NCBI GenBank assembly: GCA_030589945.1 | Contig: JAUUZN010000009.1 | Span: 1 to 50,769, forward strand | Reading direction: 5' to 3' | DNA from: Gammaproteobacteria bacterium | GTDB taxonomy: Bacteria; Pseudomonadota; Gammaproteobacteria; Enterobacterales; GCA-2746155 | Length of the DNA stretch: 50,769 nucleotides | Part shown: piece by piece, positions 1 through 50,769 of the stretch | Numbering within the stretch: the stretch's first letter is position 1 | How the letters are laid out: the number at the start of each line of letters is the position of its first letter | Position numbers and translations under genes: made by a program | The notes under the pieces: model-generated | What the model saw: only the letters and a program-made list of their open reading frames with translations | Database searches by the model: none | Told to the model about the DNA's origin: nothing

Positions 1-597
1 ATGGACACAAATATCAATCAGTCATTAATTGCAGAACTTTCTGATGAGGAAAGAATAATTTTTGCTGAGCTACTGGCAAAGGTAGAAAATCTCAAGGGTG
101 ATTTAACCGCTTTGTTACCTGAGGAACAAAAAAAATTAGCCAGTTTAGTGGGTAAACACCATTCAGAAACGATTGAGCTGGAAGTTGATGAGCAAGAACT
201 CAATCAATCAGCTTTGGAAGTGAGTGCTGCCGAAATTGATACCACAGACACCTCAAAAGTATCTCTTACTTCAGAAGTTCCACTTCCTCCAGCCAGTGAA
301 TTTGCAACCTATGTGTTAGGTGTAATCAATGATTCACTCTGTAAAGGCGGTTCAAGTCGAGCGGACGCTATACGATATGCATTTCACAATAAATGGATGC
401 CTGATGAGCTAAAAAGTAGAGACCTATGCGAAGAATTATATTACCGTTATATTGATGACATTGATGCTGCTAATCAGTCCATAGAACAACATTCTACATC
501 AAGTGCGGCAAATGATACTTTAATTGCTGTAGGCCTCGCGTGGTTCACAACCGTTTATCAATGCTATCAACTCGTTGAAGCTGAAGGTGATATCTAA
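1..597 (+). CDS. Hypothetical acidic protein upstream of ftsB
   Basis: I do not recognise this 198-residue protein. The N-terminal half (about residues 8-95) is acidic, rich in Glu, Leu and Ser, and probably helical or disordered. The C-terminal half (about 100-195) looks like a compact helical domain with Trp, Tyr and two Cys. There is no signal peptide and no clear membrane helix. The ATG is the first base of the window, so an upstream start cannot be excluded. It precedes ftsB on the same strand with an 80-base gap. In many gammaproteobacteria eno lies upstream of ftsB, so this gene may be an insertion in that order. Reality is supported by a long open frame and amino-acid usage like its neighbours. 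Confidence 0.7.
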   Translation: MDTNINQSLIAELSDEERIIFAELLAKVENLKGDLTALLPEEQKKLASLVGKHHSETIELEVDEQELNQSALEVSAAEIDTTDTSKVSLTSEVPLPPASEFATYVLGVINDSLCKGGSSRADAIRYAFHNKWMPDELKSRDLCEELYYRYIDDIDAANQSIEQHSTSSAANDTLIAVGLAWFTTVYQCYQLVEAEGDI

Positions 598-676
598 CCA
601 AATTAACCTCTTGTGCTGTAATTTTGCTCAATATTTGCCATAATAAGCATGCATATTTATTTTTTAAGGCTTTAAC

Positions 677-952
677 GTGATAAAACCTATGACTCTTTTG
701 TTCACCACCCTGCTAATATTGCTTCAATATGCTCTATGGGCTGGTAACTCAAGTTTTGGTAGACAATCTGAATTAAATACCAAAGTCATCGCACAAAAGC
801 TTGATAACCAACGCAACATCGCACGTAATAAAATCCTCTATGCAGAAATTGCTGATCTTCGAAATGGATCTGAAGCCATTGAAGAACGCGCACGTCATGA
901 ACTGGGAATGATTCGACCAGGGGAAGTTTTCTACCGCGTCGTCAACAATTGA
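677..952 (+). CDS. ftsB: Cell division protein FtsB
   Basis: A small bitopic inner-membrane divisome protein of 91 residues, the usual size for FtsB. FtsB links FtsL and FtsQ and helps activate septal peptidoglycan synthesis. The sequence shows an N-terminal membrane helix (about residues 5-22), a coiled-coil stretch (about 30-65), and the family-typical end with an EERARHELGMIRPGE motif. It starts with GTG. It lies directly upstream of ispD with a 12-base gap, the standard ftsB-ispD-ispF order in gammaproteobacteria. Cotranscription with ispD is likely. Confidence 0.93.
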   Translation: MIKPMTLLFTTLLILLQYALWAGNSSFGRQSELNTKVIAQKLDNQRNIARNKILYAEIADLRNGSEAIEERARHELGMIRPGEVFYRVVNN

Positions 953-964
953 ACCATTAAATTA

Positions 965-1702
965 ATGAATTCTACAATTCCATCAGATTTTAAATGCTGG
1001 GCAATCATCCCTGCCGCTGGCGTGGGCCGTCGTATGGGCTCTGAGGTTCCAAAGCAATACTCCCTAATCAACGGCTTGCCGATGATTGAACATTCACTGA
1101 AGCTTTTTGTTAATAGCCCCTGGGTGCATAGAGTAATTGTGGCGATTTCTGAAGAGGATCCTCATTGGCAATCACTTGAAATTGCAGCCCATCCGAAGAT
1201 AACAACCATAGTGGGCGGTATCGAACGAGCCGATTCAGTGCATGCTGCGCTTAACTCTATCCAGTCAGAAGCCACGGATACTGATTATATTTTTGTTCAC
1301 GATGCAGCAAGACCTTGCTTGACCACTGTGGATATTGAACAGCTTTATCAGTCGATGCTCAAAACTGAATTCGGAGTGATACTGGCAGATGAGATTTCAG
1401 ATACTGTCAAACGTAGTGTAGAGCCAGATGATTCTGATTCACAACTCCCTAGCATCTTAAAAACAGTGCCACGTGAAAATTTGTGGCGTGCATTAACACC
1501 ACAGGTATTTCCGAACGCACTGTTGAAAAAAGCCTTAGACAACGGTTTGAACAATGAACAGCTTCATATTACTGACGAAGCCTCAGCTGTTGAAGCATTG
1601 GGATTTTCTCCCAGCCTGTTGCAAGGTAGAAGTGATAATATAAAAGTGACCCAGCCTCAGGACCTCCTGCTGGCTTCAATGATATTAAAGATGCGAGATT
1701 GA
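965..1702 (+). CDS. ispD: 2-C-methyl-D-erythritol 4-phosphate cytidylyltransferase
   Basis: Third step of the MEP isoprenoid pathway: CTP plus MEP gives CDP-ME. The 245-residue length is normal. The nucleotide-binding loop [17 protein letters not shown] sits at about residues 16-32. The HDAARP motif and the late TDEASAVE motif are both present, as in functional IspD. The C-terminus has the family's [11 protein letters not shown] segment. The stop lies one base before the ispF start, so translation of the two is probably coupled. Cytosolic. Confidence 0.96.
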
Positions 1703-1703
1703 T

Positions 1704-2171
1704 ATGCGAATAGGACATGGTTTTGATGCCCATAAATTTTCCTCAGAAGGTGATTTAATACTGGGAGGCGTCACCTTGCCAGAAGCCCATAAACTTGAAG
1801 CGCATTCAGATGGTGATGTGTTACTTCATGCGCTGTGTGATGCGCTGTTAGGTGCTGCTGCTCTGGGTGATATTGGTAAACATTTTCCCGATACCGACGA
1901 ACAATTTTCTGGTGTCGATAGTAGAGAACTGTTGCGTGAAGTTATGAAAAACCTTCAGGCGGTTAATCTTAGTATTGGTAATATCGATATTACTGTCATC
2001 GCTCAAGTTCCTAAAATTGCTCCACATATTGAAGCGATGAAGCGTCACATTGCAATTGATTGCAGTGTTGAAATTGGACAAATAAATATCAAGGCAACAA
2101 CTACCGAAAAAATGGGCTACATCGGCAGAAAAGAAGGTATTGAAGTTCATGCTGTAGTTTTACTCAGCTGA
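1704..2171 (+). CDS. ispF: 2-C-methyl-D-erythritol 2,4-cyclodiphosphate synthase
   Basis: Converts CDP-ME 2-phosphate to ME-cyclodiphosphate in the MEP pathway; trimeric in characterised homologues. The 155-residue length is typical. Metal-binding residues are visible in GFDAHKF near the N-terminus (D8, H10) and in the [11 protein letters not shown] motif. The substrate and nucleotide region [17 protein letters not shown] lies near the C-terminus. It follows ispD almost without gap, and the truD ATG begins 7 bases after its stop, so ftsB-ispD-ispF-truD reads as one operon. Confidence 0.97.
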
Positions 2172-2178
2172 TCAATCG

Positions 2179-3222
2179 ATGGAAAACACAGTAATAGAAC
2201 TATCGGATGAATACCCAAGAGCTTTTGATAAACTCAACAATAGTGCTCGCTATCGTCAGTTAGCAGAACACTTCCAAGTCTTCGAACATCTAAATTTTGA
2301 ACCTGAAAATAACGGCGATCACCTTTATCTCTATATCAAGAAAACAAATACTAACACTGATTGGTTAGCAAAAGAGTTAGCTGATAAGGCGGGCATTAAA
2401 CCTGTTGATGTTGGCTATGCCGGTCGTAAGGATCGGTTTGCTATAACATCTCAATGGTTTAGTCTGCACCTTCCTGAATCCAAAGGCTTTAATTTGGAAC
2501 AATTATCAGGTGAAGATTACCAAATCTTAAAACACACCAGACATCCAAAGAAACTCCGAAAAGGTGAGATTGCTTATAATCAGTTCAAATTACAATTGGT
2601 TAATTTCGAGGGTTCTTTTGAAGACTTGAAGACACGTATTGATGTCATTAGGGTGAAGGGGTATCCAAACTATTTTGGTCCCCAACGATTTGGTCATCAG
2701 GGAAAGAACGTTGATAAGGCCCGTGATATGCTGTCTGGAAAGCATCGTGTGAAGGATAGAAATAAACGTAGTATTTATCTTTCGGCAGCGCGCTCTTTTC
2801 TTTTTAACCAGGTTTTAAAGGCTCGATTAGAGAATAAATCATGGCTTACCGTCATCAAGGGCGAGCAACTTTGGGATGAGAGTTCTCAATCATATATTGA
2901 TGTTGATGAGGTGAATGAAACGCACATCTCTCAACTAAAAAACGGTCATCTTTCAACGACTGGACCCTTACCGGGTGATGGAAAGAATATTGTGAATTCA
3001 GATGCTGAAATATTCGAGCATGATACCCTATCAATCCACCAACAATTGATGGAAGGCATTGCCAATAGTCGAGCCAATTGGCACCGGCGTTCCCTCAGAG
3101 TCATACCATTAAACCTAAGGTGTGACCAAAACTCGTTAGGAGTTGAATTTGAGTTTTCATTACCTACGGGCGCTTATGCAACAAGCTTATTGAGAGAAAT
3201 ATTTTCTACCCTTAAAGGGTAA
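2179..3222 (+). CDS. truD: tRNA pseudouridine(13) synthase
   Basis: Modifies U13 of tRNA(Glu) to pseudouridine. The 347-residue length fits TruD. The catalytic motif GYAGRKDRFAITSQWFS, with the catalytic Asp in GRKD, is at about residues 76-92. The PNYFGPQRFG motif is near residue 160 and the TRUD insertion domain follows. It sits just after ispF, the common gammaproteobacterial arrangement, where surE and pcm usually come next; here cysM-like and TlpA-like genes intervene. A short palindrome overlaps the stop codon but is too weak to call a terminator. Confidence 0.95.
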   Translation: MENTVIELSDEYPRAFDKLNNSARYRQLAEHFQVFEHLNFEPENNGDHLYLYIKKTNTNTDWLAKELADKAGIKPVDVGYAGRKDRFAITSQWFSLHLPESKGFNLEQLSGEDYQILKHTRHPKKLRKGEIAYNQFKLQLVNFEGSFEDLKTRIDVIRVKGYPNYFGPQRFGHQGKNVDKARDMLSGKHRVKDRNKRSIYLSAARSFLFNQVLKARLENKSWLTVIKGEQLWDESSQSYIDVDEVNETHISQLKNGHLSTTGPLPGDGKNIVNSDAEIFEHDTLSIHQQLMEGIANSRANWHRRSLRVIPLNLRCDQNSLGVEFEFSLPTGAYATSLLREIFSTLKG

Positions 3223-3379
3223 TAACTTTTCATCAATAGTGACCACAACAAAATAACTGTAATAAAAAAGAGATGAACATCGACCTAATTTCTCTGGTAA
3301 AATAGAGACACTGAACAGACTCATAAATAATATTTAAAATAACAATGAAGCTGTTACCCAAATTCTGAAGGAAATAACC

Positions 3380-4330
3380 ATGATTTATAACAATATTGTC
3401 GAGACTATTGGCAAAACCCCCCTTGTGAGATTGAATTCTTTTGCTAGTCAGGTTGAATGTAATCTCTTAGCAAAATGTGAATTTATGAACCCAGGCGGTT
3501 CAACCAAAGATCGTATCGCGCGACAAATGATTCTTGATGCTGAGAAGTCAGGCCGCATTAAAAAAGGCGACACCCTCATTGAAGCAACCAGTGGTAATAC
3601 CGGCATTGGTATGGCTTTGGCAGGTGCAGCGCTCGGTTATAAGATTGTTATCACCTTGCCTGAAAAAATGAGTCAGGAAAAACAGGTTGTGCTTGAGGCT
3701 CTGGGTGCTGAAATCATTCGAACTCCAACTGAAGCGGCATGGGATGATCCTGACTCACATATTGGTGTTGCCAAAAAGATACAGCAGGAACGTGAAAATG
3801 CTCACATTCTTGATCAGTATGGAAATCCATCAAATCCAAATGCTCATTACAATGGCACTGGACAGGAAATTGTTGATGATGTTGATGGCAGTGTAGACAT
3901 GGTAGTCATTGGTGTTGGAACGGGCGGTACATTAACCGGTATTGCTAAAAAAGTTAAAGAACATTATCCCAATGCAATTATTGTTGGAGCCGATCCCGAA
4001 GGTTCATTGCTCGCAGGACCTGAGGAAATAAAGCCCTATCATGTTGAAGGTATTGGTTATGATTTTATTCCTGATGTACTGGACAGAAGTTTGGTTGACC
4101 GTTGGGTAAAAACTAACGACGCAGAATCATTTAAACTGGCGCGGGCATTGATGTCAGACGAAGGTCTTCTTGTTGGCGGTTCATCGGGTTCAGCGATGAT
4201 GGCCGCGCTACAGGAAGCAAAGACATTAAAAGCAGGACAAAACTGTGTAGTCATTTTGCCCGATGGGATTCGTAACTATCTAACTAAATTTGTCAACGCA
4301 GATTGGCGCAGCGAACAAGGTTTTACATAG
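3380..4330 (+). CDS. PLP-dependent cystathionine beta-synthase-like / cysteine synthase
   Basis: Fold-type II PLP enzyme of 316 residues. The PLP lysine is in NPGGSTKDR (K43), the substrate-binding loop is SGNTG (71-75), the phosphate-binding loop is GVGTGGT, and GGSSGSA lies near the C-terminus. The segments KCEFMNPGGS and VEGIGYDFIPDVLDRS resemble cystathionine beta-synthase more than CysK/CysM. There is no C-terminal CBS (Bateman) pair, so it is a catalytic-core-only protein. It may make cystathionine from Ser/homocysteine or cysteine from O-acetylserine; the sequence alone does not settle which. It starts with ATG after a GAAGGAAA ribosome site. It converges on the next gene with only three bases between the stops. 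Confidence 0.88.
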   Translation: MIYNNIVETIGKTPLVRLNSFASQVECNLLAKCEFMNPGGSTKDRIARQMILDAEKSGRIKKGDTLIEATSGNTGIGMALAGAALGYKIVITLPEKMSQEKQVVLEALGAEIIRTPTEAAWDDPDSHIGVAKKIQQERENAHILDQYGNPSNPNAHYNGTGQEIVDDVDGSVDMVVIGVGTGGTLTGIAKKVKEHYPNAIIVGADPEGSLLAGPEEIKPYHVEGIGYDFIPDVLDRSLVDRWVKTNDAESFKLARALMSDEGLLVGGSSGSAMMAALQEAKTLKAGQNCVVILPDGIRNYLTKFVNADWRSEQGFT

Positions 4331-4333
4331 CCT

Positions 4334-4882
4334 CTAGTCTGCTGCAATAGCTCTCTTAATGAGGGCCTCTGTCTTCGCATTATAAAGAGGATATCTACGC
4401 TCGATGATGCCATTTTTGCCAATCAAAATCTGTGTGGGTGTCGCCTGTACCCTAAATTGAGAGATAAGTTCTTTATCATCATCGAGAATAACGCGGTATG
4501 GGATCGCATTGGTTTTAATGTAATCGCGAACCCTGCTGTTAGACTTTTTGAGTGAACTCCAAAACGATAATGAGTCAACATTGATGCTAATAATCTCAAT
4601 ATCATCATTATATTCTTTATGTAGACTAATAAAATTGGGGATTTCTTGCTTACAGGCTTTGCACCAGGTCGCCCAAAAGATAATGTAAACGGGCTTTTTT
4701 CCTCTGAACTCAGACAGTGTAAATGAGTTGCCATCGAGGTCGGATGCAGTAAAGTCAGGTGCTAAATGACCTACTTTTGTACCTGACTTTTGGGTAGAGT
4801 TTTCATAGGCAATGACTGTAGTAATACTCATGAATGTAAGTAGAACTGCATAACCAATGGCTCTTAACTGTTTTAGTTTCAT
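4334..4882 (-). CDS. TlpA/ResA-like exported thioredoxin-fold protein
   Basis: Periplasmic redoxin of about 182 residues. It has an N-terminal signal or anchor (about residues 5-26), an AhpC/TSA-type entry segment around PDFTASDLDG, and the active site WATWCKAC, a CxxC with Lys-Ala between the cysteines. The cis-Pro segment ATPTQ follows at about residue 148. This fits a thiol-disulfide reductase of the TlpA/ResA group; the partner is unknown. I chose the ATG at 4882 because AGGAT lies 8 bases upstream. The ATG at 4891 is in frame, but its AGG is directly adjacent. It is convergent with the CBS-like gene and divergent from surE. Confidence 0.85.
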   Translation of the reverse strand: MKLKQLRAIGYAVLLTFMSITTVIAYENSTQKSGTKVGHLAPDFTASDLDGNSFTLSEFRGKKPVYIIFWATWCKACKQEIPNFISLHKEYNDDIEIISINVDSLSFWSSLKKSNSRVRDYIKTNAIPYRVILDDDKELISQFRVQATPTQILIGKNGIIERRYPLYNAKTEALIKRAIAAD

Positions 4883-5073
4883 AGAAATCATCCTAAATAA
4901 TAGCTGTTTTATTATTGCGTCTTCAGTGCAGTGAATTAGTTTGATGTTGTATTGAGTTTAAAGGTGAGAGATTGTTACATCAAATAAGCCATCTTTGTTA
5001 ATTTAAAGATAAAGATTGATACAATCTCATGAAAGAGATCGTCAGACAGGAAACATTCCGATAGAATACGAAA

Positions 5074-5829
5074 ATGAAAATTTTGATCAGTAATGACGAT
5101 GGTGTTTCAGCAAGAGGATTAAATGTTCTTGCAGAGGTATTGTCTGAAATCGGTGAGGTGATTGTTGTCGCTCCCGATAGAAACAGAAGTGGTGCCAGTA
5201 GCTCTCTCACACTGGATAATCCGCTGCGAATTCATAAAACTTCATCGGGTTACTACGCTGTTGCAGGAACACCTGCAGATTGCATATTAATGGCACATCA
5301 TATTGTTATGGATGGTGAACTGCCAGATGTTGTTGTCTCAGGTATTAATATGGGAGCGAATCTTGGTGATGATGTGCTTTATTCTGGCACGGTCGCAGCT
5401 GCCATTGAAGGGAGGTTCCTCGGAGTACCTGCACTTGCTATGTCTATGGCGAGTCGTGAATTTAATCATTTGGAGAGTGCGGCAATTATTGCAAAGCAAC
5501 TCACACTTCAATTGCTCAATGAAGATTTGGGTTCTAACCGAATTTTGAACGTTAATGTACCAGATTGTCCGCTTTCTGATATCAATGGTTTTCAAGTTAC
5601 ACGCCAGGGCCATAGACATCGAGACAATGTTATTGTTACTGGTACAGATGCCAGAAAAAATCCCATCTATTGGCTTTCACCACCCTCGGCAGGAAGAGAT
5701 GAAGGTCAAGGTACCGATTTTCACGCGATCGAACATGGTTACGTATCGGTAACACCATTGCAGGTTGATCTGACTGCCTACAAGGCATTTGATCAGGTTT
5801 CAAAATGGGTCTCGGAGCTCACCTTATGA
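5074..5829 (+). CDS. surE: 5'/3'-nucleotidase SurE
   Basis: Metal-dependent nucleoside monophosphatase and exopolyphosphatase, linked to stationary-phase survival in E. coli. The 251-residue length is normal. The N-terminal ISNDDGVSARGL motif supplies metal ligands. APDRNRSGASSSLTL, GTPADC and VSGINMGANLGDDVLYSGTVAAA are family signatures (given here in pieces of the conserved block at about residues 36-116). The stop overlaps the pcm start (ATGA), which indicates translational coupling. The surE-pcm pairing is conserved. Confidence 0.96.
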   Translation: MKILISNDDGVSARGLNVLAEVLSEIGEVIVVAPDRNRSGASSSLTLDNPLRIHKTSSGYYAVAGTPADCILMAHHIVMDGELPDVVVSGINMGANLGDDVLYSGTVAAAIEGRFLGVPALAMSMASREFNHLESAAIIAKQLTLQLLNEDLGSNRILNVNVPDCPLSDINGFQVTRQGHRHRDNVIVTGTDARKNPIYWLSPPSAGRDEGQGTDFHAIEHGYVSVTPLQVDLTAYKAFDQVSKWVSELTL

Positions 5830-6494
5830 ATTCAATTAAGATACATGGCATCGGGATGACCTCTCAACGGACGCGGCAACGTTTGGTTAAACGTCTTATG
5901 GAAGAAGGTATTCGTAATCAGACAGTATTAGACGTTATGGCGAGTACTCCCAGACATCTCTTTATCGATGAAGCGCTATCGCATCGTGCGTATGAAGATA
6001 CGGCACTTCCAATTGGTAAAGGACAGACGATTTCTCAACCCTATATCGTGGCCAGAATGACTGAAATATTACTAGATTCTGGACCCTGTAATCGAGTACT
6101 AGAAATTGGTACGGGTTCTGGTTACCAAACCGCCATTCTCGGTCAAATTGTTGACAAAGTTTTTACCATTGAACGCATTAGTGCGCTGCAAGAAAAAGCA
6201 AGAAAGCAAATGGCTGTTTTGCGGTTATTAAATATTGAATATCGCTATGGCGATGGTGGTAAAGGTTGGGCTGAAAAAGGTCCATTTGATGCCATTATTG
6301 TCACCGCTGCCGCCCCGGTTCAACCCGATGTTTTAATGCAACAATTGGTTGACGGTGGAAGAATGATTGTACCCATTGGAGCTGCCGATGGTGAGCAGAC
6401 ACTCTGTTTAATCCAACGTGTTGGTGATGATTTTGAAACGCATAAACTTGAAGCGGTTAAATTTGTTCCGCTTTTAGGTGGCGCTCTCGAGTGA
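5826..6494 (+). CDS. pcm: Protein-L-isoaspartate O-methyltransferase
   Basis: Repairs L-isoaspartyl residues with SAM. The SAM-binding motif LEIGTGSGYQTAIL is in the middle of the protein and DAIIVTAAAP is further on. The N-terminal MTSQRTRQRLVKRL segment and PRHLFIDEALSHRAYED are typical. I start it at the ATG at 5826, which overlaps the surE stop as ATGA and gives about 222 residues. An in-frame upstream ATG at 5805 lies inside surE and is less likely. The stop overlaps the GTG start of the next gene, so three genes form a tight unit. Confidence 0.95.
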   Translation: MNSIKIHGIGMTSQRTRQRLVKRLMEEGIRNQTVLDVMASTPRHLFIDEALSHRAYEDTALPIGKGQTISQPYIVARMTEILLDSGPCNRVLEIGTGSGYQTAILGQIVDKVFTIERISALQEKARKQMAVLRLLNIEYRYGDGGKGWAEKGPFDAIIVTAAAPVQPDVLMQQLVDGGRMIVPIGAADGEQTLCLIQRVGDDFETHKLEAVKFVPLLGGALE

Positions 6495-7072
6495 AAATAT
6501 TCACTAATTTGTATGATCGGGTTCTCATCTGGGCTCGTCACCCTAAAGCAAGTCTCTATTTAGTTATAATGAGTTTTTGTGAGTCAGTATTTTTCCCAAT
6601 TCCTGTGGATGTAATGCTCGCACCGATGGCTCTAGCCAAACCAGAGAAAGCTTGGTTTTACGCTTCAATCACAGCCTTGGCTTCAATCATCGGTGGAATC
6701 TTCGGTTATATGCTCGGATATTTCGCTTTTGAAGGTCTTGTGCAGCCCTTAATTAGTGCCGCTGGCTACACCGATCGTTACTTGCAAGTTGTTGAATGGT
6801 TTAAGGAATATGGTTTTTGGGTTGTCTTTCTAGCAGGTTTTAGTCCCATTCCATATAAAATATTTACCGTCTCCGCGGGTATGTTGCAGATGGCAATATT
6901 ACCGTTCATTTTAGCTTCAGCAGTCGGTCGCTCAGCTCGATTTTTCATAGTTGCTGGGTTGATGTATTGGGGTGGCGAAAAGATGGAGCACAAACTAAGA
7001 GAATACATTGATATTATTGGTTGGATTGTCATTGTATTGGTCATTGTTTTATATTTTGCTTTTTTAGCCTAA
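6491..7072 (+). CDS. yqaA: YqaA-family DedA-like inner membrane protein
   Basis: Polytopic membrane protein of 193 residues in the SNARE-associated/DedA (VTT) superfamily. It has several hydrophobic helices, the conserved FAGFSPIPYKIFTVSAG motif, with the Pro and Lys/Phe of the re-entrant loop, and an Arg-containing GRSARF segment. Family members are implicated in lipid or proton-dependent transport, but the role of YqaA is not established. The GTG start overlaps the pcm stop (GTGA). The surE-pcm-yqaA-nlpD order is common in marine gammaproteobacteria. Confidence 0.88.
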   Translation: MKIFTNLYDRVLIWARHPKASLYLVIMSFCESVFFPIPVDVMLAPMALAKPEKAWFYASITALASIIGGIFGYMLGYFAFEGLVQPLISAAGYTDRYLQVVEWFKEYGFWVVFLAGFSPIPYKIFTVSAGMLQMAILPFILASAVGRSARFFIVAGLMYWGGEKMEHKLREYIDIIGWIVIVLVIVLYFAFLA

Positions 7073-7129
7073 TCTTTAAAATATACATAAGCTTTTAAAA
7101 ATAAATAACCTCTGGAAAAATACATCGGT

Positions 7130-8164
7130 GTGAAACAACGTCGCAATAAAATATTTATTTGGATTTTTGGCCTATTATGGCTCACTGCGTTGTCTTCATG
7201 CAGTGGCGTTCAACGTCCTGCTCCTGTACGAAATTTATCAAGTGATTCCACAACCCGCAGCGTACCTGTCGTTTCTGAAGAGGTCAAAGAAAGAGAGCGA
7301 CAAAGAGTACTCGAACAACAACGAATTGTTAAACAACAGGAACAATTAGCAGCCCAAAGAGCTGCTGAAGAAAGAGCCCAATGGTTAGCAAAGCAGAAGC
7401 AATTAGCTAAAGAAGAGCAACTTGCAAAGGAGATGCGACTGGCTAAAGAAAAACAACTGGCTGAAGAGAAACGACTAGCTAAAGAGAAGCAGGAAAAAGC
7501 GACCGCTGCTAAACGATATCGGGTTAAAAAAAGTGACTCCCTATATTCAATTGCATTTCATTTCAAAATGGACTTTAAAACTCTCGCTCGGATCAATAAA
7601 ATTCGTTCCCCCTACGTTATCCATCCAGGACAGTACCTGTCATTGAAGGCTAATTCGAACAACAATAATGTTGCGATAACAGAGCGAAATACACCGAAAT
7701 CAACTGGCCCTCAGACAAAGCCAACAGCTAACAAAAACACCAGAGCAACAAAGAAAAGCTCGGCTGCAAACATTGCAAAATTTGATACGCGTCGGAAAGT
7801 GAAGGATTGGTCGTGGCCGGTGTCATCAAAATCAAAAAAGAGATATGTTAAAAGCCAAGAGAGTGAGCAGGGTATTGATATTATTGGTCGTATTGGCGAT
7901 CCAGTAGTGGCAGCAGCAGCAGGTGTTGTCGTTTATAGCGGGACGGGCCTTGTAGGTTATGACAATTTAATTATCATCAAACACAGTCAATCATTCTTGA
8001 GTGCTTATGCCAATAATACTCAGCGTCTAGTCAGCGAAAATACGGTGGTGAGGGCTGGACAAAAAATTGCAACCATGGGCAAAAATAGTACGGGTAAGGT
8101 TCAGCTACACTTCGAAATTCGCTTCGAAGGGAAAACAGTTAATCCACTGAAATATATACGCTAG
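7130..8164 (+). CDS. nlpD: NlpD-like murein hydrolase activator lipoprotein (LysM + degenerate M23)
   Basis: 344 residues. The signal peptide ends in lipobox LSSC (Cys about residue 24), so it is a lipoprotein. A charged coiled-coil with LAKE/LAKQ repeats (about 85-125) precedes a LysM domain (about 130-175, YRVKKSDSLYSIA to HPGQYLSL) and a C-terminal M23/LytM domain (about 240-344). Metal ligands expected in active LytM enzymes are altered: the HxGxD position reads QGIDI and the HxHF position reads QLHFE. This matches NlpD/EnvC proteins, which activate amidases rather than cut. It starts with GTG. rpoS, usually next, is missing. Confidence 0.92.
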   Translation: MKQRRNKIFIWIFGLLWLTALSSCSGVQRPAPVRNLSSDSTTRSVPVVSEEVKERERQRVLEQQRIVKQQEQLAAQRAAEERAQWLAKQKQLAKEEQLAKEMRLAKEKQLAEEKRLAKEKQEKATAAKRYRVKKSDSLYSIAFHFKMDFKTLARINKIRSPYVIHPGQYLSLKANSNNNNVAITERNTPKSTGPQTKPTANKNTRATKKSSAANIAKFDTRRKVKDWSWPVSSKSKKRYVKSQESEQGIDIIGRIGDPVVAAAAGVVVYSGTGLVGYDNLIIIKHSQSFLSAYANNTQRLVSENTVVRAGQKIATMGKNSTGKVQLHFEIRFEGKTVNPLKYIR

Positions 8165-8177
8165 CTAAGCAGATGAT

Positions 8178-8192
8178 TGACTCACTGAGTCA
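8178..8192. other. Short palindrome between convergent nlpD and bolA
   Basis: TGACTCA-C-TGAGTCA is a perfect 7-bp inverted repeat around one base, lying between two convergent stops. No T-tract follows on either strand, so it is not a standard intrinsic terminator. It may still be a weak bidirectional stem or a chance palindrome. Confidence 0.25.
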
Positions 8193-8200
8193 TCAAAACA

Positions 8201-8485
8201 TTAGCTATTGATATGAATGCTCAGGGCGTGGATATCAGTTTTCATCAGATCACCGAGTGCATCATAGATTAGACGGTGCTGCTGTAGCGGCCTAAGTCCC
8301 TGAAATTTATCAGAGCTTATACTCAGTCGAAAATGTCCCATTCCACCCTTGGCTCCTGCATGACCTGCATGTAGATGCGATTCGTCAATGATGTTGAGTT
8401 CTGTTGGTGACACGGCTGAGTTGAGCAATGTAGTCATTTGTTCAATTCGATGGGTATTAGTTTCTTCTATAGACATAGCATTCAT
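8201..8485 (-). CDS. BolA family protein
   Basis: About 94 residues from the ATG at 8485, or 91 from the ATG at 8476. It shows the BolA fold signature: HxHAGHAGAKGGMGHFRLSI, with the conserved His and the central strand, then FQGLRPLQQHRLIYDAL and a C-terminal IHALSIHI strand. BolA proteins bind monothiol glutaredoxins and [2Fe-2S] clusters or regulate morphology; IbaG-like and BolA-like subtypes cannot be separated here. The open frame continues upstream to 8656, but that part encodes a 13-bp tandem repeat region and is not credible as protein. Convergent with nlpD. Confidence 0.9.
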   Translation of the reverse strand: MNAMSIEETNTHRIEQMTTLLNSAVSPTELNIIDESHLHAGHAGAKGGMGHFRLSISSDKFQGLRPLQQHRLIYDALGDLMKTDIHALSIHINS

Positions 8486-8551
8486 CTTATTAACTGTCGT
8501 ATTATAGTCAGACCATAGTTTAACGATTGTTTCACTATTTCTCAAATATTG

Positions 8552-8590
8552 GTGCCTGACCCTAGTGCCTGACACCAGTGCCTGACACCA
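8552..8590. repeat. Three tandem 13-bp units, GTGCCTGACACCA type
   Basis: GTGCCTGAC begins at 8552, 8565 and 8578, an exact period of 13. Units two and three read GTGCCTGACACCA; unit one ends CCCTA. The motif resembles REP-type short repeats associated with RAYT transposases in gammaproteobacteria (from memory). It sits in the divergent space between bolA and rnm, 30 bases before the rnm start, so it may affect either promoter. Confidence 0.7.
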
Positions 8591-8620
8591 GCATACGTAT
8601 TCAAAGGTAATTAAATTCAG

Positions 8621-9466
8621 ATGTCTACAAAAGTTGACCTTCACAGCCATACTCAAGAATCAGACGGTAGTTTGAGCGTTGAGGAACTCATTAATCGTGC
8701 CATTGAGCACGACGTTGGATTGTTGGCTATTACCGACCATGACACTGTTGCTGCTCATGCCTATGTTGATAAATACATTCAGGGACAGCCTATTAAAGTC
8801 ATACCAGCCGTTGAGATATCTGCTGCGGCCGAAAATCATGAATTGCACATTGTGGGACTTGGTATCGATCCAAAGCATCAAGGATTGCAACAGTTACTAA
8901 AAAGTAATCGAGATGCTCGCCAGATTAGAGCCACTAAGATTTTACAGCGATTAAAAAAATCGGGACTTGATGATCTTACTGAACAATTAAATGAGTTGGT
9001 TCCCTCAGAGGTTGTTTGTCGCAGTCATCTAGCACAGTTACTCTGTGAGCAGGGCGTCGTCAAAAATTTTCAAAAAGCCTTTAAAAAATATTTAGGTCGC
9101 AGTGGTAAAGCTTGGGTTTCTATAAAGTGGCAACCCATGGCAGATGTCATAGCCTGTATTAAAAACGCTGGTGGCACAGCAGTGTTGGCACATCCGAGTA
9201 AATATAAATTATCGAATATCCGCTTGGAATTAGTCATTGATGAGTTTGTAAAGGCGGGTGGGGAGGCTATCGAAATTGCTTATCCTGGATTAAACCCAGC
9301 TCAAAGAGCCTTGTTAATACGCCAAGTGGATAAGCATCAATTGCAGGTATCTCAAGGTTCTGACTTCCATCATCCTGGAACCAGTTGGACAGAATTAGGT
9401 GCTTTCGGTGTTAATCCAAAAACCTATCGAACCGTCTGGCAACAATTCAGCAACAGCCCAGTCTGA
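8621..9466 (+). CDS. rnm: PHP-domain 5'-3' exonuclease / nucleoside bisphosphate phosphatase (RNase AM, YciV)
   Basis: 281 residues of PHP superfamily. Metal-binding motifs are visible in order: DLHSHTQESDG at the N-terminus, ITDHDTV at about residue 40, PAVEISA, a central CRSHLAQLL, AVLAHPSKY, and GSDFHHPG at the C-terminus. These match YciV/RNase AM, which degrades short RNA and 3',5'-nucleotides. The next gene is yciO, the same order as in E. coli. Cytosolic. Confidence 0.92.
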   Translation: MSTKVDLHSHTQESDGSLSVEELINRAIEHDVGLLAITDHDTVAAHAYVDKYIQGQPIKVIPAVEISAAAENHELHIVGLGIDPKHQGLQQLLKSNRDARQIRATKILQRLKKSGLDDLTEQLNELVPSEVVCRSHLAQLLCEQGVVKNFQKAFKKYLGRSGKAWVSIKWQPMADVIACIKNAGGTAVLAHPSKYKLSNIRLELVIDEFVKAGGEAIEIAYPGLNPAQRALLIRQVDKHQLQVSQGSDFHHPGTSWTELGAFGVNPKTYRTVWQQFSNSPV

Positions 9467-9568
9467 TTATTGAATTTAATGGGTTAAGATTATCACTTGC
9501 CATTGATGGTGGTTCATGGATAATCGCGTCTATTAATGTAAAACGTAGTTGAATGGAATTACCCTAAT

Positions 9569-10189
9569 ATGACACAATTTTTTCAAATACATGCCGAAAA
9601 TCCCCAGTCGAGACTGGCTAATCAGGCCGTGAGCATTTTGAGAAAGGGTGGCGTTATTGTCTATCCGACAGACTCTGGTTATGCATTGGGTTGTCAGTTG
9701 GGTGATAAAACCGCCTTGACCCGAATCCGTAATATCAGACGACTTGATGATCGGCACCACATGACCCTCATTTGTCGTGACTTATCTGAGTTGGCGAACT
9801 ATGCCCGTGTTGATAACTCAGCTTATCGATTGATCAAAAATCATACTCCAGGAAGCTACACTTTTATTCTCAAGGCGACTTCAGAAGTTCCTCGCAGATT
9901 GCAGCATCCCAAAAAGAAAACCATTGGTCTTCGGGTGCCCGATAATAAAATTGCCTTAGCCATACTTGACGCTTTGGGTGAGCCTTTAATGAGTACCACA
10001 CTTATTTTGGCTGGTGAAACTGAAATAATGACCGATCCTTATGATATTCGTATTGAACTAGAGGGGAAGGTAGACCTTATCATCGATGGTGGCTATTGCG
10101 GAAATGAAGCAACGTCCATGCTAGATTTGACATCAGGCACTCCTGAGGTGTTAAGAGTTGGTCAGGGTGACGTCTCAGCGTTTGAATAA
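9569..10189 (+). CDS. yciO: YciO-like Sua5/YrdC family protein
   Basis: 206 residues of the YrdC/Sua5 fold. It has the N-terminal VIVYPTDSGYALGC motif, RNIRRLDDRHHMTLICRDLS and PGSYTFILKAT. TsaC/Sua5 enzymes make threonylcarbamoyl-AMP for tRNA t6A; the YciO branch has unclear physiological function. The 'SGYALGC' form and its position after rnm indicate YciO rather than TsaC. A Sua5-like C-terminal domain is absent. It is followed by an 81-base gap to scpA. Confidence 0.9.
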   Translation: MTQFFQIHAENPQSRLANQAVSILRKGGVIVYPTDSGYALGCQLGDKTALTRIRNIRRLDDRHHMTLICRDLSELANYARVDNSAYRLIKNHTPGSYTFILKATSEVPRRLQHPKKKTIGLRVPDNKIALAILDALGEPLMSTTLILAGETEIMTDPYDIRIELEGKVDLIIDGGYCGNEATSMLDLTSGTPEVLRVGQGDVSAFE

Positions 10190-10270
10190 AACGATATTGC
10201 TGATATAACATTTTGTAGACATACAGTATAATGCGACCTTGACTAAAAGCGACCACGATTAATAGTTAAT

Positions 10271-11146
10271 ATGACTGAAATCATTGCATCTGCGTCACAT
10301 CACGTACAGGAAGAAATGCCCTTTGCCATAGTAAAAGGTGAGTCAGTCTCTGCTGTGCCCAAGGATCTCTACATTCCACCTGATGCTCTAGAAGTCATTC
10401 TAGAAATATTTGAAGGTCCTTTGGATCTGTTGCTTTATCTGATCCGACGCCAAAATATTGATATCAAAGATATTCCTCTCGCTGAAATAACCACTCAATA
10501 CATGGCTTATGTTGAGATTATGAAAGAGTTTCAGTTAGATATCGCAGCTGAGTATTTGGTGATGTCAGCAATGTTGGCTGAAATTAAATCAAGAGTCTTA
10601 TTACCTAGATTACCCTCCGCCGATGAAGATGAGGGGGATCCAAGAGCCGATTTGATTCGAAGATTACAAGAATATGAACAATTTAAAGTGGCGGCTGAAA
10701 ATATTGATGATCTCTCACGATCAGAACGAGACACCTATCAAAGTAAGGTTGAGGCGCCTCAGTTTGATGTGGTTGTTAGAGAGACACATGTTGATTTAAA
10801 AGAGCTGATGATTGCGCTAACTGATGTATTAAATCGTGCCGAGATGTTCACCAGTCATTTAATCCAAAAGGACGTGTTATCGATTCGTGAGCGTATGACT
10901 CGTATACTTGATCGTCTAAAGGGCGATACTTTTACCGATTTTATCTCTCTTTTTGACGTAGAAGAAGGTAAAATGGGTGTAGTGGTAACCTTTATGGGTA
11001 TGATGGAATTGATCAAAGAATCGTTGATTGAGATAGTCCAACAAGAACCTTATGGACCTATTCACATACGAATTGCCAGTGCAAGTAACGAAAATAATGA
11101 TCAACATGTAACGAATACAACTGATCCTACTGAAGAGTCTGAATAA
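10271..11146 (+). CDS. scpA: Segregation and condensation protein A
   Basis: Kleisin subunit of the SMC-ScpAB condensin. 291 residues. The typical FEGPLDLLLYLIRRQNIDI motif is at about residues 49-67, after a variable N-terminal extension of about 40 residues. The middle has an acidic linker and the C-terminal winged-helix region is rich in conserved hydrophobics, ending in a low-complexity tail. scpB follows after 7 bases, so they are coexpressed. An smc gene is not in the window. Confidence 0.94.
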   Translation: MTEIIASASHHVQEEMPFAIVKGESVSAVPKDLYIPPDALEVILEIFEGPLDLLLYLIRRQNIDIKDIPLAEITTQYMAYVEIMKEFQLDIAAEYLVMSAMLAEIKSRVLLPRLPSADEDEGDPRADLIRRLQEYEQFKVAAENIDDLSRSERDTYQSKVEAPQFDVVVRETHVDLKELMIALTDVLNRAEMFTSHLIQKDVLSIRERMTRILDRLKGDTFTDFISLFDVEEGKMGVVVTFMGMMELIKESLIEIVQQEPYGPIHIRIASASNENNDQHVTNTTDPTEESE

Positions 11147-11153
11147 AAATACC

Positions 11154-11843
11154 ATGCAAGATGAACAATTAAAAAATATTATTGAAGCAATTTTTATGTC
11201 GGCGGGTAAGCCCGTGTCTGCGGAAAAGTTATTGGATTTTTTTGATGATGTTGATGTTCGTCCATCAATCACAGCAGTAAAGAAACAAATTAAATCATTA
11301 CAAAGCGATTGTGAAAATAGAGGCATTGAACTGAAAGAGGTCTCATCGGGTTACCGATATCAGGCACGTGATGAATTTGGTCGCTGGGTCAGTAAATTGT
11401 GGGAAGTTAAACCACAACGATATTCTAGGGCTTTATTAGAGACTCTCGCCTTAATTGCTTATCGTCAGCCGGTTACTCGTTCGGACATTGAAGATGTTCG
11501 TGGCGTGAGTGTTTCAACCAGTATCATTAAGACCTTGCTCGAAAGAGAATGGGTTCGAATTGTGGGTCACCGAGAAGTTCCCGGTCGACCTGCCCTGTAC
11601 GCTACGACAAGAGAGTTCCTTGATTATTTCAATATGAAAAGTTTGGATGAGCTACCCAGTTTGTCTGAAATTAGAGATCTCTCTAAATTAAATCCTGAAC
11701 TAGACTTAGGCGAACATCTTCAACCGCTTGTTGAGTCTAATAGTGATGAGTCAAACACTGATGAATCAAATAGTGATGAAGCTTCTAATGATCTGGCAGA
11801 AGAAACTATTTCTGAAGAAATTTCCGATGAGAGTATAAATTGA
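11154..11843 (+). CDS. scpB: Segregation and condensation protein B
   Basis: Partner of ScpA in condensin. 229 residues with two winged-helix domains: IIEAIFMSAGKPVSAEKL at the N-terminus and ALLETLALIAYRQPVTRSDIE, then GHREVPGRPALYATT, the signature of ScpB. The C-terminal 40 residues are a low-complexity acidic tail with SNSDESNTDESNSDE-like repeats, encoded by a short imperfect tandem repeat around 11735-11790. The stop TGA shares its last base with the start of rluB. Confidence 0.94.
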   Translation: MQDEQLKNIIEAIFMSAGKPVSAEKLLDFFDDVDVRPSITAVKKQIKSLQSDCENRGIELKEVSSGYRYQARDEFGRWVSKLWEVKPQRYSRALLETLALIAYRQPVTRSDIEDVRGVSVSTSIIKTLLEREWVRIVGHREVPGRPALYATTREFLDYFNMKSLDELPSLSEIRDLSKLNPELDLGEHLQPLVESNSDESNTDESNSDEASNDLAEETISEEISDESIN

Positions 11844-12679
11844 TGTCTGAAAAATTACAGAAAGTATTGGCTAGAGCGGGTCTTGGGTCTCGTCGAGAAC
11901 TTGAGCGCTGGATTAGTGCAAATCGTGTTAGCGTTGATGGCAAGATTGCTAAACTGGGCGATCGGGTTACTGAAGAGGCAAAGATACGAGTCGATGGTGT
12001 TTTGTTAAAACTCAAAAAAGACTCTGAAATACGAAGACGTGTCCTTATCTACAACAAACCTGTTGGAGAACTCTGTACACGTAATGATCCTGAAAATCGT
12101 CCTACAGTCTTCGATCGCTTACCCAATTTAAGACAGGGACGGTGGGTTGCCATAGGCCGGTTAGATTACAATACATGCGGATTATTGCTGTTTACCAACG
12201 ACGGGGAACTGGCTAATCGTATGATGCATCCTTCGTCTGAAATCGAGCGAGAGTATTCGGTGAGAATACATGGTCAAGTTTCAGAAGCCGTACTGAGAAC
12301 ACTCAGAACGGGTGTGTTGCTCGAGGATGGTAAGGCTTCCTTTGATAAAATCAAACCTGGTGGTGGAGAAGGAACTAATCACTGGTACAATGTTACTCTA
12401 AGCGAAGGTAAGAACCGAGAAGTAAGACGTCTATGGGAATCACAAGATTTAGAAGTTTCACGCCTCATCCGTGTTCGTTACGGTAATGTGGAGCTGCCAC
12501 GTGCACTCCATCGTGGTACCTGGTCTGAGATGGAAGATAAGGAAGTTAATGCCTTGGCTGCTACAGTTGATCTAAAAGAAAAAACACCGGCTAGAAAGAA
12601 AGTTCAACAGAGAAATCCACGTCAAGTTCGCATGTCAACTCGACGAAAGAGAGCCCAGAGAAAACCAAACACTAAATAG
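11843..12679 (+). CDS. rluB: 23S rRNA pseudouridine(2605) synthase RluB
   Basis: About 278 residues. It has an S4 RNA-binding domain at the N-terminus (LQKVLARAGLGSRRELERWI) and the RsuA/RluB/E/F catalytic motif GRLDYNTCGLLLFTNDG, with the catalytic Asp. GKNREVRRLWE follows. The C-terminus is a basic tail of about 40 residues rich in Arg and Lys. I place the start at the ATG at 11843, which overlaps the scpB stop (TGATG); a TTG one codon earlier is in frame. The gene order scpA-scpB-rluB is common. Confidence 0.94.
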   Translation: MSEKLQKVLARAGLGSRRELERWISANRVSVDGKIAKLGDRVTEEAKIRVDGVLLKLKKDSEIRRRVLIYNKPVGELCTRNDPENRPTVFDRLPNLRQGRWVAIGRLDYNTCGLLLFTNDGELANRMMHPSSEIEREYSVRIHGQVSEAVLRTLRTGVLLEDGKASFDKIKPGGGEGTNHWYNVTLSEGKNREVRRLWESQDLEVSRLIRVRYGNVELPRALHRGTWSEMEDKEVNALAATVDLKEKTPARKKVQQRNPRQVRMSTRRKRAQRKPNTK

Positions 12680-12681
12680 AA

Positions 12682-13188
12682 CTAATTCTGATATTGACTG
12701 CTCATTGATGACACCGGAACATTTTGTGCAATTCTATCCGTAGGACCTGCAACGTTATGGCGAATGATTGTGAAATCACTTTCTAGGTTTATTGGAATTG
12801 TTAAATTCTGTCCTGCAAAAATCAAAATTTTCTTTTGCTGTTCACTCTTATTAATAATTCCACGCATTATTTTTTGTGCTATTGGATTTTCAAGATCATC
12901 TTCGGTGTTGGTAAAGAGATAAATTCCAAAATGAAGACTTATTGAAATATGCTGTAATGCATTGAGGATATTTCCGGTATGGGGTGCATAGATATTAGGA
13001 ATATCCGTCCTGTAGAGTCCTCGTCCTTTATTCCAATAATAAAATGCTCGCCCCGTATAGTTTTGATACGTCGTTAAGCGTTGAAATAACTTCTCAGGCT
13101 CATTAGTACTCATATGAAAAAGACAGCCTTCATCTTCGATGAGACGGTCAAACATATAAAAAGCTTTATCTGGGTATAATGGATTCAT
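12682..13188 (-). CDS. Hypothetical protein, companion of the diguanylate cyclase
   Basis: 168 residues from the ATG at 13188, one base after the stop of the GGDEF gene. An in-frame extension to 13305 overlaps that gene and is not plausible. I do not recognise a catalytic motif. The pattern KILIFAGQNLTIPINLESDFTII, after an AFYYWNKGRGLYR segment, recalls the N-terminal non-ATPase part of Ycf46-like AAA+ proteins. That is a remote resemblance by eye. No AAA+ motor follows. Close spacing suggests translation coupled to the cyclase and a possible partner role. Confidence 0.65.
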   Translation of the reverse strand: MNPLYPDKAFYMFDRLIEDEGCLFHMSTNEPEKLFQRLTTYQNYTGRAFYYWNKGRGLYRTDIPNIYAPHTGNILNALQHISISLHFGIYLFTNTEDDLENPIAQKIMRGIINKSEQQKKILIFAGQNLTIPINLESDFTIIRHNVAGPTDRIAQNVPVSSMSSQYQN

Positions 13189-13189
13189 C

Positions 13190-14143
13190 TTAGGCGGCCA
13201 CACAAACTTGATTGCGGCCACTATCTTTGGCAACGTACAAGGCTTGGTCCGCTCTGTTAAAGAGATGATCCATGCACTCTTTTTTATTAAAATTAGCAAC
13301 ACCAATACTAACCGTCACTTTAATGGTTTCATGCAGGTTATCGATTTCGCATAATGTTTCAACCTTTTCGATAGCGAGCCTAATTCGTTCTGCCATCAAC
13401 AGGGCGCTGTCTGTATCGCTATTATTAAGTAGCACTACAAATTCTTCTCCACCGTATCGAAACAACTCATCAGATTGACGGATAATACTCAAAATTTCAT
13501 GACTGACATTTTTAAGTGTTGCATCTCCAGCACGATGTCCAAAATTATCATTAATTTTTTTGAAAAAATCGATATCAATCATCAACATGGCAAATGGAGT
13601 GTCGTAACGCTCAACGATATTTTGCTCACGTGCAATGGCATTTTCCATTGCTTTACGATTACCAACACCCGTTAACGGATCTTGTAGAGCCATATTCATG
13701 GCCTGTTGATACATGAGTGCATTACGTAGAGGATAGACCAGTGCAGCCGTAAGTGTTTCTATAACTAACAAGTCCTGATCACCAAAGGGAATATTTCTTG
13801 TACAGACTAAATCACCAAGGTATACACCTTCAAGTTCGAGGTTGTATTGGCAAATGTGTGTACCCTTAGAGCCATAGCTATAGCCTAAGTTTTGGTCTAG
13901 GTTTTGATAAGAAGTGGAATCACAGGGAACTAGCGCCGTTATTTCCTGACAGAAAAACTGAAGTAAAGCTTGAACATCAAGGGTCCGTTGCAGACGTTCA
14001 GTTAATCTAAGTGCAGCCTGCTCGATTTCTTGTTGTCGAGTCTTGCTGCGCCGATTAACCCTAGCAATACCAGCAACATTACTGCGCATGGTTGCTAGTT
14101 GAGCATCTGTGTTTGTAGAACGTTCACCGTTAAAATATTGCAT
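13190..14143 (-). CDS. Diguanylate cyclase with N-terminal GAF-like domain
   Basis: 317 residues. The C-terminal GGDEF domain begins with the family entry DPLTGVGNRKAMENAI and has DIDFFKKINDNFGHRAGD and the active-site RYGGEEF. An RxxD (RQSD) five residues before GGEEF is a proper inhibitory I-site, so product inhibition by c-di-GMP is expected. The first 150 residues resemble a GAF-type sensor with a helical linker. No transmembrane segment is present, so it is cytosolic. It reads into the companion gene. The ATG at 14143 follows a long upstream space with the terminator of yciK. Confidence 0.92.
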   Translation of the reverse strand: MQYFNGERSTNTDAQLATMRSNVAGIARVNRRSKTRQQEIEQAALRLTERLQRTLDVQALLQFFCQEITALVPCDSTSYQNLDQNLGYSYGSKGTHICQYNLELEGVYLGDLVCTRNIPFGDQDLLVIETLTAALVYPLRNALMYQQAMNMALQDPLTGVGNRKAMENAIAREQNIVERYDTPFAMLMIDIDFFKKINDNFGHRAGDATLKNVSHEILSIIRQSDELFRYGGEEFVVLLNNSDTDSALLMAERIRLAIEKVETLCEIDNLHETIKVTVSIGVANFNKKECMDHLFNRADQALYVAKDSGRNQVCVAA

Positions 14144-14347
14144 GCATGTACCAGTATCTCTGAAAGATTCCTAATTTAGATATTAGTCTAGCTGATGCCA
14201 AAACTATGCCAACTATGTTAAATGCTGATAATAGTGAATAAAAACAATGAGATATGAGTTGTTGTTAACTGGAAAGATTAACTTTAGTCAAAAATATGAC
14301 TCAGATTAACAGCGATTATTAGTATTTAATTGAAAAGTGTCAGAAAA

Positions 14348-14365
14348 GCGGCAAACTGTTGCCGC
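14348..14365 (-). terminator. Intrinsic terminator of yciK
   Basis: A perfect 7-bp stem GCGGCAA/TTGCCGC with a 4-base loop. Read on the minus strand it is followed by TTTTC. It lies about 45 bases after the yciK stop, and 200 bases before the next minus-strand gene start. Confidence 0.65.
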
Positions 14366-14410
14366 GTGAGTTAAAAATCTTTATTATACAGTGACTTAAG
14401 GTAAGCAATT

Positions 14411-15172
14411 CTATTGAGCGTTCAAACTGTCGCCATTGACTAGCAGACTATCAGCACCCATGAGATATAGGTATACGGGCATGATTTCTTCAGCTGTTTT
14501 GAGAGTCATCGGATCCTCTGCTGGGTAAGCCGCTGCGCGCATCGAAGTGCGTGTAGCTCCAGGGTTGATGCAATTTGAACGAACCTTAGTATTAGTTTCC
14601 AGCTCATCAGCAAGAACCTGCATCAGTCCTTCGGTTGCAAACTTTGAAACTGCATAGGCGCCCCAATAGGCACGTCCTGTTTTACCAACGCCTGAAGAGG
14701 TAAAGATGATACTGGCGTGCTCAGCACTTTTTAATAATGGTAAGCAGGCTTGAGTCAGCATGAAGGTAGCGTTTACATTAATTTGTAGAACCTTATGCCA
14801 AATTTGTACATCTTGGTTTTCAATTGGACTGAGGACTCCCAGTATTCCAACATTGTTGAGTAGACCATCGAGCCGACCAAACTCTTTACTTAACAGTGCC
14901 ACCATATCTTGATAGTCTTGAGGTGAAGCGCCCATGAGATCAAGAGGATAGATGGCAGGTGTTGGACCTTTAGCCTTTACTATTTCATCATAAACAGCTT
15001 CTAATTTTTTTGTTGTCTTACCCAGTAGAATAACAGTTGCCCCATGTTGGGCGTATGTAATTGCAGCGGTACGACCAATACCCGCACCGGCACCAGTGAT
15101 TAAAATGACCTTGTCTTTGAGAAGATTGGGTGCTGCTTGGTATGTCTCAGGGTTGAAGCTTGTTGTGTTCAT
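14411..15172 (-). CDS. yciK: YciK-like short-chain dehydrogenase/reductase
   Basis: 253 residues of classical SDR. The TGAGAGIGRTAA cofactor loop is at about 27-38, LNNVGILG follows, and the catalytic Ser, Tyr and Lys are in SSGVGKTGRAYWGAYAVSK (YxxxK). The N-terminal extension ending in APNLLKDKVILITGAG and the C-terminal NPGATRTSMRAAAYPAEDP are typical of YciK. The substrate is unknown. It lies near rluB, as in E. coli, though on the opposite strand to it. A terminator follows. Confidence 0.92.
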   Translation of the reverse strand: MNTTSFNPETYQAAPNLLKDKVILITGAGAGIGRTAAITYAQHGATVILLGKTTKKLEAVYDEIVKAKGPTPAIYPLDLMGASPQDYQDMVALLSKEFGRLDGLLNNVGILGVLSPIENQDVQIWHKVLQINVNATFMLTQACLPLLKSAEHASIIFTSSGVGKTGRAYWGAYAVSKFATEGLMQVLADELETNTKVRSNCINPGATRTSMRAAAYPAEDPMTLKTAEEIMPVYLYLMGADSLLVNGDSLNAQ

Positions 15173-15353
15173 AGATACCTCATTTCATTTGATGTTGATA
15201 ATCCCTAAAATTGGAATCATTAGCAAGAAATAAACAGCTATTGGCAGAAATAAGATTAAGACATCACTTTGGTGAATAACCCCGTAGTGTTCAGTGAATA
15301 ACAATAATGCGAATGTTTCGGATCTTTGATAGCATGGAGTAAAGTGAGTCGCC

Positions 15354-15419
15354 ATGACAGATGAAGAGTTGACTTATCACAAGGCTGATTTAAACAACAA
15401 AAAAGGGCTCTCCATATGA
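15354..15419 (+). CDS. Possible 21-residue leader ORF upstream of the methyltransferase
   Basis: An ATG at 15354 opens a 21-codon frame whose TGA overlaps the ATG of the methyltransferase (ATGA). The overlap could couple translation. The nearest purine-rich site (GGAG at 15336-15339) is about 14 bases upstream, too far for a good ribosome site, so this may be chance. Confidence 0.25.
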   Translation: MTDEELTYHKADLNNKKGLSI

Positions 15420-16159
15420 AACAAACATGGAACGCTGATCAATATGTAAATCATGCTTCCTTTGTTGCTGAACATGGGATACCTGTACTTGAATTGTTAG
15501 CTCCGAAGTCAGGAGAAAGAATTCTTGATTTGGGATGTGGTGATGGAGCGTTAACAAAAGAAATAGAAAAGTATGGAGTCAGTGTGCATGGAGTGGACTC
15601 AAGCCCAAGCATGATTTTAGCGGCGCAAGAACGAGGGCTGTCCGCAGAGGTTATGAGTGGCGATGAATTAACCTTTAACAATGAATTTGACGCCGTTTTT
15701 TCTAATGCAGCAATACATTGGATGACCAACGTAGATGCGGTTTTATCCTCCGTATATAATTCCCTAAAGAATGATGGACGTTTTGTCGGTGAATTTGGTG
15801 GCTATGGTAATGTTAGTGTCTTGGTTAATGCTATGCAGACTGTTTTTGAGTCTCATCCTGAATTTGGTGAGTTTATAAACCCCTGGTATTTTCCAAAAGC
15901 AGAGATATACAAGAAAAAATTACAAGAGGCTGGTTTTAAGATTCATTTTATTGAGTTAATTCCAAGACCCACTCCTTTAAATTCAGGTGTAAGAAAGTGG
16001 TTGAACATATTCTCAGGTGGAATCACTAAAAATTTAGATGCTCAACAAAAAGATGACTTCTTAAATGAGGTTGAACATTTGGTAAAGCCGAATTTATTAA
16101 TCAACGGAACCTGGGTCGCAGATTACGTTAGGTTAAGGTTCTCGGCTCAAAAAATATGA
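15416..16159 (+). CDS. Class I SAM-dependent methyltransferase
   Basis: 247 residues. Motif I is ILDLGCGDGALTKEI at about residues 34-48, followed by VDSSPSMI and the FSNAAIHWM post-motif, which resembles trans-aconitate or ubiquinone/menaquinone-type small-molecule methyltransferases (Methyltransf_11). The substrate cannot be read. AAAAGGG lies about 8 bases upstream of the ATG. It is followed after 16 bases by a secreted protein of different type. No special neighbour points to a pathway. Confidence 0.85.
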   Translation: MKQTWNADQYVNHASFVAEHGIPVLELLAPKSGERILDLGCGDGALTKEIEKYGVSVHGVDSSPSMILAAQERGLSAEVMSGDELTFNNEFDAVFSNAAIHWMTNVDAVLSSVYNSLKNDGRFVGEFGGYGNVSVLVNAMQTVFESHPEFGEFINPWYFPKAEIYKKKLQEAGFKIHFIELIPRPTPLNSGVRKWLNIFSGGITKNLDAQQKDDFLNEVEHLVKPNLLINGTWVADYVRLRFSAQKI

Positions 16160-16175
16160 ATACACAAGGATATTA

Positions 16176-16649
16176 ATGTTAATGAAAAAATCAAGTTTTG
16201 CAATTTTAATATTCATTATAATGACTAATAACCATGTTTCGCATGGCAGCGAAGCAACAGTGGAGAAAAGCAACATGGTAGCTACTGGACAATTTGAATT
16301 AAAATTAGAACCTCAGAAAGATGAAGGTTCACCAGCTGGAAGGATGATTATTAATAAGACCTACAGTGGCGGGCTTATTGGAACTGCTGTTGGTCAGATG
16401 ATCAGTAAAAGAACCGAAAGTGGAGTTGCTGTTTACTATGCTATAGAAGAGTTTAGTGGCTCAGTCGATGGAAAGGATGGCTCTTTTACCCTCTTACACA
16501 ATGGACGTATGGACAAAGAGTCTCAATCTTTAGAAGTAATCATTATGGAAAATACGGGTACAAAGGAACTTGAAAACATAAGCGGTTCAATGACCATTAC
16601 CATTGAAGATGATGGCACACATTTATATGAGCTAACATACAGTCTATAG
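16176..16649 (+). CDS. Exported DUF3224-like protein
   Basis: 157 residues with an N-terminal signal peptide (about 1-25). The body matches the DUF3224 pattern as I remember it: a GRMIINKTYSGGLIG strand near residue 55, AVYYAIEEFSGSVDGKDGSF, a H/N-G-RM segment, and near the C-terminus a NTGTKELENISGSMTITIEDD and YELTYSL. The family is a small beta-barrel, possibly ligand-binding, without established function. It has a probable start at 16176 or the second ATG at 16182. Downstream of the methyltransferase on the same strand, so possibly cotranscribed. Confidence 0.75.
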   Translation: MLMKKSSFAILIFIIMTNNHVSHGSEATVEKSNMVATGQFELKLEPQKDEGSPAGRMIINKTYSGGLIGTAVGQMISKRTESGVAVYYAIEEFSGSVDGKDGSFTLLHNGRMDKESQSLEVIIMENTGTKELENISGSMTITIEDDGTHLYELTYSL

Positions 16650-16681
16650 TTCCCGATAATTGATGTGATGAATTTATATGA

Positions 16682-17020
16682 TTGCCAAAGGTTGTAAATA
16701 GAATCGTGTTTCACATCTTTCTACATTTTTTAGTACCAGCAATCGTGATTGCATTATTTTATCGACGCAGTTGGAAGCTAAGTTACTTTATTTTAATGGC
16801 GACAATGCTTGTTGATATTGATCATCTTTTTGCCAATCCAATTTATGATCCAAATCGATGTAGTATCGGATTCCATCCTTTACATCAATTAGGCTTCATT
16901 ATATTTTATGGGTTATTATGTATTGCACCCAAAACAAGATTGATCGGATTAGGTTTAACAATTCATATGGCGTTAGATTCAATAGACTGCCAGTTAACAA
17001 ATGGCGTCTGGTCGAATTAA
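16682..17020 (+). CDS. Small membrane protein, DUF6122-like
   Basis: 112 residues with three hydrophobic helices. Conserved polar motifs VDIDHLFANPIYDPNRCSIGFHPLH are split over residues 43-67. They include Asp, His and Cys residues clustered as a possible metal site in a small integral membrane protein; this pattern fits DUF6122. Metal-dependent phospholipase/hydrolase-like proteins of YdjM type share a VDxDH pattern, which is inference. The start is uncertain: TTG at 16682 or GTG at 16706. No strong ribosome site supports either. Confidence 0.75.
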   Translation: MPKVVNRIVFHIFLHFLVPAIVIALFYRRSWKLSYFILMATMLVDIDHLFANPIYDPNRCSIGFHPLHQLGFIIFYGLLCIAPKTRLIGLGLTIHMALDSIDCQLTNGVWSN

Positions 17021-17112
17021 TACTTTGAGTCACCAATCAATGAAGCTATTTTGAAGAAGACTAATCGAAGTTAATTAATGGCATAAAATATAAACCGAGG
17101 AATAGAAAAAGT

Positions 17113-17709
17113 TTGAAAACATTAAAACATTTATTTGATAGAAACTCAGAATGGGCCTCCTCAATTAAGAAAAAGGATCCAGACTTCTTTACTCGACTGT
17201 CAAAGCTGCAATCACCTGAATACCTTTGGATAGGTTGTTCAGACAGTCGCGTACCTGCAAATCAGATCACAGGTTTACAACCTGGTGAAATTTTTGTCCA
17301 TCGTAATATCGCCAATGTTGTGGTGCACACTGATTTGAACTGTCTTTCTGTATTACAGTTTGCCGTTGAAGTACTGAAGGTCAAGCATATTATTATTTGT
17401 GGTCATTATGGTTGCGGCGGCATTCAGGCTGCACTGGATGATCAGGAACGAGGACTTATTGATAATTGGTTGCGCCATATTAAAGATGTGGTGCGTTTCA
17501 ATGCTGAAAAATTTGAAGGATTAGATGAAGAACAAAAAGTCGATTTACTTTGTGAGCTTAATGTTAAAGAGCAGGTCACAAATATCTGTAATACCACCAT
17601 TGTGAAAAAAGCTTGGAAGCAAGGCAATGATCTAACCGTTCACGGATGGATTTATAGTATTAAAAATGGAGTTCTTAGAGACTTGGATGAAGTCTCAGCT
17701 CCGAGATAA
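17113..17709 (+). CDS. can: Beta-class carbonic anhydrase
   Basis: 198 residues, very like E. coli Can. Zinc ligands Cys42, Asp44 (WIGCSDSRVP), His98 and Cys101 (ICGHYGCGG) are at the same positions. The enzyme interconverts CO2 and bicarbonate. The protein ends after RDLDEVSAPR, about 20 residues shorter than E. coli Can, a loss at the C-terminus only. The start is TTG with GAGG about 10 bases upstream. The next gene follows almost at once. Confidence 0.95.
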   Translation: MKTLKHLFDRNSEWASSIKKKDPDFFTRLSKLQSPEYLWIGCSDSRVPANQITGLQPGEIFVHRNIANVVVHTDLNCLSVLQFAVEVLKVKHIIICGHYGCGGIQAALDDQERGLIDNWLRHIKDVVRFNAEKFEGLDEEQKVDLLCELNVKEQVTNICNTTIVKKAWKQGNDLTVHGWIYSIKNGVLRDLDEVSAPR

Positions 17710-17718
17710 AATTTGGAT

Positions 17719-18120
17719 ATGATGATGAACGGAGAAATAAACCTAGAAAAACTGTTGAATGAAATGACTCCAGTGTTATCAGATGGAATTTATATATTTG
17801 CTTCACTTGAGCGTCCCTCTCAAGAGTTACTGAGTTCTTTAGAGCCTATTGGAACATTTAAGGAAAATGAAGGATTAACAGTTATCTTACTTAAGACTAA
17901 AGCAGACGAACATGGTATTGAGTATGAAGGATTATTTAAATGTATTACCTTAAATGTTCATTCAAGTCTTGATGCGATTGGCCTCACCGCGGCAGTTTCT
18001 TCAAAGTTAGCAACGGATAATATCAGCGCAAATATAATGGCAGGCTTTTATCATGATCACATCTTTATAGCTGCAAAGGATGGTGAACGGGCCTTATTGA
18101 GTTTAAAAGAGTTAGCTTAA
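17719..18120 (+). CDS. ACT-domain protein
   Basis: About 133 residues. It shows a double ACT-like arrangement: an N-terminal segment around LSDGIYIFASL and a C-terminal segment with CITLNVHSSLDAIGLTAAVSSKLA, then ISANIMAGFYHDHIFIA, characteristic of ACT_3/ACT_7 proteins that bind amino acids. Function in cell metabolism is unknown. Three ATG codons in a row (17719, 17722, 17725) leave the start ambiguous by two residues. It follows the carbonic anhydrase by 9 bases and may be cotranscribed. Confidence 0.82.
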   Translation: MMMNGEINLEKLLNEMTPVLSDGIYIFASLERPSQELLSSLEPIGTFKENEGLTVILLKTKADEHGIEYEGLFKCITLNVHSSLDAIGLTAAVSSKLATDNISANIMAGFYHDHIFIAAKDGERALLSLKELA

Positions 18121-18162
18121 CTCTGATATTCTAATGTTACATTCAGGAACAAAAGAGAATTA

Positions 18163-19560
18163 ATGATGAAATTATATCGGGCATTACTACTATCACTTCT
18201 AATCTGTTCTACAACCTCTGCTGAAGTTGATAAAGATTCTGAGCACGCCAAAAAGACCTTGGAAATTTACGAAAAAGTCATCTCAATTACAACTGTAAAG
18301 GGTCGTGGAAAAGTACCGGAAATGGCACAATATCTTGCCAGTGAATTTGAGAAAGCAGGTTTTCCTAAAGAAGATATACATATTCTCGAACAAGATAAAA
18401 CGGCCGCTCTAGTGGTTCGCTACAAAGGGGACGGTTCTTCAGGTAATGAGCCTATTTTGCTTCTCGGCCATATGGATGTTGTAGAGGCACTTGCAAAAGA
18501 TTGGGAAAGACCACCCTTTAAACTGACCCAAGACGAGCATTATTTTTATGGTCGTGGCACCATCGACAATAAGCTGGGTGTGACCATGCTTTCTTCCACC
18601 TTTATTCGATTAAAGAAGGAAGGTTTTGTACCTAATCGTGATCTTGTAATCGCCTTTTCGGGCGATGAAGAAACGGATATGTTCACCACTAAAATGCTCG
18701 CTCATCTAAGTTCAGGTTTAACAAAGGCTGAATATGCACTTAATTCAGATGCAGGTGGCGGTGATCTGAGTATTGACGGTAAAGCTATAGCTTACCTAGT
18801 ACAGGCAGCTGAGAAAACCTATGTTACCTTTGAATTAACGGTCACTAATAAAGGCGGTCACAGCTCTCGACCTCGTGTAGACAATGCCATTTATGAATTA
18901 ATGGATGGGCTGAAGAAGATTCAAGGCTATCAGTTTCCTATTCGATCGACGGTGATGACTCGTAATTTCTTTCGAGTCTCAGGTCAAAAGCTTGGCGGCG
19001 AATTAGGTGAAGCGATGATACGATTTGCCAATAATCCAAAAGATAAAAAAGCGGCAGCGAGACTAGCAACCGAATCATCCTATGTTGGAACAACCAGAAC
19101 AACCTGTGTGACCACAATGATGCATGCAGGCCATGCAGAAAATGCCTTACCTCAATCGGCAACTGCGACACTAAATTGTCGACTCTTTCCAGGTGTAACG
19201 GTTGGTTCTGTGAAAGCATCATTAGTAAAGATTGTTGAAAACAGTGCCATTAAATTTGTGACCTTAGGTGATCCCATTGAAAGTCCCATTTCAGAGTTAA
19301 GAGATGATGTTGTGAAGGCTATCTATAAAGCAGTAAATACTCGCTATCCTGATGTAGATATTATTGGCTACATGGCTTCAGGCGGCACCGATGGGATGCA
19401 TTTTAGATCAGCAGGTATACCAACTTGGGCGGTTTCTAGTGTATTCATGAATCCCGATGAAATGTTTGCCCATGGCTTAAATGAAAGACTTCCTATCAAG
19501 GCATTTTATGACGGGCTTGATCATTGGACAATTATATTGAAAGAGCTAGCGGGTCAATAA
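18163..19560 (+). CDS. Exported M20 family zinc peptidase
   Basis: 465 residues with a signal peptide (about 1-20, ending TTSA). Zinc and catalytic motifs appear in order: LLLGHMDVV, GRGTIDNKLG with the bridging Asp, SGDEETDM with catalytic Glu, NSDAGGG, and FAHGLNER near the C-terminus. These fit an M20 carboxypeptidase/aminoacylase acting in the periplasm on peptides or acyl-amino acids. The lid (dimerisation) domain is around residues 220-350. A long inverted repeat follows directly. Confidence 0.9.
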   Translation: MMKLYRALLLSLLICSTTSAEVDKDSEHAKKTLEIYEKVISITTVKGRGKVPEMAQYLASEFEKAGFPKEDIHILEQDKTAALVVRYKGDGSSGNEPILLLGHMDVVEALAKDWERPPFKLTQDEHYFYGRGTIDNKLGVTMLSSTFIRLKKEGFVPNRDLVIAFSGDEETDMFTTKMLAHLSSGLTKAEYALNSDAGGGDLSIDGKAIAYLVQAAEKTYVTFELTVTNKGGHSSRPRVDNAIYELMDGLKKIQGYQFPIRSTVMTRNFFRVSGQKLGGELGEAMIRFANNPKDKKAAARLATESSYVGTTRTTCVTTMMHAGHAENALPQSATATLNCRLFPGVTVGSVKASLVKIVENSAIKFVTLGDPIESPISELRDDVVKAIYKAVNTRYPDVDIIGYMASGGTDGMHFRSAGIPTWAVSSVFMNPDEMFAHGLNERLPIKAFYDGLDHWTIILKELAGQ

Positions 19561-19562
19561 AA

Positions 19563-19658
19563 AAAATAGGGGTCAGAGTGGATTTAAAAATAGGGGTCAG
19601 AGTGAATTTTTTAATTCACTCTGACCCCTATTTTTAAATCCACTCTGACCCCTATTTT
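19563..19658. repeat. Perfect 46-bp inverted repeat (REP/BIME-like)
   Basis: Left arm 19563-19608, loop TTTT, right arm 19613-19658; I find no mismatch. Each arm contains two tandem copies of TAGGGGTCAGAGTGRATT. GGGGTCAGAGT-type sequences occur in short repeats associated with RAYT (IS200-like) transposases, known from memory. It lies 3 bases after the M20 stop and 24 bases before the pdsO stop, so it can act as a bidirectional terminator between convergent genes. Confidence 0.9.
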
Positions 19659-19681
19659 GCCACCTTCTTAATAATCGAGTC

Positions 19682-20422
19682 TTATTTAAATGCAAAGCTC
19701 GCCTGTGCTTCGGAGTGCATGAAGCGAATTCTTACGCGTCGCTCTAAAGCCCGTCCATCGACATCTTCTAAATTTGATACCGCTTGGGCATTGCTTGAGT
19801 TAACCAGATGAATTCTGGCTGAATCAATTCCTGCATCCACAAAAGATTGCTGAACCGTTAAAGTGCGATCCTGTGCTACCTGTTTATTTCCAGATTTTGA
19901 ACCTAAGATGTCACTGTGACCCGTGAGCTCAAGTTCAAGTTGTGGGAACTGCTCTAGCATTAATACTAGAGGCGCAATTTTTTGAATGGCAGTCGGTTCT
20001 AATACCACTGAGTTGGTTCGAAACATCAGATCAACCTGTAGTCCTGTAATTAAATCTTTATTGCGTGCGACTTTCATTTGTTGAGCCTCCTGATGAGCGA
20101 GTTGGATGTTTGCGTTATCAAGCTGGGTATTTTGCAAAGCGATATTTTCATTCAACGTTGCTAGATATTCTTTATTCAGAGCTATTTCTTGCACAAGACC
20201 ATCAACCTTATCGGCTTCGTTGACCTTGTCACCAAGCCACACGCCGGTGACTGCTCCAAGGATTGCACCAATTGGCCCGCCTGCAACAGCGCCAATAATG
20301 AGCCCGCTGCTAAACCCTATATTCTGCTCTGTTCGATTATCTCTAACGTCCTGTGCTGATACCGGTGAAATCCAAAGAACTGAACTGATACCAATGGCTG
20401 TAATTGCTGTAAGTTTTTTCAT
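19682..20422 (-). CDS. pdsO: PdsO: OmpA-family protein of the dedicated sortase system
   Basis: 246 residues from the ATG at 20422, chosen because GGAG lies 8 bases upstream; an in-frame upstream ATG at 20452 is less likely. It has a signal peptide (to about VSA-Q), a glycine-zipper stretch of GAVAGGPIGAILGAVTGVW, a coiled-coil, and a C-terminal OmpA-like peptidoglycan-binding domain around ELTGHSDILGS. This matches the PdsO family that accompanies class GN sortases. It is divergent from pdsR-pdsS. No sortase is in the window. Confidence 0.85.
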   Translation of the reverse strand: MKKLTAITAIGISSVLWISPVSAQDVRDNRTEQNIGFSSGLIIGAVAGGPIGAILGAVTGVWLGDKVNEADKVDGLVQEIALNKEYLATLNENIALQNTQLDNANIQLAHQEAQQMKVARNKDLITGLQVDLMFRTNSVVLEPTAIQKIAPLVLMLEQFPQLELELTGHSDILGSKSGNKQVAQDRTLTVQQSFVDAGIDSARIHLVNSSNAQAVSNLEDVDGRALERRVRIRFMHSEAQASFAFK

Positions 20423-20646
20423 GATTGTTGCTCCGTTTAATTGTTGTTGCATGTGTGAACTTCGGTTTTAAGTAAGTGGAGCTATTAAAACGTTATTTTT
20501 TGGCGAACAAAGGGAGTAAATCAGACGCTTTAATGACAGATTATGTCTAAATTATGGCAACAGGGTATATTGCTTTTGTTCAGTGATAAAAACAGATAAA
20601 GTAAGTTCTATTGAAATGGCAGGCTACAACAGCTTACTTTTGGTAA

Positions 20647-20687
20647 CGGATAATAAGAAACGGATAATAAGCAGCGGATAACGAACA
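20647..20687. repeat. Three 14-bp tandem units before pdsR
   Basis: CGGATAA begins at 20647, 20661 and 20675, a strict period of 14. The first two units share CGGATAATAAG and the third reads CGGATAACGAACA, ending next to the ATG. The array covers the ribosome-binding region. Either a regulator site or a slippage-prone leader is possible. Confidence 0.55.
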
Positions 20688-21422
20688 ATGGCTAAACGAA
20701 TATTGATTGTCGAAGATGAACCACTCATTCGTGAGAACTATGCTCAAGCTTTAAGAAAATATGGTTATGAGGTACAGGCGGTAGCCGATCGGCAAGCCGC
20801 CGAAATGATTTACAATACTCGGTTACCGGATCTTGCGCTACTGGATGTTAGCTTGAAGGATGATCCAGAGGGTGGCTTTGAGCTATGTCGTAGTTTGAGA
20901 TCTCTCTCGAGCACCTTGCCGATCATCTTTTTAACGGCTCTTGATAGCGAGCTTGATAAAATATCTGGAATTCGCCTAGATGCAGACGACTATCTTACCA
21001 AGGATGTTAGTTTACAATATTTGATGGCTCGAATAGCTGCGTTGTTTCGACGTAATGAAGCTCTGTCAGTTCCTCCTGCAAAGGAGAACATTATCAATAG
21101 AGGTTCGCTCACCATCGACTTAAACAGGCTAAATTGTCAATGGAAGGAGCAATTGATCCCTCTTACATTAACCGAGTTTTGGATTGTGCATGCTCTGGCA
21201 GATAGAGCAGGGCATGTGAAAGACCGAGACCAATTAATGACCGATGCCAAGGCTATTGTCGATGAGAGTACGGTCACCTCACACATCAAGCGTATTCGCA
21301 AAAAATTTCAATATTTAGATGACAGTTTTGACGCAATTGATACCGTCTATGGAATGGGTTATCGATGGGATTTAGACAAGGATAGAGTGCAGGATAAAGA
21401 GCAGGACGTTCAGTCAAAGTAA
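20688..21422 (+). CDS. pdsR: PdsR: response regulator (OmpR-type)
   Basis: 244 residues. The receiver domain has the acidic pair in VEDEP, phosphoacceptor Asp53 (LALLDVSL) and Lys105 (DYLTKD). A winged-helix DNA-binding domain is at about 140-235, with the TVTSHIKRIRKKF recognition-helix segment and the YGMGYRWD wing. The C-terminus is a charged tail. It matches the response regulator family of the dedicated sortase system. The stop overlaps the start of pdsS by a base (TAATG), so the two-component pair is coupled. pdsO is divergently placed 265 bases away. Confidence 0.88.
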   Translation: MAKRILIVEDEPLIRENYAQALRKYGYEVQAVADRQAAEMIYNTRLPDLALLDVSLKDDPEGGFELCRSLRSLSSTLPIIFLTALDSELDKISGIRLDADDYLTKDVSLQYLMARIAALFRRNEALSVPPAKENIINRGSLTIDLNRLNCQWKEQLIPLTLTEFWIVHALADRAGHVKDRDQLMTDAKAIVDESTVTSHIKRIRKKFQYLDDSFDAIDTVYGMGYRWDLDKDRVQDKEQDVQSK

Positions 21423-23539
21423 TGTTTAATTTTAGCCTTAGAAAAAAATTGCTGCTGGTTTCATTATTGATCTTTCTGGTCCCATGGGTTGGTGTTCGAT
21501 ACATACAGGTCATCGAAGAATATTTACAGCAATCACTGTTAGATAATCTGTCGCATTATACTCAATCCGTTGCTTCAGGTTTGGCCATTGAATCTCATCT
21601 TATCCCTACATTTGTGTCAGGTGATTCTGTCTTTGCACTGCCTTTACAAAAAGAACCCCAGTTAGATGGCTATGATACGGACTGGGTTGATTACTCCAGT
21701 TATCGAAGAGGGTTGCAGTTAGCTAATTCAAGAGGTGTAGTCGCAACAACAAAAACACCAACAATGTTGATAGGTCTTTTTGAAAATAGTCTTTATCTGC
21801 ATATCAAGATCCCTGACAGTGAGATCATTTATCTCAGCAGACAGGCTAATATCGCCAGTACTAATTCTAAGAAAACATTGCGTGCTGAAGCCATTCATCT
21901 TGTGCTCAATACCGATGGACAACAACGTAAGCTGATTATTCAAACAGAAGCACCCGGAACTATTAACGCTCGTGAACTTGTAACGGGCAAATGGGAATCT
22001 AGAATAAAGGGTGTCTGGCGAGAAACTGATGAGGGCGATGGTTATCAATTGGAATTAAAGATACCAAAATCCTATGGTTCACAAGGATTGAATTTAACCG
22101 TCACCAATGTAGATTCAGATCACCAAGAATACTATGTTCTGAGTCGCCAATTAAGCATTCCGGTATTGAATTCCCCACAACAATTAACCGACCGATTTGA
22201 TGAGTTTGGTCTAGTGCCAGGGAGACGAATTTGGTTATTGGATGTTGAGGGTAGGGTGCTGGTTAAAAGTGGTAATCTTATTATCAATACCACGCTCTCT
22301 CCCGTCAATCCTCTCTTTGCGTGGTTGCTGGCGCCTGATCAAATTATTGATCCTCTCCAGGGAAAGACACGTCTTGAACGCGAAGACATTCAGTCGGCAC
22401 TTACAGGGGTCAGTGCGAGTCGTTTTTATTCAGGCAGCAGTGGCGAAAATAGTATTTTATCTTCTGCCTGGCCGGTTAGACATAATGGGCAAATTATTGC
22501 TGTTTTATTGATTGAAGAATCAACCGCGACGATTCAACTGATGCAACGCTCAGCCTTATCTGAATTACTTAACCTAAGCCTGCTAGTCTTTATTTTGCTA
22601 AGTGTTAGTCTCATTGGTTTTGCTGGCCGTTTAACAAGTCGGATAAAACGACTAAGAGATGTAACCGACCAATCTATTGACCATCATGGACGTGTTACTG
22701 GGGAACTCCCCGACTCGAAAAACGGTGATGAGCTTGATGACTTATCGACTCATATCAGCGAGATGTTACAACGCTTACAGCAATATCATGAGTATTTAGA
22801 AAATCTCGCATCGCGTCTTTCCCATGAATTAAGAACGCCAGTAGCCGTGGTGCAATCTTCGCTTGAAAACATGCAGATGAACGAACTCTCTGAAGATAAT
22901 CTTGAAATATTAAATCGTGCCGATCAAGGAATTCGACGCTTGCAAAAAATACTGAATCGTATGGCCGAAGCCAGTCGACTCGAACATTCAATTACCGACG
23001 CTACGCTTGAAGATTTTGAATTGAAATCGCTTTTAAAAAATATGGTTAAAGGTTATGAAGCCGTTCATCATTCGCAAAAATTTAATCTATTGGTGGATGA
23101 TGGTCACATTTTTGCTTCTAAAGATTTAATTGCTCAATGTCTTGATAAACTCATTAGCAATGCAACAAGTTTTGCCAATGAAAATACGGATATTAATGTT
23201 GATGCTCAATATATTGATGCTGAAAAAATCCATGCGCAATTTGTAGAGCAGGGAGATAATCAATCAAAAAGCCGCTACCCAAAAAGAATTACAAAATTCT
23301 GGCAACTGTCTGTGAGTAATCAGGGACCATCACTGCCTGAGAAAATGGAGCAACAGTTATTTCAATCGATGGTTTCGGTACGTGACAAAATGGGCAAACA
23401 GGATGAGCCGCATCTCGGACTAGGTTTGCATATTGTGCGTCTCATCGCTGAGTTTCATAGTGGTGAGGTCAGTGCTAGAAATTTGCAAGACGGCGTTTGT
23501 ATTACTCTGTTGTTACCCGACAATTTGACTGTAAATTAA
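21422..23539 (+). CDS. pdsS: PdsS: membrane histidine kinase of the sortase system
   Basis: 705 residues. The N-terminal membrane helix is at about 8-26, a large periplasmic sensor at about 30-375 includes a CBM9-like beta-rich part (about 80-240), and the second membrane helix is near 380-400. A HAMP-like linker is followed by the dimerisation box SHELRTPVAVV (His468) and an ATPase domain with GLGLHIVRLI. This architecture fits PdsS of the dedicated sortase system. The likely signal is cell-surface or carbohydrate-related, by inference from CBM9-like content. It converges on adhC with 25 bases between the stops. Confidence 0.87.
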   Translation: MFNFSLRKKLLLVSLLIFLVPWVGVRYIQVIEEYLQQSLLDNLSHYTQSVASGLAIESHLIPTFVSGDSVFALPLQKEPQLDGYDTDWVDYSSYRRGLQLANSRGVVATTKTPTMLIGLFENSLYLHIKIPDSEIIYLSRQANIASTNSKKTLRAEAIHLVLNTDGQQRKLIIQTEAPGTINARELVTGKWESRIKGVWRETDEGDGYQLELKIPKSYGSQGLNLTVTNVDSDHQEYYVLSRQLSIPVLNSPQQLTDRFDEFGLVPGRRIWLLDVEGRVLVKSGNLIINTTLSPVNPLFAWLLAPDQIIDPLQGKTRLEREDIQSALTGVSASRFYSGSSGENSILSSAWPVRHNGQIIAVLLIEESTATIQLMQRSALSELLNLSLLVFILLSVSLIGFAGRLTSRIKRLRDVTDQSIDHHGRVTGELPDSKNGDELDDLSTHISEMLQRLQQYHEYLENLASRLSHELRTPVAVVQSSLENMQMNELSEDNLEILNRADQGIRRLQKILNRMAEASRLEHSITDATLEDFELKSLLKNMVKGYEAVHHSQKFNLLVDDGHIFASKDLIAQCLDKLISNATSFANENTDINVDAQYIDAEKIHAQFVEQGDNQSKSRYPKRITKFWQLSVSNQGPSLPEKMEQQLFQSMVSVRDKMGKQDEPHLGLGLHIVRLIAEFHSGEVSARNLQDGVCITLLLPDNLTVN

Positions 23540-23564
23540 ACCTTCACTGGCTATGTAACGAGTG

Positions 23565-24707
<1,143 letters not shown>

Positions 24708-24813
24708 TCAAATATGGCGTGTTTATGAGTGATAAATTAGTCGAATAAATAATACCACAACGGTCAATGATTTAAGGTATTCTTATTGGTAATAAAGTAA
24801 GGCAAAAAATCAA

Positions 24814-26514
24814 ATGTCTGACACACCCAACAATACAAAAGCAAATGGTAGTAAAAGAGCTAAAAAAGCAAGCACCATCCGTATCGGTAAGCGCTATCGT
24901 GCCAATCGTCTAGATGGGAATTATGATGCTATTATTATTGGTTCAGGGATAGGCGGTCTAACCACTGCAGCCAGCCTATCTTCAGCCGGAAAAAAAGTTC
25001 TCGTATTAGAGCAACATTATACAGCGGGTGGCTTTACCCATTCCTATTCAAGAGAAGGATATGAGTGGGATGTAGGTGTTCATTATATTGGCGATGTTGG
25101 TTATCCAACGATGACACGTAAGCTCTTTGATTTTGTCACCGATGGAAAATTAAAATGGGCAGCCATGGATAAGGTTTACGATCGCATTTTCCTTGGTGAT
25201 GAATCCTTTGATTTTGTAACTGGAAAAAAACAATTTATTGATGAGTTAAAGCAATGTTTTCCAAAAGAACATTCTGCCATAGATCAATATATGAAATTGT
25301 TGAGTCAAGCCGGTGCGGGAATGCGTGTGTTTACTCTTACAAAACTATTTTCGCCATTCTTTCAAAAATTACTTGTACCCTTTATTAATTTTTTTCAACC
25401 AAAGTGTTTGAATAAAACAACCTATGAAGTATTAAGTTCATTAACCTCGGACCAAAAATTGATTGCAGTTCTCACCGGCCAGTGGGGAGACTGTGGTGTT
25501 CCTCCTAAAAAGAGCAGTTTCTTAATTCATAGTTTAATCGCAAAACATTATCTCAATGGTGGATATTTTCCTGTGGGTGGCGCATCAAAAATCCCTGAAA
25601 ATATTATTCCGAAAATTCAATCCTCAGGTGGTGAAGTATTCACCTATGCTACGGTCACTGAAATTCTTGTGGAAAAGGGCGTTGCTGTGGGTGTAAAGAT
25701 GGCGGATGGAACGGAAATACGCTCTCCAATAATCGTCAGCAATGCGGGTGTATTCAATACCTTTAATAAACTTGTTCCAAGTGCAATTTCTAAAAAGTTT
25801 GGCTATGAGCAGAAACTGAAATTTGTAAAACCATCCTGCACCAATGTTGGTTTGTTTATCGGCCTTAAAGAAACGTCAGAATCGTTACAGTTACCAAAAA
25901 CAAATTTTTGGATTTATCTGGATCATAACCATGATAAAAATATTGATACCTTTCATGCTGATCCTACAAAACCTTTACCGGTAATTTACATTTCATTTCC
26001 ATCTGCAAAAGATCCAAGTTTTGAACAGCGCCATCCTGGAAGAGCGACCATTGAGATTGTCGCACCAGCCTTCTATGACACCTTTACTCAGTGGAAAGGT
26101 ACAACTTGGGGTAAACGTGGAGAGGAATATGACTCTTTAAGTGACTTCTTTGCAGAGCAAATGCTTGAGGCTCTATATAAAAAAATGCCGCATCTGAAAG
26201 GAAAAATTGATTATTACGAAGTTTCTACACCACTTTCAACTGAACACTTTTGCCATTATGATCAGGGTGAAATCTATGGACTAGAGCACGATCCAGAGCG
26301 ATTCAAACAGGGTTGGTTACAACCTAAAACCAAAATTTCAGGTCTTTGGTTAACGGGCCAAGATATACTCTCCTGTGGTGTCTCTGGTGCGATGATCGCT
26401 GGTTTTATGACAGCCGCTCAGATACTTGGGGTTAGGAAAGGGTTCGATTTAGCTAAAAAGGCATTGAGTGAAAAGAAGGAACCTGTTGACGGCTGGGTTG
26501 TATCAGAACCTTAA
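24814..26514 (+). CDS. FAD-dependent phytoene desaturase/retinol saturase-like oxidoreductase
   Basis: 566 residues of the CrtI/CrtISO/RetSat family. A basic N-terminal stretch precedes the FAD loop AIIIGSGIGGLTTAASL with LVLEQHYTAGGFTHSY. GVHYIGDVG is typical of the RetSat/CrtISO branch. The C-terminal FAD motif is LWLTGQDILSCGVSGAMIAG. Substrate is presumably a polyisoprenoid, retinoid or related conjugated lipid, but no carotenoid genes lie in the window. It converges on the paraoxonase-like gene with 29 bases between the stops. Confidence 0.88.
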   Translation: MSDTPNNTKANGSKRAKKASTIRIGKRYRANRLDGNYDAIIIGSGIGGLTTAASLSSAGKKVLVLEQHYTAGGFTHSYSREGYEWDVGVHYIGDVGYPTMTRKLFDFVTDGKLKWAAMDKVYDRIFLGDESFDFVTGKKQFIDELKQCFPKEHSAIDQYMKLLSQAGAGMRVFTLTKLFSPFFQKLLVPFINFFQPKCLNKTTYEVLSSLTSDQKLIAVLTGQWGDCGVPPKKSSFLIHSLIAKHYLNGGYFPVGGASKIPENIIPKIQSSGGEVFTYATVTEILVEKGVAVGVKMADGTEIRSPIIVSNAGVFNTFNKLVPSAISKKFGYEQKLKFVKPSCTNVGLFIGLKETSESLQLPKTNFWIYLDHNHDKNIDTFHADPTKPLPVIYISFPSAKDPSFEQRHPGRATIEIVAPAFYDTFTQWKGTTWGKRGEEYDSLSDFFAEQMLEALYKKMPHLKGKIDYYEVSTPLSTEHFCHYDQGEIYGLEHDPERFKQGWLQPKTKISGLWLTGQDILSCGVSGAMIAGFMTAAQILGVRKGFDLAKKALSEKKEPVDGWVVSEP

Positions 26515-26543
26515 AAACTCTCATCTAAATTCATGCCTTAAAG

Positions 26544-27596
26544 TTATGGGTTATAACGACCCACTAACAGTTTACTCTCAAAGACAACACCAACATAAAC
26601 CACGCCCTTATAATAGAGCGCTGTACTCGACCCAGATAATTGCTCACCCATATCGAGATATATTTCTTCAACATTAAAATCATTGTCGCCAGTGAGTGTC
26701 AGTTTTAGAACTTGCGAGGGAGATAGTTTACCTGTGTTTTTAGCATGATTAACAAAGGCTAAAACTTTAGGGTGTGAGCCTATCCAAAGATTATCATTAG
26801 CATCTATGGTGATATTGTCGAGTCCTGACTGCAATGACTTTACAAATCGAAATTGTAGGTCGCCTGTTTTTATATCTCTGTCGTAAACGGAGATATTACC
26901 CCCGGTTGTTTCAGTGACAAAAAGTGTTCGACCATCATTAGAAATATTTACACCGTTTGCATAATTTAAATTTTCAATCACAGTTTGGTAGTCTGTTCCA
27001 TCAAAGTAGATTACGGATGATCGAGCGATACCGAGATAGTCTTCAGCCATTCGCATCATTCCAGTTTTAACACCGTGATCATTGGTTACATAAAATTGAT
27101 TGAGTGAGACAGCAACAAGATCATTGGGGCAACATAATGTTTCTGTTTTAAAGGTTTGCATATGCATCAGCTTACGTTCGATATATTCAAAGAGTTCTAC
27201 TGAATCACCTTGCTGATTATGATTTACAACAAACAAATATTTTTTACCATCCTGTTTTAAATAGGAAATGCCATGCGGATGAAAACCCAATTCATAATCA
27301 GTCGCTAATAATTGTGGTTGCGTGTTTGAGTTAAGCTCAACTAAATAGATTCCATCTTTCGGTAAAGGTCGCGCTGAATCTTCAATAGTCTTCCAACGAT
27401 CTGCAGAAGAAATGAAAAGCAAATCATCACCAGTATCGATGTCCAGATCTTCGGTACCCGCCATACTGTTAATAATTGTAATGTCAGATAACTTTGATTG
27501 AGCAGTAATTGTTTTGAATACACCAGAATTGTAGAGAGGCGTTATCAAAAAATAACTAATAAGAGTGACAACAAGCAGGGCAATGATTTTCTTCAT
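26544..27596 (-). CDS. Membrane-anchored paraoxonase-like lactonase/arylesterase
   Basis: 350 residues. An N-terminal hydrophobic anchor (about 3-22) is followed by a six-bladed propeller. Calcium ligands known in PON1 can be matched by eye: E49-D50 in TEDLDI, N158-D159 in PNDLVAV, N214 in NGVNIS, D260-N261 in LDNITID. The PON1 catalytic or second-shell histidines match H108 (HPHGIS), H126 region (VVNH), H174 (TNDHG) and H275 (GSHPK). Lactone or aryl-ester hydrolysis is therefore plausible, possibly acyl-homoserine-lactone cleavage (inference). Outer face of the inner membrane. Confidence 0.88.
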   Translation of the reverse strand: MKKIIALLVVTLISYFLITPLYNSGVFKTITAQSKLSDITIINSMAGTEDLDIDTGDDLLFISSADRWKTIEDSARPLPKDGIYLVELNSNTQPQLLATDYELGFHPHGISYLKQDGKKYLFVVNHNQQGDSVELFEYIERKLMHMQTFKTETLCCPNDLVAVSLNQFYVTNDHGVKTGMMRMAEDYLGIARSSVIYFDGTDYQTVIENLNYANGVNISNDGRTLFVTETTGGNISVYDRDIKTGDLQFRFVKSLQSGLDNITIDANDNLWIGSHPKVLAFVNHAKNTGKLSPSQVLKLTLTGDNDFNVEEIYLDMGEQLSGSSTALYYKGVVYVGVVFESKLLVGRYNP

Positions 27597-27757
27597 GACG
27601 TTCTACCTAAAATTGATATCTTCAGAATAAAACTCATACTAGTGAATCAAATTGTTTACCAATGAAGTCTAGAATCACTTAAGATGAATTTACAAAGAAG
27701 AGGTGCTGTTTAATTTTAGTGATATTAAACCATAAATTCCAAGGAGATGAACCCTTT

Positions 27758-27870
27758 AAAATGAATAATGGATTCTGCTTGGGCAGTGCATGTCTTTTTA
27801 CTGGAAATAGTGCAATAAGAGCGAATATTGTATAATCTTTTCAATTAAATAATAAAACAAAGAGGTTTTC
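27758..27870 (+). promoter_or_regulatory. Upstream region of the M20 gene, duplicated at 32878-32985
   Basis: A block with AGTGCATGTCTTT at 27785 and CGAATATTGTATAAT at 27822 precedes the M20 gene. TATAAT is a good -10 candidate, 35 bases before the ATG; the -35 is weak. A diverged copy occurs near 32.9 kb. In the central 52 positions, I count 40 identities with no gap. GAGG at 27861-27864, 6 bases before the ATG, is the ribosome site. Confidence 0.55.
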
Positions 27871-29220
27871 ATGTTTAAAGGGCTAAAAAACAATCTTATT
27901 GCTGGCGTTATTATTGGCTTGTGCCTTGTCAGCGTAGCAAGTTACGCAGACGATGTATCCGACGTTGAAAAGGCGATTATCAATTCTGTTGAAGATGGAT
28001 TATCAACATCCATTAAAGAACTAAAACAGGTTGTGAACATAAACAGTGGCACCATGAATTTTGATGGTGTAAAAAAAGTGGGCCTTATTTTTGTAAAGCA
28101 ATTAACCGAATTAGGCTTTGATGCCGCTTTTGTTGATGGATCAGCTTTCGGCCGTGCAGGCCATGTCGTTGCTACACGTGAACCTACGAATGGCCCCACA
28201 GGGAATACCAGCGGATCCAAGATCTTGATGATTGGACACCTGGACACGGTGTTTGCTAAGGATGATGCCTTTCAAGCTTATAATGACTTGGGTGACAACA
28301 GAGTGCATGGTCCTGGAATTACTGACATGAAGGGTGGTAATGTTATTATAATTGCTGCATTACGTGCTCTTTATGAGCAAAACCTATTAGATAATGTTTC
28401 CATAAAGGTTGTGATGACAGGGGATGAAGAACGCAGTGGATCCCCGTTGAAAGCCTCCAAAAAAGCAATTGTTGATGCAGCCATGTGGGCGGACATAGCC
28501 CTTGGGTTTGAAGACGGTGATGGAGATATCAAAACGGCGGTTGTTTCCCGTCGGGGTTCCATTGGCTGGTCCCTAGATGTTACGGGTCGCGCCGCCCATT
28601 CATCGCAAGTTTTCCGTGATGAATATGGGTTTGGAGCCATCTATGAAGTGGCTAGAATATTAAACGAATTCCGCCTTCAGTTATCTACAGAAGAGAACCT
28701 TACCTTTAATCCTGGAATGATTATTGGTGGAACGCGTATTGATTATGACCGCACCAAGTCCGCAGGGAATGCCTTTGGTAAATCCAATGTTATTTCGCAA
28801 GTGGTTAAAGTAACGGGTGACATTCGCGCTCTTTCCCTAGAGCAACTACAAATGACAAAAGAGGCGATGAATAAAATTGTCGCTAACAACCTCACAAAAA
28901 CATCGGCCACAATAACATTTGAGGAAGGCTATCCACCACTTTCTCCCTCCCCAGGGAATAACAAATTACTGTCCCTATACAGTCAGGTTAGTGAAGACTT
29001 AGGGTTTGGTCTTGTTGCTCCTGTTGATCCGAGAAAAGCGGGTGCTGCTGACATTTCCTTCACCGAGGGTTACGTTGATATGGCCATGGATGGTCTCGGT
29101 CTTATGGGATCGGGTGGTCATACTAAGGACGAGATTGCCGATATGACAAGTCTGTCAAAAAATATCAAAAAGGCCGCGTTATTAATTCATCGCCTATCTC
29201 TTTATAAACAAATGAAATAG
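27871..29220 (+). CDS. Exported M20 peptidase, glutamate carboxypeptidase-like
   Basis: 449 residues with a signal peptide (about 1-26). Motifs in order: MIGHLDTVF, GPGITDMKGG with bridging Asp, TGDEERSG with catalytic Glu and GFEDGDG, and a late GSGGHTK with the last zinc ligand. The order resembles carboxypeptidase G2/CPG70-like M20A enzymes. Probably cleaves C-terminal amino acids from peptides or acylated amino acids in the periplasm. It is a different subfamily from the M20 gene at 18.2 kb. The DUF6090-like gene follows by 6 bases. Confidence 0.9.
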   Translation: MFKGLKNNLIAGVIIGLCLVSVASYADDVSDVEKAIINSVEDGLSTSIKELKQVVNINSGTMNFDGVKKVGLIFVKQLTELGFDAAFVDGSAFGRAGHVVATREPTNGPTGNTSGSKILMIGHLDTVFAKDDAFQAYNDLGDNRVHGPGITDMKGGNVIIIAALRALYEQNLLDNVSIKVVMTGDEERSGSPLKASKKAIVDAAMWADIALGFEDGDGDIKTAVVSRRGSIGWSLDVTGRAAHSSQVFRDEYGFGAIYEVARILNEFRLQLSTEENLTFNPGMIIGGTRIDYDRTKSAGNAFGKSNVISQVVKVTGDIRALSLEQLQMTKEAMNKIVANNLTKTSATITFEEGYPPLSPSPGNNKLLSLYSQVSEDLGFGLVAPVDPRKAGAADISFTEGYVDMAMDGLGLMGSGGHTKDEIADMTSLSKNIKKAALLIHRLSLYKQMK

Positions 29221-29226
29221 ATAATC

Positions 29227-30003
29227 ATGATAAATATAATTAGAAAAATGAGACAAAACATGCTCACTGAAAACAAAACCAGTCGATATTTTTTTTATGC
29301 AATTGGCGAAATTATTCTTGTTGTTATTGGAATTTTAATTGCACTGGCTATCAATAATAATAATGAAGCTAGTAAAACTAAAATAAAAGAACTTTACTAC
29401 CTATCAGCTATACAATCTGACTTGCAGCTTAATGTATCTGAACTTAAAACCTATATAACAATAAGAGAAAAGTCCGTAGATTCAGCAGAAACTGTACTTG
29501 GCTTTTTTAATAAAAATAAAAAAGAAATTGTTCTAGATGAATTTAATTTACACAATTTAAATGTACAGATTTGGTACCCTTTTAAAAAGAATGACATTAG
29601 CTATCAAGAATTAATTAACTCTGGAAACCTTGGAATTATAACGAACGTTACAATTAAGAATATACTCATTAAAATGCAATTAGTATTTGAGCAAATAAGC
29701 GTCTTAGAGAGTCATATGCAATATGATTTCGAAAATTATATATACCCCATTTATTTCAAAATCACGGACCTTGAATCGGATATCCCAAATTATATCTTTC
29801 AGGTATCAAAAGGAGCAGAAGGAGTTAGAACTAAACTTTCTAGAGCAAAGATTGAATTGTTATTAAGTAATCAAAAGCTTAAAAATGGCTTTGTGCTTTC
29901 AGTTTTTAATAATAAGAAGCTCATCCTTGAATATAAGAATATGATCTTAATGACAGAAAAACTAATGGCTATAATTGCATCAGAGTTAGAACTCAATAAA
30001 TAA
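29227..30003 (+). CDS. DUF6090-like single-pass membrane protein
   Basis: 258 residues. The N-terminal sequence (IIRKMRQNML...YFFYAIGEIILVVIGILIALAINN) fits DUF6090, best known from Bacteroidota as I remember it. One membrane helix at about 22-40 is followed by a helical region of probable periplasmic location (about 45-258), without recognisable catalytic residues. Codon use is very AT-rich, and acquisition from Bacteroidota or a related donor is a possibility. It starts 6 bases after the M20 stop, so cotranscription is likely. A second, distant relative is at 39968-40714. Confidence 0.8.
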   Translation: MINIIRKMRQNMLTENKTSRYFFYAIGEIILVVIGILIALAINNNNEASKTKIKELYYLSAIQSDLQLNVSELKTYITIREKSVDSAETVLGFFNKNKKEIVLDEFNLHNLNVQIWYPFKKNDISYQELINSGNLGIITNVTIKNILIKMQLVFEQISVLESHMQYDFENYIYPIYFKITDLESDIPNYIFQVSKGAEGVRTKLSRAKIELLLSNQKLKNGFVLSVFNNKKLILEYKNMILMTEKLMAIIASELELNK

Positions 30004-30058
30004 CGTAATTCTAATATCCTGTACATTTCAACATTGGCAAGGACTCTTGATGATGAGT

Positions 30059-30095
30059 TTTGCTCCGGCATATCTACGATATAAACCGGAGCAAA
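30059..30095. terminator. Strong hairpin between convergent genes
   Basis: TTTGCTCCGG (30059-30068) pairs perfectly with CCGGAGCAAA (30086-30095), and an inner ATATC/GATAT stem fits in the loop. It lies between the DUF6090-like stop (30003) and the porin stop (30161). No run of T follows on either strand, so it may be a stabilising or factor-dependent element rather than a standard intrinsic terminator. Confidence 0.5.
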
Positions 30096-30160
30096 CGCTT
30101 CTCTGTTAAATTATTGAATATCGATATCTGAAAATGGATATCAGAAAATTAATCAATCAT

Positions 30161-30811
30161 TTAAAATGAATAACTAATTCCTGCCACAACATAATCTTCA
30201 GCACCGGTCACATCCAAATCATTACTACTGAACCCTGCAAAGATTGTAAACTGCTCATTGACGGCATAGTTACCGATGACAGAAAAGTCACTACTGTTGC
30301 TATCATCTTCATATTCATACTGTGCAGCATGAATATCAATTGAAACCTGTTCAGATATTGGAAAGGAAGCATCAGCTGAAATATAGATGGTTTCTAGATC
30401 GACATCATCGTAATAAGTAATACTGAAATTTGAATAGGACAGGCCTACAAAAAATTCTGAGCTACTATCTGTCCCACCGGTATAGGTATATTCCGTAAAT
30501 CCAAGGTTAAGCGTAAGAGCTTCAGTCAAGGCAATGTCATAACCTGCAATCAGGTCAATTTCAACGCCATCTTCATCGGTAAACTCATAGGTTGAACCCC
30601 AGGCTCCAAACCAAAAACCGCTTTCATGATTAATGACATAATCTCCCTGTATGGCAGGATTCTCTTGTGTCATATCAAAGCCACGGAATATGTATTGGCT
30701 GGCAAACGTAATAGAAGAATCACTGCCAAACTCGGCTGCAAAGGCACTGGAGCCAAGACTGAGTGTTGCCACAGTAAGTAGAGCTTTTGATGTAATTTTA
30801 GATTTAAACAT
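30161..30811 (-). CDS. TorF-family putative porin
   Basis: 216 residues. It has a signal peptide ending SSAFAA-E and a small outer-membrane beta-barrel. The N-terminal SSITFASQYIFRGFDMTQ motif is typical of the TorF (gcw_chp) porin family, and the C-terminus ends in aromatic Phe (GISYSF), the outer-membrane insertion signal. It lies 68 bases downstream of amtB on the same strand. The neighbourhood suggests a diffusion channel for ammonium or another small nitrogen compound; this is inference from context. Confidence 0.85.
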   Translation of the reverse strand: MFKSKITSKALLTVATLSLGSSAFAAEFGSDSSITFASQYIFRGFDMTQENPAIQGDYVINHESGFWFGAWGSTYEFTDEDGVEIDLIAGYDIALTEALTLNLGFTEYTYTGGTDSSSEFFVGLSYSNFSITYYDDVDLETIYISADASFPISEQVSIDIHAAQYEYEDDSNSSDFSVIGNYAVNEQFTIFAGFSSNDLDVTGAEDYVVAGISYSF

Positions 30812-30878
30812 TTTCTAACCCTCGTCGTTTTTTAAATAGTTAATTGAAATATTTTTTCGTTAGGTGAGAACATTCGAC

Positions 30879-32135
30879 CTATCGAATGTTCTTGCTGTTG
30901 CCACTACTAAATTCAGGGTAGGCCTCTAAGCCACACTCACTAATGTCAGCGCCCAGATATTCGTCCTGCTCACTAATGCGTAAACCAACGGTGTATTTAA
31001 TGGCTAACCAAAATACTGTGCTCGCTGCAAATACCCATGCAACGATGATGCCTACACCGATGAGCTGAGTTATTACGGTTACATCCTTGGTGACTGGAAC
31101 TAATAAAATACCGACAAAACCTGCAACACCATGAACTGAAATAGCTCCAACAGGATCATCAATTTTAATTTTATCGAAAAAGCCGATTGCAAAAAATGCT
31201 GCTGTTGCGCCAATTCCGCCAAACAGGACAGCCTGTATCGCTGTGGGTGAATCGGGTGCAGCAGTTATGGTAACCAATCCTGAAAGTGCGCCATTCACAA
31301 TGAGCGTTAAATCGGCTTTGCCGTAAATAACCACACTGAGTAGATAGGCGGTGAGTGCACCTGCAGCGGCTGCAGCATTAGTGTTAACAAATACGGCCGC
31401 GACAGCATCGGCATCTTCGATACCTGTAAAGCTCAATTGAGAGCCGCCGTTAAAACCTAACCAACCCAACCAGAGGATGAATGCACCGAGTGTTACCAGT
31501 GGCATGTTTGCTCCAGGCATAGGTTTCGCACCCTTATCGGTATAGCGACCTCTTCGTGGACCAAGAAAAATAACGCCTGCAAGCGCTGCTACTGCACCGG
31601 CCATATGGACGATGGCTGAGCCTGCAAAATCACTGAATCCAAGGCCACCATCTTCGATCGATGCACCTAAGGCTCCTGCACCCCAGGTCCAGTAACCTTC
31701 AATGGGATAAATAATGGTTGTCATAAAGATAGCGAATATTAAAAATGAAGATAACTTCATTCGCTCTGCGACAGCACCAGAAATAATTGACATGGCCGTT
31801 GCTACAAAGACTACCTGAAAGAAGAAATCAACATTGCTCGATTGACTCGCACCTTCTGCAGTAGCATTAATTCCGAAACCGAAACTTGGAATCCAGCCTG
31901 CCGTATCATTACCCTGATACATGATGTCAAACCCTACGATTTGATAGGCGATGACCGCTAATGCATAAAGTAATAAGTTTTTGGTCAATATTTCAGTAGT
32001 ATTCTTGGTGCGCACGAGACCTGCTTCGAGCATGGCAAATCCAGCAGCCATCCACATGACAAGAGCTCCTGAAAATAGCAAGAATAATGTATTAAAAAGA
32101 TAGTTAGTTTGATGAATTAACGCTTCTGATTCCAT
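30879..32135 (-). CDS. amtB: Ammonium transporter
   Basis: 418 residues, 11 expected membrane helices. The twin-histidine pair of the pore is visible in DFAGSAIVHMAGAV and in ISVHGVAGFVGI. The cytosolic C-terminal segment has EYLGADISECGLEAYPEF, the region that contacts PII protein. It follows glnK on the same strand after 52 bases. AmtB conducts ammonia/ammonium and is closed by unmodified GlnK. Regulation is with glnK from the upstream sigma-54 site. Confidence 0.96.
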   Translation of the reverse strand: MESEALIHQTNYLFNTLFLLFSGALVMWMAAGFAMLEAGLVRTKNTTEILTKNLLLYALAVIAYQIVGFDIMYQGNDTAGWIPSFGFGINATAEGASQSSNVDFFFQVVFVATAMSIISGAVAERMKLSSFLIFAIFMTTIIYPIEGYWTWGAGALGASIEDGGLGFSDFAGSAIVHMAGAVAALAGVIFLGPRRGRYTDKGAKPMPGANMPLVTLGAFILWLGWLGFNGGSQLSFTGIEDADAVAAVFVNTNAAAAAGALTAYLLSVVIYGKADLTLIVNGALSGLVTITAAPDSPTAIQAVLFGGIGATAAFFAIGFFDKIKIDDPVGAISVHGVAGFVGILLVPVTKDVTVITQLIGVGIIVAWVFAASTVFWLAIKYTVGLRISEQDEYLGADISECGLEAYPEFSSGNSKNIR

Positions 32136-32187
32136 GATAATTCTCTTTATTTATGAGTGAAAAATTTGTGATGAATAGGTAAGTGTA

Positions 32188-32526
32188 TTAGATGGCTTGG
32201 CGATCCATTTCACCTGTTCGAATACGCAATGTTTGTTCAAGCTTGGTGACAAATATCTTGCCATCACCAGTTTGACCTGTTTTACAAATATCAGTAATTT
32301 TTTGGATGATCCGTGGTGCATCATCTTCATTTACAGCGAGTTCAATTTTTATTTTTGGTAAAAACGCAGTGCTGTATGTGTTACCGCGATAAGTCTCTGA
32401 ATTGCCTTCCTGATTGCCCACACCCTTAACTTCAGAAATGGTCATACCAGAAACGCCTTCTTCGAGAAGTTGTTCGTATACGTCGTCAAGTTTGAATGGT
32501 CTTACAATTGCTGTTAACCATAACAT
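32188..32526 (-). CDS. glnK: Nitrogen regulatory protein PII (GlnK)
   Basis: 112 residues from the ATG at 32526, chosen because GGGAG lies 7 bases upstream; the frame is open to 32565. It senses 2-oxoglutarate, ATP/ADP and uridylylation state and controls AmtB. The T-loop sequence YRGNTYSTAFLPK has Tyr51, the uridylylation residue. The segment TGQTGDGKIFV is the B-loop. The C-terminal segment RIRTGEMDRQAI is normal. Pairing with amtB, and the promoter, favour the name glnK rather than glnB. Confidence 0.95.
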   Translation of the reverse strand: MLWLTAIVRPFKLDDVYEQLLEEGVSGMTISEVKGVGNQEGNSETYRGNTYSTAFLPKIKIELAVNEDDAPRIIQKITDICKTGQTGDGKIFVTKLEQTLRIRTGEMDRQAI

Positions 32527-32581
32527 AATGTTGCTCCCGTCTTTTTTATTTATTGAAAATATCAACTTTTATAGGGAGTAC

Positions 32582-32599
32582 TTCCAATGATCGTGCCAA
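32582..32599 (-). promoter_or_regulatory. Sigma-54 promoter of glnK-amtB
   Basis: On the minus strand the site reads TTGGCACGATCATTGGAA. It matches the RpoN consensus TTGGCACG-N4-TTGC except that the -12 GC is GG. The -24 GG is at 32597-32596. The predicted transcript starts near 32572, about 46 bases before the glnK ATG. NtrC-like boxes lie upstream at proper distance. Confidence 0.7.
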
Positions 32600-32668
32600 C
32601 ACTGAAATCATTAGAAAATGCTAATATTAGGCTGATAAAGTGAGGGATTCACCATGAAAAGGCAATGT

Positions 32669-32689
32669 CGCGCACTAAAATGGTGCGCG
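32669..32689. promoter_or_regulatory. NtrC-like box 1
   Basis: The palindrome CGCGCAC-taaaa-TGGTGCGCG contains GCACT-N5-GGTGC, close to the NtrC consensus (TGCACY-N5-GGTGCA). Its centre at 32679 is about 107 bases upstream of the predicted start, similar to the -108 site of glnAp2 in E. coli, from memory. Confidence 0.65.
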
Positions 32690-32701
32690 TTAAGGTTGAT
32701 T

Positions 32702-32718
32702 GGTACTTAGTTGGTGCA
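32702..32718. promoter_or_regulatory. NtrC-like box 2
   Basis: A 17-mer with a perfect right half TGGTGCA and a weak left half. Its centre lies 31 bases from box 1, three helical turns, and about 138 bases upstream of the predicted transcript start. The pair spacing is like that of E. coli glnAp2. Confidence 0.55.
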
Positions 32719-32805
32719 GATTGATGGATAAAATATTGAAGTTAGAAATGAGTAGAACTACATGAAGTGTTACTCTAAAGATGAAACTAAAAGATCCAAA
32801 TGCTA

Positions 32806-32853
32806 TTACAAATAGGCCTCTTCATAATCCATCAGACTATCGTTTGTTTGATT
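32806..32853 (-). pseudogene. Remnant of an acyl-CoA dehydrogenase 3' end
   Basis: The minus strand reads NQTNDSLMDYEEAYL-stop. The intact gene at 34287-36068 ends AGSDSLMDYDEAYF-stop. Nine of the last eleven residues agree. Nothing similar to the rest of the dehydrogenase is present. The NERD gene lies between this remnant and the intact 3' end. Confidence 0.7.
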
Positions 32854-32877
32854 TTAGAAATGGTAGTTTAAGGCTGC

Positions 32878-32985
32878 AGTCTAAAATACTATTTTCTGGT
32901 AGTGAAGTGCATGTCTTTATTTTGAAAATAGTGTTTTATGGACGAATATTGTAGAGTATTTGTGAAAAACAGGTTATTTTCAGGT
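32878..32985 (+). repeat. Diverged copy of the M20 upstream region
   Basis: This block resembles 27758-27870, the upstream of the M20 peptidase gene. The central part 32906-32957 aligns without gap and 40 of 52 positions agree. Similarity continues weakly to where the start codon would be (AAAACAGGTTATTTTCAGG), but no related coding sequence follows. It reads as a promoter-side remnant, in the same orientation. Confidence 0.55.
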
Positions 32986-33159
32986 GATGGTCACAATACT
33001 TTTTGATATGAAGCGAACTTTGTTGAATTATTTATTTTATCAATTGCAGATTTTAAATTGTTGTATTGTATGATTATCTATAGGGATAAACGACTTTGAT
33101 GTTGCATTCTCCTTTTTGAATAATGATCATGAAGAAACCTTTACATTAAGAACTTAATC

Positions 33160-34242
33160 ATGACTATAGTTGAAGGACAAATAGAATCTCTTAAGAAATT
33201 AAAAGATGTATTAAATAAAAACGGCATTACAAGGTTTGTGTCTATTGCTGAAATCAATAAATTCATAAAGAACTATGAATTAGAAAAGAATGATATCTCA
33301 TTACGTATAGAACATACTTTAGATTTAGAAATAAATAATCTGCAATCTGACCTTATTAAACTCCAACTAGTTCATGACAATTCAAAAGCCGAAGTTACGA
33401 ATACACTCAACATTAAAATAAAAAACCTAACAGATAAATTTAACCTAAGAAAAGATAAAAACAAACATAGTTTAATTAAGAAAGTTTTCTACTATCCTCA
33501 ACTTACAATATTAAAAATTAAAAAATCAAACCTAGAAAAGAATTTTGAACAAAATATAACTTGGCAGACATATGATTCATTGAATAATATTGTCAAAGCA
33601 AAAAAAAGATTAATTTATTTTTTAGAAAATAAAGAAAGTATTACCTTAGAACGTAGCAAACCAAGCCATGAAGAGTTAGCATTTACAAAGAAAGTTGTTG
33701 ATGGACTGTATACTTTAATTGCGGGAGCTATCGGAGAAAGTTTAGTTGTAAAAGAACTTCAAAAATTATCTAATCAATATGTTTTATTCAATGATTATTC
33801 AAAACAATTTAACCCTCCCATCTTTAATAGAAATGAAAATGACACAATATGCAGTATTCAAATAGATCATTTATTAATTTCTAATTCTGGCATATTTATT
33901 CTTGAAACCAAAAATTGGAGTAAACAATCAATAAAGAATATTGGTCTAAGATCACCTGTCGAACAAATCAAGAGAACTAGCTATGCATTATTTGTGTTAT
34001 TAAATAGTGAGTCCGAATATAATGAAATCAATCTAAACAGTCATCATTGGGGAAATAAACAAATACCAATTAGAAATATAATCGTCATGATTAATGAAAA
34101 ACCAAAAGAAAATTTCAAATATGTAAAAGTTAAATCTCTTATGGAATTAAATGGATATATAACATATTTTGAACCAATCTTTAGTGACGAAGAGGTTAAA
34201 AGCATAGCTGATTATTTTAGGATACATTCGAATGAAATTTAA
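33160..34242 (+). CDS. NERD-domain protein with N-terminal coiled coil
   Basis: 360 residues. The first 180 are Lys/Asn-rich with coiled-coil character. The nuclease-related domain (NERD) runs from about 185 to 300: AGAIGESLVVKEL, then IQIDHLLISNSGIFILETKNWS, with the Asp and Glu-x-Lys pattern of a restriction-endonuclease-like core. NERD proteins are suspected in DNA processing and some are found in defence or mobile loci; its role here is unknown. Codon use is more AT-rich than neighbours. It lies between two copies of a dehydrogenase 3' end, as though inserted. Confidence 0.8.
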   Translation: MTIVEGQIESLKKLKDVLNKNGITRFVSIAEINKFIKNYELEKNDISLRIEHTLDLEINNLQSDLIKLQLVHDNSKAEVTNTLNIKIKNLTDKFNLRKDKNKHSLIKKVFYYPQLTILKIKKSNLEKNFEQNITWQTYDSLNNIVKAKKRLIYFLENKESITLERSKPSHEELAFTKKVVDGLYTLIAGAIGESLVVKELQKLSNQYVLFNDYSKQFNPPIFNRNENDTICSIQIDHLLISNSGIFILETKNWSKQSIKNIGLRSPVEQIKRTSYALFVLLNSESEYNEINLNSHHWGNKQIPIRNIIVMINEKPKENFKYVKVKSLMELNGYITYFEPIFSDEEVKSIADYFRIHSNEI

Positions 34243-34286
34243 AAACATAAGTTAGTTTCATGAGTATGGTTTAATATGAAAGCCCA

Positions 34287-36068
34287 CTAGAAATAAGCTT
34301 CATCATAATCCATCAAACTATCACTACCTGCTTGCAGCGATGTTAATAATGATTCTGTTTGAGGCAGAAGTTTTTGCATATAAAATCGTGCAGTTTTAAT
34401 TTTCGCACGATAAAAATCTTCACTATCTTGATTCGCCATAGAAAGTTTAGCCATTCTGGCCCACATATAACCGACACTGACTAGACCAAATATTCTTAAA
34501 TAATCTACAGAAGCGCCACCTAAATGATCAGGATTTTTGGGTGCGTTTGAAGCGATCCAACCTGTTGCCTGTTCAAGGTGCTTAAATGCGGTTGATAAGG
34601 GAGTGATAAATTCTGACATCTCCACATTTTGAGACTCAGTTTCAAGGTAACTGCGTAAAGGATCAAAGAATCTCTTCATCAGACGACCGCCATGCATATG
34701 CATTTTTCTGCCAACAAGATCAAGTGCCTGAATGCCATTGGTTCCTTCATATAACTGAGCAATACGAGCATCACGTACAAATTGTTCCATTCCATGCTCA
34801 GAGATATATCCGTGACCACCAAAGATCTGTACACCATGATTGGTCGATTCAAATCCAACGTCAGTATTAAAGGCTTTAATAACAGGAGTGAGAAGAGATG
34901 CGAGATCATCAGCCTCTTCTCGGCGCTCAGCATCTGGATTTTTAGAATGATGGTCTAATTCTTGAGCAATCCAGTAAGTTAACGCACGAGTCCCTTCTGT
35001 GTAGGCGCGCATTGTCAATAACATACGACGAACATCGGCATGTACTATGATGGGATCTGCTTTTTGAACAGGACTTTTCGGACCCGTTAATGAGCGCATT
35101 TGAATTCTATCTTTGGCATAGGCCACAGCGCCCTGATAAGATTGTTCTCCTGCAGCGATACCTTGTAAGCCAGTCCCTAATCGAGCAGAGTTCATCATCA
35201 CGAACATCGCTTGCATGCCTTTATTCTCAGTACCCACCATATAACCTTCAGCTTCATCGAGATTGATCACACAGGTCGCATTACCGTTAATGCCCATCTT
35301 GTGTTCAATCGCTCCGGTTGATACGCCATTGCGTTCACCAATACTGCCATCATCATTGATTCGATATTTGGGCACCACAAACATGGTGATCCCCTTAATA
35401 CCTGCTGGAGCATCATCAAGTCTTGCAAGAACCAGATGGATAACATTGTCTGTCATTTCGTGATCACCGGCAGAGATGAATATCTTAGTGCCTGTAATGC
35501 TATAACTGCCATTATCATTTTTGGCAGCCTTTGTTTGGATCAAGCCTAAATCAGTTCCACATTGCGCTTCAGTTAAACACATGGTGCCACTCCATGAACC
35601 ATCAGCGAACTTTGGTAAATAGAGCGCTTTTTGTTCATCGGTACCACGAGCACTTACTGCTTTTGCTGCACCATGGGTTAATCCTGCATACATGGCCAGG
35701 GATTGATTACTTGAGGCCCACATTTCTGAAATCATAATACTTACGGAGTAGGGTAATCCCATGCCGCCGTATTCGGGATCTTCAGTGACACTATTCCAAC
35801 CTGCTTCACGAAACTGTGCATAGGCTTCTTTAAAACCGTCGGGTACTGTAACTACACCATTTTCTAATCGACAACCTTGGGCATCGCCAGATTGGTTGAG
35901 CGGCAGATATACATTTTCTGCAAATTTTGCAGCCTCTTCAAGGATGGCCTTGACGGTTTCCGGCTCGGCATCTTCATACCCTTCTAATTCACTAATTGCA
36001 GCACCATCGAATAGTTCGAAGAAGAGAAATTCCATATCTCGAAGAGGGGCTTTATAGGGTGCTGTCAT
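34287..36068 (-). CDS. Acyl-CoA dehydrogenase, DmdC-like
   Basis: 593 residues, longer than classical acyl-CoA dehydrogenases (about 380) because of extra C-terminal domain, as in 3-methylmercaptopropionyl-CoA dehydrogenase (DmdC) and related enzymes. TEAQCGTDLG (FAD/substrate loop), RDARIAQLYEGTNGIQALDL (catalytic Glu in YEGTNGI) and IFGGHGYISE are clear. Acts in short or medium acyl-CoA or methylmercaptopropionate breakdown; DMSP use cannot be inferred from this alone, because many DmdC-like proteins serve beta-oxidation. Downstream of fadH on the same strand. Confidence 0.9.
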   Translation of the reverse strand: MTAPYKAPLRDMEFLFFELFDGAAISELEGYEDAEPETVKAILEEAAKFAENVYLPLNQSGDAQGCRLENGVVTVPDGFKEAYAQFREAGWNSVTEDPEYGGMGLPYSVSIMISEMWASSNQSLAMYAGLTHGAAKAVSARGTDEQKALYLPKFADGSWSGTMCLTEAQCGTDLGLIQTKAAKNDNGSYSITGTKIFISAGDHEMTDNVIHLVLARLDDAPAGIKGITMFVVPKYRINDDGSIGERNGVSTGAIEHKMGINGNATCVINLDEAEGYMVGTENKGMQAMFVMMNSARLGTGLQGIAAGEQSYQGAVAYAKDRIQMRSLTGPKSPVQKADPIIVHADVRRMLLTMRAYTEGTRALTYWIAQELDHHSKNPDAERREEADDLASLLTPVIKAFNTDVGFESTNHGVQIFGGHGYISEHGMEQFVRDARIAQLYEGTNGIQALDLVGRKMHMHGGRLMKRFFDPLRSYLETESQNVEMSEFITPLSTAFKHLEQATGWIASNAPKNPDHLGGASVDYLRIFGLVSVGYMWARMAKLSMANQDSEDFYRAKIKTARFYMQKLLPQTESLLTSLQAGSDSLMDYDEAYF

Positions 36069-36194
36069 GCTGATATTTCCTTATTGTTTAAACCAGTTAT
36101 TAATGATCAAGTATGATTGATTAAGTATATAAAAATTAGCGTCCAATTGTTATTTTAAGTTGTATCAATCTGTTGTCGCTTATTGGCTGTAGTC

Positions 36195-39721
<3,527 letters not shown>

Positions 39722-39967
39722 TTTTTATTCCTAGGAGTTGATGCTAATGAGTCGACCTTTAAAAAGGTTCTATTTCCAATATTTTAATACTTCATGGATG
39801 TTTAAGCCAGAAATTCTGGTCTTTTGCAGTCTCTGTATAAACATATGACCATTTGAGTACTACTATGGGCTGTTGTTACTATTTTTGTAATACGCTAATG
39901 AAACAGGTATCTTAAGTGTGACTATTGCTTATAAATGAAGCCTATAAATGAAGATATTTGAACGAGC

Positions 39968-40714
39968 ATGAATGATCTGAAAAACATAAATTGGAAACGA
40001 ATTAGCGTCGAAGCTATAGCCATTGTTATCAGTATTTTGTTGGCTTTCTCTATTGATGCCTGGTGGGATGAAAAACAAAACACCGCCGACGAACGTGTCT
40101 TGTTAGAGTCTTTATTAGCAGATCTCAAAAATGGTAAAATTCGACTTAAAAATGATCGAAGGTTCAATGGTGCTATTCGCGATGCTGTGGTTAGTCTCAT
40201 AAATGCTGGAAATGATACTGAGTCAAAATTAACTGCAAATGAAATTGATAAGCTTATAGGTGATACCTGGTGGTATAACATCGGTAATGAATGGGATAGT
40301 GTTTCACTCAGAGCAATACTTGCAGGCAATGGTACAATTGTTTCTAATTCTGACTTACTAAAAACGCTTGAACAATTGGATCAGGAAATTTCACGGATTC
40401 GAGTGTTATATGAGATCGATGCAACATTTCATCACATGACTTATACCCCCTATCTCATCAATAATACTTACCTACCACAAATCATTCAACAGGTTGAGCA
40501 CTATCCTGGAAAACCAGAGCTAAAGTATCCTCAGCCACATTTTGAACTTTCATTACAGCAAGACCATCGCCAGCTTATTAAACGCAAAGACTTTCAAAAT
40601 ATGATGGTCGCTAAATTAGATAGAATGCTTGATATTTTAAACAATGCTCATCGTGATATCGATAAAGAACTGAACGATTCAATTGTGATGTTGGAAGCTG
40701 AACTTAAGGAATAG
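39968..40714 (+). CDS. Single-pass membrane protein, remote DUF6090-like
   Basis: 248 residues. A membrane helix near the N-terminus (about 12-31, VEAIAIVISILLAFSIDAWW) is followed by a largely helical exported region with AFSIDAWWDEKQNTADERVLLESL, similar in plan to the DUF6090-like gene at 29.2 kb. No catalytic motif seen. It is divergent from the aminopeptidase gene with 246 bases between, in which I see no definite promoter. Function unknown. Confidence 0.75.
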   Translation: MNDLKNINWKRISVEAIAIVISILLAFSIDAWWDEKQNTADERVLLESLLADLKNGKIRLKNDRRFNGAIRDAVVSLINAGNDTESKLTANEIDKLIGDTWWYNIGNEWDSVSLRAILAGNGTIVSNSDLLKTLEQLDQEISRIRVLYEIDATFHHMTYTPYLINNTYLPQIIQQVEHYPGKPELKYPQPHFELSLQQDHRQLIKRKDFQNMMVAKLDRMLDILNNAHRDIDKELNDSIVMLEAELKE

Positions 40715-40728
40715 TGAGATAGAAAAGT

Positions 40729-40782
40729 CTAGCTTTTAGCGTGTTTGATAATTTCCATAGCGAGTAACTCGGCGCCATCAAT
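40729..40782 (-). pseudogene. Remnant A of a racemase 3' end
   Basis: The minus strand encodes IDGAELLAMEIIKHAKS-stop; the gene at the right edge of the window ends IDGAELLAMEIINRAKN-stop. 14 of 17 residues agree. Upstream of it, in frame, a TAA stop follows at once, so only the last 17 codons survive. Confidence 0.75.
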
Positions 40783-40853
40783 TTATTCATATTTAAGATT
40801 CACTGACTGAGCGTGATGTCATTGTTACTAGTAGTTCTGACTATCCAAAGCAA

Positions 40854-41627
40854 TTAATTAGATTGTTCCTGATGTTTTACTGAATCGCGTATTTTCTTGA
40901 TTAATGTATCATCAGTTTTGTGACTACCAACCAGATACTCAACAGCCTTGTATTTATAATTGTTAATTTTGATCAGTTTCGATTTCGGATTATCTAAAGT
41001 TGATCTAAAATAATTTATTCCTTCTTTAGATAAGATGATAAAATCAACACGCTCTCTTAAAACTAATTTAATACCATGATTGATTGATGCAGAAGACATC
41101 ACAATTATTGAACTATCTGGGAATCCAAATTCCTTTGCAATGTTGCACATAACGGTTTTTGCGACGCAACTCACAGTAAAATTCCCCGATGATACATCAA
41201 TTGTTAAAGATGATAGCTTACTATTAAGGCCATAAAGTCCATAGTTTATAGTATGCAGGGGCACGAGCCACTTATAGAGATGTTCTCTCTCAGTGGTACG
41301 TGTCATGGGAAAGATAAACAGATTCCTTTTTTTGTTTATCTCCTCTAAACCTCTTTTCCAAGGAATGTAGTTAAATTTATAGTGTAAATTAGTAGGCCTA
41401 AGAATCGAATCTAATTTATCTACAAGTGTACCAACCATATTTCCCTGTTCATTCATGTAGACAAAAGGAGGGTTTAATTCACTTCCTATAATGATGTCAT
41501 TATTTGAATTTTGAGTCTCTGCAGCAAAGGCAAGATTGCTTAACATGAGCAACAAAAATGTAATTAGCCTCGATGGGTTAGCAAGGCTCGACAAGAGATT
41601 AAAATATTTGTTAATTATTAAGGACAT
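40854..41627 (-). CDS. Periplasmic solute-binding protein, family 3-like
   Basis: 257 residues from the ATG at 41627 (a TTG at 41633 is in frame). A signal peptide ends LAFAAE. The SBP_bac_3 fold is recognised by IIIGSELNPPFVYMNEQGNMVGTLVDKLDSI at the start and FIFPMTRTTEREHLYKWLVPL. No permease or ATPase lies nearby, so it is either a stand-alone sensor-type binding protein or its transporter is elsewhere. It sits between racemase remnants A and B. Rather AT-rich. Confidence 0.8.
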   Translation of the reverse strand: MSLIINKYFNLLSSLANPSRLITFLLLMLSNLAFAAETQNSNNDIIIGSELNPPFVYMNEQGNMVGTLVDKLDSILRPTNLHYKFNYIPWKRGLEEINKKRNLFIFPMTRTTEREHLYKWLVPLHTINYGLYGLNSKLSSLTIDVSSGNFTVSCVAKTVMCNIAKEFGFPDSSIIVMSSASINHGIKLVLRERVDFIILSKEGINYFRSTLDNPKSKLIKINNYKYKAVEYLVGSHKTDDTLIKKIRDSVKHQEQSN

Positions 41628-41791
41628 AAACAATCACATTATTTGGGAATAACACTCAGTCTCCATATTTTTGTCATGCAGATAATTGACGTCACTCAAC
41701 TCATAAATAGCAGCATGTAAACGTCCATCAGCATTAGCCAACATAGCACGTTAAGGCGATTAGATAAAAGGGAATAGTGATGTAGAGCAAT

Positions 41792-41895
41792 CTAGTCCTT
41801 AGTTATCTTTATTATTTCCTTAGCGAGTTGTTCAGCTCCATCAATTAAATCAATCACTATTGTTGTTGAGTTTGAGTTCCCAGTAGACACTAATC
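41792..41895 (-). pseudogene. Remnant B of a racemase 3' end
   Basis: The minus strand encodes GNSNSTTIVIDLIDGAEQLA and then KEIIKITKD-stop. The intact homologue at the right edge reads ENSNTTKIDIDLIDGAELLA and then MEIINRAKN-stop. 19 of 29 residues agree with no gap. The match fades upstream and a TAG follows near 41896, so it is only the 3' end. Confidence 0.75.
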
Positions 41896-41909
41896 TCTAC
41901 TAGTCTGTG

Positions 41910-41985
41910 GGGTAAATTTGTTGTGAGTTTTGCTAAGGTTATAATTCCAAAGTTTGCATTTTTAGTGATACTCAAAGCAAACACA
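41910..41985 (-). pseudogene. Fragment of an M17 aminopeptidase gene
   Basis: Minus strand translation FALSITKNANFGIITLAKLT, then TNLP, aligns with VALGVNKNAVSGIKTLAKLT, then KSLP, of the aminopeptidase at 38276-39721 (its DNA at 39407-39482). 16 of 24 residues agree without gap, and DNA agrees clearly. The frame ends at the racemase remnant. It shows that an extra copy of this gene once stood here. It also shows that the in-frame GTG extension of the next gene is spurious. Confidence 0.7.
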
Positions 41986-42021
41986 GTAGAGATTTTGTGC
42001 AAAATAGATTATTGTCAGAGT

Positions 42022-42819
42022 ATGAACTCCTTTAAACCTATTGTATTAATTTGGCTGATATTTAATTGTAGTGCAACTTTTGCACTTACTTTGTTGACTC
42101 AAGATGAGTTAATGGAATTTTTAGGAACTGCTGAAGTAATTAAGATAGAGAATACTAAACTTGGGATTACCAAACCCAAAAAGATTACTTTAATGAAAGA
42201 CGGACTTACATTGAGAGCCGTTTTTAAATCACATACTGAGAAAATTCGATTTACAAGAGGCAATAACTTTAAAAGAGTGGTTAATCAGGCCGATCGATAT
42301 GAGAATGATAAGGCTGCATACGAACTGGCACAATTGATGAATATTACAATGATTCCAGCCACCGTTATTCGTAAAATTAATAAACAAAAAGGTGTTGTAC
42401 AATTGTGGGTTGAAGATTCAATTGTCAAGAAAGACATCTATCAAAGCAAGAGTAACGAGTTAGATGTTTGCCCCTTTAAAAAACAAAAGTCAATCATGCA
42501 TGTATTCGACATACTTATTTATAATGATGACAGAAACTTAGGTAATGAACTTTATACACTAAAAGATTGTAAGCTTTGGATGATTGATCATTCACGTTCA
42601 TTTAGATTAAAAAAGAAGGTGCCTAAATATTTAAAAACTAAGAAGATTCGGATGTCGAATGAGCTTGCTGATGTACTTAGGCAACTTAAAATTGATGAAC
42701 TTGAAGAACTGCTCAGTAACTATATTTCAATAAAACAAATAAAAGCTATTATTGATAGAAGGAATTTAATTCTGAAAATTTGGGAAAAAAATAATAAGCC
42801 GAATTATCTAAAAGAATAG
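42022..42819 (+). CDS. Exported kinase-like protein (PI3K/HipA/FAM20-like fold)
   Basis: 265 residues from the ATG at 42022; an upstream GTG start at 41923 runs over an aminopeptidase remnant and is rejected. A signal peptide ends at about residue 22 (NCSATFA-L). Kinase-like residues in order: K69 in LRAVFKSH as candidate ATP-binding lysine, E94/E101 in the YENDKAAYELAQLM helix, catalytic loop YNDDRNLGN (D170, N175), and metal-binding D189 in MIDHSRSF. This pattern is shared by PI3/4-kinase-like, HipA-like and FAM20-like kinases. A periplasmic or secreted kinase is implied. Substrate is unknown. Confidence 0.72.
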   Translation: MNSFKPIVLIWLIFNCSATFALTLLTQDELMEFLGTAEVIKIENTKLGITKPKKITLMKDGLTLRAVFKSHTEKIRFTRGNNFKRVVNQADRYENDKAAYELAQLMNITMIPATVIRKINKQKGVVQLWVEDSIVKKDIYQSKSNELDVCPFKKQKSIMHVFDILIYNDDRNLGNELYTLKDCKLWMIDHSRSFRLKKKVPKYLKTKKIRMSNELADVLRQLKIDELEELLSNYISIKQIKAIIDRRNLILKIWEKNNKPNYLKE

Positions 42820-42895
42820 CTCGATCATCTAACTGTAAAAATAAATATTCAGGGTAGGCTAAGCACTCAAGAAACTCTATGCTTTAATCTTTGAG

Positions 42896-44671
42896 TTAGT
42901 GGATATTCATTTTCAAGACAAGTTCTTTATAACGCTTTTCCTGGAATGCAGGCTTTAGAAAGGGACTTATCATTAGTCTCAGGAGTCCGGGATCTTTTTG
43001 TTTATAGGCTCTCTCAAGCCAGTCCAGACACTGCTGAATTTCACCTCGAGCGCAATAAATTTCTGCAATTTGATAAGCACTATCATGAGCTCCTCGCTTG
43101 ATGAATCTTGCCAATGCCTCATCTGATTTTGCTTTGTTACCCAGATTTGAATAAGCTATCGCTTGTGTCATATTCATTGGAGCGTCTCTTGTAATTTTGT
43201 TGGTAAGCAAGAGAGCATGTTCGCTATTCCCAACGGCCAGATCCACACGGGCATGAAGTCTTACAACAGATTGAGTTTCAGTTGAATTTGTATATGCGAC
43301 TTCAATTTCTGCCAATGCCTGTTGATAATCACCCATGTAGAGATAAGCTTGAATAAGCCTGCGTGACATGAGAGTAGTCATTGGGTCAAGAGTTAAGGCC
43401 ATCTGAGCATAAAGCACTGCTTGTTGATGCTTACCCATTATGGAATATAAATAACTCAGGCTTTCGTATGCACGTGCAGTGTTAGGATTGATCTCTATAG
43501 CAAGTTCAAAATCAAGTAGAGCACCTTTAACATCAAAATCGAACCATAACTTGTTAAGTGCCCTGAACACAAAGGCTATAGCTAAATCAGGATCGATCTC
43601 TAAAGCATTGTTAATTGCCATTCTGGCCATCTGGGGTCCTTCAGTAAGTGAAATGGCTCCAGACTTCGTTAATACATTTAGAATAAGACCTCTAAAAGCG
43701 TGAGCAGTGGCGTAGGTGTTATCGAAATTAATGGCATCATCAAAATATTTCAGAGCTGTTTTTAATTCAGATTTATTTAAGAAATGTAAACCTTTCAAGT
43801 AGGATGTATATGCCTCAGGAACAACTTTGTGGACACCAACTTTAATATCAGCAGAATCGCCCATTAACTTAATTTTCAACACGGTAACTATTGCAGCTGA
43901 AAGTTCATCCTGAATAGCAAAAACATCCGTAAGTTCTCGATCATAGGATTCAGACCACAGATGACGATCAGAACTAGCTTCAATGAGCTGTGCTGTTATT
44001 CGAATTGTTGTTCCCGACTTACGAACACTACCTTCTAATATATGGTCAACTCCGAGTTGCTTAGCTACCTTTTTTAAATCAAGTTCTTTACCTTTGAAGG
44101 CAAAAGATGATGACCGAGACGTCACATGAAGATTGGGTATTTGCGACAGAACATTGAGTATCTCTTCCGAAATTCCATCAGAGAAGTATTCCTGCTCTTT
44201 GTCTGAAGACATATTCACGAACGGTAGTACGGCAATCGATGCGCCTACAGGTTCTTTATCGACTTTGTTTTGCTGAGCTGCTTCAACTAAAATTTCTTCA
44301 ATAACTGCTTCATTAGGTTGCGTTTGAAAGCGGCTTTCATAAATAAAATAACCGAGTGCTACTGCCAATAAACCAATGATAACGAAATCTAACTTACGAC
44401 CAGAATGAGCAAAGACGGCTTCCTCAGAAGATAGTTCGGATTCTTTCTTGATGCCATCGGGAGTAATCTCAAATGCCCAGGCGAAAAATATCGCGAAAGG
44501 AAAACCAAACATGCCGACGATTACTAAAAAAGTGATGGTCCAATCAGGTAATGCTAAGGCTGGAACAATGACATCAGCTACCTGAATTACAACCCAAGCA
44601 AGCACAAGATAGGCAACACCTACCTTAAATACATTCCGTTTCTTGAGTTTCGTGAAGAATGAATCTGCCAC
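42896..44671 (-). CDS. TolB-like/TPR membrane protein, copy 1
   Basis: About 591 residues. An N-terminal module has two membrane helices in FFTKLKKRNVFKVGVAYLVLAW and a FPFAIFFAWAFEITPDGIKKE motif, and a third helix follows (about 100-115). A TolB-like domain (SIAVLPFVNMSSDKEQEYFSDG to ELTDVFAIQDE) is at about 145-275, and then TPR repeats. I place the start at GTG 44671, preceded by GGAAG, because copy 2 can only start there; an ATG at 44683 is in frame. Partner of the TonB receptor in context; family proteins are often next to TonB receptors. Confidence 0.85.
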   Translation of the reverse strand: MADSFFTKLKKRNVFKVGVAYLVLAWVVIQVADVIVPALALPDWTITFLVIVGMFGFPFAIFFAWAFEITPDGIKKESELSSEEAVFAHSGRKLDFVIIGLLAVALGYFIYESRFQTQPNEAVIEEILVEAAQQNKVDKEPVGASIAVLPFVNMSSDKEQEYFSDGISEEILNVLSQIPNLHVTSRSSSFAFKGKELDLKKVAKQLGVDHILEGSVRKSGTTIRITAQLIEASSDRHLWSESYDRELTDVFAIQDELSAAIVTVLKIKLMGDSADIKVGVHKVVPEAYTSYLKGLHFLNKSELKTALKYFDDAINFDNTYATAHAFRGLILNVLTKSGAISLTEGPQMARMAINNALEIDPDLAIAFVFRALNKLWFDFDVKGALLDFELAIEINPNTARAYESLSYLYSIMGKHQQAVLYAQMALTLDPMTTLMSRRLIQAYLYMGDYQQALAEIEVAYTNSTETQSVVRLHARVDLAVGNSEHALLLTNKITRDAPMNMTQAIAYSNLGNKAKSDEALARFIKRGAHDSAYQIAEIYCARGEIQQCLDWLERAYKQKDPGLLRLMISPFLKPAFQEKRYKELVLKMNIH

Positions 44672-44714
44672 ACTATCTTCCATAATTCGAATTATTATTT
44701 ATCTGTTGGAAACG

Positions 44715-44743
44715 AATATACTGTTAATAGTCAGATATATCAA
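44715..44743 (-). promoter_or_regulatory. Conserved sigma-70 promoter of TolB/TPR copy 1
   Basis: On the minus strand TTGATA (44743-44738), a spacer of 17, and TATATT (44720-44715). The same elements with the same spacer precede copy 2, and surrounding sequence is similar, so the promoter is preserved between the paralogues. Confidence 0.6.
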
Positions 44744-44927
44744 TTATCAGAGATATAATGAATGAGACTGTTAACCCAACTTCAGGGCGTTTCATTTTGT
44801 TACTCAAGCCTCTTTATTCGCCAACGATTTCGGGTTGTAACGCTCGTTAATTACTCTGGACAAGGCTAAGCAGAGCTATTATTCTTAAGTATAAGGATGA
44901 AAACATTAATTTTCAGGGAATAACGAT

Positions 44928-47537
44928 ATGCCTCAAAATTTCAATCTAAGGACTCTGGCCTTATCGGTGAGCCTAATATTCACCACCACAACGGCATATG
45001 CAGCTGAAGTTAAAGAAGACAACGCTGATGACGAACGACTTGTTATTCTCGGCGCAAGAGTTGCACCTCGCTCTGTTACAGACTCACCGGTGCCAATCGA
45101 CTTGATTTCTGGAGAGCAATTTGTACAATCTCCTTCCGGGAATCTACTCGATACAATGAGTAATCTTGTACCTTCTTTTAACGTTAACGTACAACCAATC
45201 AGTGACGCTGCCACATTGGTTCGTCCTGCCAATATGCGCGGCTTGCCACCCGATAACACCCTAGTTTTGGTTAATGGTAAACGTCGCCACCGCTCAGCTG
45301 TTATAGCCTTTCTTGGAGGTGGCCTATCCAATGGTGCACAGGGCCCTGATATTTCAGTTATTCCAAGCTTGGCTCTGCAACAGGTAGAGATATTACGTGA
45401 TGGAGCTGCTGCCCAGTATGGCTCTGATGCAATTGCCGGAGTCATGAACTTTGTGCTGAAAGATGACAATGCCGGTGGTGTAGTCAAAGTAAGAATTGGC
45501 CAGTATAAAGAAGGTGATGGCGATTCAATTCTAGTGACTGGTAACTTCGGTGTGCCCCTGGGCGAGAAGGGTTTCGCTAATATTACCTATCAATTCAAAG
45601 AATCTGACGCTACAAGTCGCAGTATTCAAAGAGGTGATGCGGCAGCAATAGAAGCTGCGGGTTTACCTGTTGCAAACCCTGCACAAATTTGGGGTTCACC
45701 AGAAATTAGTGACGATATTAGTATTTTTGGAAATTTTGGCCTTGACCTGTCTAACGATGCTGAAGCTTACCTATTTGCCAACTATTCAGAACGTCATGTT
45801 GAAGGCGGCTTCTTCTTCCGTAACCCTCTAACACGTTCAGGTGTTTACCTTGGTGAGAGATTTTTGAATGGAGAATGGGTAAGTCGTCCACGACCAGGTC
45901 CTGACCGTGGTGCTTGGGATCAATTACCCGGTACAATTCTTGTCGGCGATATGGAAGGGGGTGATTCTGCACAACGCTGTTATGATCTCCTGCCTGGAAA
46001 CGGTAGAGTTAACATCGTCAATAATATACCCGATCAAGCAGCTTTAGACATTTTGCAAGCCAATAATTGTTGGGCCTTCAATATGCTCTTTCCTGGAGGA
46101 TTCACACCTCGATTTGGTGGTGATGTCATCGACAGTGCAATCACTGCTGGAACGAAAGGCTACTTCAAAAACGATATAAGTTACGACTTCAGTGGGACTA
46201 TAGGCCGTAGTGAAGTTGTCTTTAGGCTGTTTAATACTGTTAATGCATCTATGGGTTCAAATTCACCCACTGTTTTTAACCTTGGTTCTTATATAGAACT
46301 GGATAAATCAGCCAATGCCGACTTCACCCAAGAAATACAGGTAGAAGGTTGGGATTTCCCTCTGCAATTAGCCTACGGGTACGAATATAAGAATGATTCC
46401 TTTGAAATTGTTGCTGGGGAACCGGCCTCTTTTGAAGTAGGACCTTTATATAGGCAAGGTTTTAGTGTTGGCTCTAATGGTTTTGGAGGCTTTCAAGAGG
46501 CTTCTGCTGGTGTTAACAGTCGTCATAATCATGCTCTGTACCTTGACATAGAAGCACAAGTTTCTGACACTGTGCTGATCGGTGGTGCTGTTCGTACCGA
46601 AGATTATTCAGATTTTGGTAGCACATTCGACGGCAAATTAACCACTCTAATTAACTTAACAGATGAAGTATCATTTCGTGCTTCAGTAAATACTGGGTTT
46701 CGAGCGCCAACAGCAGGACAGGCAAATATTCATAATGTAACTTCTGGATTTTTTGAGAATATTCGATCTGATCGGGCAACTCTTCCACCCACACATCTAG
46801 CAGCAATCTACGTTGGAGCCACAGCCTTAGAACCTGAGGAATCAAGAGCATTTTCATTTGGTTTTGTTGCTAAAATGGATAATCTATTTGCAACACTAGA
46901 CTTTTTTCAAATTAATGTGGTTGATCGCATCACCACAAGTCAGACATTTCGTCTAGATGATGATGATAAGAGAATACTGGATCAACAAGGCGTAGCAGAC
47001 GCACTGACTCTTGATACTATAAGATTTTATACGAATGCTTTCGATACCACAACTGAAGGCATCGATTTGGTAGTAAACTACAGTTTGGATCTTTGGGGTG
47101 GCACTACTAGTCTTGCTCTTGTTTCGAGTTACGTTACAACTGAGGTTATTAGATCGGATCCAATTACTGTTAATGATCTAAGAATATTTCAACTTGAAAA
47201 CGCTCTACCAAAGACTAGAAGCAGTTTCACTGTTAATCATCAACAGGATGACTGGCGTTTGACTGCACGCCTAAACTACTATGGTTCTTATACTGAGACT
47301 CACTTGGGTGTTCTAGCGTTATTAATTGAATCTGAAGCAGAAGTTACAGTTGATCTATCAGTGACTTACGACATAAATCAAGCATTCACCATAACTGTTG
47401 GCTCTCAAAATTTATTTGATGAGCATCCTGAGGTAAATGAAGACTTTGGTAGATTTGTTGGCGCTAAATACTCTACAACTTCACCTATGGGATTTAATGG
47501 TGCTTACTACTATGCTGAGCTGACATACAACTATTAA
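44928..47537 (+). CDS. TonB-dependent outer membrane receptor
   Basis: 869 residues with a signal peptide (about 1-26). The plug domain (about 50-170) has PVPIDLISGEQF, NMRGLPPDNTLVLVNGKRRH and the EILRDGAAAQYGSDAIAGVMNFVLK box. The rest is a 22-strand barrel. The last residue is aromatic (LTYNY-stop). The plug type resembles receptors for iron complexes or carbohydrates/peptides; the substrate is unknown. No Fur box seen upstream. It lies between the two TolB/TPR genes, which read in the opposite direction, and is followed by the TerB-like gene. Confidence 0.9.
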   Translation: MPQNFNLRTLALSVSLIFTTTTAYAAEVKEDNADDERLVILGARVAPRSVTDSPVPIDLISGEQFVQSPSGNLLDTMSNLVPSFNVNVQPISDAATLVRPANMRGLPPDNTLVLVNGKRRHRSAVIAFLGGGLSNGAQGPDISVIPSLALQQVEILRDGAAAQYGSDAIAGVMNFVLKDDNAGGVVKVRIGQYKEGDGDSILVTGNFGVPLGEKGFANITYQFKESDATSRSIQRGDAAAIEAAGLPVANPAQIWGSPEISDDISIFGNFGLDLSNDAEAYLFANYSERHVEGGFFFRNPLTRSGVYLGERFLNGEWVSRPRPGPDRGAWDQLPGTILVGDMEGGDSAQRCYDLLPGNGRVNIVNNIPDQAALDILQANNCWAFNMLFPGGFTPRFGGDVIDSAITAGTKGYFKNDISYDFSGTIGRSEVVFRLFNTVNASMGSNSPTVFNLGSYIELDKSANADFTQEIQVEGWDFPLQLAYGYEYKNDSFEIVAGEPASFEVGPLYRQGFSVGSNGFGGFQEASAGVNSRHNHALYLDIEAQVSDTVLIGGAVRTEDYSDFGSTFDGKLTTLINLTDEVSFRASVNTGFRAPTAGQANIHNVTSGFFENIRSDRATLPPTHLAAIYVGATALEPEESRAFSFGFVAKMDNLFATLDFFQINVVDRITTSQTFRLDDDDKRILDQQGVADALTLDTIRFYTNAFDTTTEGIDLVVNYSLDLWGGTTSLALVSSYVTTEVIRSDPITVNDLRIFQLENALPKTRSSFTVNHQQDDWRLTARLNYYGSYTETHLGVLALLIESEAEVTVDLSVTYDINQAFTITVGSQNLFDEHPEVNEDFGRFVGAKYSTTSPMGFNGAYYYAELTYNY

Positions 47538-47601
47538 GACACAGCCTCATTGGTAGTCTTTCAAAAACTAAGTTAATAAACAAGTCAGATACTCAGCAAA
47601 T

Positions 47602-48576
47602 ATGATAAATTTTAACATCATGATCGAAATGTTCGTTGTTGCCTCTGTAGCCATCGGCGTTCTAGGTTCCTATTTAACTCTAAATAAAATATGGACACGA
47701 AAGAGCGATAAAAATGTTGCCAAAAGCGTCTCCATTTTTGCAGCGATTCTTGGCATTTTTTCCACCATCCCTTTTCTTATTAAGTACGGTCTAATCGATG
47801 CAGAATATAAAGGTGCGGTCAAAGCGCTAGTTAGTATTATAGTCGGTGTCGTATTCCTATTAATTGGTAGTGGATACTGGGTCCGTAATCGTAAAAAGCC
47901 AGAAAGTTTATGGTCCAAATTTAAGAAAGCAATGAAATTAGAAAAACAAGAAGCTGGCGATCTTGTCAAGGCGCTTTTAATGCCTTCTGGTGCCAATAAA
48001 ATGCTCAACATACTTCGTCAACTGGCTTTAATAGACAATCGAATCGACGAAAAAGAGTTTGCCTTTATTGATATGTTTGCTAAGTCATGGAATATCCCTT
48101 TTGAACGAAGTGATTTAAATACTGTACGCAAAGATCATTCAACGGAAGCCGGTTATATAGAACTAAGGTTTAGTGTTACTGACTATTTAAATATTGAGCC
48201 ACCGGTTGAACAAAGCGCACATCTTAGAGATGTATTGAACGCACTAGCCAAGGCTGATAAAAAAATATCGGAAGAAGAAAAATTTGTATTAAACGAAATT
48301 AATGCCACTTTAGATAGTTATGCTAATAACCAAACCGATCAGGTTCAATTTGAAGTAGTTATTGCACCTCAAAGCGGTGATCAAGAAGATCTTATAAAAA
48401 GTATACTTCCCAATTTAATACTCAGCTCTAACAGTGGTGGTAAAGGATATGTTGTAGGCAGTTTTTATTCATTTGAATTTGCAAAAATGGTTTGTAAAAA
48501 GTATCGAAGTTTAAATCTTTTTACTGCCGTCGAGTCTATAGAACTTAATGAAAAAAATATTGAGCTGTCAAGTTGA
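47602..48576 (+). CDS. TerB-like membrane protein with SPOR-like C-terminus
   Basis: 324 residues. Two or three N-terminal helices (about 8-26, 41-60, 75-92) are followed by a charged linker and a TerB-like alpha domain (about 130-235) with LRQLALIDNRIDEKEFAFID and LAKADKKISEEEKFVLNEI. The last 60 residues (GGKGYVVGSFYSFEFAKMVC to FTAVESIEL) recall a SPOR-like fold by eye. TerB proteins are often metal-binding and stress-related; the role here is unknown. It follows the TonB receptor by 64 bases and converges on TolB/TPR copy 2. Confidence 0.75.
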   Translation: MINFNIMIEMFVVASVAIGVLGSYLTLNKIWTRKSDKNVAKSVSIFAAILGIFSTIPFLIKYGLIDAEYKGAVKALVSIIVGVVFLLIGSGYWVRNRKKPESLWSKFKKAMKLEKQEAGDLVKALLMPSGANKMLNILRQLALIDNRIDEKEFAFIDMFAKSWNIPFERSDLNTVRKDHSTEAGYIELRFSVTDYLNIEPPVEQSAHLRDVLNALAKADKKISEEEKFVLNEINATLDSYANNQTDQVQFEVVIAPQSGDQEDLIKSILPNLILSSNSGGKGYVVGSFYSFEFAKMVCKKYRSLNLFTAVESIELNEKNIELSS

Positions 48577-48602
48577 CAATAAAATGGGTAATCAAGTACT
48601 GA

Positions 48603-50390
48603 TTAATAGATGTTCATTTTCAAGACAAGCTCTTTATATCGCTTTTCCTGGTATACCGGTTTTAGAAAGGGACTCATCGTTATCCTCAAAATGGCGGCAT
48701 CTTTTTGTTTATAGGCTATATCTAGCCAATCCAAACACTGTTCAACTTCATCTCGAAAACAATAAACCAATGCAATCCCAAAAGCACTATGATGAGCCGC
48801 AAGCTTGATGGCTGTGTCCAATTCTTCATCTGATTTTGTTTTGTCACCCATCTTTGAATAAGCCATTGAACGTATCATAGGTACTGTTTCTCTATCTAAC
48901 ATTTTATTACTAATCAACAGCGCCTGTTCATAATTACCGATGGCCAGTTCCACACGGGCATTCAATAACAACAAGTGACTTAAATCAGGTAAAATTGTCA
49001 ATGCTTTTTCAACTTCTGCCAATGCCTGTTGATAATCGCCCTGGTAGAAATAAGCTCGTGAAACCACACCTAGGAGGAAGCGATGCACTGGATCAAGAGA
49101 TTCAGCCTTCTGAGCATAAAGCAGTGCTTGTCGATGCTTACCCTGCATGGATTGCAAATTACTCAGCACTCCATAGAGCTCTGCAATGTTAGGATTTAGT
49201 GTAAGAGCGAATTCAAGATCAAGGCGAGAACCTTTGGAGTCAAAATCGAACCATAGCTTGTTAAGTGCCAAGTATTGATAAGCTATTGCCAGTTCAGGAT
49301 CGATTTCTATAGCACGCTCAATAGCCATTCTGGCAATCTGAGGTCCTTCAGTGCGTGAAATCCTATCCACCTTTGTTAAGATATTAAGAACTATACCTCT
49401 ATAGGCGTGAGCTAAGGCATAATTGTTATCCAATAGGATGGCATCATTAAAATATTTCAGTGTTGTCTGAATCTCATCATTACTCTTTGAATTATTTAAG
49501 TAATGTAAGCCTTTCAAGAAGGCTGTATGGGCCTCAGGAGTAACTTTGTGCATCACTGCTTTGAGAGCTGTAGAGTCTCCCATTAACTTAATTTTCAACA
49601 CAGCAACTATTGCGGCTGAAAGTTCATCTTGAATTGCAAAAACGTCAGTGAGTTCTCGATCATAGGTCTCAGACCAGAGGTGACGATCAGAACTTGTTTC
49701 AATTAGCTGTGCGGTTATTCGTACCTTTGTCCCCGACTTACGAACACTCCCTTCTAATATATGGTTAACACCGAGTTGCTTTGCAACTTTTTTTAAATCA
49801 ATATCTTTACCTTTGAAGGAAAAAGATGATGAGCGTGAGGTCACATGAAGATTGGGTATTTTTGACAGAACATTGAGTATCTCTTCCGAGATACCATCAG
49901 AGAAATATTCTTGTTCTGAGTCTGAAGACATATTCACAAACGGTAGTACGGCAATAGATGGTTTTACAGGTTCTTTAGTGGAAATTTCTTGCTGAGCAGT
50001 CTCACCTGAACTTTCTTCAATAACTGCTTCAATGGGCTGCGTTTGAAAGCGGCTTTCATAAATAAAATAACCGAGTGCTACAGCCATTAAACCAATGATA
50101 ATGAAATCTAACTTACGACCAGAATGAGCAAAGACGGCTTCTTCAGAAGATAGGTCGGTTTCTTTCTTGATGCCATCTGGAGTAATCTCAAATGCCCACG
50201 CGAAAAATATCGCGAAAGGAAAGCCAATGGCACCAATGAAGAATACGAAGGTATTGACCCAGTCGGGCAAGTGTAATGCTGGAACCGCCTCAGAAGTAAC
50301 CTGAACAACCACCCAAGTAAGCACCAGATAGGCAACTCCTACCTTAAATACATTACGTTCTTTGAGTTTCGTGAAAAATGGATCTGCCAC
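48603..50390 (-). CDS. TolB-like/TPR membrane protein, copy 2
   Basis: 595 residues, GTG start preceded by GGGA. Same architecture as copy 1: membrane helices near the N-terminus, AFEITPDGIKKETDLSSEE, a TolB-like domain with SIAVLPFVNMSSDSEQEYF and a TPR region. The paralogues are collinear with minor indels and have the same end ...KRYKELVLKMNIY. An ATG in the equivalent upstream position is put out of frame by one extra base, leaving only the GTG. The sequence between the two copies (TonB receptor, TerB) suggests a cluster built by duplication. Confidence 0.85.
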   Translation of the reverse strand: MADPFFTKLKERNVFKVGVAYLVLTWVVVQVTSEAVPALHLPDWVNTFVFFIGAIGFPFAIFFAWAFEITPDGIKKETDLSSEEAVFAHSGRKLDFIIIGLMAVALGYFIYESRFQTQPIEAVIEESSGETAQQEISTKEPVKPSIAVLPFVNMSSDSEQEYFSDGISEEILNVLSKIPNLHVTSRSSSFSFKGKDIDLKKVAKQLGVNHILEGSVRKSGTKVRITAQLIETSSDRHLWSETYDRELTDVFAIQDELSAAIVAVLKIKLMGDSTALKAVMHKVTPEAHTAFLKGLHYLNNSKSNDEIQTTLKYFNDAILLDNNYALAHAYRGIVLNILTKVDRISRTEGPQIARMAIERAIEIDPELAIAYQYLALNKLWFDFDSKGSRLDLEFALTLNPNIAELYGVLSNLQSMQGKHRQALLYAQKAESLDPVHRFLLGVVSRAYFYQGDYQQALAEVEKALTILPDLSHLLLLNARVELAIGNYEQALLISNKMLDRETVPMIRSMAYSKMGDKTKSDEELDTAIKLAAHHSAFGIALVYCFRDEVEQCLDWLDIAYKQKDAAILRITMSPFLKPVYQEKRYKELVLKMNIY

Positions 50391-50434
50391 ACTATAATCC
50401 CATTATTCAAATAATTGTTTATCCATTGGAGTTG

Positions 50435-50463
50435 AATATACTGGTAATAGGAAGACATATCAA
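50435..50463 (-). promoter_or_regulatory. Conserved sigma-70 promoter of TolB/TPR copy 2
   Basis: Minus strand TTGATA (50463-50458), 17-base spacer, TATATT (50440-50435). Matches the promoter of copy 1 in both boxes and spacing. Confidence 0.6.
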
Positions 50464-50529
50464 ATATCGTGGACATGATGAACAGGTAGTCATCCTAGCT
50501 CCATGCGTCAACCTCAGCATCCCGTATCA

Positions 50530-50769
50530 TTAGTTCTTTGCTCTATTAATTATTTCCATTGCGAGTAATTCGGCACCATCAATTAAATCAATATCTATTT
50601 TTGTCGTATTTGAATTTTCATGCACCTGCAAAAGCGTACTTAATTCCGTACAGGCAACAATTGCAGTTGAAAGATTTCGTTGCGCCATGCTATCGACTAC
50701 TCTCAAAAACTGCTGATGGTTTGCAGCACTCAAATCTCCTGCCTTTACAGCCTTGATGACATCAAAAAG
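50530..50769 (-). CDS. Aspartate/glutamate racemase family protein, 3' part (runs off the window)
   Basis: 79 codons of the C-terminus are visible; the frame is open to the window edge, so the gene is longer. The segment STAIVACTELSTLL contains the second catalytic Cys (ACTEL) of Asp/Glu racemases, and the tail IDLIDGAELLAMEIINRAKN is typical. An in-frame TTG at 50733 is not a true start. Two extra copies of this 3' end lie at 40729-40782 and 41792-41895. Confidence 0.8.
   Translation of the reverse strand, partial: LFDVIKAVKAGDLSAANHQQFLRVVDSMAQRNLSTAIVACTELSTLLQVHENSNTTKIDIDLIDGAELLAMEIINRAKN

Follow-up and report, generated by a model that had tools for sequence, protein, structure and literature searches.

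A bacterial family of exported kinase-like proteins with phosphatase fusions and adjoining ATP/ADP carrier genes: a possible route to phosphorylation outside the cytoplasm

Eukaryotic Fam20 kinases, which in animals phosphorylate secreted proteins, need ATP transported into the lumen. The protein described here, encoded in a stretch of 50,769 nucleotides (the window, by which the whole of the analysed DNA is meant), resembles Fam20C and hydra Fam20 in its predicted fold (Z of 17–19), in its catalytic and metal-binding aspartate motifs and in a presumed action outside the cytosol, but its family is bacterial, has a domain of about 240 residues, comes with a phosphatase as a fusion or as a pair, is linked to a nucleotide carrier and is hardly recognised by the Pfam Fam20C model. 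The type II PI 4-kinases of the PI3-PI4 family are similar in fold (Z of about 19) and their Pfam model gives a weak match, but the window protein falls under the Pfam cut-off, appears to be exported and gives no sign of a lipid substrate. Its best named sequence model is that of the TIGR03843 (SCO1664) family, for which its score is far under the cut-off and which assigns no function. The CotH spore-coat kinases, described as atypical kinases related to Fam20C in PMC12189002, have an exported appearance and are encoded upstream of a nucleotide carrier in five loci, but they form a separate Pfam family (PF08757), of which the window's genome yielded no member.

Carriers of this kind, the NTT-type ATP/ADP translocases (TLC, PF03219), have been characterised in plastids and in parasites, which use them to import ATP, and are also carried by free-living bacteria, with HEAT and cNBD fusions reported (Major et al. 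2017, PMC5381601); the word “kinase” occurs 0 times in the main text of that paper. The carrier linked to the present family matches solved ADP,ATP carriers and, in most cases, TLC; it differs in adjoining exported kinases in free-living bacteria and in often bearing a He_PIG domain. For the phosphatase half found in relatives of the window protein, the nearest solved kin is Shewanella psychrophilic phosphatase I (PDB 1v73/2z72), whose solved chains of 336–342 residues have no kinase half; the window protein, for its part, lacks the phosphatase half. The fold and the separate parts are therefore of kinds already known. For the combination of kinase, phosphatase and carrier no report was found in the open-access literature, a search that took in few subscription journals and no bioRxiv, and an earlier report is not excluded.

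The window protein, its predicted fold and its neighbours

The 265-residue open reading frame in which the original prediction had recognised an exported kinase is present as described (Table 1); its start codon is uncertain, since translation from the in-frame GTG at 41923 would yield a protein of 298 residues. In the N-terminus, MNSFKPIVLIWLIFNCSATFA, a hydrophobic core reaches a best 11-residue Kyte-Doolittle mean of 2.3; its signal-like character was judged by eye and hydrophobicity without a dedicated predictor. An AlphaFold2 model built on 81 sequences (pLDDT 90.4, pTM 0.86) has the two-lobed kinase fold of the Fam20/PI4KII/HipA kind, so that the outcome that would have refuted the proposal, a structure prediction without such a fold, did not materialise. 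The top solved matches in Foldseek were DrFam20C1 and human PI4KIIalpha, each with an E-value of 1.9e-8. With VIA-align 2, where rows differing by ≤1 in Z were counted as tied, hydra Fam20 (Z 19.1, 232 residues aligned, rmsd 4.2) and PI4KIIbeta (Z 19.0, 231 residues, rmsd 4.0) came first, followed by Fam20A, Fam20C and Golgi casein kinase entries (16.9–17.8), CtkA (16.0), HipA (12.0) and CotH (11.7), with PI3K-type kinases also lower down.

By sequence the protein is far less easily placed. NCBIfam TIGR03843 matches residues 94–251 with an E-value of 1.8e-12 and 47.2 bits, under its 172.4-bit cut-off, and the Pfam models for HipA_2 (PF20613, 21.5 bits vs a cut-off of 27), PI3_PI4_kinase (PF00454, 20.7 vs 27.1 bits, E 4e-4) and Fam20C (PF06702, 10 vs 26.8 bits, E 0.69) are weak or insignificant. 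A direct PDB sequence search returned only chance matches, and the window protein alone as query found no relatives at E≤1e-3 in genome contigs or viral contigs and nothing among phage and plasmid records (E≤0.01). Searching the genome contigs with an alignment gave 190 relatives, the best 80 of which were retained for all locus counts and, together with the window protein, make up the 81-row alignment.

Of the residues that had been proposed as catalytic, K69, DDRNLGN (with D170 and N175) and IDHSRSF (with D189) are found in the window protein and satisfy the expected set of a lysine, a catalytic aspartate and asparagine and a metal-binding aspartate, roles that we assign by analogy. Their conservation goes beyond chance: N175 and D189 are invariant in the 81 rows and D170 is present in 80, although the latter figure is partly selected, since one of the two patterns used for scanning contains D170, whereas N175 and D189 lie outside both. 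The lysine is less constant, position 69 being K in 57 of the 81 sequences and replaced in the other 24 by R (20), Q (3) or H (1), with arginine in many of the Acidobacteriota members. The helix glutamate of the original prediction is an aspartate in the window protein, D96, at a position where the alignment has E in 46 rows, D in 31, N in 3 and Q in 1.

The gene had also been placed beside a TonB/TolB-TPR cluster. The TPR/FlgO-like and TonB-receptor-like neighbours are real, but a partnership is doubtful: a relative of the TPR protein is seen at just 3 of the other 80 loci (L022, L027 and L037; best 80 of 190 relatives), too rarely for a functional partner, as which it was rejected, and the neighbourhood is probably incidental. 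Among the open reading frames of the window, neither a phosphatase gene nor an NTT adjoins the kinase gene, whose GC content is 0.308 vs 0.397 for the window.

Table 1. Features of the window and positions of CotH–NTT gene pairs on other stretches (L numbers denote loci).
Feature	Position	Strand	Basis
Exported kinase-like protein, 265 aa, stand-alone architecture	42022..42819	+	ORF, relatives, structure model
Probable signal peptide, residues 1-21, cut after SATFA	42022..42084	+	Sequence, hydrophobicity, pLDDT ~49 over residues 1-20
Kinase-fold domain, residues 27-258	42100..42795	+	Alignment, structure model, VIA matches
K69, putative nucleotide-binding lysine	42226..42228	+	8/8 rows in smaller alignment; 57/81 K in larger
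D96, conserved acidic helix residue (E or D in relatives)	42307..42309	+	81-row alignment
Putative catalytic loop N168-D-D170-R-N-L-G-N175	42523..42546	+	D170 80/81, N175 81/81
Putative metal-binding motif I188-D189-H-S-R-S-F194	42583..42603	+	D189 and F194 81/81, H190 75/81
TPR/FlgO-like membrane protein, convergent downstream neighbour; probably outside the system	42896..44683	-	ORF list, domain search
SBP_bac_3 solute-binding protein, divergent upstream neighbour; no link shown	40854..41633	-	ORF list, domain search
TonB-receptor-like ORF	44928-47537		Named by eye, not by search
CotH (exported look) followed by NTT	L136 2810-5970; L137 2983-6167; L138 3284-6603; L158 3028-5801; L198 3104-6360		Neighbour scan

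Export and phosphatase pairing among the relatives

Members of the family come mainly from Gammaproteobacteria (Kangiella, Aliikangiella, Halieaceae, Neiella and Lysobacter) and from Acidobacteriota (best 80 of 190). Under a crude hydrophobicity rule, signal-like N-termini are found in 69 of the 80 family members vs 136 of 402 neighbouring open reading frames. Export, as originally predicted, is thus suggested by the signal-peptide-like start of the window protein and by its recurrence in the family, with no evidence of a cytosolic location; the location itself is without experimental test.

At 52 of the 80 loci (best 80 of 190) a calcineurin-like, Shewanella-type PPP phosphatase makes up the N-terminal half of an exported fusion protein, and the kinase domain follows it as the C-terminal half. 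The closest solved relative of the phosphatase half is the Shewanella cold-active protein tyrosine phosphatase, both by sequence (E 4e-27) and by fold (E 5e-18, for a fusion model with pLDDT 92.9), and its nine metal-ligand and motif positions are intact in 43 of 46 fusions; it also matches bis(5'-nucleosyl)-tetraphosphatase models, under their cut-offs. In some fusions with a recognisable phosphatase half the kinase half is degenerate (L130, L131, L132, L125, L126 and L128). The other 28 kinases stand alone like that of the window, an architecture whose exported forms are common in the Acidobacteriota, and for 6 of them the phosphatase is encoded by its own gene on the fetched stretch (L072, L073, L074, L079, L095 and L096), which in L073, L074, L095 and L096 lies immediately past the kinase frame or overlaps it. 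Because the phosphatase is fused in one lineage and adjacent in another, gene architecture points to the two being functionally paired.

The Shewanella-type phosphatase domain is missing from the window protein. In the tree this protein adjoins the fused clade, with weak support (94/79) and on a long branch, a position from which one may suppose that it has lost a phosphatase half. A phosphatase encoded elsewhere in the window's genome was considered and not upheld, as no relative was found in that draft (92% complete, 224 contigs), though a second kinase copy at the end of contig C109 is incomplete there and, since the contig end cuts its frame, could be a fusion.

Genetic linkage of the kinase family to an NTT-type carrier

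The commonest neighbour of the kinase family is a membrane protein matching Pfam TLC (ATP/ADP transporter). A profile made from an alignment of 20 kinase-linked NTT neighbours (A5) matched solved ADP,ATP carrier proteins with E-values of 3e-27 and 7e-20; TLC (PF03219) matches 15 of the 20 rows and He_PIG 10 of them, at the C-terminus in the three that were examined singly. Such a carrier is encoded on the stretch at 41 of the 80 kinase loci (best 80 of 190), in 36 of 52 fused and 5 of 28 stand-alone cases, and lies ≤300 bp from the kinase in 34. By a rough estimate (about 110 NTT matches in 369 genomes, with an assumed genome of 3.2 Mb) some 0.08 NTTs would be expected by chance in the same number of bases. 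The remaining 39 loci, 23 of the 28 stand-alone ones among them, lack an NTT on the stretch, some stretches ending at contig ends. For the 40 loci of the first count, carrier genes on the strand of the kinase lie downstream of it in 18 and upstream in 10, and those on the opposite strand lie downstream in 11 and upstream in 1.

Most of the kinase-adjacent NTTs belong to one clade of 45 rows (41 kinase loci, 3 CotH loci and the NTT of the window's genome; SH-aLRT 88), and a smaller second group is found elsewhere in the NTT tree. A CotH kinase gene lies directly upstream of the NTT in 5 of the 72 NTT stretches scanned, end to end with it in L136 and L137, and the three of these five loci on which Pfam CotH was run gave E-values of 2.5e-57 to 2e-41. 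Three of the CotH-adjacent NTTs fall within the kinase-linked clade, and a fourth clusters with those of three kinase loci in another part of the tree. Because CotH-adjacent and kinase-adjacent NTTs group together, similar carriers accompany two different families of exported kinases. A related NTT was also seen beside a gene for a lipoprotein-like HAD subfamily IIIB acid phosphatase (L140 3750-4679, L141 2772-3647, and L139).

The window's genome (G000) encodes an NTT of the linked clade on another contig, C178 (L120 5860-7566). It ends in a He_PIG (putative Ig) domain and nests in the tree among NTTs that adjoin the kinase fusion in Aliikangiella and Kangiellaceae. Pfam TLC (PF03219) has no match in this genome at E≤1, nor in the C178 reading frame at E≤0.1; the frame was found with alignment A5 and is called an NTT on the strength of the clade in which it falls, where TLC does match other members. 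The genes flanking it were read by eye and are presumably ruvC-like and ruvA-like; a conserved ruvC–NTT–ruvA site was looked for among the kinase loci and not seen. That this carrier serves the window kinase from its separate contig is inferred.

Across 99 genomes of the same order, the kinase family occurs in 11, the window's included, and an NTT (E≤1e-20) in all 11 of these vs 1 of the 88 others (Fisher 9.5e-14; by genus 4/4 vs 1/50, 1.6e-5). These values are descriptive and overstate the evidence, the genomes being related and kinship uncorrected. In a class-wide sample of 369 Gammaproteobacteria genomes, 88 have NTTs, mostly without this kinase, which gave 3 strong and 3 weak matches; the genomes with weak kinase-profile matches (G145, G189 and G301, of which only G189 has an NTT) were excluded from the counts. 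Since NTTs are commoner than the kinase in this sample, they are not tied to it alone and have other roles besides serving it.

The type of NTT covaries with the state of the kinase in the 13 genomes examined, 8 with an intact kinase and 5 with a degenerate one (G007, G031, G072, G264, in both copies, and G428, from the whole-genome search). The linked type is present in 7 of the 8 (G000, G020, G043, G052, G063, G090 and G097; the contigs of G043, G063 and G097 are those of loci L075, L066 and L061) vs 0 of the 5 (Fisher 0.0047, with no kinship correction); the assignment rests on the tree in six, and in G020 on a score of 431 bits and on the NTT directly adjoining the kinase. The exception, G001, belongs to the window's genus and is 89% complete; it has an intact kinase with no adjacent NTT and only an NTT of the general clade. 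The degenerate-kinase genomes have, by score, nothing but general NTTs, or in G428 one of a sister group. Within genus g7, an intact kinase and an adjoining linked NTT go together in G052 and G090, and both are lacking in G007, G031 and G072. The scores had already been seen when the line between linked and general types was set, and the idea of covariation already existed when the kinases of G264 and G428 were checked; both fitted.

Proposed mechanism and alternative readings

We consider it somewhat probable that the product of the window gene is a Fam20/PI4KII-like kinase of the periplasm, or one exported in some other way, that it is a stand-alone form of a domain which in most gammaproteobacterial relatives is fused to a phosphatase, and that it receives its ATP from a dedicated carrier; the kinase activity, the use of ATP as donor, the direction of transport and the substrate are inferred. 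In such a scheme an inner-membrane NTT would pass ATP from the cytosol to the periplasm and take up ADP in return, the exported kinase would spend the periplasmic ATP in phosphorylating an envelope or secreted target (most likely a protein, possibly a glycan or lipid), and the fused or neighbouring phosphatase, where present, would take the phosphate off again. Plastid NTTs transport in the direction of ATP import. Counting against this reading are the ATP import by characterised NTTs, the loci that lack an NTT, the stand-alone forms that mostly do so, the absence of a phosphatase or NTT beside the window gene and of any phosphatase relative among the matches in its draft genome, the general-clade NTT of G001, the many NTTs in genomes without this kinase, the replacements of K69, and the low GC content and long branch of the window copy.

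The usual objection to periplasmic kinases in bacteria is that there is no ATP there. The NTT linkage names a concrete and testable supplier, and the NTT-linked family is a candidate answer to the scarcity of ATP outside the cytoplasm; it also offers a possible role for the NTTs of free-living bacteria, in a family otherwise viewed as a hallmark of energy parasitism. The phosphatase fusions of the kinase family and the adjoining ATP/ADP carrier gene suggest a possible route to phosphorylation outside the cytoplasm in some bacteria. We see the chances as evenly balanced for a wider claim, that many Gammaproteobacteria and Acidobacteriota possess a dedicated envelope phosphorylation in which an ATP-exporting NTT serves a Fam20-like kinase with its own phosphatase, the carrier clade being paired with at least two exported kinase families (CotH included) and missing where catalytic residues are lost. 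If true, this would be reversible phosphorylation beyond the bacterial cytoplasm, with kinase and phosphatase in one exported chain and a connection to the animal Fam20 kinases, and a bacterial counterpart of the phosphorylating secretory pathway of eukaryotes.

An exported Fam20-like kinase might instead obtain ATP without the NTT, by acting during its own export, on leaked or released ATP or with another donor, the linkage then reflecting a different shared pathway. The many loci without an NTT would be explained in this way, as would the window and G001 kinases, which have none adjacent, and the many genomes that have NTTs and no kinase. We nevertheless think it unlikely, given that the linkage is met repeatedly, in three common arrangements of the genes and on several branches of the NTT tree, that it covaries with catalytic integrity, and that the CotH kinases share the same NTT arrangement.

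A different transfer reaction or a small-molecule target is improbable in our judgement. The protein would then be an exported AMPylase, a nucleotide salvage enzyme or a lipid or glycan kinase, with the NTT and phosphatase engaged in scavenging nucleotides or phosphate. PI4KII structures do score equal to those of Fam20, the phosphatase half has its sub-threshold tetraphosphatase matches and some related NTTs adjoin an acid phosphatase B gene, but that half is nearest to a protein-tyrosine phosphatase by both sequence and fold, and the kinase catalytic D, N and D are retained. AMPylation or use of another nucleotide, both raised in the original prediction, is neither supported nor excluded.

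That the window copy represents the decaying remainder of a fusion, its phosphatase half lost and its kinase half disappearing, would suit its weakly supported place beside the fused clade, its long branch and low GC content, the lack of a detectable phosphatase in its genome and of an adjoining NTT, and the degenerate kinase halves among its relatives, but we give this little credence in view of the full set of catalytic residues, the uninterrupted frame with its own signal-like start, the linked-clade NTT retained in the genome and the frequency of stand-alone exported forms in Acidobacteriota.

Stand-alone kinase-domain genes of the family also occur in tandem, two on L084 (5923-7562) and three on L098 (1-5220). 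Among the 72 NTT stretches of the class sample, 25 were seen by eye to carry an exported-looking aldo/keto reductase (e.g. L176 3978-4961).
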